NCBI GenBank assembly: GCA_947492825.1
Contig: CANLNT010000002.1
Coordinates: forward strand, 132,501-196,500
Source: an uncultured Paracoccaceae bacterium
GTDB taxonomy: Bacteria > Pseudomonadota > Alphaproteobacteria > Rhodobacterales > Rhodobacteraceae
Length of the DNA: 64,000 nucleotides
Reading direction: 5' to 3'
Shown: positions 1 to 64,000 of the stretch, in pieces
Numbering within the stretch: the stretch's first letter is position 1
Layout of the letters: every line of letters starts with the position of its first letter
The notes under the pieces: generated by a model
What the model was told of the DNA's origin: nothing
The model's database searches: none
The model's input: the letters and a program-made list of their open reading frames with translations, nothing else
Position numbers and translations under genes: made by a program

Positions 1-588
1 CATCGGACCGACCGGGATCTTTGTGAAGTCGAGGCTTGTCAGGTGGCTCTGGGTGGCTGTCCCGCTATTGGTTGTCGCAAACGTGTAGGTTGTGCCAGCC
101 GTCAAAGATAATGCACCGCCATTGAAAGCCTCTAGGACGGGGATGCCCGACGCCAGAAACCCGCTTGTCGAAAACGCGTTGCCGGTTGAGCTTACGCCAG
201 TACCGGTCACATCAAAAATAGCACCGGTGTTGAACTGTTGCGCAAATCCCAGAAATGCATTCAGCGTCACGTCATGATCGACTGACAGCGTGAAAGCCGC
301 TGTTTCACCGCCACCGCCGCCGAAGCTCAGCCCGAATGGGCCGCTCGCATTTGAGGTGCCGTTACCCCAAGTTCCAACGCTTCGGAATTGGCCGTTGTTC
401 AGCGCTGCAAAGCTGAATGTCACACCGTCTGAGATTTCGGTAAACGCCTCAATCGGACCCAAGGGGCCTTGCACAAAATCGACGTAGTCGACGCTGGCAA
501 AGGTGTTATCTGTCAGATCAATTGCCGCCGCGTTTGCCGCACCAGCAACCGTAAGCCCCGCAACTAGGGCACTCGTCAAAAGCTTCAT
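1..588 (-). CDS. Exported protein, 3' part beyond window edge
   Basis: The reading frame opens at ATG 588 and stays open for 196 codons to the window edge, so the C-terminus is missing. The first 22 or so residues form a signal peptide (MKLLTSALVAGLTVAGAANA). The mature part is rich in Gly, Thr, Ser and Phe, with a GGGGG run near residue 92, and has no catalytic motif I recognise. The style resembles the beta-rich PEP/VPLPA-CTERM surface proteins of roseobacters. The visible end (about residue 190, reading IPVGPM) would fit just before a VPLP-type sorting tail, but that tail is not in view. Function unknown. Confidence 0.7.
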   Translation of the reverse strand, partial: MKLLTSALVAGLTVAGAANAAAIDLTDNTFASVDYVDFVQGPLGPIEAFTEISDGVTFSFAALNNGQFRSVGTWGNGTSNASGPFGLSFGGGGGETAAFTLSVDHDVTLNAFLGFAQQFNTGAIFDVTGTGVSSTGNAFSTSGFLASGIPVLEAFNGGALSLTAGTTYTFATTNSGTATQSHLTSLDFTKIPVGPM

Positions 589-651
589 TTCGTTTTCCGT
601 TCAAAAAGTTCTTTAGAATGAACGGACTCTAGGAGAACTTTCGTTCTTGCG

Positions 652-1269
652 TCAAGCGCGGGATTCCTGACCCAGTTTAGGCCAATAGCGCCATGCGATC
701 AGCCCCACGATGATGCCAGTGTAGATCAGCGGTTCCAACTGAAAACCCTTGGCCAGCCACAGATAGTGAACCGCCGCCAGTACCGCGACCGGATAGGTCA
801 ACTTGTGCAACTGTCGCCACGTGGCCGCCCCTAATTTGCGCACCGACCAGTTGTTGGACGTCAGCGCCAGCGGGATCAGCCCCAGAAAGGACAACATCCC
901 GACGGTTACATAGGGCCGCTTAATCGTTTCAGTCCAAACCCGTTCCAGTGACTGAACATCAAGCACGGCAAAGACAAGGAAATGCGCCAGCACCAGGAAA
1001 AAGGCCGTCACACCAATCGCGCGCCGGAACTTCATCAGGTTCACACCCACCAACCGCCGCAAGGGTGTCACCAACAGTCCCGCAACCAAAAGCTTGAGCG
1101 CCATTTCACCGTACTCACGTTCCAGCACATTGATCGGCTCAACCGCATAAGGGCCGACGCCGGTTAGCGCCTTCCAGAACTCCCACCCGGTCCAGACGGC
1201 GAACACTATATATATAGTCCACGCTGGAACCCGGCGCAGGGCGCCGTTTATGCGGTCGGTCAATGTCAT
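652..1269 (-). CDS. msrQ: Heme-binding membrane subunit MsrQ of the methionine sulfoxide reductase
   Basis: 205-residue membrane protein of the MsrQ/YedZ family, with about six hydrophobic segments. It carries b-type heme and passes quinone-pool electrons across the inner membrane to MsrP. Family features visible are the RPYVTVGMLSF block and conserved histidines, for example in LAHF and WRQLHKLTYP and again in AVHYLW. The ATG at 1269 overlaps the msrP stop by one base (TGATG), implying translational coupling. An in-frame GTG three codons upstream is a less likely start. It follows msrP in the same operon, as in most proteobacteria. Confidence 0.95.
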   Translation of the reverse strand: MTLTDRINGALRRVPAWTIYIVFAVWTGWEFWKALTGVGPYAVEPINVLEREYGEMALKLLVAGLLVTPLRRLVGVNLMKFRRAIGVTAFFLVLAHFLVFAVLDVQSLERVWTETIKRPYVTVGMLSFLGLIPLALTSNNWSVRKLGAATWRQLHKLTYPVAVLAAVHYLWLAKGFQLEPLIYTGIIVGLIAWRYWPKLGQESRA

Positions 1270-2171
1270 CAGAACCACTCGTTCAACGGCTTCTCAGCAT
1301 AGAGGCTCGCAACTTCGTCAGCGTAACCGTTCAGCATCAGCGTGTCCTGCCGCGCGGCGAACAATCCGCCACCGATCTTGCGCTCGGTTGCCTGTGACCA
1401 GCGCGGGTGGTCCACTTCCGGGTTCACATTGCTGTAAAAGCCGTATTCTCGCGCATTGGCGACGTTCCAGCTTGTCGGCGGCTCTTCGTCGGTCAGGGTG
1501 ATGCGCACAATCGACTTGATCGATTTGAATCCGTATTTCCATGGCACCACCAGGCGCATCGGCGCGCCATTTTGTTTCGCAATCGGTTCGCCGTAGATGC
1601 CCGTCGCCATGATGGTCAGCGGGTGCATCGCCTCATCCAGCCGCAACCCTTCGACATAGGGAAAGTCCAGCACGCGGCGCTGCACGCCGATCATGTTCTC
1701 TGGCTGCACGACCGTTTCGAAGGCCACGTATTTGGCCCCCGCCTGCACACCCACTTTGTTGAGGATATCGGCCAGCTCGATCCCGTTCCACGGCACCACC
1801 ATCGACCACGCCTCGACACAGCGGAACCGGTAGATCCGTTCCTCGACCGTCAAGCCATCAAGCAGATCCGCCAGCGCATAATCACCGGGGTTGTCCACCA
1901 TGCCGTCAACCTTCACCGACCAGGGGTCAATCTGCAACTGATGGGCATTCTCGGCCGGGTCATTCTTGCCGGTGCCGAATTCGTAGTAGTTATTGTAGCT
2001 GGTGATCTCTTCCAGCGTGTTCGGCTCTAGCGCCTCTTGCGCCGCCGCAGGCAGGCCCGCCGCAATGGCACCCAGCCCAACTGTGCCCGCAATGATCTGG
2101 CGGCGGTTCAGGAACGCAGCCTTTGGGGTCACGTCAGCGTGGGTCAGGTCGTTGGTCCAGCGATAGGCCAT
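1269..2171 (-). CDS. msrP: Periplasmic molybdoenzyme methionine sulfoxide reductase MsrP
   Basis: 300-residue MsrP/YedY homologue that reduces oxidised methionine in periplasmic proteins using a molybdopterin cofactor. The N-terminus has a twin-arginine export signal (NRRQIIAG, residues 22-29, then a hydrophobic stretch ending in AAA). The Mo-ligating cysteine is in [14 protein letters not shown]. The C-terminal half has the expected [15 protein letters not shown] block. Length matches the family. It is followed directly by msrQ. Together they repair bleach- or ROS-damaged envelope proteins (family knowledge). Confidence 0.96.
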
Positions 2172-2228
2172 GCAAATACTCCATTAGATGTTGCCAGAGT
2201 ATATAGGGTCAAAAGCGTGAAGTGTTTG

Positions 2229-3734
2229 TCACGATGCCGCCAGATTGTTGTAACGCGCCTCTAATACGTCCAAAGGTACTGATTTTCCGTCCGATTGCAC
2301 GATCCGCACGTGTTTGGGGCGCATCTGGCGCGGCTCTGTGACGCCGACCGAATGCGCAATTGTTTCAACTTCTTTGATGATCGTCTTGGCGTAATGGGCG
2401 ACCTTTTTGTCTTTGTCTTCGGGAACCAGACCCTTTTGAAACCGCGGATCGTGGGTGGTGATACCCGTGGGACAAGTGTTCTTGTTGCACTTCAGGCTTT
2501 GGATGCAGCCTAGCGCGAACATGAAACCACGGGCTGACGTGACAAAGTCAGCCCCCGCACAAATGGCCCACGCCACATCGCCGGGGTTCACCAGTTTGCC
2601 GCTGGCGATCAACCTGATCCGGTCATGCAGCCCCGCCTGATCGCGCAGATTGGCGACATAGGGCAGCGCCTCGCGGATCGAGACGCCAACCAGATCCATC
2701 AGCGGCATGGGCGAGGCGCCCGTGCCACCCTCACCGCCATCTAGCGTGATGAAATCCGGTGCGCTTTCTTGGCCGCGTTCATTGATCAACGCGAACAAGT
2801 CTTCGAACGCATCGCCATTGCCCATCACCGTTTTGATCCCAACCGGCAGGCCCGTGACATCGCGCACCCGCGTCACAAGATCCAATAGATCACCCCAGTC
2901 ATCTACCTCGACATGCCTGTTGGGAGAGATGCTGCTTTCGCCAACCTTGATGCCCCTGATCTGCGCGATCTCGGGCGTGACCTTGGCCCCTGGCAGGATG
3001 CCACCCTTGCCGGGTTTGGCCCCCTGTGCCAGCTTGATCTCGATCATCTTGACCTGATCGTGCGCGGCTACCTCGCGCAGTTTGTCGTCGCTCAGGTTGC
3101 CATCGGCATCCCGCACGCCGTATTTTGCCGTGCCGACCTGAAAGACGATGTCGCAACCACCTTCAAGGTGAAACGGCGACAGCCCGCCTTCGCCGGTGTT
3201 CATCCAGATGCCTGCCGCCTTCGATCCCCGGCTCAGCGCCTGCACCGCTGGTTTTGAAATAGCGCCATAAGACATACCGGACAGATTATAAATCGACGGC
3301 GCGGCATAGGGTTTCCGCGCGCCCGGACCAATCACCAAAGGCGCGGTCGCCGCTACCTGCTGATCCAGCGGTGGAAAGGCAGCATTGACGAAAATTGGCG
3401 TGCCTTGCGCGGCAAGGTTCCGGGTCGACCCGAAAGCAACCGTGTTGCCCTTGCCGCTGCTGGAATGTTTGATCCAGTCCCGCTGCGCACGGTTGAACGG
3501 CAGCTCTTCCCGGTCCATCGCAAAGAAATACTGGCGAAAGAACTCGCCCAGCGTGCTGAACAGATAGCGAAACCGCCCGATCACAGGGTAGTTCCGGCGG
3601 ATCGCATCAGCGCGCTGGCTGCGGTCGATGACAAACAGAACAAGCACCAGCAAAGCGGCGGCACCCACCAGCAGGACGAACAGAAACACCATCCCTTGGA
3701 TCAGGTTGATCGTGAAATCCGAAAACATCGCCAT
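2229..3734 (-). CDS. Membrane-anchored FMN-binding glutamate-synthase-family protein
   Basis: 501 residues with an N-terminal membrane segment (about 10-35), then the FMN/Fe-S synthase domain of glutamate synthase. Visible signatures are SGMSYGAISKPA, NTGEGGLSPFH, FITLDGGEGGTGA and the cysteine cluster CIQSLKCNKNTCPTG. The glutaminase (class II amidotransferase) domain and the C-terminal GXGXG domain of full GltB are absent, so it cannot by itself take ammonia from glutamine. Stand-alone members are widespread and mostly uncharacterised. The start has a good Shine-Dalgarno (GGAGACGACG). The electron donor and true substrate are unknown. Confidence 0.85.
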   Translation of the reverse strand: MAMFSDFTINLIQGMVFLFVLLVGAAALLVLVLFVIDRSQRADAIRRNYPVIGRFRYLFSTLGEFFRQYFFAMDREELPFNRAQRDWIKHSSSGKGNTVAFGSTRNLAAQGTPIFVNAAFPPLDQQVAATAPLVIGPGARKPYAAPSIYNLSGMSYGAISKPAVQALSRGSKAAGIWMNTGEGGLSPFHLEGGCDIVFQVGTAKYGVRDADGNLSDDKLREVAAHDQVKMIEIKLAQGAKPGKGGILPGAKVTPEIAQIRGIKVGESSISPNRHVEVDDWGDLLDLVTRVRDVTGLPVGIKTVMGNGDAFEDLFALINERGQESAPDFITLDGGEGGTGASPMPLMDLVGVSIREALPYVANLRDQAGLHDRIRLIASGKLVNPGDVAWAICAGADFVTSARGFMFALGCIQSLKCNKNTCPTGITTHDPRFQKGLVPEDKDKKVAHYAKTIIKEVETIAHSVGVTEPRQMRPKHVRIVQSDGKSVPLDVLEARYNNLAAS

Positions 3735-3971
3735 CGTCGTCTCCTTTGTTGCGGATCATGCGCCAGATCGCGGGCAAAGTCTGCCCGGATGACACATCCG
3801 TGTTCACGAATTTACACGTCGATTTGAGTGGAAACCACAAAACCCGCTGGCTTAGGCGAACCGGCCAATCCGTCAAGTCCACTCGGCGAAATCCCCCGGT
3901 GATCCGATGCACAAAACCCCCCGTAATTGCTGCATTGCCAATCAAGGCACGCACATCAACAGGAGATACCT

Positions 3972-4448
3972 ATGCTTCGCAGAACGTTTATCGCACTCGC
4001 TGCTTCCACCGCGCTGGCCGCCCCCGCCTTTGCCGATGGTCATTCCAAGGACATCGTTGATACCGCTGTAGATGCGGGCAGCTTTACCACCCTTGTGGCT
4101 GCAGTCGAGGCCGCAGGGCTGGTTGAAACGCTGAAGGGCGAAGGCCCGTTCACCGTTTTTGCCCCCACCGATGACGCCTTTGCTGCCCTGCCCGAAGGCA
4201 CCGTTGAAGGGTTGTTGGCCGACCCAGAGGCGCTTGCAAACATCCTGACCTACCACGTTGTCGCAGGCAAGGTGATGTCAGGTGATCTGACGAACGAGAT
4301 GATGGCCGCAACCGTGAACGGTGCTGACGTCACAATCATGACCGAAGGCGGTGTGATGGTGAACGATGCCACGGTGGTGACAGCAGACATCGAGGCCAGC
4401 AATGGCGTGATCCATGTCATCGATAAGGTGATCCTGCCACCCAGCTAA
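3972..4448 (+). CDS. Secreted single-domain fasciclin (FAS1) protein
   Basis: 158 residues. ATG 3972 is chosen because AGGAGA lies at 3961-3966 and a signal peptide follows directly ([21 protein letters not shown]). One FAS1 domain covers residues 25-157, with the H1 motif [17 protein letters not shown], the YHVV box near residue 96, and the C-terminal block [18 protein letters not shown]1 domains mediate adhesion to matrix or neighbouring cells. A larger FAS1 gene follows in the same orientation, but a terminator separates them, so they are probably not one transcript. Confidence 0.93.
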
Positions 4449-4466
4449 TCCCGTCGCAGCAACAGA

Positions 4467-4495
4467 GCGTCCGCAACACTGCGGGCGCCCTTTTT
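4467..4495 (+). terminator. Intrinsic terminator after the FAS1 gene
   Basis: A 9-base stem GCGTCCGCA/TGCGGGCGC (4467-4475 with 4480-4488, one G-T pair) with loop ACAC is followed by a T-rich run (CCTTTTTCC). It lies 18 bases after the FAS1 stop. Confidence 0.8.
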
Positions 4496-4537
4496 CCTTG
4501 GCCTGTGACGCGGGCCTGTCCAACAGGATGACACATC

Positions 4538-6058
4538 ATGAAACCTTCAATCGCCACTATCGCCTCTGGCCCCGATTTTTCGGTCCTGCTTGGCGCTGTC
4601 AAATTCCTTGATGCCAATCTGGGCACCAACCTTGTGACAACCTTATCCAACCCCGGCACCCTGACTGTCTTTGCGCCTACCAATGCGGCCTTTGGCAGTT
4701 TGGCTGCCGATCTTGGGTTTGCGGGCGATCCCGCTGATGCCGACGCCGTGCTGGGTTTTCTGGCCGGCAACGTACCCGCCGAGACCTTGCGCGATGTGGT
4801 GCTGTACCACGTCTTACCAGAGGCCAAGACAGCCGCTGACATTGCCGCGGATCCAACGCTGACAACCGCGTTGGGGCCGACAATCACCGCCGATCTGCCG
4901 ACGCTGGTCGACAATGAACCCGATTTGATCGACCCATCGCTTGTGGCCACTGACATCATGGCCAGCAATGGCGTGGTCCATGTGATCGACAAGGTGCTCT
5001 TGCCGATTGATCTGCCCGGCAACGGCGCACCGACGATCACGGACATCGCTGTCGCCTCTGGCCCGGGCTTTGACAATGATCTGTCTGATTTTGACATCCT
5101 GCGCGAGGCGGTTGTTGCCGCTGATCTGGCTGGCGCGCTGGCAGACCCGAATGCAGACCTTACCGTCTTTGCCCCCAATGACGCGGCCTTCGTCGGGTTG
5201 GCACAGGCGCTTGGGTTCACAGGTGACAACGAGGCGGACGCCTTTGGCTATATCGTCGATGCCTTGCGTCTTTTGTCGAACGATGAGGACCCGATCCCGC
5301 TGCTCACGAATATCCTGCTTTACCACGTGGCCCCCGAAAGCCTGCAGGCCAGCCAGGTGCTAGCCCTGGATCAGATTCCAACGCTTCTGGGTGTTGATCT
5401 GGGCCGCGATGGCGCAGCACTGGTGGACGGCGACCCCGACTTCGCGAACCCCAACCTAGTTGCCACCGATATTCAGGCCGCAAACGGCGTCCTGCATGTG
5501 ATTGATGGCGTGCTTGTCCCGATCGACATCCTGCAATCAAGCCGGCGCAAGAATGACGTCGACTTTTTGATCGGAGATGATCGGGGGTCAATCACCAAAC
5601 TTGGTCGTGACAATGACTACATCGACGCCAAAGGTGGCTGGGACGTGGTGTTCGCAGGCAAGGGTCATGATGTTGTGCTTGCCGGATCAGGGCGAGACTT
5701 CGTCTGGGGTGGCAAAGGCCACGATGTGATCAAGGGCGAAGGCGGCAACGACGTCATCAAGGGCGGACGCGGCCATGATGAGATTTCGGGCGGCGCCGGT
5801 TTTGACTTTTTGACGGGCGGGCGTGGGCGCGACACCTTCATCTTCAAGCAGGACGAAGGCGTCAACGTCATCAGCGATTTCGACCGCCGCGGCAATGACA
5901 CCATCGACCTCAGCGCCTTCGGGATCGAAAGTTACGCCGATCTGGCCCATAACCTGTCGGACGGCTGGCGCGGCACGACGATCCATCTTGATGGCACCGA
6001 TATTTTCCTGTCGGGAACGCGCCTGCATTCCCTGACAGAGGATGACTTTATTCTGTAG
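4538..6058 (+). CDS. Two FAS1 domains fused to RTX calcium-binding repeats, predicted type I secretion substrate
   Basis: 506 residues without a signal peptide. FAS1 domain 1 spans about residues 5-153 and domain 2 about 168-328; both show FAPxxxAF, a YHV(L/A) box and NGVxHVIDxVL. Residues 335-435 hold nonapeptide RTX-like repeats (GGxGxD variants such as GGKGHDVIKGEGGNDVIKG), then DTFIF and a C-terminal DFDRRGNDTIDLSAF block as in type I secretion targets. Some repeats are degenerate (GGKGHD, GSGRD). No ABC exporter or membrane-fusion gene is in the window, so export must use one elsewhere. Probably a surface or released adhesin. Confidence 0.9.
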   Translation: MKPSIATIASGPDFSVLLGAVKFLDANLGTNLVTTLSNPGTLTVFAPTNAAFGSLAADLGFAGDPADADAVLGFLAGNVPAETLRDVVLYHVLPEAKTAADIAADPTLTTALGPTITADLPTLVDNEPDLIDPSLVATDIMASNGVVHVIDKVLLPIDLPGNGAPTITDIAVASGPGFDNDLSDFDILREAVVAADLAGALADPNADLTVFAPNDAAFVGLAQALGFTGDNEADAFGYIVDALRLLSNDEDPIPLLTNILLYHVAPESLQASQVLALDQIPTLLGVDLGRDGAALVDGDPDFANPNLVATDIQAANGVLHVIDGVLVPIDILQSSRRKNDVDFLIGDDRGSITKLGRDNDYIDAKGGWDVVFAGKGHDVVLAGSGRDFVWGGKGHDVIKGEGGNDVIKGGRGHDEISGGAGFDFLTGGRGRDTFIFKQDEGVNVISDFDRRGNDTIDLSAFGIESYADLAHNLSDGWRGTTIHLDGTDIFLSGTRLHSLTEDDFIL

Positions 6059-6065
6059 CCATTGG

Positions 6066-6085
6066 GGGGCCGGGCAACCGGCCCC
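6066..6085. terminator. GC-rich hairpin between convergent genes
   Basis: A perfect 8-base stem GGGGCCGG/CCGGCCCC with loop GCAA lies between the stop at 6058 and the convergent stop at 6085. There is no clear T-run on either side, so it may be a transcription barrier rather than a classic terminator. Confidence 0.5.
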
Positions 6086-7044
6086 TAATCGGTGCGGAAC
6101 TGCACCCAGATCGGGCGGTGATCTGACAGGTGATAGCGCACAAAAGCCTCGAACTCTTTCTCGGTCCGCGTATCCCACAGATCCGCAAAGACCGCCCCGT
6201 CAAAATCAAACACCCCGTCCTGCACATAAGCGGTGCCGGCGTCACCCGGAAAGAACGCCAGTTGGTCGTAATGCTTGCCTTCGGTGATCGTGGTGCCGAT
6301 CCGCGACTGATGCTCGGGGATGTGCAGACCGCGCTTTGTCAGCGCCTCGAACACTTCGTCGCCCACGTCCGCCACAGGCATATTCATATCACCAATCACC
6401 ACCAGATTGTGCGAAAACGCGCGGCCCCGTTTGCGCCGCAGATCGCCCCAGCGCCCGACGGCATAGGTTTCCAACGCGCGGCGATTGATCGACCGCTGCG
6501 AGGATGAGCCAAAGAACAGATGCACGTTCACGACCGTCAGGACAAAGCCATCCTTTTCAAACGCCACCATGTAGGGGGCACGGTCAAATCCAGTGAATTT
6601 CTGGGTGGAGTTGGGGATCTTGATATGTCGCTGATCCTTGGGTGAAATGTCGATCTCTCCCACCAGCGCCAGCCGGTTCACACGGGTGGCGTCGTAGAGA
6701 AACACCATCCGCTCGCCATTGCCGGTCTGGTCTGACAGCACAACGTCGTAGCCCGGCATCATCGCCTTGATCTTCATCAGATCACCAAGGTTTTCCTTCA
6801 CTTCCTGCAGCGCGATGATGTCAAACCAGCCCAGAATTTCAGCCATCAGCGGCAGATCGCGCGCGTCGCGGACCTGCCCGCTGTCGCCCAGATTGGCGAT
6901 GTTCCAACTGCCCAGCAGCAGCCTGCCGTCATGTTTGTCGGGGATCGCACGCCCCGGCTGGGTGTCACGCCACTGGCGCAGGGCGGTCACTTCGGCGTCG
7001 GGGTCAAAATCAAAGTTGAAAGCGGGCTGGGGAAACGGCGGCAT
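6085..7044 (-). CDS. Endonuclease/exonuclease/phosphatase-family hydrolase
   Basis: 319 residues with the EEP fold motifs in order: SWNIANLG near residue 46, LQEVKEN near 78 (metal-binding Glu), VVNVHLFFG near 169, GDMNMP near 218 and SDHRPIW near 310 (catalytic His). No signal peptide is visible, so it is probably cytoplasmic. The family includes DNases, sphingomyelinases and phosphoinositide phosphatases, and sequence alone does not decide the substrate. The gene stands alone, convergent to the FAS1-RTX gene. Confidence 0.88.
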   Translation of the reverse strand: MPPFPQPAFNFDFDPDAEVTALRQWRDTQPGRAIPDKHDGRLLLGSWNIANLGDSGQVRDARDLPLMAEILGWFDIIALQEVKENLGDLMKIKAMMPGYDVVLSDQTGNGERMVFLYDATRVNRLALVGEIDISPKDQRHIKIPNSTQKFTGFDRAPYMVAFEKDGFVLTVVNVHLFFGSSSQRSINRRALETYAVGRWGDLRRKRGRAFSHNLVVIGDMNMPVADVGDEVFEALTKRGLHIPEHQSRIGTTITEGKHYDQLAFFPGDAGTAYVQDGVFDFDGAVFADLWDTRTEKEFEAFVRYHLSDHRPIWVQFRTD

Positions 7045-7101
7045 CGTGAAATCCTTGGACCTGTCAATGCCGCCACCCTAGCTGTGCTTTGCCGATTGCC
7101 C

Positions 7102-7136
7102 AAAAGAAAACCGGCCCGCGCAAACACGGGCCGGTT
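7102..7136 (-). terminator. Intrinsic terminator of clpB
   Basis: A 10-base stem AACCGGCCCG/CGGGCCGGTT (7127-7136 with 7109-7118) is followed on the minus strand by TTTTCTTTT. It lies 8 bases after the clpB stop. Confidence 0.85.
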
Positions 7137-7144
7137 CTGGTCAA

Positions 7145-9757
7145 TCAATGCACAACCGCATCATCGGGCTTGCTGCGCTGAGACCCGCTGACACGGTCGC
7201 CCACGATCAACCCATCGGCCCCGGCACTGACCGAAACGGTCGCACCATCCAGAACGTCACCCGCGAGAATCATCTCGGCCAACTGGTCCTGCAAGGCGCG
7301 CTGGATCACGCGCTTCAATGGCCGCGCGCCGAACACTGGGTCATAGCCTTCGTCGGCCAACCACTTCAGGGCGCCATCATCCAGATCAAGCGTGATGTTG
7401 CGGCTTGCCAGACGCTTTTCCAACCGGCCAAGCTGGATCGTGACGATACCGGCCATGTCTTCGCGGGCCAGACGGTCAAAGATGATCGTCTCGTCCAGAC
7501 GGTTCAGGAACTCGGGCCGGAAATGCGCCCGAACCGCATCCATCACATCGCGTTTGGCTTGGCTTGGGTCAGCACCGTCCGGCAGTTGGCTGAGGCTTTG
7601 CGCCCCAAGGTTTGACGTCAGGATGATGAGCGTCTGCTTGAAATCCACAGTGCGGCCCTGACCGTCGGTCAGCACACCGTCATCCAGCACCTGCAACAGC
7701 ACGTTGAACACATCCGGGTGCGCCTTTTCGACCTCGTCAAAAAGCACAACCTGATAGGGCCTGCGCCGCACCGCCTCGGTCAGAACACCGCCTTCGTCAT
7801 AGCCAACGTAACCGGGGGGCGCGCCGATCAGACGGGCCACGGCGTGTTTCTCCATGAACTCTGACATATCAATCCGCACCATCGCGTTGTCATCGTCGAA
7901 AAGGTACTCGGCCACGGCCTTGGTCAGTTCCGTCTTACCCACGCCGGTTGGCCCAAGGAACAGGAACGACCCCAGCGGGCGATTCTCGTCATTCAGACCC
8001 GCACGCGCACGGCGCACCGCATTGGCCACCGAACGTACCGGCCCATGCTGACCGATCACGCGCTTGCCAAGCTCGTCTTCCATGCGCAGCAGCTTTTCGC
8101 GCTCGCCTTCCAGCATCTTGCTGGTCGGGATACCGGTCCACCGCTCAACGACCTCAGCGATCTGCTCTGGCCGCACGGCTTCTTCGACCATCAGATCATC
8201 GGTGTCCTCGGCCTCTGACAACTTGCGCTCAAGCTCTGGGATAACGCCGTAAGACAGCTCTCCTGCCTTGGCGAGGTTGCCTTCCCGCTTGGCGATGTCC
8301 AGCTCTGCCCGCGCGCGATCAAGCTGTTCCTTCAGCTCGCGGCTGCCTTCCAGCTTGTCGCGCTCGGCCTGCCATTTCGCGGTCATCTCTGACGCGCGGT
8401 CCTGCAGGTTCGCCAATTCCTCGGTCAGCTTTTCCAGCCGATCCTTGGACGCCTTGTCGTCTTCCTTCTTCAAGGCCTCCTGCTCGATCTGCAACTGCAT
8501 GATCTGGCGGTCCAGCGCGTCCAGTTCTTCGGGCTTGCTGTCCACTTCCATACGCAACCGGCTGGCCGCCTCGTCCATCAGGTCGATGGCCTTGTCCGGC
8601 AGAAACCGGTCGGTGATATAGCGGTGGCTCAGCGTCGCCGCCGACACCAGCGCCGCGTCAGAGATCCGCACGCCGTGGTGCAGTTCATACTTTTCCTTGA
8701 TCCCGCGCAGAATGCTGATCGTGTCGACCACGGTGGGTTCTTCCACGATCAAAGGCTGGAAACGCCGGGCCAAAGCCGCGTCCTTTTCCACATATTTGCG
8801 GTATTCGTCTAAGGTCGTGGCACCAACGCAGTGCAGTTCACCCCGCGCAAGTGCGGGCTTAATCAGGTTTGCCGCATCCATTGCGCCATCCGATTTGCCT
8901 GCACCCACCAGCGTGTGCATCTCATCAATGAACAAGATGATCTCACCGGCAGCGGATTCGATCTCTTTCAGAACAGCCTTCAGGCGCTCTTCAAACTCGC
9001 CGCGGTACTTGGCACCGGCAATCAGCGCGCCCATGTCCAATGACATCAGCTTTTTGTTCTTCAGGCTCTCGGGCACGTCCCCATCGACGATCCGCAGGGC
9101 AAGCCCTTCGGCAATCGCGGTCTTACCCACGCCCGGTTCCCCGATCAGCACGGGGTTGTTCTTGGTGCGCCGCGACAGCACCTGCATGGCGCGACGGATT
9201 TCCTCATCCCGGCCAATGATCGGGTCAATCTTGCCCTGCTCTGCCGCCTCGGTCAGATCGCGCGCATATTTCTTGAGCGCGTCATAGCCATCCTCGGCGC
9301 TGGCACTATCGGCCGTGCGCCCCTTGCGAATGTCATTGATCGCAGCGTTCAGCCCCTGCGCTGTGACTTTGCCTGCGTCGAGCGCATCCTTTGCCTTGGA
9401 TTTGATCATCGCCAAAGCCATCAGCAGCCGTTCCACAGGGACAAAACTATCGCCCGCCTTTGACGCAACCTTTTCAGCCTCGTCCATCACGCGGGCCAGT
9501 GAGGTGTCGACAAACACCTGCCCGTCGCCGCCTGATACCTTGGCGATCTTGGCCACAGCCGTATCAACGGCCTGCCTGACGGCAGCGGCGTCGCCTGCGG
9601 CTTTGATGATCAGATTGGCCGACAGCCCCTGATCGTCATCCATCAGCGCCTTCAAAAGGTGCTCTGGCAATATTCTCTGGTGGTTTTCGCGCATCGCGAT
9701 GGTCTGTGCAGCCTGAACAAAGCCGCGCGACCGCTCTGTGAACTTGTCCAAGTTCAT
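7145..9757 (-). CDS. clpB: Disaggregase chaperone ClpB
   Basis: 870-residue Hsp100 chaperone that rescues aggregated proteins with DnaK. Visible parts are the Clp N domain (1-150), NBD1 with Walker A GEPGVGKT, a coiled-coil middle domain (about 400-530, rich in Glu, Lys, Leu and including [10 protein letters not shown]), and NBD2 with GPTGVGKT and [14 protein letters not shown] 9757 is preferred over upstream codons because AAGGAGAGAG precedes it and [10 protein letters not shown] is the usual N-terminus. An RpoH-like promoter lies upstream and a terminator follows, so the gene is monocistronic. Confidence 0.98.
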
Positions 9758-9832
9758 GGTCTCTCTCCTTCTACAAGCGCTCAGGTCCGGGCGCCCGCAT
9801 CCGCAGCACACCCCGTAAGAGCCTCACACCCT

Positions 9833-9861
9833 AAATGGGCACCCAACCGCCGCGTTGCAAG
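9833..9861 (-). promoter_or_regulatory. RpoH (sigma-32)-like promoter of clpB
   Basis: On the minus strand CTTGCA (9861-9856), a 15-base spacer and GCCCATTT (9840-9833) match the heat-shock consensus CTTGAA-N-CCCCATNT at 12 of 14 positions by eye. It lies about 75 bases upstream of the clpB start. Heat-shock control of clpB is usual, and the match is inferred from sequence only. Confidence 0.6.
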
Positions 9862-9948
9862 AAGGGGGAAGGCGCGTGCATTCTTCCCATTATCGCGCCA
9901 GCCACGCATCAGCATAGTTCCCCTATGACGACGCAAGAGGAACCAGCG

Positions 9949-10110
9949 ATGCAATCTGCACCCAACAACACTGCACCTGCGTCTGCTGGCAACCGACTGT
10001 TCCCGCTGTCGCCCAAGGCGATCAGGCTTCTGCGGGCACATGACGCTGAATCCGCTTCTGTCATTGGCCTGTCAAAAGGCACCGGCGAACCAAAAGACGC
10101 GTCCATCTAA
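9949..10110 (+). CDS. Small hypothetical protein, 53 residues
   Basis: ATG 9949 follows AAGAGG with suitable spacing. Translation gives a Pro/Ala/Asn-rich N-terminus and the core FPLSPKAIRLLRAHDAESAS, ending KDASI. An in-frame ATG at 9925 would add eight residues. No family is recognised. It is divergent to clpB and 160 bases upstream of pyrF. Coding status is uncertain, because the opposite frame is also open over this short stretch. Confidence 0.4.
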   Translation: MQSAPNNTAPASAGNRLFPLSPKAIRLLRAHDAESASVIGLSKGTGEPKDASI

Positions 10111-10272
10111 GGGCGCTTGAAATATCCGCAGGGCGTCAGTCCGGCGGATGCTCGGATACGTCCCAACCGAGCCCTATGGCGCAGTTTGCAACCCGCAGGC
10201 TGCGTCATTTGCATTTGCCCCTTCTGCGCCGCCCGGTTAGACCCGCCCGGAACCCTTGAAAGGAGCCGCCCA

Positions 10273-10989
10273 ATGTCAGATGACCGCCTGATCGTCGCCG
10301 TCGATGTGCCCAACGTTCTGGATGGTCTGGCGCTGGCCGAAAAGCTGGGCGATGCCGTTGATTTCTACAAAATCGGTCTGGGGATGCTGACGGGTGGCGG
10401 GCTGGCGCTGGCCAATGAGCTTAAGCAGCATCACGGCAAGCGTATCTTTCTGGACATGAAGCTGTTTGACATTGGCGCCACGGTCGAGGCCGCAGTGCGC
10501 GGCATCAGCCAATTCGACCTCGACTTTCTGACCGTGCACGGCGATCCGCATGTGGTCCGTGCGGCCAAAGAAGGGGCCGGTGACAGCAACCTCAAAATCC
10601 TTGCGGTGACGATCCTGACCTCGCTTGACCGTGACGATCTGGATGCATCCTGCATCAAGGCGGGCAGCATCACCGATCTGGTGCAGGAACGCGCGGGCAA
10701 GGCTTTGTCTGCCGGGGCCGATGGCGTCATCGCATCCCCGCAAGAGGCCGCGCTGATCCGCGCCTTGCCAGAGGCGACAGGCAAGCTGATCGTGACCCCC
10801 GGCGTGCGTCCTGCTGGCGCGGAGCTGGGCGATCAGAAACGGGTGGCAACGCCCGCGCAGGCGATTGCCGATGGCGTCGATCACATCGTGGTCGGCCGCC
10901 CGATCTGGCAAGCCGCCGATCCACGGGCGGCAGCACAGGCCATTCTGGCTGAAATGGTCTCGCCCCAGGCTGCGCGGCCCAACGCCTAG
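10273..10989 (+). CDS. pyrF: Orotidine 5'-phosphate decarboxylase
   Basis: 238-residue TIM-barrel enzyme for the last step of UMP synthesis (OMP to UMP plus CO2). ATG 10273 has AGGAG 9 bases upstream, and the protein begins MSDDRLIVAVDVPN as in the family. The catalytic Lys-Asp region is FLDMKLFDIGATV (about residue 58-70). The phosphate-binding end is VTPGVRP and VVGRPIW near 176 and 210. The frame stays open upstream to 10117, but that extension lacks family similarity. No pyrimidine genes adjoin it. Confidence 0.97.
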   Translation: MSDDRLIVAVDVPNVLDGLALAEKLGDAVDFYKIGLGMLTGGGLALANELKQHHGKRIFLDMKLFDIGATVEAAVRGISQFDLDFLTVHGDPHVVRAAKEGAGDSNLKILAVTILTSLDRDDLDASCIKAGSITDLVQERAGKALSAGADGVIASPQEAALIRALPEATGKLIVTPGVRPAGAELGDQKRVATPAQAIADGVDHIVVGRPIWQAADPRAAAQAILAEMVSPQAARPNA

Positions 10990-11078
10990 GCCGATTCACG
11001 AAAACGCGAGCCGTGGTGAAACTTTGGTAAGGAATCATACGTCAGAGTTGTAGGACACAACGCTGAAAGGCTAATCCG

Positions 11079-11273
11079 ATGGAAATCCGCGACCTGCATT
11101 ACGACCCCCGCACGCAGGCCTATCAGGCTCAGGTCTGTCTTCCCCACGCTGGACGGATCGTGACGGTCCCGACACGGGTCAAGACCCGCAAACCCCTGCG
11201 ACCAGCACTCTTGTCAGACATTCTGGCCCATCGCGCCCGACGCAGCCTCGAACCGCCCCGCCTGACGCGTTAG
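11079..11273 (+). CDS. Small conserved-type hypothetical protein, 64 residues
   Basis: The start at 11079 has GAAAGG eight bases upstream. The protein (MEIRDLHYDPRTQAYQAQV at the N-terminus) is basic, soluble and without a signal or cysteines, and the C-terminal half has several Arg. I know of similar short proteins in Rhodobacteraceae annotated as hypothetical, but cannot assign a function. It stands alone between pyrF and a palindrome that may terminate it. Confidence 0.6.
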   Translation: MEIRDLHYDPRTQAYQAQVCLPHAGRIVTVPTRVKTRKPLRPALLSDILAHRARRSLEPPRLTR

Positions 11274-11309
11274 CACACGCGCAACCCTGCGCCGACCTTT
11301 GGCCCTTGG

Positions 11310-11331
11310 GTAGGGCGGGGTTTACCCCGCC
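11310..11331. repeat. Intergenic palindromic repeat, family GTAGGsCGGGGTTyACCCCGsC
   Basis: GTAGG is followed by a 7-base stem GGCGGGG/CCCCGCC (11314-11320 and 11325-11331) with loop TTTA. A second copy with the compensating change GCCGGGG/CCCCGGC lies at 36166-36187. Two copies with covarying arms suggest a REP-like family. This copy sits between convergent genes and may also aid termination. Confidence 0.55.
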
Positions 11332-11360
11332 GCGCCCCCCTAGATCTGCGTCGCCAAAGG

Positions 11361-11630
11361 TTATTCGTTGATATCGCGGTCCCAGATCTTCACTTGACCG
11401 TTTTTCAGGCCAAAGACCTTGCGCAGCGCCAGAAAGGCAATCAGCGAAAGGACCGCAAAGATCACCAACATCACCGGCAGCGACATACCGGTCAGGCCCA
11501 GTAGCAGCATCGCGCCGACAAAGAACGCACCTGCGGCAAAGCCCAGAAAGATGTAGCCCGGCACGATCACCTCAAGCGTGGCCATTGCCAGCGCCGCTGA
11601 CATCCAGACCCACCATTGATCGCTCAGCAT
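11361..11630 (-). CDS. NfeD-like membrane protein
   Basis: 89 residues, mostly three hydrophobic segments (about 8-30, 32-52, 54-72), ending KNGQVKIWDRDINE. This is the short NfeD1b-type partner usually encoded with an SPFH protein. The soluble OB-fold domain of longer NfeD proteins is absent. Its ATG overlaps the stop of the upstream SPFH gene by one base (TGATG), so the two are translationally coupled. The pair is thought to organise membrane microdomains and protein quality control. Confidence 0.85.
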   Translation of the reverse strand: MLSDQWWVWMSAALAMATLEVIVPGYIFLGFAAGAFFVGAMLLLGLTGMSLPVMLVIFAVLSLIAFLALRKVFGLKNGQVKIWDRDINE

Positions 11631-12523
11631 CAGCGCCCACCTTTCAGCATCTTGAAGGCATCGCCAAAGGCCTCGATCGCATTGGCAGGCAGCACAATCG
11701 TCTGCTTGCCTTCGCCGTTGCCCAGCGCATTAAGCGCCTCAACCTGCTTGAGTGCCACCTGATACTGCGCCGCTTCCAGACCGTTCTCGGCAATCGCGAC
11801 GGCCACAACTTGCGTGGCATAAGCTTCGGCATCCGCCGTCACGCGGCGCGCTTTCGCCTCTTGCTCGGCAGCGTATAGCTCTGCGTCGGCTTGCAGTTCC
11901 ACGGCCCGCTTGGTGCCTTCGGCCTCTGTCACCTGCGCACGGCGTGCGCGTTCGGCGTTCAGCTGCTGCAACATTGCAGCCCGCGTCGCCTGATCCAGAT
12001 TCACGTCCAGAATTTCGGCGCGCGTCACTTCGATCCCCCAGTCATCCACCTGTTGGGCGACCTGTTCGCGCACAGCTTCGATCAACCGGCTGCGGTTGGC
12101 TTGCACTTGATCCAACTCCATCCGGCCAATCTCTGACCGGACAATGCCCGCCACTGTCGTCGAAATCGCCGCATCCACATCGCGGATCCGGTAAACCGTC
12201 TTTTCAGGCTCGATGATGCGATAGAAGACCGATGTTTCAACCTGCACCAGCACGTTGTCCGACGTGATCGCGTCCTGCGCCATGGTCGGCAACTGGCGCT
12301 CAAGGATCGACACCTTGTGCCGCACCCGGTCCAGAAACGGCACGATAAAGTTGATGCCCGGCCCCAGCACAGACCGCAAACGGCCAAGCCTTTCGACCAC
12401 AAACTTCTGCGACTGCGGCACGATGCGCACACCAGCCAGAATGCAAATGACAATGAAAATTGCCAAAAGGATCAGAACCAAATTCTGACCCAGAAAATCC
12501 GCTAAAAGTTGCTCAATCGGCAT
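11630..12523 (-). CDS. qmcA: SPFH/stomatin-family membrane protein (QmcA-like)
   Basis: 297 residues. ATG 12523 is chosen because ACAAAGGA precedes it and MPIEQLLADF leads straight into a single N-terminal membrane segment (about 12-32). The SPFH/band-7 domain follows (VVERLGRLRSVLGPGINFIVPF, split by position 45-67), then an Ala/Glu-rich coiled coil (about 180-240) and a C-terminal block. The protein oligomerises at the membrane. FtsH-linked proteolysis or flotillin-like scaffolding are the usual roles. It forms an operon with the NfeD-like gene downstream. Confidence 0.9.
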   Translation of the reverse strand: MPIEQLLADFLGQNLVLILLAIFIVICILAGVRIVPQSQKFVVERLGRLRSVLGPGINFIVPFLDRVRHKVSILERQLPTMAQDAITSDNVLVQVETSVFYRIIEPEKTVYRIRDVDAAISTTVAGIVRSEIGRMELDQVQANRSRLIEAVREQVAQQVDDWGIEVTRAEILDVNLDQATRAAMLQQLNAERARRAQVTEAEGTKRAVELQADAELYAAEQEAKARRVTADAEAYATQVVAVAIAENGLEAAQYQVALKQVEALNALGNGEGKQTIVLPANAIEAFGDAFKMLKGGR

Positions 12524-12649
12524 CGTTTGTAATCCTTTGTGTCTGGGGTCCATATATGCGCCAACCCGCCTGCTCGCAATGGTATTGGCATCCGATTGTG
12601 GCCGTTTCACGCAAGCGATGTGACCTGATTTCAGCCAACTCAGCGATGT

Positions 12650-13090
12650 CTAACCCTCTGAAAGACCGCCTGTTTCTGCCATCCACACCCGCAATCGGCC
12701 GGCGAAAGTTGGTACAACCTGCTTCATCTCCAGAAAGTCCGCCAACGACACCAGTTTCCACCCCTGCCCCTCATCCCCAAAGACAATATCTGCCTCGGTA
12801 CCGGCCGGCATTTGCGCCACGAAAAACCAGATGCGTGCATCAGGGTTGTTGGCGGCCGGAAACGCGCTTTCCCACAAAATGGCCTCACGTGGCAGCACCA
12901 GCCCGACTTCTTCCATCACCTCGCGGGCCAGTGTCTGAAACGGTGTTTCATCGTTGTCGCGCGCGCCACCCGGGAAATCCCACAGGTTAGGAAAGGGGAT
13001 GTGATCAAAATCGTCGCGCAGCGTGATCAACAGCTGATCCCCCAGAAACAGAGCGACCTTGCTGCCTGAAAACGGCTCTGTTGTGACCAT
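12650..13090 (-). CDS. NUDIX hydrolase
   Basis: 146 residues with a complete Nudix box around residues 42-65: GG at the start, then E, REVMEEVGL at the end. The motif hydrolyses nucleoside diphosphates linked to another group, with Mg bound by the REVMEE glutamates. The substrate cannot be read from sequence. The start codon overlaps the 5' region of the divergent dinB gene. Its nearness to DNA polymerase IV suggests, but does not show, a nucleotide-sanitation role. Confidence 0.9.
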   Translation of the reverse strand: MVTTEPFSGSKVALFLGDQLLITLRDDFDHIPFPNLWDFPGGARDNDETPFQTLAREVMEEVGLVLPREAILWESAFPAANNPDARIWFFVAQMPAGTEADIVFGDEGQGWKLVSLADFLEMKQVVPTFAGRLRVWMAETGGLSEG

Positions 13091-13115
13091 GCCGCCGACC
13101 CCTTATCCTGATCCC

Positions 13116-14369
13116 ATGCCCAGCCTGTGCCGCGATTGCCTGACACCTTTTGAGGACACCCGCCGGTGTCCCAACTGCCGCAGTCCGCGTGTCACCACAC
13201 ACCCCGAGCTTTTTGACCTTAGCATCGCACACATGGATTGCGATGCCTTCTATGCATCGGTCGAAAAACGCGACAATCCTGACCTGGCCGACAAACCGGT
13301 CATCATTGGCGGCGGACGGCGCGGGGTTGTATCCACAGCCTGCTATGTCGCCCGGATCAAGGGTGTCAAATCCGCGATGCCGATGTTCAAGGCGCTCAAA
13401 CTCTGCCCCGATGCGATCGTCGTCAAACCCCGCTTTGACGCCTATGCCGCGGCCTCAAAGGCAATCCGCGAGATGATGGACGAGCTGACCCCTGTGGTTG
13501 AACCCCTGTCCCTGGACGAAGCGTTCATGGACCTGTCGGGAACCGCGCGGCTGCACGGTCAGCCCCCCGCCGTCATGCTGGCCCGGCTGGTCAAGCGGAT
13601 GCAGGACGAACTTGGCCTGACCGGCTCCATCGGGCTGTCACACAACAAATTTCTGGCCAAGGTCGCCTCCGATCTTGATAAGCCGCGCGGCTTTTCGATC
13701 ATCGGGAAAGAAGAGACGACCGCATTTCTGCGCCCCAAATCCGTCCGCCTGATCTGGGGGATTGGTCCTGTGGCGCAGGATTCGATGGCCAAGGCGGGCA
13801 TCCGCACTTTTGATGATCTGCTGCGCTGGGACCGCCGCGACCTGCATGACAGATTTGGCGGCATGGGTGAGCGGCTCTACTCCCTTGCCCGTGGCGAGGA
13901 TGGGCGCCGCATCTCATCCCATACGCCCGTCAAAGGCCTGTCGAATGAAACGACATTCAACGAAGACACCGCCGACATCGACATACTTGATGGGCACCTT
14001 TGGCGGATGTCTGAAAAGGTCAGCGCGCGGGCCAAAGCCAAGGACAAGGCAGGCCGCGTGGTGACGCTGAAGCTCAAGACGTCGGATTTCAAGCTGGTGT
14101 CCAAACGGCAAAGCCTGTTGAACCCGACACAACTGACCGACACAATCTATCGCACCGCGCGCGGACTTTTTGATCAGGTCTCGGACCGTGGCCCGTTCCG
14201 CCTGCTGGGGGTGGGTATCAGCGACATCACCGGCGATGCCGACGCCGACCGCGAAGGTGATCTGCTGGACCCTGATGCCGGCAAAAGGGCAGAGGCTGAA
14301 CGTGCCGCCGACAAGATCCGCGCGAAATTCGGCGCAGACGCCATCATGAAAGGCCGCGCTCTCCGCTAG
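13116..14369 (+). CDS. dinB: DNA polymerase IV (Y-family)
   Basis: 417 residues from ATG 13116 (an in-frame ATG at 13089 is possible). The N-terminus carries a CxxC...CxxC pair (CRDC, CPNC), likely a small zinc knuckle common in alphaproteobacterial DinB. The catalytic domain follows with HMDCDAFYASVEKRDNP and SLDEAFMDLSG (acidic metal ligands), then the helix-hairpin-helix thumb and the little-finger domain. The enzyme performs error-prone translesion synthesis. It may be coregulated with the divergent NUDIX gene. No LexA box was identified. Confidence 0.95.
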   Translation: MPSLCRDCLTPFEDTRRCPNCRSPRVTTHPELFDLSIAHMDCDAFYASVEKRDNPDLADKPVIIGGGRRGVVSTACYVARIKGVKSAMPMFKALKLCPDAIVVKPRFDAYAAASKAIREMMDELTPVVEPLSLDEAFMDLSGTARLHGQPPAVMLARLVKRMQDELGLTGSIGLSHNKFLAKVASDLDKPRGFSIIGKEETTAFLRPKSVRLIWGIGPVAQDSMAKAGIRTFDDLLRWDRRDLHDRFGGMGERLYSLARGEDGRRISSHTPVKGLSNETTFNEDTADIDILDGHLWRMSEKVSARAKAKDKAGRVVTLKLKTSDFKLVSKRQSLLNPTQLTDTIYRTARGLFDQVSDRGPFRLLGVGISDITGDADADREGDLLDPDAGKRAEAERAADKIRAKFGADAIMKGRALR

Positions 14370-14372
14370 GCG

Positions 14373-14416
14373 CAGAATTTTCAAAAATTCTGTTTAAATC
14401 TCTTCAAAGAGATTTA
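14373..14416 (+). other. Two tandem AT-rich hairpins after dinB
   Basis: Hairpin 1 is a perfect 9-base stem CAGAATTTT/AAAATTCTG (14373-14392, two-base loop CA). Hairpin 2 is a perfect 10-base stem TAAATCTCTT/AAGAGATTTA (14395-14416, loop CA). Both are AT-rich, unlike typical GC-rich terminators here. They may terminate dinB, or form the 5' end of the leader of the ABC-F gene. Confidence 0.6.
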
Positions 14417-14461
14417 GTATCGCCCCAATTGCAACGCTCAACAAAAGGAGGGCCCACGCTG

Positions 14462-14530
14462 ATGCGCAGAGTAACACGCCGACTTCAGCACGGCCCCCGT
14501 CACGCCCTGCGAACACGTTTGCAGGGCTGA
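14462..14530 (+). CDS. Candidate 22-residue Arg-rich leader peptide
   Basis: ATG 14462 has AAGGAGG at 14445-14451, the strongest Shine-Dalgarno in this neighbourhood. The frame reads 22 codons to TGA 14528-14530. Seven codons are Arg (CGC, AGA, CGC, CGA, CGT, CGA, CGT), two pairs of them adjacent. The end of the frame lies inside the shared arm of two competing hairpins, so ribosome position could switch folding. The following ABC-F gene lacks a clear Shine-Dalgarno. Expression is not proven. Confidence 0.5.
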   Translation: MRRVTRRLQHGPRHALRTRLQG

Positions 14531-14547
14531 CCAGAATTCGTCAGCCC
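14504..14547 (+). promoter_or_regulatory. Mutually exclusive hairpins, possible attenuator of the ABC-F gene
   Basis: Hairpin A pairs GCCCTGC (14504-14510) with GCAGGGC (14521-14527). Hairpin B pairs GGGCTGAC (14524-14531) with GTCAGCCC (14540-14547). They share 14524-14527 and cannot form together. The stop codon of the Arg-rich leader frame lies in the shared region. A third small stem, GCCGG/CCGGC (14552-14564), follows. This is the layout of a translation- or transcription-attenuation leader; the function is inferred. Confidence 0.5.
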
Positions 14548-14587
14548 AATCGCCGGTCCCCGGCACCTCTTTCTATGGACTGACCAC

Positions 14588-16108
14588 ATGAGCCTGCTTC
14601 ACATCACCAACCTCGGCGTCACGCTCGCCGACCCTCTTTTCGCCGGCCTCGATCTGACCCTGCACAAGGGCGACCGACTGGGCCTCGTCGCCGCCAACGG
14701 ACGTGGCAAATCCACACTGTTGGCTTGCCTGTCCGGCGACACCGAAGCCACCACGGGCGACATCACCCGCGCCCGGGGCCTGCGTATCGGCCATGTCGCG
14801 CAATACGTACCTGACACCGCATTGGATCGCACACTTTACGACCACGTTCTTGCGGCGCTTCCGCCTGAACAGCAGGATTACGAGGCATGGCGCGTCGACG
14901 TGGCCCTTGACGCGCTCTCAGTGCCATACGACCTGCAACACCAGCCGTTGAATCAGCTTTCAGGCGGCTGGCAACGCACCGCCCTTTTGGCCGCTGCCTG
15001 GATCACCGAACCCGATGTGCTGCTGCTGGATGAGCCGACAAACCACCTCGACCTGCACCGGATCGCCCTGCTGCAGGACTGGCTGGCAGGCCTGCCGCGC
15101 GATGTGGCGGTGATCATCACCAGTCACGACCGGGCGTTTCTGGATGCCGTGACCACCCGCACATTGTTTCTGCGCGCCGAACGCAGCCGCGACTTTCCGC
15201 TGTCCTTCAGCCGTGCGCGGGCCGCACTGGAAGAAGCCGACGCCGCTGATGCCCGGCGCTTTGCCAATGACCTCAACAAGGCCACGCAACTGCGCAAACA
15301 GGCCGCCAAGCTCAAGAATATCGGGATCAACTCCGGTTCCGACTTGTTAATTACCAAGACCAAACAACTGACAGAGCGCGCCGAAAAGATGGAAGCGGCG
15401 GCCAAGCCCGCACATCAGGAGCAATCAGCAGGCGACATCAAGCTGGTCAACGCGGGCACCCATGCCAAGGCGCTGATTACGTTGGATGATGTTGCGGTCA
15501 CCACGCCGGACGACCGCCCGCTTTACAACACGGGGCAGAAATGGATCACACCGGGCGACCGCGTGGTACTGCTCGGGGCCAATGGCACGGGCAAGACCCA
15601 GCTTGTGAACCTGATCAACGCAGCCCTTTCAGGCGGCGACAGCCCGGTCAAATCCGCACCGACCGTGGTGTCGGGCTACGCGGATCAACACCTGAGCCAG
15701 CTTGACCTTGCCGACAGCCCGATGACTGCGATCACCACCCGGTTCGACGTGGGCGATCAGCGCGCGCGCGGGTTGCTGGCCGGTGCCGGCGTGGTGCACC
15801 AGATGCAGGATGTGCCTTTGGGGCGGCTGTCGGGCGGGCAAAAGGCGCGGCTTGCGATGCTGGTGCTGCGCCTGACCAACCCCAATTTCTATCTGCTGGA
15901 TGAACCGACCAACCATCTAGACATCGAAGGGCAAGAAGCACTGGAGGAAGAGCTGATCCACCACGGTGCGGCCTGCCTGCTGGTCAGCCACGACCGCAGC
16001 TTCGTGCGCAATGTCGGCAACCGCTTCTGGCTCATCGACCGGCGGCGGTTAGTTGAAGTTGACGACGCCGAGGATTTCTTCGCCACCGAAATGGCTCAGG
16101 CGACATAA
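14588..16108 (+). CDS. ABC-F family ATPase (ribosome-associated type)
   Basis: 506 residues with two fused ABC domains and no membrane segments. Domain 1 has Walker A AANGRGKS, signature LSGGWQ and LLLDEPTNHLDL. Domain 2 has GANGTGKT, LSGGQKARL and LLDEPTNHLDIEG. The inter-domain linker (about 225-285) is Lys/Glu-rich, as in the P-site tRNA interaction motif. ABC-F proteins act on the ribosome, in translation of difficult sequences or antibiotic protection. Subfamily is not assignable by eye. There is no Shine-Dalgarno before ATG 14588. Its 3' end overlaps the convergent lysR stop by 13 bases. Confidence 0.92.
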   Translation: MSLLHITNLGVTLADPLFAGLDLTLHKGDRLGLVAANGRGKSTLLACLSGDTEATTGDITRARGLRIGHVAQYVPDTALDRTLYDHVLAALPPEQQDYEAWRVDVALDALSVPYDLQHQPLNQLSGGWQRTALLAAAWITEPDVLLLDEPTNHLDLHRIALLQDWLAGLPRDVAVIITSHDRAFLDAVTTRTLFLRAERSRDFPLSFSRARAALEEADAADARRFANDLNKATQLRKQAAKLKNIGINSGSDLLITKTKQLTERAEKMEAAAKPAHQEQSAGDIKLVNAGTHAKALITLDDVAVTTPDDRPLYNTGQKWITPGDRVVLLGANGTGKTQLVNLINAALSGGDSPVKSAPTVVSGYADQHLSQLDLADSPMTAITTRFDVGDQRARGLLAGAGVVHQMQDVPLGRLSGGQKARLAMLVLRLTNPNFYLLDEPTNHLDIEGQEALEEELIHHGAACLLVSHDRSFVRNVGNRFWLIDRRRLVEVDDAEDFFATEMAQAT

Positions 16109-16968
16109 AGCGCCCTGTCGGCCCGCATCTGGGCCGACAGGATATCCCGGAAGGCCGTGACCTTGGCTGAGGGCCAGACGTCCCGATGCGCCACCACCCA
16201 GATGTCCATGTAAGGCTGTGGCGGCAAGACCGGGATTTGCACCAATCCCGGTGTCGTGCGGCCAAGAAAGAACGGCAGCCGCGCCACGCCCAGCCCGGCC
16301 CTGGCCGCACCAAGAATCGCCACCATATCGTCAAACCGTATCCTGACCCGGTGATCCGGCCAGCTTCGGTCAACCGCTTTGGGCACCACGTCGTAGTCCG
16401 CATAAATCAGCCATTCCACAGGTACCGACTTGTCTTGCAACAGGCGATCCGCGAGGTCGGGGGCGGCAAATGCGGCGGTCTGCTGTTCTGCCAACCGCAA
16501 ACCCATCAGGCTGTCTCCGGGGTCGCGGCTGATCCGCACGGCAAGATCAGCCTCGCGCCGGGTGAGGTCGAGCGGCGTATTCGTCGCCCGCACATCCAGC
16601 GCCACATCCGGGTAGGCCTTACAAAAGGCGTCAATGGCTTTGCCCATTGCGGGTCCGATCAGCAGTTGCGGCGCGGTCACCGTCAACCTCCCGGTCAAGC
16701 GTTTGTCCCTGCCAGAGACCCCGCGCAGCAACGCGTCCTGCGATTGCTCCATTGTTGCGGCATGTTCTGCAACCAGTTGTGCCGTTTCAGTTGGCACATA
16801 CCCTTCGGCCAACCGTTCAAACAGCGTCACACCCATCGCTGTCTCTGCGCGGGCAACGCGGCGGGCAACAGTGGTGTAGGCCACGCCCAGCTCTGCAGCA
16901 GCCGTCGCCAGCGTGCCGCCCCGCACCAGCGCCAGAACTGTGCGCAAGTCATCCCAACTGATTGCCAT
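16096..16968 (-). CDS. LysR-family transcriptional regulator
   Basis: 290 residues from ATG 16968 (MAISWDDLRTVLALVRG); an upstream in-frame ATG at 16986 is possible. The winged helix-turn-helix is at about 17-60 (GTLATAAAELGVAYTTVARRVARAE), followed by the periplasmic-binding-like effector domain. It is divergent to the DUF1330 gene with 93 bases between starts, the usual LysR arrangement, so that gene is the likely target. The inducer is unknown. Confidence 0.93.
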   Translation of the reverse strand: MAISWDDLRTVLALVRGGTLATAAAELGVAYTTVARRVARAETAMGVTLFERLAEGYVPTETAQLVAEHAATMEQSQDALLRGVSGRDKRLTGRLTVTAPQLLIGPAMGKAIDAFCKAYPDVALDVRATNTPLDLTRREADLAVRISRDPGDSLMGLRLAEQQTAAFAAPDLADRLLQDKSVPVEWLIYADYDVVPKAVDRSWPDHRVRIRFDDMVAILGAARAGLGVARLPFFLGRTTPGLVQIPVLPPQPYMDIWVVAHRDVWPSAKVTAFRDILSAQMRADRALYVA

Positions 16969-16992
16969 ACATGCGTTCTTGCACATTGTGAA

Positions 16993-17002
16993 TGCATATG
17001 CA
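16993..17002. promoter_or_regulatory. Palindrome in the LysR/DUF1330 divergent promoter
   Basis: TGCATATGCA is a perfect 10-base palindrome between the two divergent starts and contains the T-N-A spacing expected of a LysR half-site core. A second interrupted dyad, GGTC-AGTT-GGACC, lies near 17031-17044. Possible operators. Confidence 0.35.
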
Positions 17003-17061
17003 CGCGTTTACGCATGATGGTCTGCTGGTTAGGTCAGTTGGACCAGACACAGGAGATACCC

Positions 17062-17343
17062 ATGACCTACGCAATTGCACACCTGACCATCGCCGACCCT
17101 GAAAGCCTTGCCGCCTACCGCGAACTCGCCGGACCCGCACTGGCCCGCCATGGTGGCGCGGTCGCGGGGGCCAGTGGCAACCTTATAGCGATTGATGGCA
17201 CACCAACACTGACCGACACGGTCGCCGTGCTCACGTTTCCCGACACTCAATCGGCACAGAACTGGATCAACGATCCCGACCTGGCAGAGACGCACGCGCT
17301 GCGCCGCAAGGCCGGTCAGTCCGATATCGTAGTGCTTGGCTAG
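17062..17343 (+). CDS. DUF1330-family small protein
   Basis: 93 residues with AGGAGA 5 bases before ATG. The sequence has the dimeric alpha-beta barrel pattern of DUF1330: AIAHLTIADPESLAAYREL at the start, a variable loop, and AVLTFPDTQSAQNWINDPD in the middle. The biochemical role of the family is not established. It is the divergent partner of a LysR regulator, so expression is probably inducible. Confidence 0.85.
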   Translation: MTYAIAHLTIADPESLAAYRELAGPALARHGGAVAGASGNLIAIDGTPTLTDTVAVLTFPDTQSAQNWINDPDLAETHALRRKAGQSDIVVLG

Positions 17344-17366
17344 GGTCGGCGGGCAAATGGCTCGCC

Positions 17367-18230
17367 CTATTCGGCCGCGACCCGCTGCGGTGTGGTGCGG
17401 CCGATTTCTGCGATCTCCGCGATCACCCCACCCAGTAGGGCGCGGAAGGCGGCAAAGTTGCCATTGGGCATCATCGTCCGCTCGTTCATATACAATGCCC
17501 GGTCCACTTCGATCTGGACGGCGTGCTGGCGGCGCGACGGGCGACCATAGTGCTGCGCGATATAGGCCCCGGCAAAGGGCATATTGCGCGCCACACGCAG
17601 GCCTGCGCTCGCAAACGCGGCTTCGATTTGTTCGACGATGGCGCTGGCGGCGGCGGCACCAAACCGGTCACCCAGCACCACATCGGGGCGCATCGCACCA
17701 GCAGTGCCCACATTGTCCAACGCCTCGTGCGGCATCGAATGGCAATCAACCAGCACGGCCTCGCCAAAGGTATTGCGGCTTTCGTCCAGCAGGGTCTGCA
17801 ACTGATCGTGATAGGGCCGCCAATACTGCGTGATCCGCCCGTGCGCATGCTCGAGCGAGATTTTGCCGCGATAGATCGGGCGGCCATTGCTGACCACACG
17901 GGGAATCACGCCCAGCCCGCTGGCGACGCGCGGATTGTGTGACAACCTGCGCACGCCTTCGATCAGTGCGGGGTCCAGCTCCTCGGGGGCGCGGTTCAGG
18001 TCCACATAGGCGCGCGGCGCACGCGCAGTCAGAAACGGCGCACCGTGATCGGGGCTGGTGTCAAACAGCTGATCGACAAATGCATCCTCCGACGACCTGA
18101 TTTCGTGCTCATTCAACTGTGCACGCGCCAGAAACGACGCAGGGTAATCCCGCCCGCTGTGCGGCGAGGCAAAAACTACACTGGTCGTGCGGTCTTTGGG
18201 ATGCTTCAGTTCATATGCCATCTGGCGCAT
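17367..18230 (-). CDS. N-formylglutamate amidohydrolase-family protein
   Basis: 287 residues from ATG 18230 (AAGGG lies eight bases upstream). The family signature FASPHSGRDYP is at the N-terminus, with later VDCHSMP and AHQ/EVDRALYM-type segments (EVDRALYMNERT), consistent with a zinc-dependent deformylase of the HutG type. No histidine-degradation genes are nearby, so the substrate may be another N-acyl amino acid. It is convergent with the DUF1330 gene. Confidence 0.88.
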   Translation of the reverse strand: MRQMAYELKHPKDRTTSVVFASPHSGRDYPASFLARAQLNEHEIRSSEDAFVDQLFDTSPDHGAPFLTARAPRAYVDLNRAPEELDPALIEGVRRLSHNPRVASGLGVIPRVVSNGRPIYRGKISLEHAHGRITQYWRPYHDQLQTLLDESRNTFGEAVLVDCHSMPHEALDNVGTAGAMRPDVVLGDRFGAAAASAIVEQIEAAFASAGLRVARNMPFAGAYIAQHYGRPSRRQHAVQIEVDRALYMNERTMMPNGNFAAFRALLGGVIAEIAEIGRTTPQRVAAE

Positions 18231-18286
18231 CAAATTCGCCCTTCCTACCCCTAACCTAGCGCGTTTCGGTTCAATACCAAAAGCCC

Positions 18287-18315
18287 TTGATCCCCAGATG
18301 CGATCCTTTTATAGA
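18287..18315 (+). promoter_or_regulatory. Sigma-70-type promoter of the tRNA-Val gene
   Basis: TTGATC (18287-18292), a 17-base spacer and TATAGA (18310-18315) match the -35/-10 consensus at 4/6 and 5/6. The mature tRNA begins 68 bases downstream, and a 7-base hairpin (18327-18346) lies in the leader. Confidence 0.5.
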
Positions 18316-18382
18316 CCCACCTGACCGACGCGGATCAACCCGCGTCCTATTTCGTTATGGGACGCCGATTCGTACAGGACAT

Positions 18383-18457
18383 GGATGATTAGCTCAGCGG
18401 TAGAGCACTTCGTTGACATCGAAGGGGTCACTGGTTCGATCCCAGTATCGTCCACCA
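18383..18457 (+). tRNA. tRNA-Val (anticodon GAC)
   Basis: A 75-base cloverleaf with acceptor stem GGATGAT/ATCGTCC (one G-T pair), D arm GCTCAGCGGTAGAGC, anticodon stem CTTCG/CGAAG with loop TTGACAT giving GAC, T arm with GGTTCGATCCC, and an encoded 3' CCA. Decodes GUC/GUU. Confidence 0.96.
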
Positions 18458-18537
18458 GAATTCGCCGGTCCCATCCGGGGCCAGACACGCAACTTCGGCG
18501 CAATCCGCGCGCCGCGACAGAGATAAGGAAGCAACCC

Positions 18538-18663
18538 ATGAAGGTTCGCAACTCCCTCCGCTCGCTCAAGCAGCGCCACCGCGATTGCCGCATCGTGCGC
18601 CGCAAGGGCCGCGTCTATGTGATCAACAAGACGCAGCGCCGGTTCAAAGCCCGCCAGGGCTAA
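18538..18663 (+). CDS. rpmJ: 50S ribosomal protein L36, zinc-free form
   Basis: 41 residues starting [18 protein letters not shown] and ending RRFKARQG. It has only one cysteine, so the zinc ribbon (C-x2-C..C..H) of standard L36 is lost. This C-minus form is the normal single copy in many alphaproteobacteria, as far as I know. AAGGAAG precedes the ATG, and a strong terminator follows. Confidence 0.97.
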
Positions 18664-18682
18664 ACCGCCGCGACATCAGATC

Positions 18683-18720
18683 AAAAGGGCCGCACCTTTC
18701 GGGGTGCGGCCCTTTTCTTT
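18683..18720 (+). terminator. Intrinsic terminator of rpmJ
   Basis: A perfect 14-base stem AAAAGGGCCGCACC/GGTGCGGCCCTTTT (18683-18696 with 18703-18716) has loop TTTCGG and is followed by a T-rich tail. Confidence 0.93.
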
Positions 18721-18809
18721 TGCGCAAAACCTGCGGGAATGGCGGGTAGATTGAACAGGCATTTGGCCCTAGGCTGACCGCAATTCAGTTTAAGACAAAG
18801 AGGTCTCTC

Positions 18810-20021
18810 ATGTTCAGCATTCCCAGACACGCCATGATCGCCAGCGCGCTTGCCCTGACCGCCGGGGCCGCACAGGCGCAGGACATCTGCGGCGGGGCCG
18901 GAACCGACGGCACCTGGATTGGCGGCTCAGAGGCCGGGTCAGACATCGCCACCGCTGACGGCTACCGCGAGCAAATGGCCCTGGTGCTCTCGGGCAACCA
19001 GCATGTCTCGCTCTTTACCCTGTCGTCCCCCGCCGATGTCCGGGTCGAGGCTGCGGGCCGCGGCAATGGCGACCCGGCCTTTGACCTGCTGGACGCTGGC
19101 GGCAACATCGTCACCTCTGACGATGATTCGGGCGGCAACGGGGCCGCGCGCGCCGAACTGTCGTTGGATGCGGGCACCTATTGCGTGTCGATGGCCAGCT
19201 ATGACGGCTCTCCGATGACTGCCTTTGTCCGCGTTGGCCTGTCCAACCACGAGGCTCTGACCGCTGGCGTGTCCGACAGCCCATCTGCCAGCCCCGCTGC
19301 TGCATCTGGCAGCTGTGCAGAGGCGCGCCCGCTTGGCACGCTGGATGGCCCTCTGGCCGCATCGGCCAGCGTGAACGAAACCCCGTTCTGGTCGTTCACC
19401 CTTGCGACCGACACCGCAATCTCGGTCACCGCCGCCAATGAAAGCGCCGACCCGGTCATCACCCTGCGCAACGCCGCAGGCGACATCATCGGTGAAAACG
19501 ATGATTTCAACGGCCTCAACAGCCAGTTGGATTTCACCGAAGGTCTGGCAGCCGGTGATTACTGCCTGGAAGTTGCGGCACTGGATGATCAGGACCTGCC
19601 CATTGACGTGGGCGTCGCGGTCTATGACCCGCAAGCTGCGATTGCCGCGCTTTATGCCAGCGGCGAGGCTGCGCCCCCGATGGACGGAACCGTCGCAATC
19701 ACCGATCTGGGCAGCCTGTCAAACCGCCTGCGTACGGACCAGCAAGTCACCGACGCCGCCACATGGTTCAGCTTTGACGTCGCCCAACCCGGCCTTTTGC
19801 TAATCGAGGCGATTGGCGCGGGCAACGGCGTGGACCCTTGGATCGCGCTTTATGACGATCTGGGTCGCCAGATTGCCGTCAACGACGACAGCGCTGGCGG
19901 CCTCGACAGCATGATCGCTGCGCGCGTGACCTCTGGCGGGTTCCTGCTGGCGGTGAAACAACTTGATGCCGGGCAAGGCACCGTGCGCGTCCTGATGGAA
20001 CGCTATATTCCGGCCCCTTGA
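18810..20021 (+). CDS. Exported protein with repeated PPC-like beta-sandwich domains
   Basis: 403 residues with a signal peptide (cleavage likely after AAQA, residue 23). The mature part has three copies of a PPC-like (bacterial pre-peptidase C-terminal) module at about 30-150, 165-275 and 290-400. Each has a hydrophobic strand, then D-x-LL/LYDxxGxxIxxNDDS-type aspartate-rich turns and YCVSM/YCLEV strands; for example DLLDAGGNIVTSDDDSGG and ALYDDLGRQIAVNDDS. No protease domain is attached. Probably a periplasmic or surface binding protein; ligand unknown. Confidence 0.82.
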   Translation: MFSIPRHAMIASALALTAGAAQAQDICGGAGTDGTWIGGSEAGSDIATADGYREQMALVLSGNQHVSLFTLSSPADVRVEAAGRGNGDPAFDLLDAGGNIVTSDDDSGGNGAARAELSLDAGTYCVSMASYDGSPMTAFVRVGLSNHEALTAGVSDSPSASPAAASGSCAEARPLGTLDGPLAASASVNETPFWSFTLATDTAISVTAANESADPVITLRNAAGDIIGENDDFNGLNSQLDFTEGLAAGDYCLEVAALDDQDLPIDVGVAVYDPQAAIAALYASGEAAPPMDGTVAITDLGSLSNRLRTDQQVTDAATWFSFDVAQPGLLLIEAIGAGNGVDPWIALYDDLGRQIAVNDDSAGGLDSMIAARVTSGGFLLAVKQLDAGQGTVRVLMERYIPAP

Positions 20022-20028
20022 CAGGACC

Positions 20029-20054
20029 GGTCAGGCGGTTCCGACCGGCTGACC
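20029..20054 (+). terminator. Hairpin between convergent genes
   Basis: An 11-base stem with one mismatch, GGTCAGGCGGT/ACCGGCTGACC with loop TCCG, lies just after the PPC-protein stop. No T-run is present, so its strength as a terminator is doubtful. Confidence 0.4.
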
Positions 20055-20138
20055 ATCCCTGTCCCAATCCTCTCGGCTGAGGTCAAGCACCAGCAGTCTC
20101 TCACCGATTCCGGCAAATGGCAGCGATGACTGACACGG

Positions 20139-21350
20139 TTATGCCGCATCCTCTGCCCGACGCCAGACCGGGAACGGATCAGGGAAGTCGGGCAACGTGT
20201 CGGGGCCAGCGGCTGCCAGCGCAGGCACCAGACACCCATCAAGCCGCGCCTTCAAGGCTGGCCAGTCGATATTGGCCCCAATGAACACGATCTCTTGGCG
20301 GCGATCACCCCACGGGTCCTGCCAATGGGCCTGAATATACTGACGCGCGCTGTCATGTGTCGGCCAGCGGTCTTCGGGGACTGATGCCCACCACGTGCCC
20401 AGCGGGGTCACGCTCGACAATGCCCCGGCAAGCGAAAATTCGGCGACCCAATTGGGCCGAGTTGCAATCCAGAAATGCCCCTTGGCCCGGATCACGCCCG
20501 GCATATCGCTATTCAGAACCTCCATGATCCGTTCCGGGATGAACGGCTGCCGCGCGCGATAGACGTAAGAGGTTACACCGTATTCTTCGGTTTCCGGTAC
20601 ATGATCGGCAAACCCATAAAGCTCTTTCGCCCACATCGGGTGTTCTTGCGCCTTTTCGAAATCAAACAGACCTGTGTTGAGGATCGCATCAGCCGGCACA
20701 TCCGAATGATTGGTCTCGATGATCTTGGCGTCAGCGTTCAGACTTCGGATGATCTTGCGGGCCGCATCGGTCCGCTCTGGCCCGGCATCTGCGGTCTTGT
20801 TCAGGATCACCACGTCGGCAAATTCGATCTGGTCGGTCAGCAGATGCACTAACGATCGCTCATCCTCGTCGCCCAGAACCTCGCCCCGGTCGTGCAGAAA
20901 ATCATGGCTGGCATAATCCCGCAGCAGGTTCACAGCATCCACGACCGTGACCATCGTGTCGATCTTGGCAACGTCCGACAGGCTGTCACCGCCTTCGTCA
21001 CGAAAATCGAAAGTCGCCGCAACTGGCAACGGTTCAGAGATGCCAGTCGATTCAATCAACAGATAGTCAAAACGCCCCGCATCTGCGAGCTTGCGCACCT
21101 CTTGCAAAAGATCGTCACGCAGCGTGCAGCAGATGCAGCCGTTTGACATCTCGACCAGCGTCTCATCGGTGCGGCTCAGCTCGGTGTCGGCACGGACCAG
21201 ATCAGCGTCGATATTCACTTCGGACATGTCATTCACGATCACGGCAACCCGACGCCCTTCGCGATTGTTCAGCACACGGTTCAACAGGGTGGTCTTACCT
21301 GCGCCCAGAAAACCAGACAGAACAGTGACGGGAAGGCGAGTATCAGTCAT
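20139..21350 (-). CDS. COG0523 (CobW/ZigA-type) GTP-binding metallochaperone 1
   Basis: 403-residue G3E GTPase. P-loop GFLGAGKTT (13-21), the metal-binding CxCC motif in [11 protein letters not shown] near residue 72, and the GTPase switch/NKTA region near 185 are visible, with a long C-terminal CobW_C domain. Zur-controlled members deliver zinc to essential enzymes under starvation. It is second of two such genes, 54 bases after the first and downstream of a Zur-box-like site and znuA, which supports a zinc role. Confidence 0.92.
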
Positions 21351-21404
21351 GGTGGGGTCTCCGATACGATAGGAATTGTGTGGCTCAGCAGAGCCGAAGA
21401 TGCG

Positions 21405-22529
21405 TCATGCATCAGCGTCCTGAGTGGTTGTGGTCTTGCGGTGTTGGCCGGCCCGCAGCAGGCGAAAACTGTCCTGCAACTCTGCCGCCGCCATATCGCG
21501 GCCAATTACAACAATGCGCGAGGTGCGCGGACCGCCAGCCCAAGTATCCAGCGGCACAGGCGGGTTAAAACGCTTTTGCACGCCATGAAACACAAACGGC
21601 TTCTCTATGCCGTCCAGAAAGACGATCCCTTTGGTCCGTAGAATGTTGCTGCCCCGCAGGGCCATCAACGTCTCAAGCCAGCGGTTGAAGTTTTCGTCCT
21701 GTAGCGGTTCGGCAACCTCGACCGAGGCCGAGACGATGCGGTTGTCATGGGGGGCGATCCGGGCCTGCTCCGGTTTGGGGCTCGACAGGCCGGACAGATT
21801 GGCCAACGGGTCAAGCGCGGGTGCGGGCGTCGCTGCAGGCGTGGTCCATGCAATGGCGTCCCGCAACGGTACGTCGCGCCGCAGGCCACTTAGTCCCCAC
21901 ATCCGTGCCGATGCGACAGGTCCCGCATCTTGCGCGATGATCGGCGCAGTGGGGTTCAACCCGCGCAAACGGGCTGTCAGTCCGGTCACCGCGGGGGCAT
22001 CGACCAGATCGGTCTTGCTCAGCAGAATCAGGTCGGCCATCGCCACCTGATTGACGGCCTCGAATTGCGTATCCAGTGTCTCTGGGCCGTTCGCTGCGTC
22101 GACCACTGTCACGACACCATCCATCCGGGTGCTGCGGGCCAGTATCACATCCATCAGCATCGTTTGCAGGATCGGGCCCGGCTCTGCGATACCTGTGGTT
22201 TCGATCACGATCCGATCGAAGTCAAAGCGACCCGCCGCACGCCGTTTCAACATATCAGCGATGGCTTTGGATAAATCCCCCCGGATCGAACAGCACAGGC
22301 AGCCCGATTGCATCAGCACCACGTCATCTTCGACGGCGGCAATCAAATCATGATCCAGCCCCGCTTCGCCGAATTCGTTGACGATCACCGCGATACGCCC
22401 CGATGACGCATCTGCCAGCACCTTGTTCAACAGCGTTGTCTTGCCCGCCCCAAGAAAGCCGGTCAGCAAGGTCACAGGCACACGCAGGTCAGTGGTCGCT
22501 GAGGGGCGGGATGGTGTGTCAGTCGGCAT
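21405..22529 (-). CDS. COG0523 GTP-binding metallochaperone 2
   Basis: 374 residues from ATG 22529, which has GTGGAG upstream. P-loop [15 protein letters not shown], CxCC in SGCLCCSIRGD, LSKTDL for guanine recognition and a C-terminal CobW_C domain are present. It is only distantly alike to its neighbour, so this is an old paralogue pair rather than a fresh duplication. A Zur-box-like site lies 22-39 bases upstream. Probably loads or rations zinc during deficiency. Confidence 0.92.
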   Translation of the reverse strand: MPTDTPSRPSATTDLRVPVTLLTGFLGAGKTTLLNKVLADASSGRIAVIVNEFGEAGLDHDLIAAVEDDVVLMQSGCLCCSIRGDLSKAIADMLKRRAAGRFDFDRIVIETTGIAEPGPILQTMLMDVILARSTRMDGVVTVVDAANGPETLDTQFEAVNQVAMADLILLSKTDLVDAPAVTGLTARLRGLNPTAPIIAQDAGPVASARMWGLSGLRRDVPLRDAIAWTTPAATPAPALDPLANLSGLSSPKPEQARIAPHDNRIVSASVEVAEPLQDENFNRWLETLMALRGSNILRTKGIVFLDGIEKPFVFHGVQKRFNPPVPLDTWAGGPRTSRIVVIGRDMAAAELQDSFRLLRAGQHRKTTTTQDADA

Positions 22530-22550
22530 CTGTTTCTCCACTATCGTTAG

Positions 22551-22568
22551 GTAATATCATAACATAAT
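22551..22568 (-). promoter_or_regulatory. Zur-box-like site before the COG0523 genes
   Basis: GTAATATCA-TAACATAAT matches the alphaproteobacterial Zur consensus (GATATGTTATAACATATC, from memory) at about 12 of 18 positions, with the core TAACATA intact. It lies between znuA and the first GTPase gene, immediately upstream of the latter. Confidence 0.5.
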
Positions 22569-22649
22569 TTGAGAAAAAGACGACAATCCCGAACGGCCGC
22601 AGCGCCGTGGCCGCAACCGAAACGATTGCGTCCACGGCGCAAGCCTTGC

Positions 22650-23885
22650 CTAATGGCAGCCGGCCAGAGTTTTGGCCATGTTGCGGATCACTTGTGCATA
22701 AAGCGCAGAGCCGGGTTCTAGGTCAGCGCCAAGCGGGTCGATCACGGCGGTCTGCGCTTCCGTCCCTTCTAGCACTGTCGCGACAAGACCCGGATTGAAC
22801 TGCGGCTCGGACAAGACGCAGGCCACGTTTTGATCCTGCACTCGCTCTTGAATTTCGGCGATCCGCGCGGGGCTTGGATCAGTTGCGTCGCTGAGCGAGA
22901 TCGCGCCCGCGGCGGGAAAATCGAAATCAACCTCGAAGTACTGATAGGCGTCGTGGAATACCACGAAGTTTTCGCCGCGCACCGGTTCAAGGATCGCATT
23001 CACCTCGGCTGACAGCTCCTCCAGCTCGGCTTTGGCTGCCGTTGCATTGGCGAAATAAGCGCCTGCATTGTCAGGGTCCGCCGCCGACAGCTCTGCTGCG
23101 ATGATGTTCAACCAAGCGGTTGCATTTGTGGGCGACAGCCATGCGTGCGGATCATGTTCCCCATGATCGTGGCCGTCGTGCCCGCCAGCCTCCGCATGAT
23201 CATCATGGTCGTGATCTTCGTGATCATCATTTGCATGCGCGTCGTGATCGTGGTCGTCATGCTTGTCTTCGCCTTCTGCATGATCGTCGTGGTCATCATG
23301 ATCGTGATCATCATGGCCGTCCGCTTCGGCGTGTTCTTTATGGTCATGCTCATCTTCGTCATGGTCATGCGCATCTTCCGCATGCTCATCATGATCGTCG
23401 TGATCATGGTCGTCCTTGTCCTCTGCGTGGTCTTCATGATCATCCTCGGCATGGTCATCGTGATCATCGTGATCGTGCTCATCATGCTCGTCATGCTCGT
23501 CATGATCGTCGTGCTCATGCGCCTCGAACAGCGCGCCTTCGCGGAAATCCAGCAACGTCGTCTCGTCGGCTTCAAGCAAGGACATGACGCTGGCATCGGC
23601 CGCAAGCGTGTCGATCGCGTCTTCCAGCCACGGGGTCAGGTCGTGACCCATCCATACGACGATGTCGGCGTCTTGCAGCGCCGATGCCTCGGACGGGCGC
23701 AGGCTGTATTCATGCGGTGACGCACCGGGGGCGACGATCAGGTCCGGCGTGCCGACGCCCTCCATCACCCGCGCGACCAGTGCATGCACTGGCGCGATGT
23801 CGACGGCCACATTGGGGACATCGGCCATTGCCGTCCCACCCATCAAAGTGGCAATTGCAGAGAGTGAAGCGCGCATTCTGGACAT
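22650..23885 (-). CDS. znuA: Zinc ABC transporter substrate-binding protein with giant His/Asp loop
   Basis: 411 residues: a signal peptide (about 1-21), then the cluster A-I binding fold. Zinc ligands include the His in GASPHEYSLRPS, the His in HDPHAWLSP and the later HDAYQYFE His. Between lobes (about residues 122-250) a charged loop of over 120 residues is almost wholly His, Asp, Glu and Ala in HDDHDEHD-like units. Such loops bind several zinc ions and act as sensor or buffer. ZnuA loops are usually much shorter. It is divergent to zur-znuCB. Confidence 0.95.
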   Translation of the reverse strand: MSRMRASLSAIATLMGGTAMADVPNVAVDIAPVHALVARVMEGVGTPDLIVAPGASPHEYSLRPSEASALQDADIVVWMGHDLTPWLEDAIDTLAADASVMSLLEADETTLLDFREGALFEAHEHDDHDEHDEHDEHDHDDHDDHAEDDHEDHAEDKDDHDHDDHDEHAEDAHDHDEDEHDHKEHAEADGHDDHDHDDHDDHAEGEDKHDDHDHDAHANDDHEDHDHDDHAEAGGHDGHDHGEHDPHAWLSPTNATAWLNIIAAELSAADPDNAGAYFANATAAKAELEELSAEVNAILEPVRGENFVVFHDAYQYFEVDFDFPAAGAISLSDATDPSPARIAEIQERVQDQNVACVLSEPQFNPGLVATVLEGTEAQTAVIDPLGADLEPGSALYAQVIRNMAKTLAGCH

Positions 23886-23897
23886 TGGGAACCCTGT

Positions 23898-23915
23898 GTG
23901 ATTTTATAACGTTAC
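23898..23915. promoter_or_regulatory. Zur-box-like site in the znuA/zur divergent promoter
   Basis: GTGATTTTA-TAACGTTAC keeps the TTATAAC core and dyad symmetry and matches the Zur consensus at about 12 of 18 positions. It is 13 bases from the znuA start and probably controls znuA. Confidence 0.55.
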
Positions 23916-23928
23916 GCGCCTCTTAAAT

Positions 23929-23946
23929 GATATGGAATAACATGAC
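23929..23946. promoter_or_regulatory. Zur-box-like site overlapping the zur start
   Basis: GATATGGAATAACATGAC matches the consensus at about 14 of 18 positions and covers the ATG at 23942. Binding there would block zur-znuC-znuB, giving autoregulation. Confidence 0.55.
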
Positions 23947-24460
23947 AAGTGAGCCTCTTGGCACATCTGCCCCAAAGCCCGCGCCGGTTGGCTTTGAAAA
24001 GCACGACCATGCGGCCTGCGTGGGTCAGGCGCTCAAAGCAGCAGAGACACGCTGCGCTGCCGAAGGCCTGCGGCTGACACCGGTCCGCCGCAAGGTGCTA
24101 GAGATCTTGCTGCAGGAACACCGCGCGCTGGGGGCCTATACGATCCTTGATCTGTTGCGCGACGCGGGCTTTGGCTCGCAACCGCCCGTCGCCTATCGCG
24201 CGCTCGATTTCCTGGCCGAAAACGGCTTTGTCCACAAGATCGAACGGTTGAACGCCTTTGTTGCCTGCGCCCACCCCGGTGAGGCGCATTCCCCCGCATT
24301 CATGATCTGCCGCCTGTGTGATGCCGTGGCCGAGGCCCAGTCAGCACCCGCCAAAGGGTCGCTTGGCGATGCCGCACGCGCGGCCGGGTTCCAGATCGAA
24401 AAAACTGTGGTCGAGGCCGAAGGCGTCTGCCCTGCCTGTGTGGGCAAGATCGACGCATGA
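23942..24460 (+). CDS. zur: Zinc uptake regulator Zur (Fur family)
   Basis: 172 residues from ATG 23942 (MTSEPLG; an in-frame ATG at 23927 adds five residues). The winged helix is at about 45-95 (GLRLTPVRRKVLEILLQEHRALGAY..., recognition helix around QPPVAYRALDFL). The structural zinc motif is CRLC plus CPAC near the C-terminus. Zn-bound Zur represses zinc import. It lies at the head of a three-gene operon with znuC overlapping its stop by four bases. Confidence 0.94.
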   Translation: MTSEPLGTSAPKPAPVGFEKHDHAACVGQALKAAETRCAAEGLRLTPVRRKVLEILLQEHRALGAYTILDLLRDAGFGSQPPVAYRALDFLAENGFVHKIERLNAFVACAHPGEAHSPAFMICRLCDAVAEAQSAPAKGSLGDAARAAGFQIEKTVVEAEGVCPACVGKIDA

Positions 24461-25206
24461 GCCTGATTTCCGTCAAGAACCTGCACATCGCCTACGGTGC
24501 CAATACCGTGCTGCGCAACGTTGCCCTGCATCTTGAACCGGGCGAGATCGTGACGATTGTCGGTCCCAATGGGTCGGGCAAGACCAGCCTTTTGCGGGCG
24601 ATCATCGGTGCAACCCCGCCGGTGACCGGCACGATTGACCTCAAACCGGGGCTTCGGATCGGCTATGTGCCACAGCGGCTGCATATTGATCCGACCCTTC
24701 CGATCACGGTCGAACGGTTCATGCGTCTGACTGGTGGCGTCACCAAAAGCGCCTGCCAATCCGCACTTGACGCTGCTGGCGTTCCCGACCTGCGGACCCG
24801 GCAGATGTCGCAGCTTTCGGGCGGCCAGTTCCAGCGCGTGATGCTGGCCCGCGCGCTGATAAACCAACCCGAAGTCCTGCTGCTGGACGAGGCGACACAG
24901 GGCCTCGATCAACCCGGCTCTGCTGCGTTTTACCGCCAGATCGAGCAGGTCCGCCATGACACTGGCTGTGCCGTCCTGATGATCAGCCATGAACTTCATG
25001 TGGTGATGAGCGCATCTGACCGCGTCGTCTGCCTGAATGGCCACGTCTGCTGCGAAGGCGCCCCTGCGGTTGTCGCCTCTGCGCCGGAATACCGCGCGCT
25101 CTTTGGGACGGGCACAGGCGGGGCGCTGGCGCTTTACCGGCACGACCATGACCATGACCATGACCATGATCACAGCCACAACCACAGCCACGAGGCCGCC
25201 GAATAA
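24457..25206 (+). CDS. znuC: Zinc ABC transporter ATP-binding protein
   Basis: 249 residues: Walker A GPNGSGKTS, signature LSGGQFQRV, Walker B VLLLDEATQGLD and a switch His in MISHELHVV. The last 20 or so residues are a His/Asp tail (about 228-245), possibly a cytoplasmic zinc-binding tail. The ATG overlaps the zur stop (ATGA), and its TAA overlaps the znuB ATG by one base, so all three genes are translationally coupled. Confidence 0.96.
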   Translation: MSLISVKNLHIAYGANTVLRNVALHLEPGEIVTIVGPNGSGKTSLLRAIIGATPPVTGTIDLKPGLRIGYVPQRLHIDPTLPITVERFMRLTGGVTKSACQSALDAAGVPDLRTRQMSQLSGGQFQRVMLARALINQPEVLLLDEATQGLDQPGSAAFYRQIEQVRHDTGCAVLMISHELHVVMSASDRVVCLNGHVCCEGAPAVVASAPEYRALFGTGTGGALALYRHDHDHDHDHDHSHNHSHEAAE

Positions 25207-26009
25207 TGCTTGATGACTTCATGACACGCGCCATGCTTGCAGGCGTCGGTGTGGCCTTTGCGGCGGCCCCATTGGGCTGTTTCGTCGTCTGGCGGCGCAT
25301 GGCCTATTTCGGCGACGCCACCGCCCATGCCGCGATCCTTGGGGTGGCCCTGTCATTGGCGTTCGAGGCGTCGATCTTCCCCGGCGTGTTGCTGGTGGCG
25401 CTGATCATGGCGCTGACCGTGACACTTCTTGCCGGGCGCGGCTATGCGATGGACACGCTTCTCGGGGTGCTGGCGCATTCCGCACTCGCCTTTGGTCTGG
25501 TCGCGGTGTCGTTTCTGTCGGGCGTTCGCATTGACCTGATGGCCTACCTTTTCGGTGACATCCTTGCGGTGTCGCGCACCGATCTGCTGGTGATCTGGGG
25601 TGGTGCCGCGCTGGTCGTGGCGCTGATCCTGTGGCGCTGGACGGCACTTCTGACCTCGACCCTGAACGAGGAACTGGCCTATGCCAGCGGCCTCAACCCC
25701 AAGCGCGAACAGCTTGTGCTGACCCTGGCGTTGGCGATCACGGTTGCCGTCGCGATCAAGGTGGTCGGTGTCCTGCTGATCGCCGCGATGCTGATCATCC
25801 CCGCCGCTGCCGCACGTGGTCTTGCCCGCACGCCAGAGGCGATGGCCGCCATCGCCGCGGCCATTGGGGCGATCTCTGCCATCTCGGGGCTGCAGGGCGC
25901 TTATGTCTTTGACACCCCCGCCGGACCCACAATCGTCTGCGTTGCCGCGGTGATCTTTGCCTTGCTCAACATCATCGGCTGGCAAGGCACGGGGCGCGCG
26001 CGCCGCTAA
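25206..26009 (+). CDS. znuB: Zinc ABC transporter permease
   Basis: 267 residues of an ABC-3 family permease with 7-8 membrane segments. Conserved elements include GVAFAAAPLGCFVVWRRMAYFGDATAHAAILGVAL near the N-terminus and the Ala-rich coupling segment around residue 190 (AAMLIIPAAAARGLA). It completes the high-affinity zinc importer with ZnuA and ZnuC. Its stop overlaps the convergent acetyltransferase gene by four bases. Confidence 0.96.
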   Translation: MLDDFMTRAMLAGVGVAFAAAPLGCFVVWRRMAYFGDATAHAAILGVALSLAFEASIFPGVLLVALIMALTVTLLAGRGYAMDTLLGVLAHSALAFGLVAVSFLSGVRIDLMAYLFGDILAVSRTDLLVIWGGAALVVALILWRWTALLTSTLNEELAYASGLNPKREQLVLTLALAITVAVAIKVVGVLLIAAMLIIPAAAARGLARTPEAMAAIAAAIGAISAISGLQGAYVFDTPAGPTIVCVAAVIFALLNIIGWQGTGRARR

Positions 26010-26476
26010 AGCGCCTTGGACAAAACCTGCCAGTCCAGCCCGGCATCATCCGTCACAACGTATTGCGCCACCCAGTTGCGGCGCAGAAGCAGGCCCTGCG
26101 CGCGGCGGGTGGTGGCATAAATGGCATTGGCACCGGACTGGGTGGCATGGGCTTCTGCTGCGGCGACCAGCGCGGTGCCAATGCCGCTCTGGCGTGCGTT
26201 AGCTGCGACCGCCAACCCGATCAGCCAAGGACCAGTCGCGGCGTCTGTTGCGCCAAAGCTCTGGGCGTCAAGGGTCGCCGTGCCGACCACCCCACCGCCC
26301 AGCGCAGCAAAGCCAATCGGCAACCCCGTGGTCCTGCTGCGCGCCGCGACATCGGCCGCGGCATCACCCCTGCCTCCCGGCCCATAGTAGTCCGGCCACG
26401 TCATACGCAGCAGGTCCGCCACGGCGCCCTGCTGCGCAGGAACTTCGGCCAGCGGCGCAATCCTAACGGAAGGCAT
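26006..26476 (-). CDS. GNAT-family N-acetyltransferase
   Basis: 156 residues from ATG 26476. The acetyl-CoA-binding motif A is LIGLAVAANARQSGIGTALVAAAEAHA (about 83-109; Gln/Arg-x-x-Gly-x-Gly/Ala core RQSGIGT). The substrate is unknown. Its 5' end overlaps the upstream peptidoglycan-binding gene by 14 bases, suggesting cotranscription with it. Confidence 0.88.
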   Translation of the reverse strand: MPSVRIAPLAEVPAQQGAVADLLRMTWPDYYGPGGRGDAAADVAARSRTTGLPIGFAALGGGVVGTATLDAQSFGATDAATGPWLIGLAVAANARQSGIGTALVAAAEAHATQSGANAIYATTRRAQGLLLRRNWVAQYVVTDDAGLDWQVLSKAL

Positions 26477-28118
26477 CACGCAACAGCCGCGATACGGTGG
26501 CCTGATTCAGATATCCGGTCCGGTCCAGTTCGCGGTCGCGCTGGTAGCGGCGGATCGCGCGGCGCGTCCGGTTGTCAATCCGCCCGTCCACGGCACCGGG
26601 TTCCAGGCCCAGTTGCTGCAATTTCGCCTCGATCAGGCGCAGAGTAATCGGATCAAGCCCAAGCTGCTGCTCTGCCGCCTCGGCCTGTTGGCGGTCTGCG
26701 GCATTGTTGTTGTCCTGCTGCAAGATCCTGATCCGATCGTTCGCTTCGCCCACAAAGGAACCGCGCGGGTATTGCTCCAGATAGGTGCGATAGGCATTGG
26801 GTGTGTTGCGGTTGCGGGCGCGGTCCCAAACGGCGCGCTCTTCGGCGCGGGCCTGTTGCCGCTTGGCGTCTTGAATCACCTGCAACTGCTCATTTGCACG
26901 ATTGGCGAACATCCCGTCAGGATAACGCCCCAGATAGGCGCGGAAACCGGCCTCGTCGCCGCGCGCGCCGGTTTCTTCCCAGAACGCGCGGTCGCGGCGT
27001 TCCTCTGCGGCGCGCTGGCGTTCGGCGGCGGCTTCAAGCTCGGCCGCGCGGCGGCTGGCCTGCCCGTCCAAACGCACGATTTGATTGGCGTTCAGATATC
27101 CGGTCTGGCTCAGCCCGTTTTGCTGCTGCCAATTGGTGATCGCCTGCCGGGTGCCCGGCCCAAAGATCCCGTCAATGCCGCGCGTGTTGTAGTCCAGCAC
27201 GTTCAGGTCGCGTTGAATGGCGCGCCGCGCCTGACGGCTCAGCTCCAGCGCCTCTTCCGCCAATCGCGCCCCGCGATTGGGTTCAGCACGGATTTCAGCC
27301 AGCTTTTCGCGGGCTTCTTCCAGATGGCGGCCCTTGGGGAACCGCGCGATATAGGCCAGATAGCCCTGTGCGCTGTCTTGGGCCGTTGCCTCGCCCCAAG
27401 CGGTTTCATCCAACACGCGGTTGGTGCCTGCGCCGGTGGTATTGGCCGGTTCCTGCGGCGGCGTGCCTTGTGGCGTCATCACCAAGGTCGCGGGCTGGAA
27501 TCCTTCGATCCGCACACCTCGCGTGCGCCGCGCCTGCCGCAACAGGTCTTCGCCCGGTGCAACAACCGTATCTTCCAGCAATTCAGCCACAGCACCGGGG
27601 CGACCCCGGATCACGGTGACACCCTGCGGGATGTCCAGTGGCGCGATCCCCGCCCTGAGCGGCCCGTCATAGGTGTCATCGTCGCCCGCCTCTTCCCCCA
27701 GCAGCAGCACCGCCTGACCGGGGGCCTGCGCCAGAAGATGCAGCACCGTCTCGATTGCAATGGACCGATCCATGACCTTGAAAAGCTTGGGCGCTGTGAT
27801 GTTGCTGGCCATGAACCATGTGCGCGTGCCGTCATTGGCAAACCGACCCGTCAGGGACACCACCAACCGGTCAGCATTGGTCACTTCTGACTGGAACCCT
27901 TCGGCCAGCGCGCGCAGCGCGTCCTTGTCGGAATTAGCCCCCGCGTAGACGGTGAAGCCCGCCTGCTCCAGCGCCGCCCCTGACCGGGTCGCCAGCGCGC
28001 CTTGCACCACGCGGTCCAATTGCTCGTAACGTTCGATCCCCAGGATCAACGCCGCGTCATCGGCAAACGCGGGGCTGAACCCCAAGCTCAGGCAGGTTGT
28101 CAGGAACAATCGGCGCAT
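26463..28118 (-). CDS. Exported protein with degenerate caspase-like domain and two peptidoglycan-binding domains
   Basis: 551 residues with a signal peptide (1-19). Residues 20-165 follow the caspase (C14) fold pattern (ALILGIERYEQL, LEQAGFTVYAGANSDKDAL, DRLVVSLTGRF). The catalytic GHG is replaced by TGRF, and no DACR-like Cys motif is visible, so it looks inactive. Residues about 280-355 and 480-551 are PG_binding_1 repeats (GIDGIFGPGTRQAITNWQ; GAVDGRIDNRTRRAIRRYQ), separated by Glu/Arg/Ala-rich TPR-like segments. A periplasmic, wall-binding scaffold is likely. Confidence 0.85.
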   Translation of the reverse strand: MRRLFLTTCLSLGFSPAFADDAALILGIERYEQLDRVVQGALATRSGAALEQAGFTVYAGANSDKDALRALAEGFQSEVTNADRLVVSLTGRFANDGTRTWFMASNITAPKLFKVMDRSIAIETVLHLLAQAPGQAVLLLGEEAGDDDTYDGPLRAGIAPLDIPQGVTVIRGRPGAVAELLEDTVVAPGEDLLRQARRTRGVRIEGFQPATLVMTPQGTPPQEPANTTGAGTNRVLDETAWGEATAQDSAQGYLAYIARFPKGRHLEEAREKLAEIRAEPNRGARLAEEALELSRQARRAIQRDLNVLDYNTRGIDGIFGPGTRQAITNWQQQNGLSQTGYLNANQIVRLDGQASRRAAELEAAAERQRAAEERRDRAFWEETGARGDEAGFRAYLGRYPDGMFANRANEQLQVIQDAKRQQARAEERAVWDRARNRNTPNAYRTYLEQYPRGSFVGEANDRIRILQQDNNNAADRQQAEAAEQQLGLDPITLRLIEAKLQQLGLEPGAVDGRIDNRTRRAIRRYQRDRELDRTGYLNQATVSRLLRDAFR

Positions 28119-28137
28119 GTTGGCACCCCTTCTTTCT

Positions 28138-29337
28138 TCAGGTCTCGTAAGTCCGGCGATCCTCGATCACAAGGCCATCGCGCGGCAGGTCTCCGGGTGC
28201 GGCCACCGTGACCTCACCCTTCAATTTCAGGACATCCTTAACCGCCGCCGCAAGGGCCGCGGTGTCCAGATTTTCCCCTTCAAACTGCACGTCCATCGTA
28301 TCGGTCTCACCCTGACGGTCGGCAATCACGCGGGCGCGGTCAGCGCCCACCTTGGCGACAAGTGCTGCGACCTGTTCGGGGCGTACGAACATCCCCTTAA
28401 TCTTGGTGGTCTGATCCGCACGGCCCATCCACCCCTTGATGCGGGTGTTTGTTCGCCCGCACGGGCTGGCGCCTTCCATCACGGCACTCATGTCGCCGGT
28501 GGCAAAGCGGATCAGCGGATAGTCACGGTTCAGGCTGGTCACGACCACCTCGCCCACATCGCCCGCCGCGACCGGATCGCCGGTGCCAGGGGTGACGATC
28601 TCCACGATTACGCCTTCGTCCAGGATCATGCCTTCACCCGGCATCGTCTCATAGGCGATCATGCCCAGATCAGCCGTGGCATAACATTGCAAACAGGTGA
28701 TGCCGCGCTCCGCGTACCAGTCGCGCAAGCTGGGAAAGAGCGCCCCGCCCGACACCGCCGCCTTGGTAATCCCAAGGCTGACACCCATTTCATCGGCCTT
28801 CTCAAGAATCACCTTCAGGTAATCCGGCGTGCCCGCATAGGCCGTCACACCCGCCGCCTGCGCCGCCTGCACCTGCAATTCGGTCTGGCCGGTACCGGCC
28901 GGCAAAACCGTAGCCCCTACCGCGCGCGCGCCGTTTTCAAACATCGTACCCGCTGGCGTCAGATGATAGCCAAAGCAGTTCTGCACCACATCGCCCTTGC
29001 CAATCCCGCAGGCATGCAGAAACCGCCCGAACCGCCACCAGTCGTGGCTATTGCCGCCCGGTTCGTAGATCGGTCCGGGGCTTTGAAAGACATGGCTGAT
29101 GTTTTGCACCGGGATGCCACCAAAGGGCGGGTCTTCGGCCTGCCATGCCACCAACTGGCTTTTGCGCAGCACCGACAGGCGGGGCAAATCGCCAAGGGCA
29201 GCGACCTGATCCCCGCCTGCCAGACAAGACCGTTCTGCGTCCTCCACCCGTTTGATCTGCTCCAACAGGGCCGCGGTCTGTGCAGCCTCCCTGGTCTGCA
29301 TATCCCGGGTCTCCAGATCGTCGTAGTAGGTGGTCAT
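28138..29337 (-). CDS. Phenylacetate-CoA ligase (PaaK)-like adenylate-forming enzyme
   Basis: 399 residues from ATG 29337 (GGACAGGAGA upstream). It matches the short PaaK-like branch of ANL enzymes: an N-terminal DDLETRDMQTRE segment, AGTPDYLKVILE, LQCYATADLGMIAYE at the adenylate-binding position, and a C-terminal lobe with GRADQTTKIKGMFVRPEQV. Probably activates an aromatic or branched acid. Enzymes like this usually adjoin Liv-type transporters with a second acyl-CoA ligase; here four genes separate them (see 33.9-41.7 kb). Confidence 0.85.
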   Translation of the reverse strand: MTTYYDDLETRDMQTREAAQTAALLEQIKRVEDAERSCLAGGDQVAALGDLPRLSVLRKSQLVAWQAEDPPFGGIPVQNISHVFQSPGPIYEPGGNSHDWWRFGRFLHACGIGKGDVVQNCFGYHLTPAGTMFENGARAVGATVLPAGTGQTELQVQAAQAAGVTAYAGTPDYLKVILEKADEMGVSLGITKAAVSGGALFPSLRDWYAERGITCLQCYATADLGMIAYETMPGEGMILDEGVIVEIVTPGTGDPVAAGDVGEVVVTSLNRDYPLIRFATGDMSAVMEGASPCGRTNTRIKGWMGRADQTTKIKGMFVRPEQVAALVAKVGADRARVIADRQGETDTMDVQFEGENLDTAALAAAVKDVLKLKGEVTVAAPGDLPRDGLVIEDRRTYET

Positions 29338-29447
29338 CGCGGTCTCCTGTCCATCTTTCCGGCATCGTGCCGGGGCGGACACCAGAAAGCTAGGGGCAGG
29401 TGGGGGCGATATGCGATAGCAGCGCGGCGTCAGGCCCTAACGGGCAT

Positions 29448-30095
29448 CTACCCGCTGATGATCTGCGACTTGTGCGCCGCCGCAAAAGTGACCAGCGAAT
29501 TGGCCCCGCGCAGATCCAGCTTTTGCCGGATGTTCTGCCGGTGCGTGTGGATCGTCCGGGGTGAGACACCCAGCACCTCGCTGATCTCATCGCTCGATTT
29601 CGCCTCGGCCAGCAGCACCAACACCTTGCGCTCTGTATGGGTCAGCACGCTCAGATCACGCGGCGCATCGCCGGGGACGGGAAACCGCGCCTCTTCGGCG
29701 GATGATGTCCCGGCAGAGCTGCTCATGGCAAAGCCCGCCCCTTCGGCGCGCAGGATCGCGATGAACTCCTGCCCCACGTCTTCCTTGGCAACAAACCCCC
29801 GCGCGCCCAACTCTTGCGCGCGGCGCACGAATTCGCGCCCCGAATACATCGACAACACATAGGATTGGACCGTCGCCTGTTGGCGCTGCAATTCCGCCAG
29901 CACATGAAACCCGCCGCCGCCGGGCATGTTCAGATCAAGGATCACGATATCGGGCTGGATCAGATCAATCTGGAACAGACAGGCCTCTGCATCGCTGACA
30001 TCGCCCACCACGGTAAATCCCGGCTGCTCTTCCAACAGGGACCGGATGGCATCCCGCATCAGGGGGTGGTTGTCAGCAATCAGCGCCCGCTTCAT
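29448..30095 (-). CDS. NarL/LuxR-type response regulator
   Basis: 215 residues from ATG 30095. The receiver domain (1-120) has the acidic pair near the N-terminus (IADNHP), the phospho-Asp in DIVILDLNMPG and the Lys in VAKED. The LuxR helix-turn-helix occupies about 150-210 (LTHTERKVLVLLAEAKSSDEI...). The ATG overlaps the histidine kinase stop by four bases, so it is the kinase partner. Confidence 0.94.
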   Translation of the reverse strand: MKRALIADNHPLMRDAIRSLLEEQPGFTVVGDVSDAEACLFQIDLIQPDIVILDLNMPGGGGFHVLAELQRQQATVQSYVLSMYSGREFVRRAQELGARGFVAKEDVGQEFIAILRAEGAGFAMSSSAGTSSAEEARFPVPGDAPRDLSVLTHTERKVLVLLAEAKSSDEISEVLGVSPRTIHTHRQNIRQKLDLRGANSLVTFAAAHKSQIISG

Positions 30096-31948
30096 GGCGT
30101 TTGGTCCGTGTCCATGCCGCGCAGAACGGGGATCGCGGCCTCGGCCTTCATACCCTGTTCGGTCCATTCCGACCAGAACCGGCCTTTCAGCGCGTTGATC
30201 CGTTCACGCACGATGGTCGTGCCGATGCCCCCGGATGCGGGTGGTGCGCCTCGATGCGCGCCGTTGTCGGCCACCTGTAACCTGATTTCTCCCGCCTCGG
30301 CCCGGACGATGACGCTGACATGATTGCCTTGCGAATGGGTCAGCGCATTTGTCAGCAGTTCCTGAACGATGCGGTAGATATGCAGCGATTGCGCGGGGCT
30401 CAGGCTGATATCCGCAATGTCGATGTCGCTGGTCACCTCTTGCGCGGTCAGGGTGGCGGCGTGATCCGCCATTGCTTGCAAAGCCGCCGACAGCCCCAGA
30501 TGTTCCAGCGTCGAAGGATGCAGATCATGCGACAGATTGCGCAGATCGTGCAGGGTGCGGGTCACAATCTCGCTGACATCGCGAACCTGCGCGCCGGGGT
30601 CCTCGATCTGCTTGAGCCTTGAGATCGCGAACAATAGTCCTTGACCCGCCGTGTCATGGATTTCAGAGGCCATGCGCGTGCGGTCCTGATCCAGAGTCCG
30701 CAACAAGGTCTGTTTCGCCTCTTGCGCTTGCGCGTTCAGTGCCCGCAACGCCTGTGCCTCGCGCCACCGCGACAGGCGCAGCAGAAATGCCAGCGCCAAC
30801 GTGAAACACAGCGCCTCAAGAATCAGCGCCATCTCTGTCAGGTGGTCCTGCAACACGCCGAAATCAGGCTGCAACCAGCTGTCCAGCGTACCCGCCGCCA
30901 TTGCGGGCATCACCGCGCCAAAAAGCGGAAACAGCAACACCGCCGCCCGCGCACTGCCTTGCCGCGCCAGCAGCACAATCCGACCTGCATAGTAAAACGT
31001 CATGATGATCCACGTGGCCGTCAGCGCAAGCAGCGCGGGCACCTCGACCACAAAAAGTGCGATGCACAAAAAGAACGCAGCCGAAACCGGCCAGGCATAG
31101 TCAATCCGGCGCATCTGATATTCTTCGTCCTCACCCAGAAAATGCGCCAGATAAAACGGCCCAAACAGCGACGGCCCCGCCAACCCAAACGCCAAAACCG
31201 GTTGCGCCAGCCACGGCTGTTCCGGCCACAGATAAGCGGGGCCAAAGCCCGACAGATAGGTGTCCAGCAACAGCATCGACAGGCTGACCGCCGCGTTAAA
31301 GGCAAAGGCCGCATTGCCTGCAAAATAGGCCAGCGACAGGTTATAAAGGATCATCATCGTGACCGCGCCATAAGCCATCAGCCGGATGCGCAATTGCTGT
31401 TCTGCGCGCGCCTCAAAGGTGCCGCGCTCCATCACGAACAGCTTTTGAGAGATCGCCGCCTCTTGCACAATTTTAAGGTGATAGGTCGCACCCGGCACCG
31501 CTCCGGGCAGGGCAAAGGCGATGTCTTCGGCCTTGATTGCGCGCGCCGAAAAAGGAAGCTGATCGCCCGCCGCTTGCGCCACTCCACCAGCGGCACAAGG
31601 GACAAAACGGGCGCGGTCCACGCCACTGTCCAGCACGACCACAAGATCATCGCCCGGCAGCGCCTCTGGCAGGGTCAAAAGCACATGAATAGGGGTCATG
31701 CCGATTGGGATGAACACCTCTCCCCTCGGCAGATCCCGCAATCCAGCGGCTGACGTACCGCAGGGCGCGCTGTCTGCGATCGCAAAGTGGACGTCATCGA
31801 CCGGTGGCAGCCGCTCTCCAAATTGTCCGGCCAGAAACAACAGCGCCACAAAGCCAAGACCCACCAGCACGCCCAACAGCGGCAGTGACCGCGCAAAAAA
31901 CTGCGGGGTCGGTGCGCCTTTGACGCGGGCGGATGTGTTGTCACGCAA
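30092..31948 (-). CDS. Membrane sensor histidine kinase with 7TMR-DISM-type sensor
   Basis: 618 residues. The apparent start is TTG 31948. One N-terminal membrane segment (about 22-42), a periplasmic domain (45-185), then seven hydrophobic segments (about 192-385) of the 7TMR-DISM kind, a short coiled coil and a HisKA_3 domain with the phospho-His in ASEIHDTAGQGLL. The HATPase domain follows (QELLTNALTHSQG, then DNGAHRGAPP and GIGTTIV). Periplasmic 7TMR-DISM domains often bind carbohydrates or similar small molecules. Signal unknown. Confidence 0.9.
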   Translation of the reverse strand: MRDNTSARVKGAPTPQFFARSLPLLGVLVGLGFVALLFLAGQFGERLPPVDDVHFAIADSAPCGTSAAGLRDLPRGEVFIPIGMTPIHVLLTLPEALPGDDLVVVLDSGVDRARFVPCAAGGVAQAAGDQLPFSARAIKAEDIAFALPGAVPGATYHLKIVQEAAISQKLFVMERGTFEARAEQQLRIRLMAYGAVTMMILYNLSLAYFAGNAAFAFNAAVSLSMLLLDTYLSGFGPAYLWPEQPWLAQPVLAFGLAGPSLFGPFYLAHFLGEDEEYQMRRIDYAWPVSAAFFLCIALFVVEVPALLALTATWIIMTFYYAGRIVLLARQGSARAAVLLFPLFGAVMPAMAAGTLDSWLQPDFGVLQDHLTEMALILEALCFTLALAFLLRLSRWREAQALRALNAQAQEAKQTLLRTLDQDRTRMASEIHDTAGQGLLFAISRLKQIEDPGAQVRDVSEIVTRTLHDLRNLSHDLHPSTLEHLGLSAALQAMADHAATLTAQEVTSDIDIADISLSPAQSLHIYRIVQELLTNALTHSQGNHVSVIVRAEAGEIRLQVADNGAHRGAPPASGGIGTTIVRERINALKGRFWSEWTEQGMKAEAAIPVLRGMDTDQTP

Positions 31949-32007
31949 GGGCAGCCCCTCAACAATCTGCGGCCTAGGCCCGTTACCGTCGCCAGCGCGG
32001 GCCGCAA

Positions 32008-32040
32008 TCTACGCATTGATACTTAGATTTTCTACGCATT
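32008..32040. promoter_or_regulatory. Phased direct repeats in the kinase/VPLPA divergent region
   Basis: TCTACGCATT occurs at 32008-32017 and 32031-32040, a 23-base period (about two DNA turns). The site lies in the 279-base gap between the kinase start and the divergent VPLPA-CTERM gene. A binding site for the paired response regulator is possible. The rest of the gap shows only G-runs (GGGGGGTC twice) and a TATAGT box near 32072. Confidence 0.4.
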
Positions 32041-32227
32041 CAGACCGATGTTCGGGGGGTCTGACGCTTTCGTATAGTTCCTTCAGTTCACGGTGTGTGG
32101 GGGGTCAGTGTCATCGTCTTTGAAAGTTTTGCAACACCTTGCTTGCCCCGCACTGGCCGGTGGTCCGAGCGCGAAGACGAGCCATACCCACCCCCCGCAC
32201 CATTCAGAAAGTTGGAGATTGAAGCGT

Positions 32228-33004
32228 ATGATTGTTGATAAAAAGTTGCCGGAACACCCGGCTGGTTTCAGCGTTTGGAAATGGCTGCGCGGGCGCCGTG
32301 CGGCTGCGAAAAAGGCGGCACTTGCGCTTGCGGCCCTCCCCGTTCTTTGGGCCACGTCGGCAGGGGCTGCGGGGTTCAGCTATTCCTATGCCAACCCCTA
32401 TGACGCCGCCGCCAGCACCTATATTGAAAGCACGTCCAACATCGCGCTTTACTCCGAAGGCACGGTGCGGCTGTGGAAACCCACCACCGGTGGCACCACG
32501 CTGGCGAATACAACGCCCGGCGTGATCACCTACAAATTCGACTTCGGGACCGAGGTGGTGGAAACCGCCAACCTGACAACCAACAACCCAACCTTCCACT
32601 GGTCCTACAGCCGGGGCTACAACCGGTTCTACGGGTCCAAGGACGGGATCGTCTGGGAACAGCTTCTGGACGTGACAACACCAGCCTTTAGCACTGCGAA
32701 CTCGGGCTATTTCAACGGGCTATTGCCCGCGACCCTGTTGGGCGGCAACCAGCTTTGGTTCAAGGCAGAGCTTTACTCCTTTGGCCGCAGCGCCCCATCG
32801 GGTGGCGTATTGACCAACACCGCCCAGCACTCGCGCTGGGACATCAACAGTGGACCAAATGCCAAGACCTTTGCACTGGATGTGACCTTCAAGGACACGA
32901 CCACAATCCCCGGTGTGCCGCTGCCATCGGGCCTGCCACTGATGGGTGCCGGGATCGTCTTGCTGGGGGTCATGCGCCGCCGGAAAGCACCGCGGACGAC
33001 CTGA
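32228..33004 (+). CDS. VPLPA-CTERM surface protein, exosortase substrate
   Basis: 258 residues from ATG 32228 (GGAG upstream). The N-terminal signal is long (basic residues, hydrophobic run about 37-52, AAGA). The mature part is aromatic and Thr/Asn-rich and beta-predicted (FSYSYANPYDAAAS, FHWSYSRGYNRF). The C-terminus is a sorting tail: VPLPSGLPLM, a hydrophobic helix, then MRRRK. This is the VPLPA-CTERM pattern recognised by an exosortase; none is in the window. Divergent to a two-component system. Confidence 0.85.
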   Translation: MIVDKKLPEHPAGFSVWKWLRGRRAAAKKAALALAALPVLWATSAGAAGFSYSYANPYDAAASTYIESTSNIALYSEGTVRLWKPTTGGTTLANTTPGVITYKFDFGTEVVETANLTTNNPTFHWSYSRGYNRFYGSKDGIVWEQLLDVTTPAFSTANSGYFNGLLPATLLGGNQLWFKAELYSFGRSAPSGGVLTNTAQHSRWDINSGPNAKTFALDVTFKDTTTIPGVPLPSGLPLMGAGIVLLGVMRRRKAPRTT

Positions 33005-33027
33005 CGACTGACCTCGGCAATGGTAAC

Positions 33028-33051
33028 GGGCGGCGGATGATCCTGCCGCCC
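33028..33051. terminator. Hairpin between convergent genes
   Basis: A 7-base stem GGGCGGC/GCCGCCC with a 10-base loop lies 24 bases after the VPLPA stop, followed by TTGCTGT. Possibly bidirectional. Confidence 0.5.
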
Positions 33052-33063
33052 TTGCTGTGTCTG

Positions 33064-33894
33064 CTATCCACCCAGCCCCAGAATCGCCCGTGCGGTACGG
33101 GGCGAGGCGACAGGCCGGCCATGCGCCTCACACAGGGCCACGGCCCGTTCCACGAGGGCTGCGTTTGATGGCGCAAGGGTGGCCTTGTCCCACCGCACAT
33201 TGTCTTCCAACCCGGTGCGAATATGCCCGCCCGCCGCAATCGCCCATTCATTCAGCTCAATCTGATGGCGACCAACACCTGCCGCGCACCATAGCGCATC
33301 AGGGGCCACCCGCGCCAAAGTTTGCACGTAGATGTCAAACACGTGCCGGTCCGCTGGCATGGCATTTTTGACACCCATCACAAACTGCACATAAAGCTTT
33401 GATTTGATCAGACCTGCGCGCTTCATCTCTGCGGCCTTCAGGATATGTGACAGATCAAAGGCCTCGATTTCCGGCATCACACCGTAGGTCACCATCTCTT
33501 CCGCCAGCCACGCGACCAGATCGGGCGGGTTTTCATAAACCCTTGTGGGAAAGTTGTTGGACCCCACCGACAGCGACGCCATGTCGGGCTTCAACGGCAG
33601 CATCCCGCCGCGTTCCCGCCCCGCGCCTGACCGCCCGCCGGTCGACAACTGGATGATCATATCAGGGCAGTGCTTGCGTATACCGTCCATCAGGGCGGCA
33701 AAGCGCTCGGGGTCTGACGATGGCGTTTCGTCCGTATTCCGAACATGACAATGCGCAATGGCTGCCCCCGCCTCATAGGCCCGGTGCGTGCTTTCCACCT
33801 GTTCCGCGACAGTGATCGGCACCGCCGGGTTATCCGCCTTGCGCGGCACTGACCCAGTTATGGCCACACAGACGATGCAGGGATTGTCAGACAT
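33064..33894 (-). CDS. Beta-keto acid cleavage enzyme (BKACE, DUF849)
   Basis: 276 residues with the BKACE markers: ITGSVPRKADNPAVPIT at the start, AHCHVRN (zinc ligands HxH, about 47-49), LSTGGRSG and the C-terminal NVRWDK. These enzymes condense a beta-keto acid with acetyl-CoA, as in the Kce step of lysine fermentation or dehydrocarnitine cleavage. Which keto acid cannot be read from sequence. It is same-strand and 53 bases downstream of the livF gene, so it may be cotranscribed with the importer. Confidence 0.9.
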   Translation of the reverse strand: MSDNPCIVCVAITGSVPRKADNPAVPITVAEQVESTHRAYEAGAAIAHCHVRNTDETPSSDPERFAALMDGIRKHCPDMIIQLSTGGRSGAGRERGGMLPLKPDMASLSVGSNNFPTRVYENPPDLVAWLAEEMVTYGVMPEIEAFDLSHILKAAEMKRAGLIKSKLYVQFVMGVKNAMPADRHVFDIYVQTLARVAPDALWCAAGVGRHQIELNEWAIAAGGHIRTGLEDNVRWDKATLAPSNAALVERAVALCEAHGRPVASPRTARAILGLGG

Positions 33895-33947
33895 GTTCTG
33901 GTCCTTTTCGGCACGAGGCGACGACGACGGCGCGGGACCCTCCGCTT

Positions 33948-34769
33948 TTACGCCAACCAGCGCTTGCGCCGCCGGTAAGACCGCACATCGCGGAATGATT
34001 TGCGCCCCTCGTCCGACATGCCCAGATAAAACTCTTTCACATCCGGGTTCTCGCGCAATTCTGCGGCCGGGCCCTCCATCACGACCCGCCCGCTTTCAAG
34101 GATATAGCCGTGATGGGCAAACCGCAGCGCCACATTGGTGTTCTGCTCGGCCAGCAGGAACGACACGCCTTCTTTCTCGTTCAGGTTCTTCACAATGGTG
34201 AAAATCTCTTCCACCAGCTGCGGGGCCAGCCCCATCGAAGGCTCATCCAGCAGGATCGTCTCAGGCCGGCTCATCAGTGCGCGGCCAATGGCGCACATCT
34301 GCTGTTCCCCGCCGGACGTATATCCCGCCTGTGATTTCCGCCGCTCTTTCAGGCGCGGAAAATAGGTATAGACCAAATCCAGATCATCGCTGACCTTCCG
34401 CGCCCCGTCGCGCCGCGTGTAGGCACCAGTCATCAGATTTTCCTCGATCGTCAAATGCTCAAAGCAATGGCGGCCCTCCATCACCTGAATGACACCGCGC
34501 TTGACCAGATCAGACGGGCTGCTGTCCTGCACGCGGTCGCCGCGATAATGGATCGACCCCTTGGTGACCTCGCCGCGCTCTGAATGCAGCAGGTTCGAAA
34601 TCGCCTTGAGCGTCGTGGTCTTGCCCGCGCCATTACCCCCCAACAGCGCGGTAATCCCGCCCTTGGGGACCGTCAGGCTCACGCCCTTCAGCACAAGGAT
34701 CACATGATTATAGATCACCTCGATATTGTTGACCTCAAGCAGGGTCTCAGTCTCTGCGCGATCTAGCAT
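33948..34769 (-). CDS. livF: Branched-chain/carboxylate ABC transporter ATPase (LivF type)
   Basis: 273 residues from ATG 34769. Walker A GGNGAGKTT, signature SGGEQQMCAIGRAL, Walker B ILLDEPSMGLAP and AEQNTNVAL as in LivF. Its C-terminus has an additional basic tail (RSYRRRKRW). Partner of the LivG, LivH, LivM and binding-protein genes upstream. The cluster context with acyl-CoA ligases suggests import of an aromatic or fatty-type carboxylate rather than leucine. Confidence 0.93.
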   Translation of the reverse strand: MLDRAETETLLEVNNIEVIYNHVILVLKGVSLTVPKGGITALLGGNGAGKTTTLKAISNLLHSERGEVTKGSIHYRGDRVQDSSPSDLVKRGVIQVMEGRHCFEHLTIEENLMTGAYTRRDGARKVSDDLDLVYTYFPRLKERRKSQAGYTSGGEQQMCAIGRALMSRPETILLDEPSMGLAPQLVEEIFTIVKNLNEKEGVSFLLAEQNTNVALRFAHHGYILESGRVVMEGPAAELRENPDVKEFYLGMSDEGRKSFRDVRSYRRRKRWLA

Positions 34770-34783
34770 GGGCGCTCGTCCTG

Positions 34784-34807
34784 TCTTCTTCTGGCCAAAA
34801 AATATCC
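34784..34807. repeat. CTTCTTCTGGCCAAAA intergenic repeat, partial copy
   Basis: TCTTCTTCTGGCCAAAAAAT followed by ATCC lies between livF and the binding-protein gene. It shares the CTTCTTCTGGCCAAAA core with 37288-37322 and 37690-37724 but lacks their GC-rich dyad end. Confidence 0.6.
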
Positions 34808-34853
34808 AAATCCCCCGGCCCACCACATGCGGGCAGGCCGGGGAAGGCTCACA

Positions 34854-36140
34854 TCACAGGCAACCTGCCTCGATGTTGTTTTCTGCGGCAAAGGCCATCG
34901 AGTCCTCTTTGATCAGCGGATCGGTGACAGCATTGTCAGGCGCGATGTAGTCGGTCAGCGCAACCCATGCGCCAGCAGATGCATCCCACTGCTGCACAAT
35001 GCCAAGGCCGGTGCCACCGTGATCCTGACAGGACACGCTGAACTCTGGCCCGATCTGGGACATGCCCAATTCGGCCATGCGCGCCTCTGTGATCTCCAGC
35101 GCCTCCATGCCGTCGCGCATCATCGCCGGTGTAATGTCAGACACACCGTGAATTTCCTGCGCCTTGGCAATGGCTTCGGCTGCCAGCATCGCGGCGTACA
35201 TGCCCCGCGTATACAGCACCGTGCCAATGTTGCTGCCGTCGCCAGCGGCATTGCCCGCGTCATGGACATACTCCCGGATATCATCAAAGACCGGCAGGCT
35301 TGCATCGATCCGGTTCATGTTCAGCGACTTATAGCCATTGGCCGCAGCGCCCGCTGGGGTCACATCGTGCTCGGCCCCGGCCCACCAATTGCCGATAAAG
35401 TTTTCCATCGGAAAGTTGATGTTCGCGGCTTCTTGTACCGCCACTTGGTTCATCACGCCCCAGCCCCACATCAGGACATAGTCAGGACGCTCGCGACGGA
35501 TTTGCAGCCACTGCGACTTCTGCTCTTGTCCGGGATGGTCGACCGCCAACAGGCTCAACTCGAACCCGTGCTGACCCGACAGGCTTTCCAGCGTGCGGAT
35601 CGGCTCCTTGCCATAGGCAGAGTTGTGGTAGACCAGCGCGATCTTCTTGCCGTCCAGCGATCCGCCGTTCTGATCCAGCAGATAGTTCACCATCACCGAT
35701 GCGGCATCCCAATAGTTGGCTGGATAGTTAAAGACCCAGTTGAACACCTCACCATTGGCAGCCGAAGTGCGGCCATAGCCCATGGTGTGCAGCGGGATCT
35801 GATCCGCTGTGACTTTTGGGATCAACTGATAGGTGATCCCCGTGGACAGCGGCTGATAGATTAGCGCGCCTTCACCTTTGGTGCTTTCATAGCATTCCAC
35901 ACCTTTTTCGGTGTTATATCCTGTCTCGCATTCGACGATCCGGAACATTTCTCCGCCAACACCGCCATCACGCGCGTTCAGCATGTTGAAATAGTCCTGA
36001 TATCCGTCCGACACAGGTGTGCCCCCGGCGGCATAAGGCCCGGTACGATAGGACAGGTCCGGGATCACAAGGTCAGCAGCTGCAATGCCCGCTGCCATCA
36101 CGCCCGCCACCGTGGCGGTCATCAAGGTCTTCATCTTCAT
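34854..36140 (-). CDS. ABC transporter substrate-binding protein (Liv family)
   Basis: 428 residues from ATG 36140 (GAGGAAAAAG upstream). A signal peptide ends near AGIAAADL (about residue 21). The mature part is a periplasmic type I binding fold (YRTGPYAAGGTPVSDGYQDYFNML at the start, ALVYHNSAYGKEPI near 190). It is longer than classic LivK (about 370) and has Cys pairs (CETGYN...CYES; C near the end). These match the binding proteins of the amide/aromatic acid uptake group. Ligand unknown. Confidence 0.9.
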   Translation of the reverse strand: MKMKTLMTATVAGVMAAGIAAADLVIPDLSYRTGPYAAGGTPVSDGYQDYFNMLNARDGGVGGEMFRIVECETGYNTEKGVECYESTKGEGALIYQPLSTGITYQLIPKVTADQIPLHTMGYGRTSAANGEVFNWVFNYPANYWDAASVMVNYLLDQNGGSLDGKKIALVYHNSAYGKEPIRTLESLSGQHGFELSLLAVDHPGQEQKSQWLQIRRERPDYVLMWGWGVMNQVAVQEAANINFPMENFIGNWWAGAEHDVTPAGAAANGYKSLNMNRIDASLPVFDDIREYVHDAGNAAGDGSNIGTVLYTRGMYAAMLAAEAIAKAQEIHGVSDITPAMMRDGMEALEITEARMAELGMSQIGPEFSVSCQDHGGTGLGIVQQWDASAGAWVALTDYIAPDNAVTDPLIKEDSMAFAAENNIEAGCL

Positions 36141-36165
36141 CTTTTTCCTCCCTTTGGATTGCGAT

Positions 36166-36187
36166 GTAGGCCGGGGTTCACCCCGGC
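36166..36187. repeat. Intergenic palindromic repeat, second copy of the GTAGG family
   Basis: GTAGG then GCCGGGG/CCCCGGC (36170-36176 with 36181-36187), loop TTCA. Compared with 11310-11331 both arms changed together, keeping the stem. Confidence 0.55.
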
Positions 36188-36201
36188 TCGTCTTGATTGA
36201 A

Positions 36202-37278
36202 TCAGTAAGGAAACGGCCATAGCCGCAGTTTTTCTTTCGCCAAGCGCCACAGCTGCGCCAGCCCATGCGGTTCCTTGATCAGAAAGAACATGATCAGCGC
36301 GCCAACGATGACCAGCTGGAAATGCGCCACCAGATCGGTGGGCCAGCCCAGCACATCCACCCCCAGCCATTTCAGCGCCACCGGCAGGATCACCAGAAAC
36401 GCCGCACCCGCGAACGACCCAAAGATGCTGCCCAGCCCACCGATGATAATCATGAACAAGACAAGAAATGACTTCTGAATGCCAAAGGCCTCGCCCACTT
36501 CCACAGCGCCCAGATAGACCGCAAAGAACAACGCCCCGGCAATGCCCACAAAAAACGACGACACTGCAAAGGCCGTCAATTTGGCGCGCAACGGGTTCAC
36601 CCCGATGATCTCTGCCGCGATATCCATATCCCGAATGGCCATCCACTTGCGCCCCGTAGACCCGCGCGTCAGGTTTCGCGCGATCAGCGCGCACAGCGTG
36701 ACAAAGAACAAACACACCAGATACTGCGCCCAGGCTGGCGTGTTCGGTCCGGTGACCGCGACCCCCGCCACCAGCCGCTCTGGCGCATTGATCTGCCCAC
36801 TGGCCGAATAGTTGTAGAACCACGACACCTTATTAAAGAGCCAGACCAGAAAGAACTGTGCGGCCAGCGTCGCCACCGCCAGATAGAACCCCTTGATCCG
36901 CAAAGACGGCAGGCCAAAAGCCGCCCCGACAGCCGCCGTGATCCCTCCCGCCAAAAGGATATGGATCAGGATCGACACATCCGGAAAGGACGTCATCAGC
37001 TTGTAACAGGCATAGGCCCCCACGGCCATGAACCCGCCCGTGCCCAACGACACCTGCCCGCAATAGCCAGTCAGAATATTCAGCCCGATCGCCGCAATGG
37101 CATAGATCAGAAACGGCACCATCAGGGACGAGGCCCAATAGTCATTGATCACAAACGGAATGACCAACCAGGCCACCGCCATCGTCACCCAGAACCCAAT
37201 CCGGTCAAACCGGATCGGAAACGTCTGGCTGTCGTCGACATAGGTCGTCTTAAAATCCCCGGCCTCACGATACAGCAC
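36202..37278 (-). CDS. livM: ABC transporter permease (LivM type)
   Basis: 358 residues with GTG 37278 as the start because AAGGAGG lies 6 bases upstream. About ten hydrophobic segments, with the permease motif YCGQVSLGTGGFMAVGAY near residue 78 and the ABC-contact region PLRAKLTAFAVSSFFVGIAGALF near 240. Partners LivH. The repeat at 37288-37322 merges into its ribosome binding site. Confidence 0.92.
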   Translation of the reverse strand: MLYREAGDFKTTYVDDSQTFPIRFDRIGFWVTMAVAWLVIPFVINDYWASSLMVPFLIYAIAAIGLNILTGYCGQVSLGTGGFMAVGAYACYKLMTSFPDVSILIHILLAGGITAAVGAAFGLPSLRIKGFYLAVATLAAQFFLVWLFNKVSWFYNYSASGQINAPERLVAGVAVTGPNTPAWAQYLVCLFFVTLCALIARNLTRGSTGRKWMAIRDMDIAAEIIGVNPLRAKLTAFAVSSFFVGIAGALFFAVYLGAVEVGEAFGIQKSFLVLFMIIIGGLGSIFGSFAGAAFLVILPVALKWLGVDVLGWPTDLVAHFQLVIVGALIMFFLIKEPHGLAQLWRLAKEKLRLWPFPY

Positions 37279-37287
37279 AGCGTCCCT

Positions 37288-37322
37288 CCTTCTTCTGGCC
37301 AAAAATACCTCCGCCGGAGGCA
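37288..37322. repeat. CTTCTTCTGGCCAAAA intergenic repeat, full copy A
   Basis: A 35-base element: CCTTCTTCTGGCC, an A/T-rich middle, then the dyad CTCCGCCGGAG and GCA. Its copy at 37690-37724 differs only in the middle. On the minus strand it runs directly into the livM Shine-Dalgarno. Confidence 0.7.
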
Positions 37323-37406
37323 CCGAATACGGGATTGTTATGCGCTGTTCGGTTTTTCCTTATGCGGTTGAAACGCCGAACAATATTCCCCATATCCTCC
37401 TGGAGA

Positions 37407-37673
37407 ATGGCAAATACAGAAGGCCCTTCAAGATCGGCCACGTCCTTGCCCCGCAGGGCATGGCAAGCAATCAAAAGCCTCCTCACCAAACTCTTGGCCG
37501 AGGTCATTGGCCAGGTTTTCTCAGTCCTCTTCGGCGCAGCGCTTGGCGCAATCGTCGGTGCAGTGGCCTCCCCCTTTATGACTGCTACTTTGGCGACCTG
37601 TATCCTTGTCGGTGCAGGCATCGGTGCAGCGCTGACCTTGGGGATCAAATTGGGTGCCCTGGACGGCTGCTGA
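37407..37673 (+). CDS. Small membrane protein, 88 residues, between repeats
   Basis: ATG 37407 has TGGAG 4 bases upstream. After a basic Ser/Arg-rich start (MANTEGPSRSATSLPRR) come two hydrophobic segments of about 20 residues (VFSVLFGAALGAIVGAVASP and LATCILVGAGIGAALTLGI). It is the only plus-strand gene inside the minus-strand Liv cluster and is bracketed by the two full copies of the 35-base repeat. No family recognised. The Gly/Ala-zipper segments resemble small holin- or pore-like peptides, but this is only composition. Confidence 0.6.
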   Translation: MANTEGPSRSATSLPRRAWQAIKSLLTKLLAEVIGQVFSVLFGAALGAIVGAVASPFMTATLATCILVGAGIGAALTLGIKLGALDGC

Positions 37674-37689
37674 TCCTGCAAATGGCATT

Positions 37690-37724
37690 CCTTCTTCTGG
37701 CCAAAATAATCCCCGCCGGAGGCA
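37690..37724. repeat. CTTCTTCTGGCCAAAA intergenic repeat, full copy B
   Basis: Same orientation as the copy at 37288-37322 and identical over CCTTCTTCTGGCCAAAA and CCGCCGGAGGCA. The two copies are 402 bases apart and flank the small membrane-protein gene. Confidence 0.7.
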
Positions 37725-37787
37725 AAAAGGGCCGGGTGGGCGGGCGTCGTGAGGCTCTGCCTCACGCGGTTGCCCGCACGGACCAAT

Positions 37788-38786
37788 TCAAACACGCTCA
37801 ATGATCCGCTCCCCAAACAGCCCCTGCGGGCGGAACACCAGAAAGATCAGCGCCAGCACATAGGCAAACCAGTTCTCTGTCGCCCCGCCCAGATAGGGCG
37901 CACCAATCGTGTATTCGAACAGCTTCTCGCCCACGCCGATAATCAACCCGCCAACAATCGCACCAGGGATCGAGGTGAAGCCACCCAGCATCAGCACTGG
38001 CAGGGCCTTCAGCGCGATCAGCGACAGTGAAAACTGCACGCCCGATTTCGCCCCCCACATCACCCCGGCGACCAGCGCGACCAGCCCGGCCAACGACCAG
38101 ACCAACACCCAGATGTAGTTTAGCGAAATGCCGACGCTCAGTGCCGCCTGATGGTCGTCGGCCACAGCCCGCATCGCGCGGCCCTGTTTGGTGTATTGGC
38201 TGAACGCCACCAGCCCGATCACCAGAATGGCCGCCACCACCGTCGCCACCATGTCCAGCTTGTCGATGAAGAAGCCATAGAAGTCATCGCCCCCCAACCC
38301 GCTGGTGGCATTCTCAACCCACAGCGACCCGCCCTGTGGCAAACCCACATCCAGCGTCTTGATATCGGACCCCCACATCAGGTCTCCGACACCTTCCAGA
38401 AAGTAGGCCAGCCCGATGGTCGCCATGAACAGGATAATCGGTTCCTGCCCGACCAAATGCCGGAACACGAACCTTTGCACTGCCCATGCAAAAACGATCA
38501 TCACCAAGAGCGTCAGAATGATCGCCAGCAGGGCGGGCACGTGCCAGCCAAAGTGGTGAATCTCGGTGCCGAAGACCGCGTTAATAAGGTGTGAAAATGG
38601 CACCTGCCCCGACATGATGCCGGTCAGGGTCAAAGCCGCGAAAAGCGCCATCACCCCTTGCGCATAATTGAAGATGCCGGACGCCTTGAAGATCAGAACA
38701 AATCCAAGCGCCACAAGGGCATAAAGCACACCGGCCATCAGCCCGTTGATCACAACCTCGATGCCGTAAAGGAAGTCAGCAGACAT
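37788..38786 (-). CDS. livH: ABC transporter permease (LivH type)
   Basis: 332 residues from ATG 38786 with about eight membrane segments. LivH features include INGLMAGVLYALVALGFVLIFKASGIFNYAQG at the start, the AMRAVADDHQAALSVGI ABC-contact loop near 195 and GGFTSIPGAIVGGLIIG near 265. The C-terminus reads FRPQGLFGERIIERV. Forms the channel with LivM. Confidence 0.93.
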   Translation of the reverse strand: MSADFLYGIEVVINGLMAGVLYALVALGFVLIFKASGIFNYAQGVMALFAALTLTGIMSGQVPFSHLINAVFGTEIHHFGWHVPALLAIILTLLVMIVFAWAVQRFVFRHLVGQEPIILFMATIGLAYFLEGVGDLMWGSDIKTLDVGLPQGGSLWVENATSGLGGDDFYGFFIDKLDMVATVVAAILVIGLVAFSQYTKQGRAMRAVADDHQAALSVGISLNYIWVLVWSLAGLVALVAGVMWGAKSGVQFSLSLIALKALPVLMLGGFTSIPGAIVGGLIIGVGEKLFEYTIGAPYLGGATENWFAYVLALIFLVFRPQGLFGERIIERV

Positions 38787-38881
38787 CAGCAGCCCCTTTC
38801 CACCGTACAGTGTGAACAAAAATTAACGCTTTGGGGCGCATGGAATGTGCATAGGTTGTGTATGGTATGTGCATCCCGCAA

Positions 38882-39700
38882 TCAGTCATGTTGCACCCCC
38901 AGATAGGCATCAATCACGTCCTGATTGCCGCGCACCTCATCGGGGGTACCATCGCCAATCTTGCGGCCATAATCCATCACCACAACGCGGTCGCTCAGGT
39001 CCATGACGACCCCCATATCGTGCTCGATCAGCGCAACCGTGGTGCCAAATTCGTCATTCACATCAAGGATATAGCGGGACATGTCCTCTTTTTCCTCGAC
39101 GTTCATCCCCGCCATCGGCTCATCCAGCAGCAACAGATCGGGTTCGGCCGCCAGCGCGCGGGCCAGCTCGACCCGCTTCTTCAGTCCATAAGGCAGCCGC
39201 CCAACCGGGGTCTTGCGGATCGCCTGAATCTCCAGAAAGTCGATAATCTTTTCAACGGCTTCGCGGTTTTCCACCTCTTCCCGCTGGGCCTTGCCCCACC
39301 ACAGCGCCTGGGCAAATAACCCGGTCTGCATCTGCCGCAAGCGGCCCGTCATCACGTTGTCCAGAACGCTCATCCCTTCAAACAGGGCGATGTTCTGAAA
39401 AGTCCTTGCAATTCCGTGCCTTGCGACCTGATAGGGCTTCATCGGCGGGCGCTTTTCGCCCCGAAACCAGACCTCACCCACCTGCGGGTTATAGAATCCC
39501 GAGATTACGTTCAGCATCGAGGATTTGCCGGCCCCGTTTGGCCCAATGATCGCGCGGATTTCACCTTCGCGTATGTCGAAAGAGATATCCTTGATCGCCT
39601 CCACCCCGCCAAAGCGCAGCGTGATATTCCGCATATCCATCAAGACCTTACCGATGGTGCGGCCATCTTCTGTCACATAGCTGTCGGCGGTGTCCTTCAT
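38882..39700 (-). CDS. livG: ABC transporter ATPase (LivG type)
   Basis: 272 residues. Walker A GPNGAGKSS, the LivG-specific long insertion, a divergent signature loop (LPYGLKKRVELARAL, where YGLKK stands for SGGQQ, normal for this subgroup) and Walker B LLLDEPMAGMN. It follows the acyl-CoA ligase by 49 bases on the same strand. Confidence 0.93.
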   Translation of the reverse strand: MKDTADSYVTEDGRTIGKVLMDMRNITLRFGGVEAIKDISFDIREGEIRAIIGPNGAGKSSMLNVISGFYNPQVGEVWFRGEKRPPMKPYQVARHGIARTFQNIALFEGMSVLDNVMTGRLRQMQTGLFAQALWWGKAQREEVENREAVEKIIDFLEIQAIRKTPVGRLPYGLKKRVELARALAAEPDLLLLDEPMAGMNVEEKEDMSRYILDVNDEFGTTVALIEHDMGVVMDLSDRVVVMDYGRKIGDGTPDEVRGNQDVIDAYLGVQHD

Positions 39701-39749
39701 TGCGCGCGCCCACCTGCGGAAATGTTAACGTGTCGGTTACATACTGCCA

Positions 39750-41705
39750 TCACGCCGCGGCCTCCCGCTTTGCCATCACTTGTGCGTCGCGGATATCCAG
39801 CGTCGCCGTGATCTTGCCCTTGCGCCCGTCTTCATAGGTGACTTCGGTTTCGGTATAGACCTCTGACGCATCACCATAGAGCGCCGCAATCAGGTCATCG
39901 AATTTGTCACCAATGACCGCGCGGCGCACCTTGCGTGTCCGGGTCATCTCGCCATCGTCGGCGTCCAGCTCTTTGTGCAGCACAAGGAACCGATGGATTT
40001 GGCAACCGGAAAGCATCGTGTCTTGGGCCACGCTTTCATTGACCGCGTTCACATGGCCTTGGATCGTGTCCAAGACCTTGGGATGCTGCGATAATTCCTG
40101 ATAGCTGGAATAGGCGATATTGTTCCGCTCCGCCCAATTGCCTACCGCTGTTAAGTCAATGTTAATAAACGCCACGCACCGATCACGGCCTGCACCGAAC
40201 ACTACGGCTTCAAGGATGTTGGGATAGAATTTCAGTTTGTTTTCAACATACTTCGGCGCAAACAGCCCGCCATCGGCCAGCTTGCCCACGTCCTTGGCCC
40301 GGTCGATGATCCGCAGATGCCCGGTGTCCTCTTCGATGAATCCCGCATCGCCTGTAGCAACCCAGCCTTCGGTATCCTTGGTCGAGGCCGTGCTTTCGGC
40401 GTTCTTGTAATACTCAACAAAGGTGCCGGGCGAGCGATAGAAGACTTCGCCGCTGTCTTCGATCTTGATCTCGACACCCGGGGACGGCACACCAACGGTG
40501 TCAGACCGGACTTCACCGTCGGGTTGTTGTGTAATGAAAACAGTGGCTTCGGTCTGACCGTAGAGCTGTTTGAGGTTGATACCCAGCGCCCTGTAAAAGT
40601 CGAAAATCTCGGGCCCAATCGCTTCGCCAGCGGTATAGCCCACCCTGACACGGCTTAGTCCCAATGTGTTTTTCAACGGACCAAAGACCAGAAAATTGCC
40701 TAACCGATAGCGCAGCGTGTCCCCTAAGCTGACGTCCTTACCGTCCAACAAATCTGGCCCCACACGGCGGGCGACATCCATGAAATGGTCAAACAGCCAT
40801 TTCTTGAACCGCCCCGCATCTTCCATCCGGATCATGACAGAGGTCAGCTGCCCTTCGAACACCCGTGGCGGGGCAAAATAATATGTCGGCCCGATCTCGC
40901 GCAGGTCGGTCATCATGGTGTGTTCGGACTCGGGGCAATTGACACAAAACCCAGTCCACATCGCCTGCCCGATTGAGAAAATGAAATCCCCAACCCAAGC
41001 CATCGGCAAATAGGCGAGAACCTCGTCACCGACTTTAAGATGATCAAATTCCGCAGAATTCTTAGAGGTTTCAATGACATTGCGGTTCGACAGCACAACG
41101 CCCTTGGGGCGACCTGTGGTGCCAGAGGTATACAGCATCACGCAGGTGCTGTCGTAATCCTGCGCTGCCGTCCGCTCTGCAAGAAGGGGAGACAATCCCG
41201 ACGCGCGGCCCCGATCCTGCACAGCCGCGTAAGAGGTCATCGCCGTATGGTCATACTTTCGCAGGCCCCGCCCATCCAGATAGATCACATGCTCAAGCGT
41301 GGTCAGCCCATCGCGCGCATCTGCAATCTTGTCGACCTGCTCCTGATCCCCCGCGATTGCATAGCGCGCACCGCAGTGATCAAGCGCATAAGCAATCTCT
41401 TCGGCGGCGGCGTCTTGATAAAGCGGCACCGGCACGCAGCCAATCTTTTGCGCCGCGATCATCGCCCAATACAACGCAGGGCGGTTACGCCCGATGATTG
41501 CTATATGGTCGCCCTCTGCCGCGCCAATATCCAGCAGACCCAAAGCAAGGGCATCGGTTTCCTCGGCCACATCGGCCCAGGTCCAGCTTTGCCAGATCCC
41601 GTATTCCTTTTCGCGGTAAGCCGCCTTTGATCCATGCTGCGCCACGTTGCGGGCCAGCAAAGCAGGAATAGAATGCAGCGCCCCATCGGGCGTGGCAGGC
41701 GTCAT
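39750..41705 (-). CDS. Long-chain-type acyl-CoA synthetase (AMP-binding)
   Basis: 651 residues from ATG 41705 (GGGAGGA upstream). ANL motifs: YTSGTTGRPKGVVLSN near 212, LYGQTEA near 396 and GWVATGDAG near 467. The Lys of the C-terminal lobe lies in TRTRKVRR. This subgroup, with its start of a Liv-type importer operon, activates long-chain or aromatic carboxylates to CoA esters. It is first in the minus-strand operon with livG-livH-livM-binding protein-livF. A TetR-like inverted repeat lies upstream at 41815-41831. Confidence 0.92.
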   Translation of the reverse strand: MTPATPDGALHSIPALLARNVAQHGSKAAYREKEYGIWQSWTWADVAEETDALALGLLDIGAAEGDHIAIIGRNRPALYWAMIAAQKIGCVPVPLYQDAAAEEIAYALDHCGARYAIAGDQEQVDKIADARDGLTTLEHVIYLDGRGLRKYDHTAMTSYAAVQDRGRASGLSPLLAERTAAQDYDSTCVMLYTSGTTGRPKGVVLSNRNVIETSKNSAEFDHLKVGDEVLAYLPMAWVGDFIFSIGQAMWTGFCVNCPESEHTMMTDLREIGPTYYFAPPRVFEGQLTSVMIRMEDAGRFKKWLFDHFMDVARRVGPDLLDGKDVSLGDTLRYRLGNFLVFGPLKNTLGLSRVRVGYTAGEAIGPEIFDFYRALGINLKQLYGQTEATVFITQQPDGEVRSDTVGVPSPGVEIKIEDSGEVFYRSPGTFVEYYKNAESTASTKDTEGWVATGDAGFIEEDTGHLRIIDRAKDVGKLADGGLFAPKYVENKLKFYPNILEAVVFGAGRDRCVAFINIDLTAVGNWAERNNIAYSSYQELSQHPKVLDTIQGHVNAVNESVAQDTMLSGCQIHRFLVLHKELDADDGEMTRTRKVRRAVIGDKFDDLIAALYGDASEVYTETEVTYEDGRKGKITATLDIRDAQVMAKREAAA

Positions 41706-41814
41706 ATTCAATTGTCCTCCCTGACCGGACATTGCCGATCTTGACCGAGTCACTTTTCGTGCTGGCCTATAAGAACAATAGTGTGCCGCCGCCCCGTGTC
41801 ACGTCAACGGTTTT

Positions 41815-41831
41815 TTGAACAAGCGTTCATT
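41815..41831. promoter_or_regulatory. TGAAC-N4-GTTCA inverted repeat upstream of the acyl-CoA synthetase
   Basis: TTGAACAAGCGTTCATT holds a perfect 5-base dyad with 4-base spacer, within 130 bases upstream of the acyl-CoA synthetase start. It resembles TetR-family fatty-acid-regulator sites (PsrA/FadR-like). No such regulator gene is nearby. Confidence 0.4.
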
Positions 41832-41836
41832 TAACC

Positions 41837-44602
41837 CTATTCCGCTGCCACGGCCTCTGCCTTTTCGGCCCGCACCGCAGAGAATTTGAACTCTGGGATT
41901 TTGCCATAGGGGTCCACGGCGGGGTTGGTCAGAATATTGGCTGCCGCCTCAACATAGGCGAATGGCAGGAACACCATATCGGGAGAGACAGCCCGATCCG
42001 CGCGCGCCATCACCGTGATCGACCCGCGCCGCGTGGTCAGGCGGATCAACCCACCGGGTTCAACGCCCAATTTACGTAGCGTAGACGGGTGCAGCGAACA
42101 GTTTGCTTCAGGCTCGACCGCGTCCAGCACTTTGGACCGACGGGTCATCGACCCTGTGTGCCAATGCTCCAATTGGCGGCCAGTGGTCAGGATCATTGGA
42201 TATTCGGTGTCCGGTGTTTCATCGGGTGCGATGACGCTCGCCGGGGTGAACCGCGCCCGTCCATCGGGCCGGGGGAAGCCATCCCCAAACACGATCGGCT
42301 GGCCCGGGTCTTCTGGCGAAAGCGACGGGTAAGTCACGACGTTTTGCGATTCCAACCGATCCCAAGTGATGTTGTTGAGCGATTTCATCAGCTGCGTCAT
42401 CTCACCAAACACATCGCTTGGATGCGTGTAGGTCCAGCCCAGACCAAGGCGCTTGGCAAGTTCGACGGTGATCCACCAATCCTCCTTCGCGTCGCCCGGT
42501 GGCGCAACAGCGGGGCGACCCATCTGAACCTGACGGTTGGTGTTGGTGACCGTGCCGGTCTTTTCGGCAAAGGCGCTCGCGGGCAGGATCACATCGGCAA
42601 AGTTTGCGGTTTCAGTCAGGAAAATATCCTGCACCACCAGATGCTTGAGTTTCGCCAGCGCATCCCGCGCATGTTCCACATCTGGGTCAGACATCGCGGG
42701 GTTTTCGCCCAAGATATACATGCCGTGAATGTCGCCCGCGTGAACGGCATCCAGAATTTCAGTGACGGTCAGACCTTTGTTAGGGTCGATACGGCCCTCG
42801 TTCCAAACCTCTTGAAAGGCGGATCGCACGCCGTCATCGCCCACAGGCTGATAGTCAGGCAGGAACATCGGGATCAGGCCTGCGTCAGAAGCGCCTTGCA
42901 CGTTGTTCTGGCCCCGCAGTGGGTGCAGCCCGGTGCCCGGACGGCCCACCTGCCCGGTCATCAGCGCCAGCGAGATCAAGCAGCGCGAGTTGTCGGTGCC
43001 GTGGATGTGCTGGGACACGCCCATGCCCCAAAAAATCATCGCCGATTTCGCCCCGGCAAAAGTGCGGGCCACGTCGCGCAGGGTATCCGCTGGTATGCCG
43101 CAGATGCCTTCCATCTTTTCGGGTGTAAAGTCGGCAAGATGCGCCTTCTCGGCCTCCCAGTTCTCGGTATAGGCGTCGATGTACTGCTGATCATAAAGCT
43201 TTTCTTCCACGATCACATGCATGATCGCATTCAGCATCGACACATCCGCGCCGGGGCGGAATTGCAGCATATGGGTCGCGAAGCGGCGCAGACCTACACC
43301 ACGCGGGTCCATCACGATCAGCTTGCCGCCACGCTTTGTGAATTGTTTGAAATAGGTCGCGGCAACGGGGTGGTTCTCGACCGGGTTGGCCCCGATCACG
43401 ATGGCCACATCCGCGTTTTCAATCTCGTTAAAGGTCGCAGTCACAGCGCCGGAACCAACGTTTTCCATCAGGGCGGCAACGGACGAGGCATGGCACAACC
43501 GCGTGCAGTGATCGACGTTGTTGTGGCCAAAGCCTTGGCGGATCAGCTTTTGGAACAGATAGGCCTCTTCATTGGTGCATTTCGCAGACCCAAAGCCCGC
43601 GACACCGGTGCCGCCAATGTCTTTCAGGCCGTTGGCGGCAGCATCCAGCGCTTCGTCCCATGACGCCTCGCGGAAGAATTCCTGCCAGTTGCCCGGATCA
43701 ACGTTTAGACCCTTTGCAGGCGCGTCGTCGCGTCGGATCAGTGGTTTCGTCAGGCGGTGATCGTGGTGGATATAGTCAAAGCCAAAGCGGCCTTTGACGC
43801 ACAATCGGCCCTCATTTGCCGGTCCGTTGATGCCGTCGACAAATTTGACCTTGTTGTCCTTGACCTTCAGACTGACCTGGCAGCCAACACCGCAGAAGGG
43901 GCAAACGGACTTGACCTCTTTGTCGTAGTCCGCGCTGTCGCCTACCTGCGCGTCATCCAGCACAGTCGCTGGCATCAGCGCCCCTGTCGGGCAAGCCTGC
44001 ACACATTCGCCACAGGCAACACAGGTGCTGTCACCCATCGGGTCAGCCATATCAAAAACCGGGTAGGCATTGTGGCCACGCCCCGCCATGCCGATCACGT
44101 CATTGACTTGCACTTCGCGGCAGGCGCGCACGCAAAGGCCGCATTGGATGCAGGCATCCAGATTGACGCGCATCGCCACATGGCTGTCGTCCAATAGCGG
44201 GATATGGTCCGGTTCCATCGCTGGAAAGCGGCTGGCGTCCACATCTTGCGCGGCCGCCATATCCCATAGGTGGCTGGACTTGTCGCGTGCCTCTTCCTGC
44301 GCGGGCTGGTCAGCCACCAGCAGTTCCATCACCATCTTGCGGGCCTGCACTTCGCGCGGCTGATCGGTGGTGACGACCATCCCTTCGGCAGGTTCACGGA
44401 TACAAGAAGCGGCCAGCGTCCGCTCACCTTCGATCGCGACCATGCAGGCGCGGCAGTTGCCGTCAGACCGGTAGCCGGGCTGCGGCTTGTGACACAGATG
44501 CGGAATCACCAGGCCGCGGCCATTTGCGACCTCCCAGATAGTCATGCCGGGCTCGGCGGTGACGGACTGGCCATCAAGGGTGAATGTGATCTTATCCGAC
44601 AT
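41837..44602 (-). CDS. Formate dehydrogenase alpha subunit (NAD-type, cysteine form)
   Basis: 921 residues from ATG 44602 (AGGAG upstream). Order of domains: N-terminal [2Fe-2S] ferredoxin-like part (CHKPQPGYRSDGNCRACM..C), two [4Fe-4S] clusters (CIQCGLCVRAC, CVACGECVQAC), the molybdopterin-domain [4Fe-4S] (CPFCGVGCQV...CVKG) and the Mo site RLCHASSV, with Cys where E. coli FdhF has selenocysteine. The C-terminal molydopterin-binding part is intact. Oxidises formate to CO2. The diaphorase subunits (FdsB/FdsG type) and FdhD are not adjacent. Confidence 0.9.
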   Translation of the reverse strand: MSDKITFTLDGQSVTAEPGMTIWEVANGRGLVIPHLCHKPQPGYRSDGNCRACMVAIEGERTLAASCIREPAEGMVVTTDQPREVQARKMVMELLVADQPAQEEARDKSSHLWDMAAAQDVDASRFPAMEPDHIPLLDDSHVAMRVNLDACIQCGLCVRACREVQVNDVIGMAGRGHNAYPVFDMADPMGDSTCVACGECVQACPTGALMPATVLDDAQVGDSADYDKEVKSVCPFCGVGCQVSLKVKDNKVKFVDGINGPANEGRLCVKGRFGFDYIHHDHRLTKPLIRRDDAPAKGLNVDPGNWQEFFREASWDEALDAAANGLKDIGGTGVAGFGSAKCTNEEAYLFQKLIRQGFGHNNVDHCTRLCHASSVAALMENVGSGAVTATFNEIENADVAIVIGANPVENHPVAATYFKQFTKRGGKLIVMDPRGVGLRRFATHMLQFRPGADVSMLNAIMHVIVEEKLYDQQYIDAYTENWEAEKAHLADFTPEKMEGICGIPADTLRDVARTFAGAKSAMIFWGMGVSQHIHGTDNSRCLISLALMTGQVGRPGTGLHPLRGQNNVQGASDAGLIPMFLPDYQPVGDDGVRSAFQEVWNEGRIDPNKGLTVTEILDAVHAGDIHGMYILGENPAMSDPDVEHARDALAKLKHLVVQDIFLTETANFADVILPASAFAEKTGTVTNTNRQVQMGRPAVAPPGDAKEDWWITVELAKRLGLGWTYTHPSDVFGEMTQLMKSLNNITWDRLESQNVVTYPSLSPEDPGQPIVFGDGFPRPDGRARFTPASVIAPDETPDTEYPMILTTGRQLEHWHTGSMTRRSKVLDAVEPEANCSLHPSTLRKLGVEPGGLIRLTTRRGSITVMARADRAVSPDMVFLPFAYVEAAANILTNPAVDPYGKIPEFKFSAVRAEKAEAVAAE

Positions 44603-44711
44603 GGGGCGACTCCTGCGACTTGGCACAGGTTACACCATTTTCTGCGCAAGATCAGAAGCCTATCCGCGACGCGCGACCCCGCTTTTGCGCCATCACTGTT
44701 TCCGATAGGCG

Positions 44712-44978
44712 TCAGATGATCAGGATGCGCAAGATTTCCAATCCGATCAGTGCCACAATCGGCGACAGATCAATCCCGCCCATATCGGGCAGAACCCGGC
44801 GGATTGGTCGGTAAATCGGATCAAGCAGCCGCTGCAGACCGTACCAGACCTGCGCCACAAAAGGCTGCTGGACGTTGAGCACGTTGAAACTGATCAGCCA
44901 GCTCATGATGAAGTGGATAAAGATGAACGTACGCGCCACACCGATCAGCAGCAGTGCGATCTGAACAATGTCATTCAT
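44712..44978 (-). CDS. YggT-family membrane protein
   Basis: 88 residues with two hydrophobic segments (about 5-30 and 62-88) and the family core LLDPIYRPIRRVLPDMGGIDLSPI. YggT proteins are linked to cell-division or osmotic functions in various bacteria, but no mechanism is settled. ATG 44978 is chosen; the upstream in-frame extension is basic and unlike the family. Confidence 0.88.
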   Translation of the reverse strand: MNDIVQIALLLIGVARTFIFIHFIMSWLISFNVLNVQQPFVAQVWYGLQRLLDPIYRPIRRVLPDMGGIDLSPIVALIGLEILRILII

Positions 44979-45060
44979 GGCTTGGCCTTTCTCTTTTCCA
45001 CGCAGAGGCAGGTAAGCAATCAACCGCCACCTTGCAAGCCAAGGTTGCCGTAAGGTCAAA

Positions 45061-45084
45061 ATTGACGTTTACGTAAGCGTCAAT
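45061..45084. promoter_or_regulatory. 24-base palindrome, LiuR/MerR-type operator
   Basis: An imperfect 24-base palindrome (one mismatch) whose centre is TTTACGTAAG with outer arms ATTGACG/CGTCAAT. It resembles LiuR (MerR-family) sites of fatty- and branched-acid catabolism in proteobacteria. It lies 24 bases before the thioesterase start and 82 bases from the divergent yggT start. Confidence 0.55.
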
Positions 45085-45108
45085 ATTTTGGGGTGCAGGA
45101 GACCCCAT

Positions 45109-45660
45109 ATGTACCCTTTCATCCGCGCCGCCAAAGAGATGCTGATCAACCGCAATGCACCCGCGTTGCCGATCCTGGGAACCCATGTTTCCTGGCATCG
45201 ATGCTGGCCACAGGACATCGACTTTTTCATTGAAATGAACAATGGGCGCATCCTGACGGTGCTGGATTTCGGGCGCACTGTGCTGGCGCAACGCGTAGGC
45301 CTTTTGAAGGCCACGCGCGACAACAGTTGGGGCATCACAATGGCCGGTAGCTCGGTCCGGTATCGCAAGCGCATTCGCCCGTTTGTGCGGTTCAAGGCTG
45401 TTCACCGCTGCCTGGGCTGGGACGACAAGTTCTTCTACCTCGAACACACGATCTGGATCGGTGCAGAATGCGCGGTACAGGCGCTTTATCGCTCTGCCGT
45501 GACGGACAAGAATGGCATTGTACGACCGGGCACCGTGTTCCGCGCGATTGGGTTCGAAGGGGATCGCCCTGCCTTACCAGACTGGTCCCAAAACTGGGTT
45601 GATGCCGATGCAACCCGCCCCTGGCCACCTGTGCTGCCTGCCGATCTGTCGGGCACTTAA
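45109..45660 (+). CDS. Acyl-CoA thioesterase-like hot-dog protein
   Basis: 183 residues from ATG 45109 (AGGAGA upstream). The hot-dog pattern is visible: DIDFFIEMNNGRILTVLDFGR with the conserved Asn/Asp region, then RYRKRIRPFVRF and FYLEHTIWIGAECAVQALYR. It resembles the THEM6/4HBT_2 group of acyl-CoA thioesterases. The upstream LiuR-like palindrome links it to acyl-CoA catabolism. The exact acyl chain is unknown. Confidence 0.8.
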   Translation: MYPFIRAAKEMLINRNAPALPILGTHVSWHRCWPQDIDFFIEMNNGRILTVLDFGRTVLAQRVGLLKATRDNSWGITMAGSSVRYRKRIRPFVRFKAVHRCLGWDDKFFYLEHTIWIGAECAVQALYRSAVTDKNGIVRPGTVFRAIGFEGDRPALPDWSQNWVDADATRPWPPVLPADLSGT

Positions 45661-45725
45661 AAGCTTTACTTGCATCATCGCCCGCCATCAGGCTCTTATC
45701 CCTCAACAAAACGGGGAAGAGGCAT

Positions 45726-47111
45726 ATGGCAGTCAGCAAGAAACGCATCTGGGGATGGATGTTGTTCGATTGGGCAAGCCAGCCCTACTATACGCTCGGC
45801 CTGACCTTTATCTTCGGCCCCTACTTTGCGCTTGTTGCAACCAGCTATTTTCTCGGCACCGGTCTGGATGACGAAGCCGCACGCGCCCAATCGCAAAGCA
45901 CATGGGCCTTTGGGCAGACGGTCGCGGGGTTGTTCATCGCCCTGACTGCGCCAATGCTTGGCGCCTTCGCCGACAGCACTGGGCGCAAGCGTCCTTGGAT
46001 CGCCTTGTTTTCGTTGCTTTATATCGGTGGCGCATGGTCGCTTTGGTATATGGAGCCCAACACATCATCGCTTATCTTCTTTTTGATCCTGTTCTACGTT
46101 GGCTTTATCGCTGCTGAATCCGCGTTGAATTTCATCAACGCCTATCTGCCTTCACTGGGATCAGAAGAAGAGGTCGGGCGCATCTCGGGCTCGGGCGCGT
46201 CGTTTGGCTATTGGGGCGGGTTGATCTCGCTCTTCATCATGCTGATTTTCTTTGCCGAAAGCGGCGATACCGGCAAGACGCTGGTTGGGCTGTCACCCAT
46301 CTTTGGGCTGGACCCTGAGATGCGTGAAGGTACCCGCGCTGTCGGGCCGTTCATGGCGATCTGGTATGCGCTTTTCATTCTACCGTTCTTTTTGTGGGTC
46401 AAGGATAACCCCGAGGACGCAGGTCAAAGGCCCAGCATTGGCAAGGTGTTTGGCGATCTGATCGCCACGATCAAATCCGTCTTTCGCCGCAAGAGCACCG
46501 GAACATTCCTGCTGGCATCCATGTTCTATCGCGACGGTCTAAACGCGCTTTATGCCTTTGGCGGGGTCTATGCCACGCTTGTGCTGGATTGGGGCATCGC
46601 TCAGCTTGGGCCGTTTGGCATCATCAGTGTGATCACGGCGGCCGTCTTTACCTATATCGGCGGGCGGTTTGACGCACGGTTCGGGCCAAAACCTGTGATT
46701 ATCTTTTGCATCATTATGCTGCTGATCGTCAGTTCCTTTATTGTCGGCATGTCGCGAGAGCAGTTGTTTGGGATTCCGCTGCCTGCTGGATCATCCCTAC
46801 CCGACATCATCTTTTTCACCTGTGGTTCGATCATTGGCGGGGCCGGTGGTGCACTTTATGCCGCGTCGCGGTCGATGATGGTACGCCACACCAACCCAGA
46901 GCGCCCGACCGAAGCCTTTGGGCTATTTGCACTGTCCGGCAAAGCAACGGCTTTTCTTGCGCCCTTCCTGATCGGTGTCTTCACGGCGATGACCGGAAAC
47001 GTGCAACTCGGCTTCTTGCCGGTGATCTTTCTCTTCATTCTTGGCCTGATCTTGTTAAGGTGGGTGAACAAAGACGGAGATCGTGCAGAATGGTCCGCAT
47101 TGCAGCAGTAA
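45726..47111 (+). CDS. UMF1-type MFS transporter
   Basis: 461 residues with 12 predicted membrane segments. The start GWMLFDWASQPYYTLGLTFIFGPYFA and GAFADSTGRKRPWI (loop 2-3 MFS motif) place it with the Atg22/UMF1-like MFS group. Substrate unknown; some relatives export nutrients or amino acids. AAGAGG precedes the ATG. The next gene begins 22 bases before its end. Confidence 0.88.
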   Translation: MAVSKKRIWGWMLFDWASQPYYTLGLTFIFGPYFALVATSYFLGTGLDDEAARAQSQSTWAFGQTVAGLFIALTAPMLGAFADSTGRKRPWIALFSLLYIGGAWSLWYMEPNTSSLIFFLILFYVGFIAAESALNFINAYLPSLGSEEEVGRISGSGASFGYWGGLISLFIMLIFFAESGDTGKTLVGLSPIFGLDPEMREGTRAVGPFMAIWYALFILPFFLWVKDNPEDAGQRPSIGKVFGDLIATIKSVFRRKSTGTFLLASMFYRDGLNALYAFGGVYATLVLDWGIAQLGPFGIISVITAAVFTYIGGRFDARFGPKPVIIFCIIMLLIVSSFIVGMSREQLFGIPLPAGSSLPDIIFFTCGSIIGGAGGALYAASRSMMVRHTNPERPTEAFGLFALSGKATAFLAPFLIGVFTAMTGNVQLGFLPVIFLFILGLILLRWVNKDGDRAEWSALQQ

Positions 47112-47998
47112 TCGCCGCCCTTGCCCTGTTGGCCGGGTGTCAAACCGAAACCGCCAGCGCCCCGCAGGCGACCGTTTCAACGCAGAACACCAACGACACG
47201 CGGATAGCCAAGCAATTGTTTGGGGCCGCCCGCGTCGCATCCGCTCAAGCCCCCGACGCCATCGGCGGCTATGCGCTGGGCTGTCAGGCGGGTGCTGTGC
47301 AATTGCCGGAAACAGGGCCGACATGGCAAGCGATGCGCCTGTCGCGCAACCGCAATTGGGCGCAGCCGATTACCGTGGACTACGTGCAAGATCTGAGCCG
47401 GAAAGTTGCGAACCTGCCGGGCTGGGAAGGGCTTTATATCGGCGACATGAGTCAGCCACGTGGCGGCCCGATGCTGACCGGGCACCGCAGCCATCAGTCG
47501 GGTCTGGATGTTGACATCTGGATGCTTCCACCCGACCGCCTGAACCTGACGGCACAAGAACGCGAGAATATCTCTTCGATTTCAATGCGCCGCGCGTCCG
47601 GGGCTTATACAAATGACCGCTGGACCCCGCAGCACGAAGCGGTGCTGAAGGCCGCAGCATCCGACCCGCGTGTCGCGCGGATTTTCGTGTTTCCCGGCGC
47701 AAAGGTTGCGATGTGCAATAGTGCGACGGGTGACCGTAGCTGGCTGAACAAGATCCGGCCGTGGTGGGGGCATCATTACCATTTCCATGTCCGGCTGAAG
47801 TGTCCTGCGGGTGACAGTGGCTGTGTCGATCAGGCCCCGCCGCCGCCAGGTGATGGCTGCGCGGATGCCCAGACCTGGGTGAACAACATTCTGAACCCGC
47901 CGCCCCCTGATCCAAATGCTACGCCCGCTGCTCCGCGACGCGAGATCACCGTGGGCCGTTTGCCCGCGCAATGCGCCGCTGTCCTCGCCGCGAACTGA
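47090..47998 (+). CDS. mepA: Penicillin-insensitive murein endopeptidase MepA, lipoprotein form
   Basis: 302 residues from ATG 47090 (GGAG upstream), overlapping the MFS gene by 22 bases. A lipoprotein signal ends LLAGC (Cys 18). M74 family motifs: GHRSHQSGLDVDIWM (zinc His and Asp) and WWGHHYHFHVRL (zinc His). It cleaves D-Ala-mDAP crosslinks in peptidoglycan. E. coli MepA is soluble periplasmic, so the lipobox form suggests membrane attachment. Confidence 0.94.
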   Translation: MVRIAAVIAALALLAGCQTETASAPQATVSTQNTNDTRIAKQLFGAARVASAQAPDAIGGYALGCQAGAVQLPETGPTWQAMRLSRNRNWAQPITVDYVQDLSRKVANLPGWEGLYIGDMSQPRGGPMLTGHRSHQSGLDVDIWMLPPDRLNLTAQERENISSISMRRASGAYTNDRWTPQHEAVLKAAASDPRVARIFVFPGAKVAMCNSATGDRSWLNKIRPWWGHHYHFHVRLKCPAGDSGCVDQAPPPPGDGCADAQTWVNNILNPPPPDPNATPAAPRREITVGRLPAQCAAVLAAN

Positions 47999-48859
47999 AT
48001 GCGTCTTCTTTATCTGACACTTGCCCTGCTTGCAGGCTGTGCCCCGCTGCCGTCCGAGGTGACGCTGGCCGGGCAATTCATCTGGAATGGTGGGGACGAG
48101 GGCTTTGGCGGGATCTCCGGTTTGGAGGTGATCGACGGCGGCACACGTTACGTGGCGCTAAACGACAAGGGCCTTATTCGCACAGGTCCGATCCTGCGCG
48201 AGGATGGAGAGATCATCGCGATGCCCATTGAAACCCGGTACCGGCTGAAGCGCCCGGATGGTCGGCGTGTAAACAAGGAATTCAGCGATTCCGAGGGTCT
48301 TGCTATTGGCATTGATGGCCTGACCTATGTGTCCTTTGAGGGGGAAACGCGGGTTGCAGTTTATGGCGACACCACCGACCCAGCTGCACAAGAGCTGGTC
48401 CACCCAGAGTTTGAAAAGCTGTCCGGCAATGCGTCGCTCGAAAGCCTTGCCATTGGCCCCGACGGCGGGCTTTTTGCGATCCCCGAACGCTCTGGCCGGG
48501 CGAACCGACCGTTTCCTGTCTACCGGTATCGCGAAGGTGCGGGCTGGGACATCCCATTTCGCTTGCCGCGGCGCGGTGCTTTTCTGATTGTTGGGGCGGA
48601 CGTCGGGCCTGATGGGCTGCTTTATGTGCTGGAAAGAGACTTCACAGGTGCAGGCTTTCGCAGCCGGGTACGCCGGTTTGATCTCACTGGCGCGGATGAG
48701 ACCGTTCTGCTGCAAACGGCGAATGCGGCGCACGACAATCTTGAAGGCATCAGCGTTTGGCAAGACCCCCAGCGCGGGTTGATCATGACATTGGTTTCGG
48801 ATGACAACTTTCAGTTCTTTCAGCAGACCGAAGTGATCGAATACCGGATTGACCGTTAG
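47999..48859 (+). CDS. Phytase-like esterase-domain lipoprotein
   Basis: 286 residues starting directly after the mepA stop (TGA then ATG). A lipoprotein signal with LALLAGC. The body is the phytase-like domain (PF13449 type), with beta-propeller-like blades: GGISGLEVIDGGTRYVALNDKG, DSEGLAIG, ASLESLAIGPDGGLFAIPER and DNLEGISVW. Family members bind calcium; enzyme activity is mostly unproven. Cotranscribed with mepA. Confidence 0.83.
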   Translation: MRLLYLTLALLAGCAPLPSEVTLAGQFIWNGGDEGFGGISGLEVIDGGTRYVALNDKGLIRTGPILREDGEIIAMPIETRYRLKRPDGRRVNKEFSDSEGLAIGIDGLTYVSFEGETRVAVYGDTTDPAAQELVHPEFEKLSGNASLESLAIGPDGGLFAIPERSGRANRPFPVYRYREGAGWDIPFRLPRRGAFLIVGADVGPDGLLYVLERDFTGAGFRSRVRRFDLTGADETVLLQTANAAHDNLEGISVWQDPQRGLIMTLVSDDNFQFFQQTEVIEYRIDR

Positions 48860-48882
48860 ATCGCGGGGCGTTAGACCGCGCC

Positions 48883-48902
48883 GTCCCCGAATGGTCGGGG
48901 AC
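48883..48902 (+). other. Perfect hairpin before the queuosine-precursor transporter gene
   Basis: An 8-base stem GTCCCCGA/TCGGGGAC with loop ATGG, 36 bases upstream of the yhhQ ATG, lies in an 80-base untranslated stretch. It is not followed by a T-run. It could be a leader element or terminator remnant; no known preQ1 riboswitch sequence core was recognised. Confidence 0.4.
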
Positions 48903-48938
48903 CAAGTGCCGCACCCTTGTCAAAACGGAAACATCAAA

Positions 48939-49565
48939 ATGCGTATCCTTCCCGGCGTCATCGCCATGGCCATTATCGTGGTCGCTTCGAATATTCTTGT
49001 TCAATTTCTGATCCTTGACGGATTGCTGACCTGGGGGGCGTTTACCTATCCGCTGGCCTTCCTTGTGACCGACATCATGAACCGTGTTTACGGCGCGTCG
49101 GAGGCAAGAAAGGTAGTCTTTTCAGGGCTTTGCGTGGGGATTGTTTGTTCTTTGATCGGAAGTCAGATCATGCTGGAGTTCGGGCCTGCGGTTGCAATCC
49201 GGATTGCGATTGCCTCTGCCAGTGCGTTTCTGATCGCGCAACTGCTTGATATTGCAGTATTTAACCGGCTCCGCGAAGGGTCTTGGTGGACCGCGCCGCT
49301 GGGCTCGACCTTGGTCAGTTCTACAGTGGACACGTTAATCTTTTTCTCTATCGCGTTTGCGGCGATCTTCAATGGTTTCAATGCCTTAGCGGACGAACAA
49401 ATCGTCTGGGCGCAGGAGTTGGTGCCGTTTCTTAACCAAGGTCCGCTGGTTCCGCTGTGGGTTTCGCTGGCCGTGGCCGACTGGGGCGTGAAGTTAACCA
49501 TTGCGCTGCTGGCACTGGTGCCATTCCGCCTGATTGTTGGGCGGATGCTGCAACGGACGGCCTAA
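48939..49565 (+). CDS. yhhQ: Queuosine precursor transporter (YhhQ/QPTR family)
   Basis: 208 residues from ATG 48939. Six hydrophobic segments and the VUT-family markers ASNILVQFLI, TYPLAFLVTDIMNRVYG near residue 42 and RLREGSWWTAPLGSTLVSSTVDT near 125. Imports queuine or preQ precursors for tRNA modification. A second possible in-frame upstream extension is not family-like. No queuosine genes are adjacent. Confidence 0.9.
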   Translation: MRILPGVIAMAIIVVASNILVQFLILDGLLTWGAFTYPLAFLVTDIMNRVYGASEARKVVFSGLCVGIVCSLIGSQIMLEFGPAVAIRIAIASASAFLIAQLLDIAVFNRLREGSWWTAPLGSTLVSSTVDTLIFFSIAFAAIFNGFNALADEQIVWAQELVPFLNQGPLVPLWVSLAVADWGVKLTIALLALVPFRLIVGRMLQRTA

Positions 49566-49652
49566 GCACGAAAAGTTGTGGAAATTAATTTGACATATAC
49601 CAAATCTGTGCGAACCTTCCTTTAGGCGAAACATTTGAAAGGAGGTGATCCA

Positions 49653-49709
49653 GTGCATCATGAAGTATTGGAGAAGGCAGTCGGGACAACTTGTGGGGGT
49701 CACACCTAG
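49653..49709 (+). CDS. Possible 18-residue peptide behind the ultra-strong Shine-Dalgarno
   Basis: GTG 49653 lies 7 bases after GGAGG, ideal spacing. It would encode MHHEVLEKAVGTTCGGHT, ending at TAG 49707-49709. An overlapping ATG frame (49660-49725, starting MKYWRRQSGQL) has 14-base spacing and is less favoured. Whether either is translated is unknown; the RNA structure may be the real product. Confidence 0.3.
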   Translation: MHHEVLEKAVGTTCGGHT

Positions 49710-49775
49710 GGCAGCCCCTAGCTGAGAAGACCACAAGGTGGAGATCCTAACCGACCCACCTCCGCAACTTTCAGG

Positions 49776-49810
49776 AAAGGGCCATCCCATCGCCGGGGTG
49801 GCCCTTTTTT
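49776..49810 (+). terminator. Intrinsic terminator of the candidate RNA
   Basis: A 13-base stem with one G-T pair, AAAGGGCCATCCC (49776-49788) with 49795-49807, loop ATCGCC, followed by six T. The strand and strength suit the upstream element. The remaining gap to arfB at 49954 shows nothing else that I recognise. Confidence 0.9.
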
Positions 49811-49953
49811 CATCTTTGCGGTGTCATGCGCGGGCGAAAGGGGCGCTGCGGCCCGAAATTGGGTTAAGGGTGCGCGCGGCCAAAATCGGGTATACAGAAC
49901 CTGCCAAGAAACCATGCACACCCCATACACAAACCATATGCACGAAAGTCTGA

Positions 49954-50367
49954 ATGCGCGTTAACGATCATATCGAGATTGCCGACTGGGAACTGACCGA
50001 AAGCTTTGTCCGCGCGTCCGGCCCCGGCGGGCAGAACGTGAACAAAGTGTCCACAGCAGTCGAATTGCGGTTCGAGGCAGAGCGGTCGCCGAACCTGCCC
50101 GACGCGGTGAAGCGGCGGCTGCGGCGGATCGCGGGGCAGAAATGGACGAAGGACGGGGCCGTGGTGATCTTTGTGCAAGAGACCCGGTCACAAGCCCGCA
50201 ACCGCGAGATCGCGATGGAGCGTTTGGCGGAGTTGATCCGCAAAGCGACCGAGGTGCCCAAACGGCGGCGTCCGACGAAGCCGACCTATGGGTCGGTCAA
50301 GCGGCGGTTGGAGGGAAAGAAGCACCGCGGGGCGGTGAAGGCATTGCGGGGGAAGGTGGAGGAGTAG
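49954..50367 (+). CDS. arfB: Alternative ribosome-rescue factor B (peptidyl-tRNA hydrolase)
   Basis: 137 residues with the catalytic GGQ at Gly25-Gly26-Gln27 in ASGPGGQNVNKVSTAVELRF. The long basic C-terminal tail (about 105-137, Lys/Arg-rich) threads into the empty mRNA channel of stalled ribosomes. It frees ribosomes lacking a stop codon, as backup to tmRNA. The end KVEE-stop runs into a GGAGTA minisatellite. The neighbouring structured RNA is also ribosome-related by sequence. Confidence 0.95.
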   Translation: MRVNDHIEIADWELTESFVRASGPGGQNVNKVSTAVELRFEAERSPNLPDAVKRRLRRIAGQKWTKDGAVVIFVQETRSQARNREIAMERLAELIRKATEVPKRRRPTKPTYGSVKRRLEGKKHRGAVKALRGKVEE

Positions 50368-50419
50368 GAGTAGGAGTAGGAGTAGGAGTAGGAGTAGGAG
50401 TAGGAGTAGGAGTAGGAGT
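50361..50419. repeat. GGAGTA minisatellite, 9.8 copies
   Basis: Nine perfect GGAGTA units (50361-50414) plus GGAGT. It starts inside the arfB stop region and ends exactly at the stop codon of the convergent SIR2 gene. On the plus strand each unit carries an in-frame TAG for arfB. It is slippage-prone and marks the boundary of the AT-richer segment. Confidence 0.95.
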
Positions 50420-52893
50420 CAAATTGACGCTATCAGAACATTGCAACGCAAAATATTTCCTTTCAATACAGCGACCTCGCCTCGCCTGCTCTTCTCCAGT
50501 CGGTCCCTTCCCTCAATGGAAGAGCCTAATTTCGTCAAAAAATTCTTAAGGTGCGCGACTTCTTCCCGTGTCAACTCATCTAGGCGAGCTTCTAAAAACT
50601 CCTCAAGTAACGGCACTGATCGCATTGAATAGATCGCCAATGATTCTCGAAGAGATAGATTGTCTATTAGGTCTTGAATTGCCTCTTTGACATCTGATGG
50701 GCGATAAGGACGATCAAGTTTCGCTGCCATTTTCAAGCGGAGTCTGGCCCGTTGATCCTTTATCTGGTGCTTCAGGTAGTCCACTCCTTTTCGCTCTGCG
50801 ATTGCCAGCGCATTTGCAATAAAACCATCCGCGCGATCCAAGTTATCAAGCTCGATCTCTGACATCGCATATTGCAGCCAAAACTGATCACTTTTACGGA
50901 TGGGTCCTACAGCTCCGAGCCGGGAGTATACCGAAGATATTGCCAGTTTCGCATCATCTCTGTCTCGGAGCAGCGTCGACAAATAGCCAAACCTCATCAG
51001 TTCCTTTAGATTCTGCTTCGCATCCCAACCAAGACTCCTATCCGTACTGCTATAGGCGGTTTGACGGACAATTTCACTATAGACATCAACAATCTCACTA
51101 GTTTCAAATTCGTACTTGTTCAGAATAAAATCCGAAAGACTATTCGAGGAAAAATTGTACCATCCTTCAGCACCACGCCCCATGAAACTCAACACGCCAG
51201 ACGACCGTATCTTTTGTTCGAGGTCAAATTCGTCGAGATTCAACCAAGCGACAATACGGCTCCATTGTACGTGTTGGCTACACAGACCGTTAATTAGAAT
51301 TGCGATAAACGCTTGGCGATGGCCAGGGTTCTGTCCGAGGAAAAAATTGACAATTTGATCAATACGGTTCGCCAAGCTCGAGTTGCTGAACATCGAAACT
51401 AGAATCGATCTATTTTCGGCAGCGCATCTCTGCTTGAGATGATCCATGCGGTCTTCCGCTGTTGTCTTAAGTGCCTCTTCCCAAAAGCCCCAACTCTCGA
51501 GAAAACTGTCCCATCTAACAAGCTCTTCTACCGATAGCTGGTCCAAAGAAACTGTAGAGACAGAACCGCCAACCGAATCCGGGACGGATTTCATAACAAA
51601 TTCATCATCAGAGTTTGTTGCGCTCAGAATAAGTACAGATTCTCCGGTTAACTTAGATCCGATATACTCCGCGACTCTTCGGTGCCTCACAAAATCATCG
51701 ACAATAAAGCACTTTCTCCCCGGCCGCGACATCGACAAGTCAATCTCACCAAATATCCCCTCAACCGTAGATTCGACTCTGTAAACATCATAACCATCCA
51801 CAGCAAAGCGACAGCTGAGTTGTCTCAAGAATATCGATTTCCCATTCCCGAGATCAGATGTCACAAGAAAACGATTGCGTCCTGTCGAAACCGCATTGAT
51901 AATGCGTTCAGCCTTTTCGGATCGGTCAACGCAATACTTTTGCTCCTCGTCAGGGTTCTGAAGCTGACGGACATATAGATCCGGGTCGAATTTACCGGTC
52001 AGCAGTAGTTTCTCAACGTCCGCTCGGGCGGTTTCGGCTAAACTGATATTTGTACTTTCATGTCCCAAATATTTAGGAGAGACGGCACTAAATGATAAAT
52101 CTCCTACCGATCTAAGCTTATCTATTTGCTCAACAAGACCATCTACACCTATCGGATAAAGAGAGCCGAATTTCTTTAGCCTCGCATCTTCAACTGGGCT
52201 TGTGTCTGGCCGGTTTATGATAACCGAGCGATTTCGCAATGCCCCGACTCTGAACACGCTCTTCGCAATCGCTAAGTCGGACAATGAGTATCCAACAAAA
52301 AATACACGAGTGGCGTCGTGGATCTCGTTTTCCAGCATCGAAAACAACTCTCTATTGCTTTGCTGGAGTTCAATGTAACTTCTCTCGCTAAGCACAAGGC
52401 CAGGATCTGTCATCCCTTCGTTAATATCTGCGGCCCTTCCATGGAGGTAGACAATAGATTTCTTACTCGTTGCTGTGCCAGTTTTCATTGTTGCGATTGA
52501 GACTGGGTTATATTGACTTGGGTTCGGACCACGCTCAAATAGATCGTCGTAGTTTGTTGTAAAAACTGCCCGCCACGGCAATGAGATAAGCGCTTGTTGC
52601 GTTGCATTGGGCTTGCAAATCGTAAGCCGCCTAGCCAATAGAGATCGAAGTTCTGGAGCGAGCCGTGGATCATCTTCGATATAGTCGCCTAGTGCTGGAA
52701 GTGTCGATTGCTCATCTGGAGGCAAGTCAGCAAGTTCGCGAAGCAGCTTCTCCAGTTCCCCAGTACTAGGAATGCTCTCTCCTTCGCTGTTCTCACCTCC
52801 TATTGAAAATCCGGCCCCAACAAAGCATACTGCGTTTCCAGAGAGAATATGTCTAATGCTCTCGTCGAGTTTTTCGTTTTCAATTTGATCCAT
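50419..52893 (-). CDS. SIR2-like NADase fused to P-loop (STAND-like) NTPase
   Basis: 824 residues. N-terminal SIR2-like domain (15-240): GAGFS 26-30, TTNYD 112-116 (Asn 114) and YLHG 149-152 (His 151), FVGYSLSD 199-206. A P-loop region follows: SDLGNGKS (346-353, a degenerate Walker A without the first Gly) and CFIVDD (395-400, Walker B). The C-terminal third is helical, possibly TPR-like. This architecture belongs to anti-phage NADases that deplete NAD+ when triggered. Hand count on one 60-base line gives 45% GC, against 67% for one in pncB, so recent transfer is likely. No start ambiguity (AAAGAGA upstream). Confidence 0.82.
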   Translation of the reverse strand: MDQIENEKLDESIRHILSGNAVCFVGAGFSIGGENSEGESIPSTGELEKLLRELADLPPDEQSTLPALGDYIEDDPRLAPELRSLLARRLTICKPNATQQALISLPWRAVFTTNYDDLFERGPNPSQYNPVSIATMKTGTATSKKSIVYLHGRAADINEGMTDPGLVLSERSYIELQQSNRELFSMLENEIHDATRVFFVGYSLSDLAIAKSVFRVGALRNRSVIINRPDTSPVEDARLKKFGSLYPIGVDGLVEQIDKLRSVGDLSFSAVSPKYLGHESTNISLAETARADVEKLLLTGKFDPDLYVRQLQNPDEEQKYCVDRSEKAERIINAVSTGRNRFLVTSDLGNGKSIFLRQLSCRFAVDGYDVYRVESTVEGIFGEIDLSMSRPGRKCFIVDDFVRHRRVAEYIGSKLTGESVLILSATNSDDEFVMKSVPDSVGGSVSTVSLDQLSVEELVRWDSFLESWGFWEEALKTTAEDRMDHLKQRCAAENRSILVSMFSNSSLANRIDQIVNFFLGQNPGHRQAFIAILINGLCSQHVQWSRIVAWLNLDEFDLEQKIRSSGVLSFMGRGAEGWYNFSSNSLSDFILNKYEFETSEIVDVYSEIVRQTAYSSTDRSLGWDAKQNLKELMRFGYLSTLLRDRDDAKLAISSVYSRLGAVGPIRKSDQFWLQYAMSEIELDNLDRADGFIANALAIAERKGVDYLKHQIKDQRARLRLKMAAKLDRPYRPSDVKEAIQDLIDNLSLRESLAIYSMRSVPLLEEFLEARLDELTREEVAHLKNFLTKLGSSIEGRDRLEKSRRGEVAVLKGNILRCNVLIASI

Positions 52894-52923
52894 TGTTCTC
52901 TTTGTTGTTGCCCAATGCGATTG

Positions 52924-54216
52924 TCAAACCAAGATTTCAAATTCGGCCTGATCACCGACACCGAACACTCGCTTGTAACGAGTGATCTCGTCAAGTGGCC
53001 CCATCGCTTTATTCGAGTTGTCGCTCAGCTTGACCGTCGCGTTGCCATTGGCCGAGACGGCTTTGCAGACCAGTGAGAAGGGGGCGAGGCTGTCACCGTC
53101 AGTCAGACCTTTGAAGTCGTTGGTCAGCATGGTGCCCCAGCCGAAGGACACGCGGACTCGGCCCACAAACTGTGCGTGCAGGGACAGGATTTTGTCGACG
53201 TCCAAGCCGTCGGAGAAGATGATGAGCTTTTGGCGGGGGTCTTCGCCGCGGGATGTCCACCACGCGATTGCGGCTTCGGCACCGGCGGCGGGGTCACCTG
53301 AATCGATGCGGATGCCGGTCCAGCCGGCGAGCCAATCCGGCGCACGCTCCAAGAACCCCGGTGTGCCGTAGGTGTCGGGCAGGATGATGCGCAGGTTGCC
53401 GTCGTGTTCGGCCTGCCAGTCGGACAGCACGTCGTAGGGGGCCTGGGCCAGTGCCGCGTCGCCCTGCGCCAAGGCGGCATAGACCATGGGGAGTTCGTGG
53501 GCGTTGGTTCCAATCGCCTCCATGTCGCGGTTCTTGGCGATCAGGCAGTTGGAGGTGCCCGCGAAGGCGCTGCCCAGACCTTCGGACATGGCCTGCACGC
53601 ACCAGTCCTGCCAGAGGAAGGAGTGGCGGCGGCGGGTGCCGAAGTCCGCGATGCGCAGGTCGGGGATGGTTTGCAGTTGCTCGACCTTTTCCCAGAGTTT
53701 GGTCATGGCGCGGGCGTAGAGGACTTGCAGTTCAAACCGGCCCATGGCGCCGAGGACGGCGCGGCCGCGCAGTTCCATCAGCACAGCGAGAGCGGGGATT
53801 TCCCAAAGCATGACCTCGGGCCATGATCCTTCGAAGGTGAGTTCGTATTGGTCACCAACGCGTTCAAGGTGGTAGGGCGGCAGGCGGAGGTTTTCAAACC
53901 AGTCCATGAATTCGGGCGAGAACATCTGACGTTTGCCGTAGAAGGTGTTGCCGCGCATCCATGTGCTTTCGCCGCGGCGGAGCGAGAGGGAGCGGATGTG
54001 GTCGAGTTGCTCGCGCAGCTCGCCCTCGTCGATGAGGGTGGCGAGCGGGATATGGGTGGCACGGTTGATGAGGGAGAAGGTGACGGCCGTGTCGGGTTTG
54101 TTGCGGAACACCGATTGGCACATCAGCAGTTTGTAGAAATCGGTGTCGATAAGGGAACGGACGATCGGGTCGATCTTCCATTTGTGGTTCCAGACGCGGG
54201 TGGCGATGTCGACCAT
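52924..54216 (-). CDS. pncB: Nicotinate phosphoribosyltransferase
   Basis: 430-residue enzyme forming nicotinate mononucleotide from nicotinate and PRPP (Preiss-Handler NAD+ salvage). Family motifs: SLIDTDFYKLLMCQSVF, IADFGTRRRHSF near 190, TNAHELPMVYAAL near 236 (active-site His) and SDGLDVDKIL. Good Shine-Dalgarno (GGAGGACCAG). It lies 72 bases after the TIR-like stop and 30 bases before the SIR2 start, same strand. pncA sits 8.7 kb away on the other strand. Confidence 0.96.
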   Translation of the reverse strand: MVDIATRVWNHKWKIDPIVRSLIDTDFYKLLMCQSVFRNKPDTAVTFSLINRATHIPLATLIDEGELREQLDHIRSLSLRRGESTWMRGNTFYGKRQMFSPEFMDWFENLRLPPYHLERVGDQYELTFEGSWPEVMLWEIPALAVLMELRGRAVLGAMGRFELQVLYARAMTKLWEKVEQLQTIPDLRIADFGTRRRHSFLWQDWCVQAMSEGLGSAFAGTSNCLIAKNRDMEAIGTNAHELPMVYAALAQGDAALAQAPYDVLSDWQAEHDGNLRIILPDTYGTPGFLERAPDWLAGWTGIRIDSGDPAAGAEAAIAWWTSRGEDPRQKLIIFSDGLDVDKILSLHAQFVGRVRVSFGWGTMLTNDFKGLTDGDSLAPFSLVCKAVSANGNATVKLSDNSNKAMGPLDEITRYKRVFGVGDQAEFEILV

Positions 54217-54288
54217 TCTGGTCCTCCGTTGGCTTGGAGGCGGTTAGAGCAATTTGGGCTTATGGTGTCCAGTGAGGGTGTTGTTGGG

Positions 54289-55524
54289 CTAGTCCGTAAG
54301 ATTCAGCGCGGCGAGGTTGGGTGTCTGGCCAGCGGCATTATACAGCGCATTGATGAACATACGGGTCATCTGGCGTGGCGTAACGCTGACTGGATCAACG
54401 ATAGTTGACGTGACTGAGTCGTCGAAGAACGGTTTGTCCTCATAAAAGTAGCTGTCGCCGACCCTGAGGTGGCACCCTTTCAAGCTGGATGCTGTGAGTT
54501 GCAGGTCCATTGGGCCGATAATCAGAGACTTTGCCGATTGAACGACCTTTTGGATGTTGCGGGGCAGTTCGTCGCTGAGGCGCGCGGGAACAAACAGAAC
54601 ACGCTCGAGCCCCTCATGCGTCTGGATCTGTTCGAAGAAACCATCGTCAAAACACCAGATTTCGCGGCTTTCAAAGAGCTGCGTTGCCGAGCATATATCC
54701 CGGGTGCCGAAGTTGACACCAAAGCTAATCCCGCCCCAAGAGTTCACGTCGTTATAGTGGCCGTCCGTCCTACCAAAGGGGCCAAGATCTGAAACACGCT
54801 CTTTACACTCCGAACGCGTCAGGCGCTCTTGTGCAGATTTCGGCAAGATACGAAGCGACACCAGCAGTTCTTCGCTGCAGACAAATTGCTTTGTTACGCG
54901 GGTGCAAAGCGGCTCCTGCCTCTGCCAAAATGCGGATGGAACAAACGTTGGTTTTGCAGGCTCAAAGTTGGCACTTGGAGGGGAGCCGACTGCGTTTTCA
55001 GCCTGTGCAGATTTGAGGTATTGCCGCAGGATTTCCACAAAATCCGCGGTCAGCCTATTTCTGACAGCCTTCAGCTCTTCCTTTGTTAGTTCGGCAGTCG
55101 CATTATACTGGACGGGGTGCGAACGGTCGCGAAGATCGAAGGGCAGAGCCTCTGGTCGGCCATCGGCCGTATTCATTACGTTCAACACGCATCCGTACCC
55201 ATGCTTGCCAAGTGCATAACCAAGCTCAATCGCGACGTTGCTATTGATGTGCGGCTTACCGTCAGTCCCTTTGGCGACCAGCGTGACATCGCAGACTACA
55301 ACTGATGACATATCTATTTTTTCGAGAATAACCTGCGCAATCGGGACGGCACCTTTCACACCTTTTGTGTCATGGTCGAGGTGCAGATCGTTGCTGCTGC
55401 GGATGGCGTCCACAATCTCTGGGTCAGACTTCAAAGCTTTCAGCGCGTCGCGCAACGCATCCCGGACGAAGTATCTGTTCAAATGCGCGGGAGAGTCGGA
55501 CTGCCATGAGTAGAAAATCTTCAA
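54289..55524 (-). CDS. TIR-like NADase-type protein with unknown C-terminal domain
   Basis: 411 residues, apparent start TTG 55524; no in-frame ATG lies just upstream. Residues 1-165 follow a TIR-like pattern: MKIFYSWQSDSP (1-12), SSVVVCDVT (73-81) and NSNVAIELGYALGKHGY (94-110), where Glu 100 sits at the NADase catalytic Glu position. Residues about 180-411 form a domain I do not recognise, with several cysteines. TIR-like domains cleave or cyclise NAD+ in bacterial defence. One sampled 60-base line has 53% GC, between the flanks. Confidence 0.7.
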   Translation of the reverse strand: MKIFYSWQSDSPAHLNRYFVRDALRDALKALKSDPEIVDAIRSSNDLHLDHDTKGVKGAVPIAQVILEKIDMSSVVVCDVTLVAKGTDGKPHINSNVAIELGYALGKHGYGCVLNVMNTADGRPEALPFDLRDRSHPVQYNATAELTKEELKAVRNRLTADFVEILRQYLKSAQAENAVGSPPSANFEPAKPTFVPSAFWQRQEPLCTRVTKQFVCSEELLVSLRILPKSAQERLTRSECKERVSDLGPFGRTDGHYNDVNSWGGISFGVNFGTRDICSATQLFESREIWCFDDGFFEQIQTHEGLERVLFVPARLSDELPRNIQKVVQSAKSLIIGPMDLQLTASSLKGCHLRVGDSYFYEDKPFFDDSVTSTIVDPVSVTPRQMTRMFINALYNAAGQTPNLAALNLTD

Positions 55525-55614
55525 TGGGCTTCTTTCATAGCGATGTATTGCATCCGACTAGAACAATCGGCAATTGAGTTTACAAGATACATCGAACAAC
55601 TGGCCCCAACTGAC

Positions 55615-56460
55615 ATGCCCCTGCCCCACGTCATCCTGTTTGTCGTGACCGCGATGTTCCTGATTGTTGGCGGGGACGCGGCTGGGAAAGTTTTGGGCGG
55701 CATGGGGTTTGCGCCGTTTTTTGTGGCCTGGGCAAGGTTTGCGCTGGCGGTGATCGTGTTGGCACCACTGAGTGGGATGCAACGACACGAGTGGCGGTTG
55801 ATGCTGGACTGGCGGCTGATCCTGCGGGCCGCGCTGATTGCGGGCGGGATCGCGTGTATTCTGACGGCGCTGAAGACAGAGCCGATGGCCAACGCTTTTG
55901 CGGGGTTTTTCATTGGGCCGGTGGTGGCCTTTGTCCTGTCGGCGCTGATCCTGAAAGAGCGGGTGACCGTGCTGCGTGCGGGGCTGCTGGCAGTGAGTTT
56001 CGCGGGTGTGCTGATCGTGGTGCGGCCCGGATTCGGGGTGAGTGTCGGCATGGGCTTTGCCGTTTTGGCCGGGTGCCTGCATGGCGGCTATCTGGTCACA
56101 ACACGCTGGCTGGCACCGGGGTTCCGACCGCGATTCTTATTGTTGTCCCAGCTTGCCATCGGCACGGTGTTGCTGGCCCCGTTTGCCGTTGGTGGCGCGG
56201 GGGCGTTCAGTGCGGCCACGATGGGACTTTTGACGATCAGCGCGCTGGGGTCAGCGATTGGGAACCTGTTGCTGGTGCAGGTCAATCGGACAACGCCCGC
56301 AGGCGTGATCGCACCGTTGATCTATAGCCAATTGATTGCCGCGATGGTGCTGGGTTTGCTTGTCTTTGGCGACTGGCCGGACCGCTGGACGCTGGTTGGG
56401 CTGGTCGTGATCATTGCCGCTGGTGTTGGATCAGCCCTGGCCGCCGGGCGCGGGCGTTAG
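55615..56460 (+). CDS. EamA/DMT-family membrane transporter
   Basis: 281 residues from ATG 55615; the frame opens at 55543 but the first 24 codons are AT-richer and unlike the family, so the start is uncertain. Ten hydrophobic segments and two EamA repeats, with GKVLGGMGFAPFFVAWARFALAVIVL and the second-repeat segment near 150. Exporter of small metabolites, substrate unknown. Its end overlaps the convergent desaturase gene by 30 bases. Confidence 0.85.
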   Translation: MPLPHVILFVVTAMFLIVGGDAAGKVLGGMGFAPFFVAWARFALAVIVLAPLSGMQRHEWRLMLDWRLILRAALIAGGIACILTALKTEPMANAFAGFFIGPVVAFVLSALILKERVTVLRAGLLAVSFAGVLIVVRPGFGVSVGMGFAVLAGCLHGGYLVTTRWLAPGFRPRFLLLSQLAIGTVLLAPFAVGGAGAFSAATMGLLTISALGSAIGNLLLVQVNRTTPAGVIAPLIYSQLIAAMVLGLLVFGDWPDRWTLVGLVVIIAAGVGSALAAGRGR

Positions 56461-57342
56461 ACGCTCGGCAAAACCCGCGTGAAAAGCGGTATAGCTAGTT
56501 TCGGTTTCGCGCAGATGCGTCCGCGCCATGTCGTGCAATGCGGGTAGCTGGTGAAAGGGGACCGTCGGAAACGCGTGATGTTCGGCGTGGTAAGGCATGT
56601 TCCATGCCAGCCAGCGGACAGCACGATTGGCAAAGATCGTGCGGGTGTTGCTGAACATGTCAGGGACGTGTGGGCAATCGGTGTGTTCGGCCATCAGATA
56701 GGCGCGCAGGAATGGCTGGCCGATCAGCATCGGCAGTATCCAGACCCACAAGAGCAACGCCGAGCCCAGCGCAATTGAGGCCCCGCCAAGCAGTGCGTAG
56801 ACGACAAGCATCCAGCGCGCCTCTGCCGTGATGCGGTTGCGTTGGCGAGTTGGGACAAAGGCATCATCACAGCCGCCGGTGGCATTTGTCCAAAGCGTCA
56901 CGGCGACAGATCTCCAAAGAGGTGCGCCCGTCAGATACCAAATGTAGCCGCCCCATGTGCGCGGTTTGGGGGTCGCCAGTTCAGGATCTTGATCGGGGTC
57001 GTGAGTGTGTTTGTGGTGCGCAAAGTGAAAGTAGCGGAACCACGCGGGCGGGATCAACAAGATGAACCCGGCGACCCGCGCCACCCATATGTTCAACGCT
57101 TTGGCTGCAAAGACGGTTTCATGGGTCGCTTCGTGCAGCAGGTGGAACAGGGACACCAGAAACAACCCCAGCGGCATCAACAAAAGAGGCCAGCCCGGCA
57201 CACCCGCAGCGATCAGCACGGCCGGCACAAGGATCAAAGTGCTGTGCCACGCAAGATGGATCAGCCCTGCGCGGTTGGTCAGTGCGGTCAGCCTTGCGCG
57301 ATCCTCCGGCGAGAGGTCTTGCAGAAACGTCAGATGCGACAT
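56431..57342 (-). CDS. Membrane fatty acid desaturase
   Basis: 303 residues with the three histidine boxes: HEATH (about 70-74), HFAHHKHTH (about 106-114) and HAEHH (about 255-259), binding a di-iron centre. Four hydrophobic segments. Inserts a double bond into an acyl chain, or hydroxylates a related lipid. Starts one base after the TerB stop, so the two are cotranscribed. Confidence 0.92.
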   Translation of the reverse strand: MSHLTFLQDLSPEDRARLTALTNRAGLIHLAWHSTLILVPAVLIAAGVPGWPLLLMPLGLFLVSLFHLLHEATHETVFAAKALNIWVARVAGFILLIPPAWFRYFHFAHHKHTHDPDQDPELATPKPRTWGGYIWYLTGAPLWRSVAVTLWTNATGGCDDAFVPTRQRNRITAEARWMLVVYALLGGASIALGSALLLWVWILPMLIGQPFLRAYLMAEHTDCPHVPDMFSNTRTIFANRAVRWLAWNMPYHAEHHAFPTVPFHQLPALHDMARTHLRETETSYTAFHAGFAERLTPAPGGQG

Positions 57343-57792
57343 TCAGTGCCCGGCGGCGGATTGCGCCTTATCATGCAGCGCCTTGCTGACATCGGGTGAG
57401 ACGCCAAGCGCCTGTTCCACCTGATGCAGGATTGCGTCTTCTTCCTTTTCCTCGATGCCGTCGGCAAAGACGATGCGCCAAAGCGCGGCCACGACCGCCT
57501 CTCTCTCCTGTTGGGAAATGGCGTCGTGCAGGATTTGGGCGAGGTTTTCGGTGGTCGGCATCTCGTGCTCGAGCTTTTCGCAGGCCGCGCGCATCATCGC
57601 CGCCTCAACCGGGTTCAGATCGTAAAGATCGGCCAACACATGGTCGATCTCTTCCACCTCTTCGAAAAGATAGGCGTGATCGGCCTTGGCGGTTCGCACC
57701 AGAAGCGCGCCCAGCGCGTGCCGCGCGTCCTCTGGTGGAAGTTCAGTGACATGTGGCGTGGGCGAAAACAGGGACAGGATACGATCGAACAT
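57343..57792 (-). CDS. TerB-family protein
   Basis: 149 residues of the all-helical TerB/co-chaperone-like fold: AVLLVRTAKADHAYLFEE-like first half and VAALWRIVFADGIEEKEEDAILHQVEQALGV second half with acidic Asp/Glu turns. TerB domains accompany tellurite or stress systems and bind metal. It is only operonic with the desaturase. Confidence 0.88.
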   Translation of the reverse strand: MFDRILSLFSPTPHVTELPPEDARHALGALLVRTAKADHAYLFEEVEEIDHVLADLYDLNPVEAAMMRAACEKLEHEMPTTENLAQILHDAISQQEREAVVAALWRIVFADGIEEKEEDAILHQVEQALGVSPDVSKALHDKAQSAAGH

Positions 57793-57851
57793 AGCAGCCT
57801 CGGGCGGTGGATTTCGCTTAGGCTAGGGCGTTGCGCAAATCGGTGCAAGCG

Positions 57852-58898
57852 TCAGCGCACAAGGCGTTTGCGCAGGAGGTTAAAGACCGCCGGTGCGATG
57901 GCGATGACCAGAGCGATCCGCACGATATGTGTGACTGACACAAAGGCCACGTCCTGATCAATCGCGAGTGTCAGCAGCGCCATTTCGGTCAGGCCGCCCG
58001 GTGCATAGGCCAGAAAAGCCTGCGACAACGGCACCGTGATCAGCATAGTCAGCAGGATCGCCACAGCCAGGGCCGCGATCAGCATCAGCAGCGTGGCAAG
58101 GCAGGCGAGCGCCAGATCGCGGCCCAGTTCGCGCAGCGTCGCGCCGATAAACCGGGTGCCAATGATCGTGCCAACGACGATCTGTGCGACGATGATCACC
58201 AGCGTGGGCGGGGCCACGGTGACCCAGCCTAACACATGGGTTGCGCCCGACAGGATCAGCGGGCCAAACACAGGGGCTGCGGGCAGGCGCAGCTGTTTCG
58301 CCAGCGGTACGCCCAAAGCGGCACAGGCCGCGAGGATCAGATAGTCGACTACGGTGAGATCCGTCAGCGCCGTCCAACTTGGCCCGCCCACACCAGTGCG
58401 CGCGCCCATGAAGACACCGAAAAACAGCGCCACGAGGAAGATCACCATCAACACGCGCGCGGCATGGGCCAGCGCGATGCGGCGTTCATCCCCGCCTTCA
58501 GCAGCGCCCATCAGCAACATCTCGTTCAGGCCGCCGGGCATGGAACAATAGAAGGCTGTGACAGGGTCATAGCCGCCAATGCGGCGGTAGACGGCAAAGG
58601 ATGCGCCAGCAGCCCCGATCAGGGCCAGCGGCAGGATAAGGATTGTGGTCGACCATTGCCCCAGCTGTTGCAGCGTCTCAGCGGTGATCGACGAACCCAG
58701 CATCACCCCAATGACTGGGACCACGATGGGGCGCAGCGGCTCTGGCCCGGCAATGGGCAGATGCGCCAATGCGGCGATGGTGACCCCTAGCATAGAGCCG
58801 AGCATCCACGGCAGCGGCATACCGATCAGATATCCGGTGATGCCTGACGCCAACCCGATCAGCAGCGCAAGGCCAGCGGGCATGGCGGCGTGGCGCAT
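57852..58898 (-). CDS. AbrB-family membrane protein
   Basis: 348 residues with about ten hydrophobic segments in two repeats, each with a GxPLPWMLGSMLG-like block (residues 28-40 and around 205). Members are named AbrB or ammonia-monooxygenase-like and are probably transporters, not DNA-binding. ATG 58898 overlaps the trhO stop by one base (TGATG). Confidence 0.9.
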   Translation of the reverse strand: MRHAAMPAGLALLIGLASGITGYLIGMPLPWMLGSMLGVTIAALAHLPIAGPEPLRPIVVPVIGVMLGSSITAETLQQLGQWSTTILILPLALIGAAGASFAVYRRIGGYDPVTAFYCSMPGGLNEMLLMGAAEGGDERRIALAHAARVLMVIFLVALFFGVFMGARTGVGGPSWTALTDLTVVDYLILAACAALGVPLAKQLRLPAAPVFGPLILSGATHVLGWVTVAPPTLVIIVAQIVVGTIIGTRFIGATLRELGRDLALACLATLLMLIAALAVAILLTMLITVPLSQAFLAYAPGGLTEMALLTLAIDQDVAFVSVTHIVRIALVIAIAPAVFNLLRKRLVR

Positions 58899-59803
58899 CA
58901 AAGGCCGCCGATGTGGCGTTCACCACGCGCGGCGGACAGCGCGATCTGTTTCTGCCGCTCGCGGAAACGGGCCTTGTCCGCATCCGTGGTTTCAGCGGCG
59001 CAGTGATGACAAGCGACGCCATGTTCGTATTCTGGCCGGTCGCGGTCTGCGGGCAGGATCGGGCGGCGACAGGCGTAACACAGGAGGTGCGGACCAACCT
59101 CTAACCCATGTCCGACTGAGACGCGGGCATCAAAGACAAAGCACTCGCCCAGCCAGGTGCTGTCATCCTCCGGCACCTCTTCGAGGTATTTCAGGATGCC
59201 GCCTTTGAGGTGATAGACCTCGTCCACGCCTTGGCCCTTGAGGAAGTTCGTGGATTTCTCGCAGCGGATACCGCCGGTGCAGAACATGGCGATCTTCTTG
59301 TTGTGAAACCGGTCTTTGTTTTCTTCCCACCAGTCGGGAAACTCGCCAAAGCTTTTGGTGTGCGGATCGACCGCGCCGTCGAAGGTGCCGATGGCCACTT
59401 CGTAATCGTTGCGGGTGTCGATCACGGCCACATCAGGGGATTGGATCAGTTCGTTCCAGTCAGCGGGATCAACGTAGTGGCCGGTGCCGTCCGCCGGTTT
59501 GACCTGCGGCTTGCCCATCGTCACGATCTCTTTCTTCAGCCGCACTTTCATGCGGTGAAAAGGTGGCGTGTCGGACTGGCTTTCCTTGTGCTCCAGCGCA
59601 GCACACCCCGGAAGCGCACGGATGTAGCCCAGGATGGCGTCAATCCCGGCGCGGCTACCTGCAATTGTCCCGTTGATCCCTTCGCCCGCCAGCAACAGGG
59701 TGCCGGAGATGCCATGTGTCGCGCAGGCCTCGATCAGGCCCGGCCGAATGGCGGCCGGGTCTTCAAACCGGGTGAAGTGATAGAGCGCAGCAATGGTGTA
59801 CAT
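58898..59803 (-). CDS. trhO: tRNA uridine-34 hydroxylase, rhodanese type
   Basis: 301 residues from ATG 59803 (MYTIAALYHFTRF). N-terminal TrhO domain with GTLLLAGEGINGTIAG, then a rhodanese domain (about 125-215) with the active Cys in MFCTGGIRCEKS. The C-terminal part has CYAC and CHHC, a zinc-binding tail. It makes ho5U at the wobble position, prephenate-independent. Cotranscribed with the AbrB gene. Confidence 0.95.
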   Translation of the reverse strand: MYTIAALYHFTRFEDPAAIRPGLIEACATHGISGTLLLAGEGINGTIAGSRAGIDAILGYIRALPGCAALEHKESQSDTPPFHRMKVRLKKEIVTMGKPQVKPADGTGHYVDPADWNELIQSPDVAVIDTRNDYEVAIGTFDGAVDPHTKSFGEFPDWWEENKDRFHNKKIAMFCTGGIRCEKSTNFLKGQGVDEVYHLKGGILKYLEEVPEDDSTWLGECFVFDARVSVGHGLEVGPHLLCYACRRPILPADRDRPEYEHGVACHHCAAETTDADKARFRERQKQIALSAARGERHIGGL

Positions 59804-60040
59804 ATTTGCCAGATACGCCTGTGCGGAACGCGGTGCAAGCGGGTGATCAATGGCGGCCCGAAAGCGCAACGCATGTGGTTCGCCAAGGTGCTGCAGGGAA
59901 CCTGAGAAACCTCAAGCCAAGAGCCTGATGAAAAGCAGGGCAGCGTGGCCAAGCTGGACCGATTGCCGAAAATCGGCTAGAATCCGGGCTATTCTGAGAA
60001 ACCATTTTAACGCACCATGTCATGACACGAGGTGTTTCCC

Positions 60041-60514
60041 GTGTTTGCATCCATCGAGCTAAATGGCCCCTTCCCGCGTTCGCTTTGGAAGCGGTTTCGT
60101 CGCAGGCCAAGGTACCTGGGCACTGCTGCCGTGGCGGTTGGCGTCTTTGTTGCGGCAAGCGTCGAGCCGAACCTGTCGGGGCAATGGGTCAATCGTGCTG
60201 ACCGGTCCGAAGTGATTGAGGTTTATCACGTTGGCCGCACCCTTCGGGCCAACTTTGTGGACGGGGGCGCATTTTTTGAGGTGCGGGCAGACAGCGAGAC
60301 CGCGTTTTCTGGTTTGATTGATCTGGTTTGGATGGAGGAAGACACCATTGACCGATGCGGCCTGTTTTCGCGCACCGTCGATCTGGACGTGACGACATTT
60401 AATGAACCTGCCGACCGGCTGCGGGTCTTCTATCGCGCTGGTTTGGAGATCGGGAGCAGTTGCCGCGCGGATTCCAGTCGGCCAACCGAAAAGACCTTTG
60501 TTCGCAGGCCATAG
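60041..60514 (+). CDS. Hypothetical membrane-anchored protein
   Basis: 157 residues from GTG 60041; a GTG at 60032 is also possible, so the start is uncertain. An N-terminal basic stretch (KRFRRRPR) is followed by a hydrophobic segment (about 27-40) as a signal anchor, then a soluble Asp/Glu/Val-rich domain (LSGQWVNRADRSEVIEVYHVG) with two cysteines. No family recognised. The upstream gap (59804-60040) contains nothing that I can name. Confidence 0.6.
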   Translation: MFASIELNGPFPRSLWKRFRRRPRYLGTAAVAVGVFVAASVEPNLSGQWVNRADRSEVIEVYHVGRTLRANFVDGGAFFEVRADSETAFSGLIDLVWMEEDTIDRCGLFSRTVDLDVTTFNEPADRLRVFYRAGLEIGSSCRADSSRPTEKTFVRRP

Positions 60515-60534
60515 ACCAAAAAGGAGACAGACAG

Positions 60535-61032
60535 ATGAACGCCACAAGCGCCCTTGTTCTGATCATGATTTTAGCGTTTTCCGCCGACCGCCTGACGAAG
60601 GCCATCATGTTTGTTCTGGCATTTGTCCCGCGATGGCAACGGTACTTTCGCGACCCTGAAATCATCACGAACCGGGTTGAGAAGTACAAGATGCGAAACC
60701 GCTATCTGATCGCCTATACCGTGATCGTGGGCGTGATCGCCTGTTTGGCTGTTTTCTGGTTTGACGATCTGCGAATCCTTGCACGTTTGTCGGGCAACAA
60801 CGTCGATGCGAGCATTGATATCGTCGTGACAACGCTTGTCGTGATGGGCGGATCCGACCTGGTCAGCAGGCTTGTGCAAATCTCTGGGATTGGCGAAATG
60901 GGGGCCGCTGCGGCCTCTGGTGATCGCTCAGAGCGCAATAAGCCGGTTGAGATCGTGGGGCGGTTGGTGCTTGAAAATGACGGGGCATATATCGGGCCAC
61001 CGTCACCGTCTTCTGACACAAAACCGGTTTGA
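60535..61032 (+). CDS. Hypothetical membrane protein with four hydrophobic segments
   Basis: 165 residues, AAGGAGA 9 bases before ATG. Hydrophobic segments are at about 3-30 and 60-78; a weaker pair is at about 92-115. The C-terminal tail is soluble (ASGDRSERNKPVE). No family recognised. It starts 21 bases after the preceding hypothetical gene, so the two probably form an operon. Confidence 0.7.
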   Translation: MNATSALVLIMILAFSADRLTKAIMFVLAFVPRWQRYFRDPEIITNRVEKYKMRNRYLIAYTVIVGVIACLAVFWFDDLRILARLSGNNVDASIDIVVTTLVVMGGSDLVSRLVQISGIGEMGAAAASGDRSERNKPVEIVGRLVLENDGAYIGPPSPSSDTKPV

Positions 61033-61088
61033 CCGGCCAAGCGGACCAACTTGGCTATCAGAGGTTGCCGAAGGTCACCGAAGAGGTC

Positions 61089-62315
61089 TTAACGCGCCGA
61101 AGCCATCGCGAGGCCGTCAGCCACAGCCGTAAAGGCAGCGGCTTGTTGGGGCGTCGCGGCTGGCAAAAGCGTCGTGAGGGCTGAAGAGACGACCCCCATC
61201 AAACTGGAGCCACCAACAAAGACGATCTGGTTGATTTGGCGCGGCGCGACGTTGGCGCGGGTCAAAGTCTCGGACGCGGCGGCGGCAATCTGGGCGGCGT
61301 AATCGGACAGCGCATCAGACATGGCGTCAGACGTCAGCGGGGCCGATAGCCCGTGTTCGATGATGCGCAGATCAATCTGGGCGGTGGGTTCGGCATTGGC
61401 CGCAATCTTGGCGCGTTCGGTGGCAAAGGCGAGGTCGTGGCCGGTTTCTTCTTCGATGACCGTGGCAAGGCGCTGGAACAGTACCGGGTCAACGCCCAGC
61501 TTGGCATAGCGTTTGGCAAGACGCAGGTTGTCAGGGGAATAGAGAAACGCGATCTTTTCCCACGTGGCGAGGTCATTGTAGATCGCATTGGGCGCGGTGT
61601 GACTGCCGGGGCCCATTTCGTTGCGGATCGCGGCACCTCGCCCCAAAAGCGGCATGACGTGCGCCAAGCTAAGTGTACGGTCAAAATCGGTGCCGCCAAT
61701 GCGCACGCCGTGACTGGCGACGATGCGGGTCGCGGGGTCTTGTGCGAAGACGGAAAAATCCGAGGTGCCCCCGCCGATATCGACGATCAACCCGTAGGTT
61801 CCAGCCTCTAGCGGGCCAGCGGTCAGGGCTGCCGCCTCAGGCTCGAACATAAAGTCCACGTCCTTGTAGCCTGCGGCCATATAGGCGGCGCGCAGGTCAT
61901 CCTCTGCCCGGGCATTGCGCGCAGCGTCGGTGGAATGGAATTGCACGGGGCGGCCTGAAAGTGCCGTGTCGTATGTCTGACCGGTTGTCGCCTCGGCCCG
62001 TTCGCGCAGCATGGCGAGGAAGCGGGCGACGACCTCGATCAGGGTCAGGCGTTCGTGGGCGATGACGCGCTTTTCATGCATCAGCGATGTACCAAGCACA
62101 GATTTCAATGCGCGCATGAATCGCCCCTCGCGCCCGTCGATCAAGGCGCGGTTGGCCGCGTTGCCAAACAGCGTGATCTTGCGGTCGGGGTCAAAAAACA
62201 CGGATGTCGGCAGGGTCGTCTCACCTCCTTCAACCGGGATCAGAAAGGGACGGTCGCCCGCCATCACGCCTGCGGCGGTGTTCGAGGTGCCAAAGTCGAT
62301 GCCAAGCCGTGCCAT
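61089..62315 (-). CDS. Hsp70-family ATPase (YegD-like)
   Basis: 408 residues from ATG 62315 (MARLGIDFGTSNTAAGV). Actin-like ATPase motifs are phosphate-1 DFGTSN, phosphate-2 IVDIGGGTSDFSVF near 192 and adenosine-binding VFVGGSSLMGVV near 370. The substrate-binding and lid domains of DnaK are missing, as in YegD. Function is not established. Confidence 0.9.
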   Translation of the reverse strand: MARLGIDFGTSNTAAGVMAGDRPFLIPVEGGETTLPTSVFFDPDRKITLFGNAANRALIDGREGRFMRALKSVLGTSLMHEKRVIAHERLTLIEVVARFLAMLRERAEATTGQTYDTALSGRPVQFHSTDAARNARAEDDLRAAYMAAGYKDVDFMFEPEAAALTAGPLEAGTYGLIVDIGGGTSDFSVFAQDPATRIVASHGVRIGGTDFDRTLSLAHVMPLLGRGAAIRNEMGPGSHTAPNAIYNDLATWEKIAFLYSPDNLRLAKRYAKLGVDPVLFQRLATVIEEETGHDLAFATERAKIAANAEPTAQIDLRIIEHGLSAPLTSDAMSDALSDYAAQIAAAASETLTRANVAPRQINQIVFVGGSSLMGVVSSALTTLLPAATPQQAAAFTAVADGLAMASAR

Positions 62316-62384
62316 TGTCGCGATTCCTCTTTGCGGGAGGGCGGCAATAAGATATCGCGGTCGATCTGACAAGCGGAGGTTCAG

Positions 62385-62894
62385 ATGAAACGGGTCATGA
62401 TCGTGGGCGGGCCGGGATCAGGCAAGAGCACTTTGGCGCGCTGGCTGGGTGCGCAAACCGGGCTGCCGGTGCATCATATGGATCACATCCACCATCTGCC
62501 CAACTGGGAGCCGCGCCCGATGACGGAAAAGCACGCGATGGCCCATGCGGTTGAAGCGCAAGAGGCCTGGGTGTTCGAGGGTGGCATGTCATCGACCTAT
62601 GACACCCGTGCAGCGCGGGCGGATACGCTGATCTGGCTGGACCTGCCTGTAGGGCTGCGGTTCTGGCGGGTGGTCAAGCGATTATGGCAATCCTACGGAC
62701 AGCGCCGCCCGGATATGGCCGAGGGCTGCGTTGAAACGGTTGGGGCGCACACTTGGGAGTTCTTTGTCTGGATTTTCCAGACACGGGTCAGCCAGCGCAA
62801 CAGGATCGCGCGCATGGTGGCAGAGCATCCGCATCTGACCGTGCATCATTTGCGGTCGCGGGCAGAGGTTGCGGACTTCATGGCAAGCGCCTAA
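62385..62894 (+). CDS. P-loop nucleotide kinase-like protein
   Basis: 169 residues starting MKRVMIVGGPGSGKST, a standard adenylate-kinase-type Walker A, then HHMDHIHHLPNWEPRP and DTLIWLDLPVGLRFWRVVKRL. It resembles the FlaR/topology-modulation group of small kinases. Substrate unknown. It is divergent to the Hsp70-like gene and 23 bases before pncA. Confidence 0.82.
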   Translation: MKRVMIVGGPGSGKSTLARWLGAQTGLPVHHMDHIHHLPNWEPRPMTEKHAMAHAVEAQEAWVFEGGMSSTYDTRAARADTLIWLDLPVGLRFWRVVKRLWQSYGQRRPDMAEGCVETVGAHTWEFFVWIFQTRVSQRNRIARMVAEHPHLTVHHLRSRAEVADFMASA

Positions 62895-62917
62895 CCCTAG
62901 ACCCAAAGGAGAATGCC

Positions 62918-63511
62918 ATGTCTGACGCTTTGATCGTGATTGATGTCCAGAATGACTTTTGCCCCGGCGGTGCGCTCGCCGTGGCGGGCGGCGACGAAAT
63001 TGTCGATGGGATCAATGCCCTGATGGCAGATTTCGACAGTGTGATCCTGACGCAGGATTGGCACCCGGCGGGGCATTCGTCATTTGCGTCGTCACATCCG
63101 GGTGCAGCACCTATGAGCGTCACCGAGATGCCGTACGGGCCGCAGGTGTTGTGGCCGGATCATTGCATCCAAGGGACAACAGGTGCCGCGTTTCACGCGG
63201 GCCTGCGTACCGATGGTGATCTGATCATTCGCAAGGGGTTCAACCCCGCGATTGATAGCTATTCGGCATTTTTCGAGAATGACCACTCTACCCCGACGGG
63301 GCTGGAAGGGTATCTGCGCACACGTGGGATTTCGCGGCTGACGATGGTTGGCCTCGCGCTGGATTTCTGCGTGAATTATTCGGCTGAGGATGCGGCCAAG
63401 CTGGGGTTCGACGTCACGGTGCGGCGCGATCTGACGCGGGCGATTGATTTTGATGGCTCGCTTGCGGCTGCGCTGAAAGGGATGGCGGACGCGGGCGTCA
63501 CCGTCGCGTGA
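62918..63511 (+). CDS. pncA: Nicotinamidase
   Basis: 197 residues. Catalytic triad visible as Asp 9 (VIDVQNDF), Lys 106 (IIRKGF) and Cys 151 (LALDFCVNY); metal ligands Asp 47, His 49 and His 53 in TQDWHPAGH. Converts nicotinamide to nicotinate, feeding PncB. AAAGGAG precedes ATG 62918. Its stop overlaps the next gene's GTG by four bases. Confidence 0.96.
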   Translation: MSDALIVIDVQNDFCPGGALAVAGGDEIVDGINALMADFDSVILTQDWHPAGHSSFASSHPGAAPMSVTEMPYGPQVLWPDHCIQGTTGAAFHAGLRTDGDLIIRKGFNPAIDSYSAFFENDHSTPTGLEGYLRTRGISRLTMVGLALDFCVNYSAEDAAKLGFDVTVRRDLTRAIDFDGSLAAALKGMADAGVTVA

Positions 63512-64000
63512 ACATCACGCTGAAACAGCTTGAGGCGTTTGTCTGGGTCGCGGACCTGCGCAGTTTCAACAAGGCCGCCGAACGGTTGGCAACGACGCAG
63601 CCCAATATCTCTGGCCGGATTGCCAAGCTTGAGGGCTTGCTGGGCGGTCGGCTGCTGGACCGCGATACGATGCAGGTCACGCCCTTGGGCGCGCGGATGC
63701 TGAAGCGAGCGCGCGATGTGCTGGCGGCGATGGATGCGCTGGTGGTCGAAAGCGGCGAGGCGGGGCTATACGATGGCGTGCTGCGGCTGGGCGTGACCGA
63801 AATGGTTGCCGAAACCTGGCTGCGGGCGTTTTTGGTGCGGTTGGCTGATGCCTTTCCCAAGATGGATGTAGAACTGACTGTGGATTTCTCTGCTGCGCTT
63901 GAAAAGCGGCTGGCGGAACGGGCGATTGATCTGGCCCTTCAGAATGCACCATTTCAACGCGCGATGTCTGGAGAGGTCGCGCTGGGCACTTATCCGATGG
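63508..64000 (+). CDS. LysR-family regulator, 3' end beyond window
   Basis: The first 164 residues are visible, starting GTG 63508, which overlaps the pncA stop (GTGA). The helix-turn-helix region reads MNITLKQLEAFVWVADLRS followed by FNKAAERLATTQPNISGRIAKLE; the start of the effector domain follows. Coupling to pncA suggests joint expression, possibly control of NAD+ salvage. Confidence 0.92.
   Translation, partial: MNITLKQLEAFVWVADLRSFNKAAERLATTQPNISGRIAKLEGLLGGRLLDRDTMQVTPLGARMLKRARDVLAAMDALVVESGEAGLYDGVLRLGVTEMVAETWLRAFLVRLADAFPKMDVELTVDFSAALEKRLAERAIDLALQNAPFQRAMSGEVALGTYPM

Follow-up and report, generated by a model that had tools for sequence, protein, structure and literature searches.

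The location of an NAD+ salvage gene between two genes of the NADase type raises the question of whether the three genes work together or have become neighbours by chance. This arrangement occurs in the window, i.e., the whole stretch of 64,000 nucleotides from an uncultured Paracoccaceae bacterium analysed here, as three open reading frames of the minus strand, which encode a TIR-like protein of 411 amino acids read from a TTG start (54289-55524), the nicotinate phosphoribosyltransferase PncB of 430 amino acids (52924-54216) and a SIR2-STAND-like protein of 824 amino acids (50419-52893). The gaps between them measure 72 and 30 bases, and a check of the open reading frames and residues confirmed the coordinates, gaps and residues given in a preliminary description of this DNA. 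The GC content amounts to 46-47% across 51-53 kb, compared to 54-65% in the flanking kilobases. With a probability of roughly 0.88, the TIR-like and SIR2 genes are separate defence insertions around a resident pncB, the gap between pncB and arfB being a socket for exchangeable cargo and the proximity of pncB a matter of position.

The resident status of pncB is documented by its distribution. The protein matches the Pfam NAPRTase family with 145 bits and scores above the cut-off in two models of NCBIfam for nicotinate phosphoribosyltransferase (PRK05321.1, TIGR01514). Its gene occurs in 270 of the 295 family genomes and as a single copy in the genome under study, which rules out a second pncB acting as a dedicated NAD+ restorer. 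The nicotinamidase gene pncA (62915-63511, plus strand; NCBIfam PRK11609.1, 201.9 bits for a cut-off of 174) is located about 8.7 kb from pncB in the window; among loci taken one per genus, 66 of 80 have it close to pncB, as do 48 of the 60 loci of a second set. As the usual partner of pncB, it was rejected as a member of the block and is not part of the insertion. On the other side, pncB converges with arfB (49954-50367, plus strand; NCBIfam PRK09256.1, 190 bits for a cut-off of 100), and the two genes form the left and right borders of the socket, respectively. A convergent arfB occurs downstream of pncB in 38/80 loci of the first set and in 27/60 of the second. The other loci (42/80 and 33/60) are without a convergent interval and show no arfB within reach, so that, with about half of the pncB loci in this situation, the socket is not universal.

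A functional three-gene module, in which the TIR and SIR2 NADases would deplete NAD+ upon infection and PncB would restore it in the survivors, could account for the shared strand and the short gaps of 72 and 30 bases, and another genome (G252), in which a TIR relative and a SIR2 gene share a same-strand block, indicates that both types of effectors can co-occur. However, this block has no pncB match in its fetched flanks, and relatives of both effectors were found together exclusively in the genome bearing the window (G000) among 394 genomes, so that the coupling of NAD+ destruction to restoration envisaged in the preliminary description was not borne out. A second genome of the same species (G001) possesses pncB, but has no TIR gene and only an interrupted SIR2 gene. 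The three-gene order, whose restriction to this locus had been regarded beforehand as an argument against a module, was seen in the window only when sought across the family genomes. Similarly, tblastn detected no SIR2 or TIR relative beside pncB in the 80 and 60 loci, and pncB was found in the fetched flanks of 0 of 13 loci containing TIR or SIR2 relatives. Among the placeable SIR2 genes (SIR2_2) of 295 genomes, two of 53 adjoin pncB and 51 are located elsewhere, whereas three of the seven dCTP-deaminase genes, a family picked after being seen there, abut pncB in these genomes; the link to NAD+ thus looks incidental. Taken with the single copy of pncB, its usual vicinity to pncA and the absence of the TIR gene from G001, these results make the module highly improbable and support the other reading offered beforehand, a resident pncB with a defence insertion around it. 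Beside this single-copy NAD+ salvage gene, which would play no part in the defence mechanism, two putative and mutually unrelated defence genes would have arrived independently. The locus calls for caution in deducing function from neighbourhood, since an NAD+ enzyme enclosed by two NADase-type genes is here most likely a coincidence.

The TIR-like protein contains a glutamate, E100, in the motif NVAIELGYALG, which is invariant across the 9 aligned sequences. Its TTG start is backed by eight relatives beginning with MKIFYSWQ at the matching column, including one (L158) whose start was assigned at this motif and whose open reading frame opens further upstream. The conserved Glu motif recalls the CAP12/Pycsar-type TIR effectors and TIR-STING, and TIR-STING chains are the best PDB matches of the structure model (mean pLDDT 72, pTM 0.48). 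The resemblance is limited, however, by a score under the cut-off for the Pfam family CAP12-PCTIR_TIR (13.9 versus 24.7 bits), by low TM-scores, which nucleoside deoxyribosyltransferases reach similarly, and by the fact that no cyclase gene was noticed adjoining the TIR-like gene. Based on the modelled fold and the conserved glutamate, the protein is a probable, still putative, effector of the NADase type, separate and strain-specific: the gene is absent from G001 and, within the genus genomes compared, is present in this strain only. Relatives are scattered over 6 of the 394 genomes of the family, a sample in which almost every genome represents another genus, and over 68 plasmid records, all below 60% identity. 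A prophage origin was considered and rejected, with no tblastn match among 50,697 phage records.

Upstream of pncB, the 36 bp preceding the gene are the sole stretch common with G001, and the TIR insert starts beyond. The insert may have replaced most of the pncB upstream region and brought the TIR gene, pncB and perhaps the SIR2 gene under one promoter, so that expression of the effectors would raise NAD+ salvage by accident. Such a coupling is consistent with the shared strand of all three genes and with the lack of predicted promoters in the gaps, although the scan for promoters and terminators performed at chance level (4 promoters found versus 3.4 expected). It is nevertheless unlikely, as in G001 the SIR2 gene lies behind pncB without any TIR gene, and the cargo runs antiparallel to pncB in several congeners and genera.

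The pncB-arfB interval carries the SIR2 gene as its cargo in either strain of the species, the copy of G001 being interrupted by an IS1595-type element. The SIR2 protein displays N114 (in TTNYDD), H151 (in YLHG) and a P-loop GNGKS at 349, and matches the Pfam families SIR2_2 (48.5 bits, cut-off 24.5) and, slightly below the cut-off of 34, nSTAND_NTPase5 (31.9 bits). Most of its length (residues 4-723 of 824) is covered by a match with the PDB chain 9jap_A, "SIR2-like domain-containing protein" (E 1.2e-42); a literature search found no paper under this code. The order of domains, with SIR2 first, then a putative P-loop ATPase of the STAND type and a C-terminus made of helices, resembles that of Avs5 (SIR2-STAND), as outlined in an excerpt of PMC12931631. 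The NCBIfam Avs5 model yields, however, 42 bits for a cut-off of 1000 and, as judged from its sequence, the protein is a distant relative of Avs5 and not an Avs5 by this model. By analogy with Avs5-type relatives and from its domains, it is likely to act by itself as a sensor of the STAND type, in which phage infection would release the SIR2 domain to destroy NAD+. Relatives occur in 14 of the 394 family genomes and in 25 plasmid records, all sharing less than 60% identity. One relative (L037) adjoins an arfB-like match of 30% identity, which by eye is a different release-factor-like gene, and this locus was therefore discarded as not being the same site.

The SIR2 gene occupies a convergent gap that would represent a compact socket of the family for exchangeable, often single-gene and largely anti-phage cargo. 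Over 70 genomes this gap varies from 12 to 8,398 bp with a median of 1.5 kb, and measures 2556 bp by coordinates in the window. Depending on the genome, the intervals contain SIR2, DarTG, OLD, GmrSD, DndC-like and dCTP-deaminase genes, and many intervals hold ordinary genes (transglycosylase, GH18, M48 peptidase, beta-lactamase fold). Within the genus, each of the five species compared has a different cargo, the congeners possessing at the same place GmrSD, a nucleotidyltransferase with a 2TM protein, AIPR, or transport-type genes (the last named by eye). At a PADLOC threshold of <=1e-15, at least 11 and probably 12 of 47 interval ORFs (10/43 intervals) gave a match versus 0/47 ORFs nearby outside (Fisher p 0.0002, taking 12 matches), a control drawn mostly from core neighbours rather than from other accessory sites. 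In the second locus set, 3-5 of 28 interval ORFs matched. The best PADLOC match of the window's own SIR2 gene (1.2e-11) falls short of the threshold, and the cargo of one locus (L091) has no Pfam or PADLOC match.

It is quite possible, if less probable than a true socket, that the gap is a neutral landing place, holding defence genes only since accessory genes are often of this type; an insertion between convergent genes damages neither of them, and ordinary genes are found there too. Against this, the share of dCTP-deaminase genes located at this one spot far exceeds a random position, for a family chosen post hoc, and the valley of divergence around the gap suggests repeated exchange. If the socket holds family-wide, reading the pncB-arfB gap in new genomes would offer a cheap finder of defence genes, including those devoid of any model such as the L091 cargo.

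Two known groups of hotspots may be compared with the socket, which shows the features of a defence hotspot bordered by core genes, namely shared borders in 70 genomes, variable and defence-enriched content, and turnover between relatives. According to an excerpt of PMC10250203, the cDHS1 and cDHS2 sites of Pseudomonas aeruginosa similarly consist of highly variable, defence-rich content bordered by two core genes, with no mobility gene detected at many of the sites (29% and 47%). However, cDHS1 reaches a median of 26 kb in one species, whereas the pncB-arfB gap, with its much shorter median, often holds one gene and extends over many genera. The defence-island hotspots of Escherichia coli, as presented in part of PMC10121019, also combine fixed chromosomal places with varied defence cargo, but the islands searched there comprised >=10 genes on mobile elements with integrases, whereas no integrase was found among that part of the pncB-arfB interval ORFs which was scanned with Pfam.

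Exchange of the cargo would proceed by homologous recombination in the conserved genes at the two borders, whose synonymous divergence between congeners is about half that of their neighbours. At fourfold sites, the window differs from three congeners by 0.15-0.30 in arfB and 0.19-0.27 in pncB, versus 0.41-0.59 in most neighbours, and from a fourth congener (G005) by 0.55, 0.52 and 0.48-0.60, respectively. The queT gene adjoining arfB is likewise low in two species (0.19, 0.30), as are two distant genes in the L030-L031 pair (0.24, 0.27), so that low divergence occurs outside the borders as well. Between G000 and G001, a tract of 2.84 kb (50255-53094, no strand) ending inside arfB and inside pncB contains 4 differences, of which 3 fall where the IS is inserted, for a background of 204 in 12,995 aligned bases. 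From these divergence patterns, observed in one genus and with exceptions, we infer an exchange of cassettes by homologous recombination. A more speculative and rather doubtful extension would be that a gene transfer agent (GTA) delivers anti-phage cassettes small enough to fit its particle, which are swapped family-wide at pncB-arfB through recombination within the border genes, in which case a domesticated phage would shuffle the immune repertoire among strains and species. The short, integrase-poor cassettes and their recombination signature allow a clear test of how chromosomal defence genes devoid of their own mobile elements can move.

Two minor observations relate to the arfB border. 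A short tandem repeat (50358-50418, no strand), longer in G001, abuts the arfB stop codon. At a single locus, L030, a duplicated 3' fragment of arfB may point to an integration at the 3' end of this gene.

The three minus-strand genes of the preliminary description, namely the TIR-like gene (54289-55524), pncB (52924-54216) and the SIR2/P-loop gene (50419-52893), separated by gaps of 72 and 30 bases, were all recovered with their residues as described when the open reading frames (ORFs) of the window were checked. The pncB gene encodes a full-length nicotinate phosphoribosyltransferase matching two NCBIfam models, and occurs as a single copy in the genome of the window (G000, in which the window is C2:132501-196500). 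The suggestion that the three genes form a module coupling NAD+ destruction to its restoration did not survive comparison. In a family sample of 394 genomes, nearly one per genus, TIR relatives occur in 6 genomes, G000 counted, and SIR2 relatives in 14, counting G000 and G001, a second genome of the same species; pncB was found in none of the fetched flanks of 13 relative loci from other genera (5 TIR, 8 SIR2). Relatives of either window protein were also not detected by tblastn (1e-5) near pncB in 80 and 60 further genomes, these 140 loci being the best-ranked among 270 genomes with a match, out of 295 searched, and extending about 5 kb on each side, some shortened by contig ends. A different SIR2_2 protein, missed by tblastn at 1e-5, adjoins pncB at locus L078. 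The nicotinamidase gene pncA lies near pncB in 66/80 and 48/60 of the fetched loci. SIR2_2 genes were located at 95 places in 68 of the 295 genomes, and since only two of the 53 that could be placed (33 genomes, positions compared by eye) adjoin pncB, those of the window and L078, NADase-type genes are not specially attracted to pncB.

The gap between pncB and the convergent downstream gene arfB (49954-50367, plus strand) is an accessory site. The convergent arrangement is present in 38/80 and 27/60 of the fetched loci, and in all six genomes of the genus. Among 70 genomes (42 from the first round, G001 excluded, the window, and 27 from the second), the gap measures 12 to 8,398 bp with a median of 1.5 kb, eight gaps being shorter than 200 bp and 69 shorter than 4.5 kb. 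Depending on the locus, profile matches identify the cargo as the SIR2 protein PDC-S25 (L078), DarT and DarG (L084), OLD, a possibly broken gene in two overlapping ORFs (L097:3167-4961), a DndC-like protein (L103), MrcB_N (L107), PDC-S01 (L113), dCTP deaminase (L115, L129), the KAP protein PDC-S20 (L143) and HTH plus IrrE-like RmrA (L154, 1.6e-16), together with DndB recognized by Pfam (L093). Ordinary genes also occur, such as a transglycosylase (L100), a GH18 protein (L137), an M48 peptidase (L108) and a beta-lactamase fold (L129). A low-GC gap gene of 367 aa (L091:3898-5001) matches no Pfam or PADLOC model and is a candidate for a defence gene of a new kind. By eye, the gap genes L130:7068-8123, devoid of any PADLOC match at 0.001, and L206:4062-4946 resemble ATPase/STAS-type regulators, and L230:4440-6163 holds two genes, the first for a nucleotidyltransferase and the second for a pentapeptide-like membrane protein. 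Literature searches on defence hotspots (also within Rhodobacteraceae), on nicotinate phosphoribosyltransferase in connection with TIR proteins, phage defence or hotspots, and on gene transfer agents (GTAs) in defence, with subscription papers mostly outside their coverage, listed no publication on this site.

With respect to defence content, 47 ORFs of at least 200 aa from inside the gaps (46, plus the window SIR2) were compared with 47 of 255 ORFs from outside the gaps of the same loci (taken in order from 60 drawn at random). With a threshold of 1e-15, 54 PADLOC models match inside ORFs, involving at least 11 and probably 12 of the 47, in 10 of 43 intervals, and no model matches any of the 47 outside ORFs. 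All ORFs were called mechanically, and some of the outside ones are possibly not genes. Ten are certain (L030, L078, two in L084, one in L097, L103, L113, L115, L129 and L143); the eleventh is the second OLD piece of L097, the OLD model having two members, and the twelfth comes from L154, for which the scan used a slightly shorter reading frame. The window SIR2 protein itself fails this threshold. In the second locus set, eight models match with one member each, corresponding to 3 to 5 of 28 ORFs. Since the outside ORFs are mostly core genes, the comparison demonstrates a defence-bearing accessory site, not its superiority over other accessory sites. The PADLOC dCTP-deaminase gene, a family picked for counting after its sighting in the gap, occurs in 7/295 genomes; three copies adjoin pncB (G289, G023, G041), two lie elsewhere, and two have no pncB place listed. 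The matches G289:C5:161867-163627 and G041:C3:108230-109785 contain internal stops or are in two pieces, so part of the gap cargo seems to be decaying.

Within the species, G001 lacks the TIR gene of G000: the stretch between the EamA gene and a point 36 bp before pncB is just 122 bp long; three congeners carry a methyltransferase gene at that position (Pfam run on one of them). The SIR2 gene of G001 is split by about 2.5 kb of inserted DNA that contains genes for an IS1595-type transposase and a DUF3800 protein and is flanked by an 8-base direct repeat. Four other species of the genus each have a different cargo between pncB and arfB: a GmrSD-type protein; a nucleotidyltransferase accompanied by a 2TM-like protein; a protein of the AIPR type (26.4 bits against a cut-off of 25); and, judged by eye, transport-type genes spanning about 8 kb. 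Homology between species breaks off at the pncB and arfB ends or a short way into these genes. A hexanucleotide-type tandem repeat (50358-50418), longer in G001, touches the arfB stop codon, and a duplicated fragment of the arfB 3' end (L030:11968-12082) lies between the GmrSD cargo and the intact arfB.

Relative to three congeners, the border genes are less diverged than most of their neighbours. At fourfold sites, the window differs from three congeners by 0.17, 0.15 and 0.30 in arfB and by 0.23, 0.19 and 0.27 in pncB, versus 0.41-0.59 in the other genes of the stretch, except for queT, which adjoins arfB (0.42, 0.19, 0.30). Because divergence from the congener G005 is 0.55 in arfB and 0.52 in pncB, matching the 0.48-0.60 of the remaining genes, arfB and pncB are not inherently slow. 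Counter to a pattern limited to the borders, two more distant genes are also low (0.24, 0.27) in the pair G004-G003. Third-position differences in pncB increase toward the cargo end. Between G000 and G001, the tract 50255-53094, each end of which falls within a border gene, contains four differences, three of them at the IS insertion point, versus about 44 expected from the background (204 differences in 12,995 positions outside 49400-53600). These sequence patterns suggest that the SIR2 cassette was exchanged recently via homologous recombination, prior to the arrival of the IS in G001. All six genomes of the genus contain a GTA_TIM gene at or above the cut-off, GTA particles hold about 4 kb, and the gap sizes are compatible with such a particle; we hypothesize that GTAs might deliver the cargo.

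The SIR2 protein possesses N114, H151 and a P-loop, and its residues 4-723 match PDB 9jap in sequence. Its nearest named system by profile is Avs5, with a score far below the cut-off; Avs5 proteins are described as Sir2-STAND sensors active against phages (PMC12931631). From its domains and by analogy, the window protein probably destroys NAD+ upon phage sensing. A second SIR2_2 gene of G000 (G000:C1:209385-209702; 592-aa open frame) is located far from pncB. In the TIR-like protein, E100 is invariant in 9/9 aligned sequences, and a structure model of moderate confidence has TIR-STING as its top PDB match (E 1.3e-5, low TM), nucleoside deoxyribosyltransferases being a close second; from alignment and model, the protein is likely a NADase. 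In another family genome, a block on one strand (L040:2464-10890, G252:C21) reads by eye as HsdM, HsdS, a SIR2 gene, HsdR and a TIR-like gene, i.e., a type I restriction locus enclosing two NADase-type genes; its SIR2 domain is confirmed by Pfam, and the relatives of this SIR2 protein found in 198 genomes are all distant.
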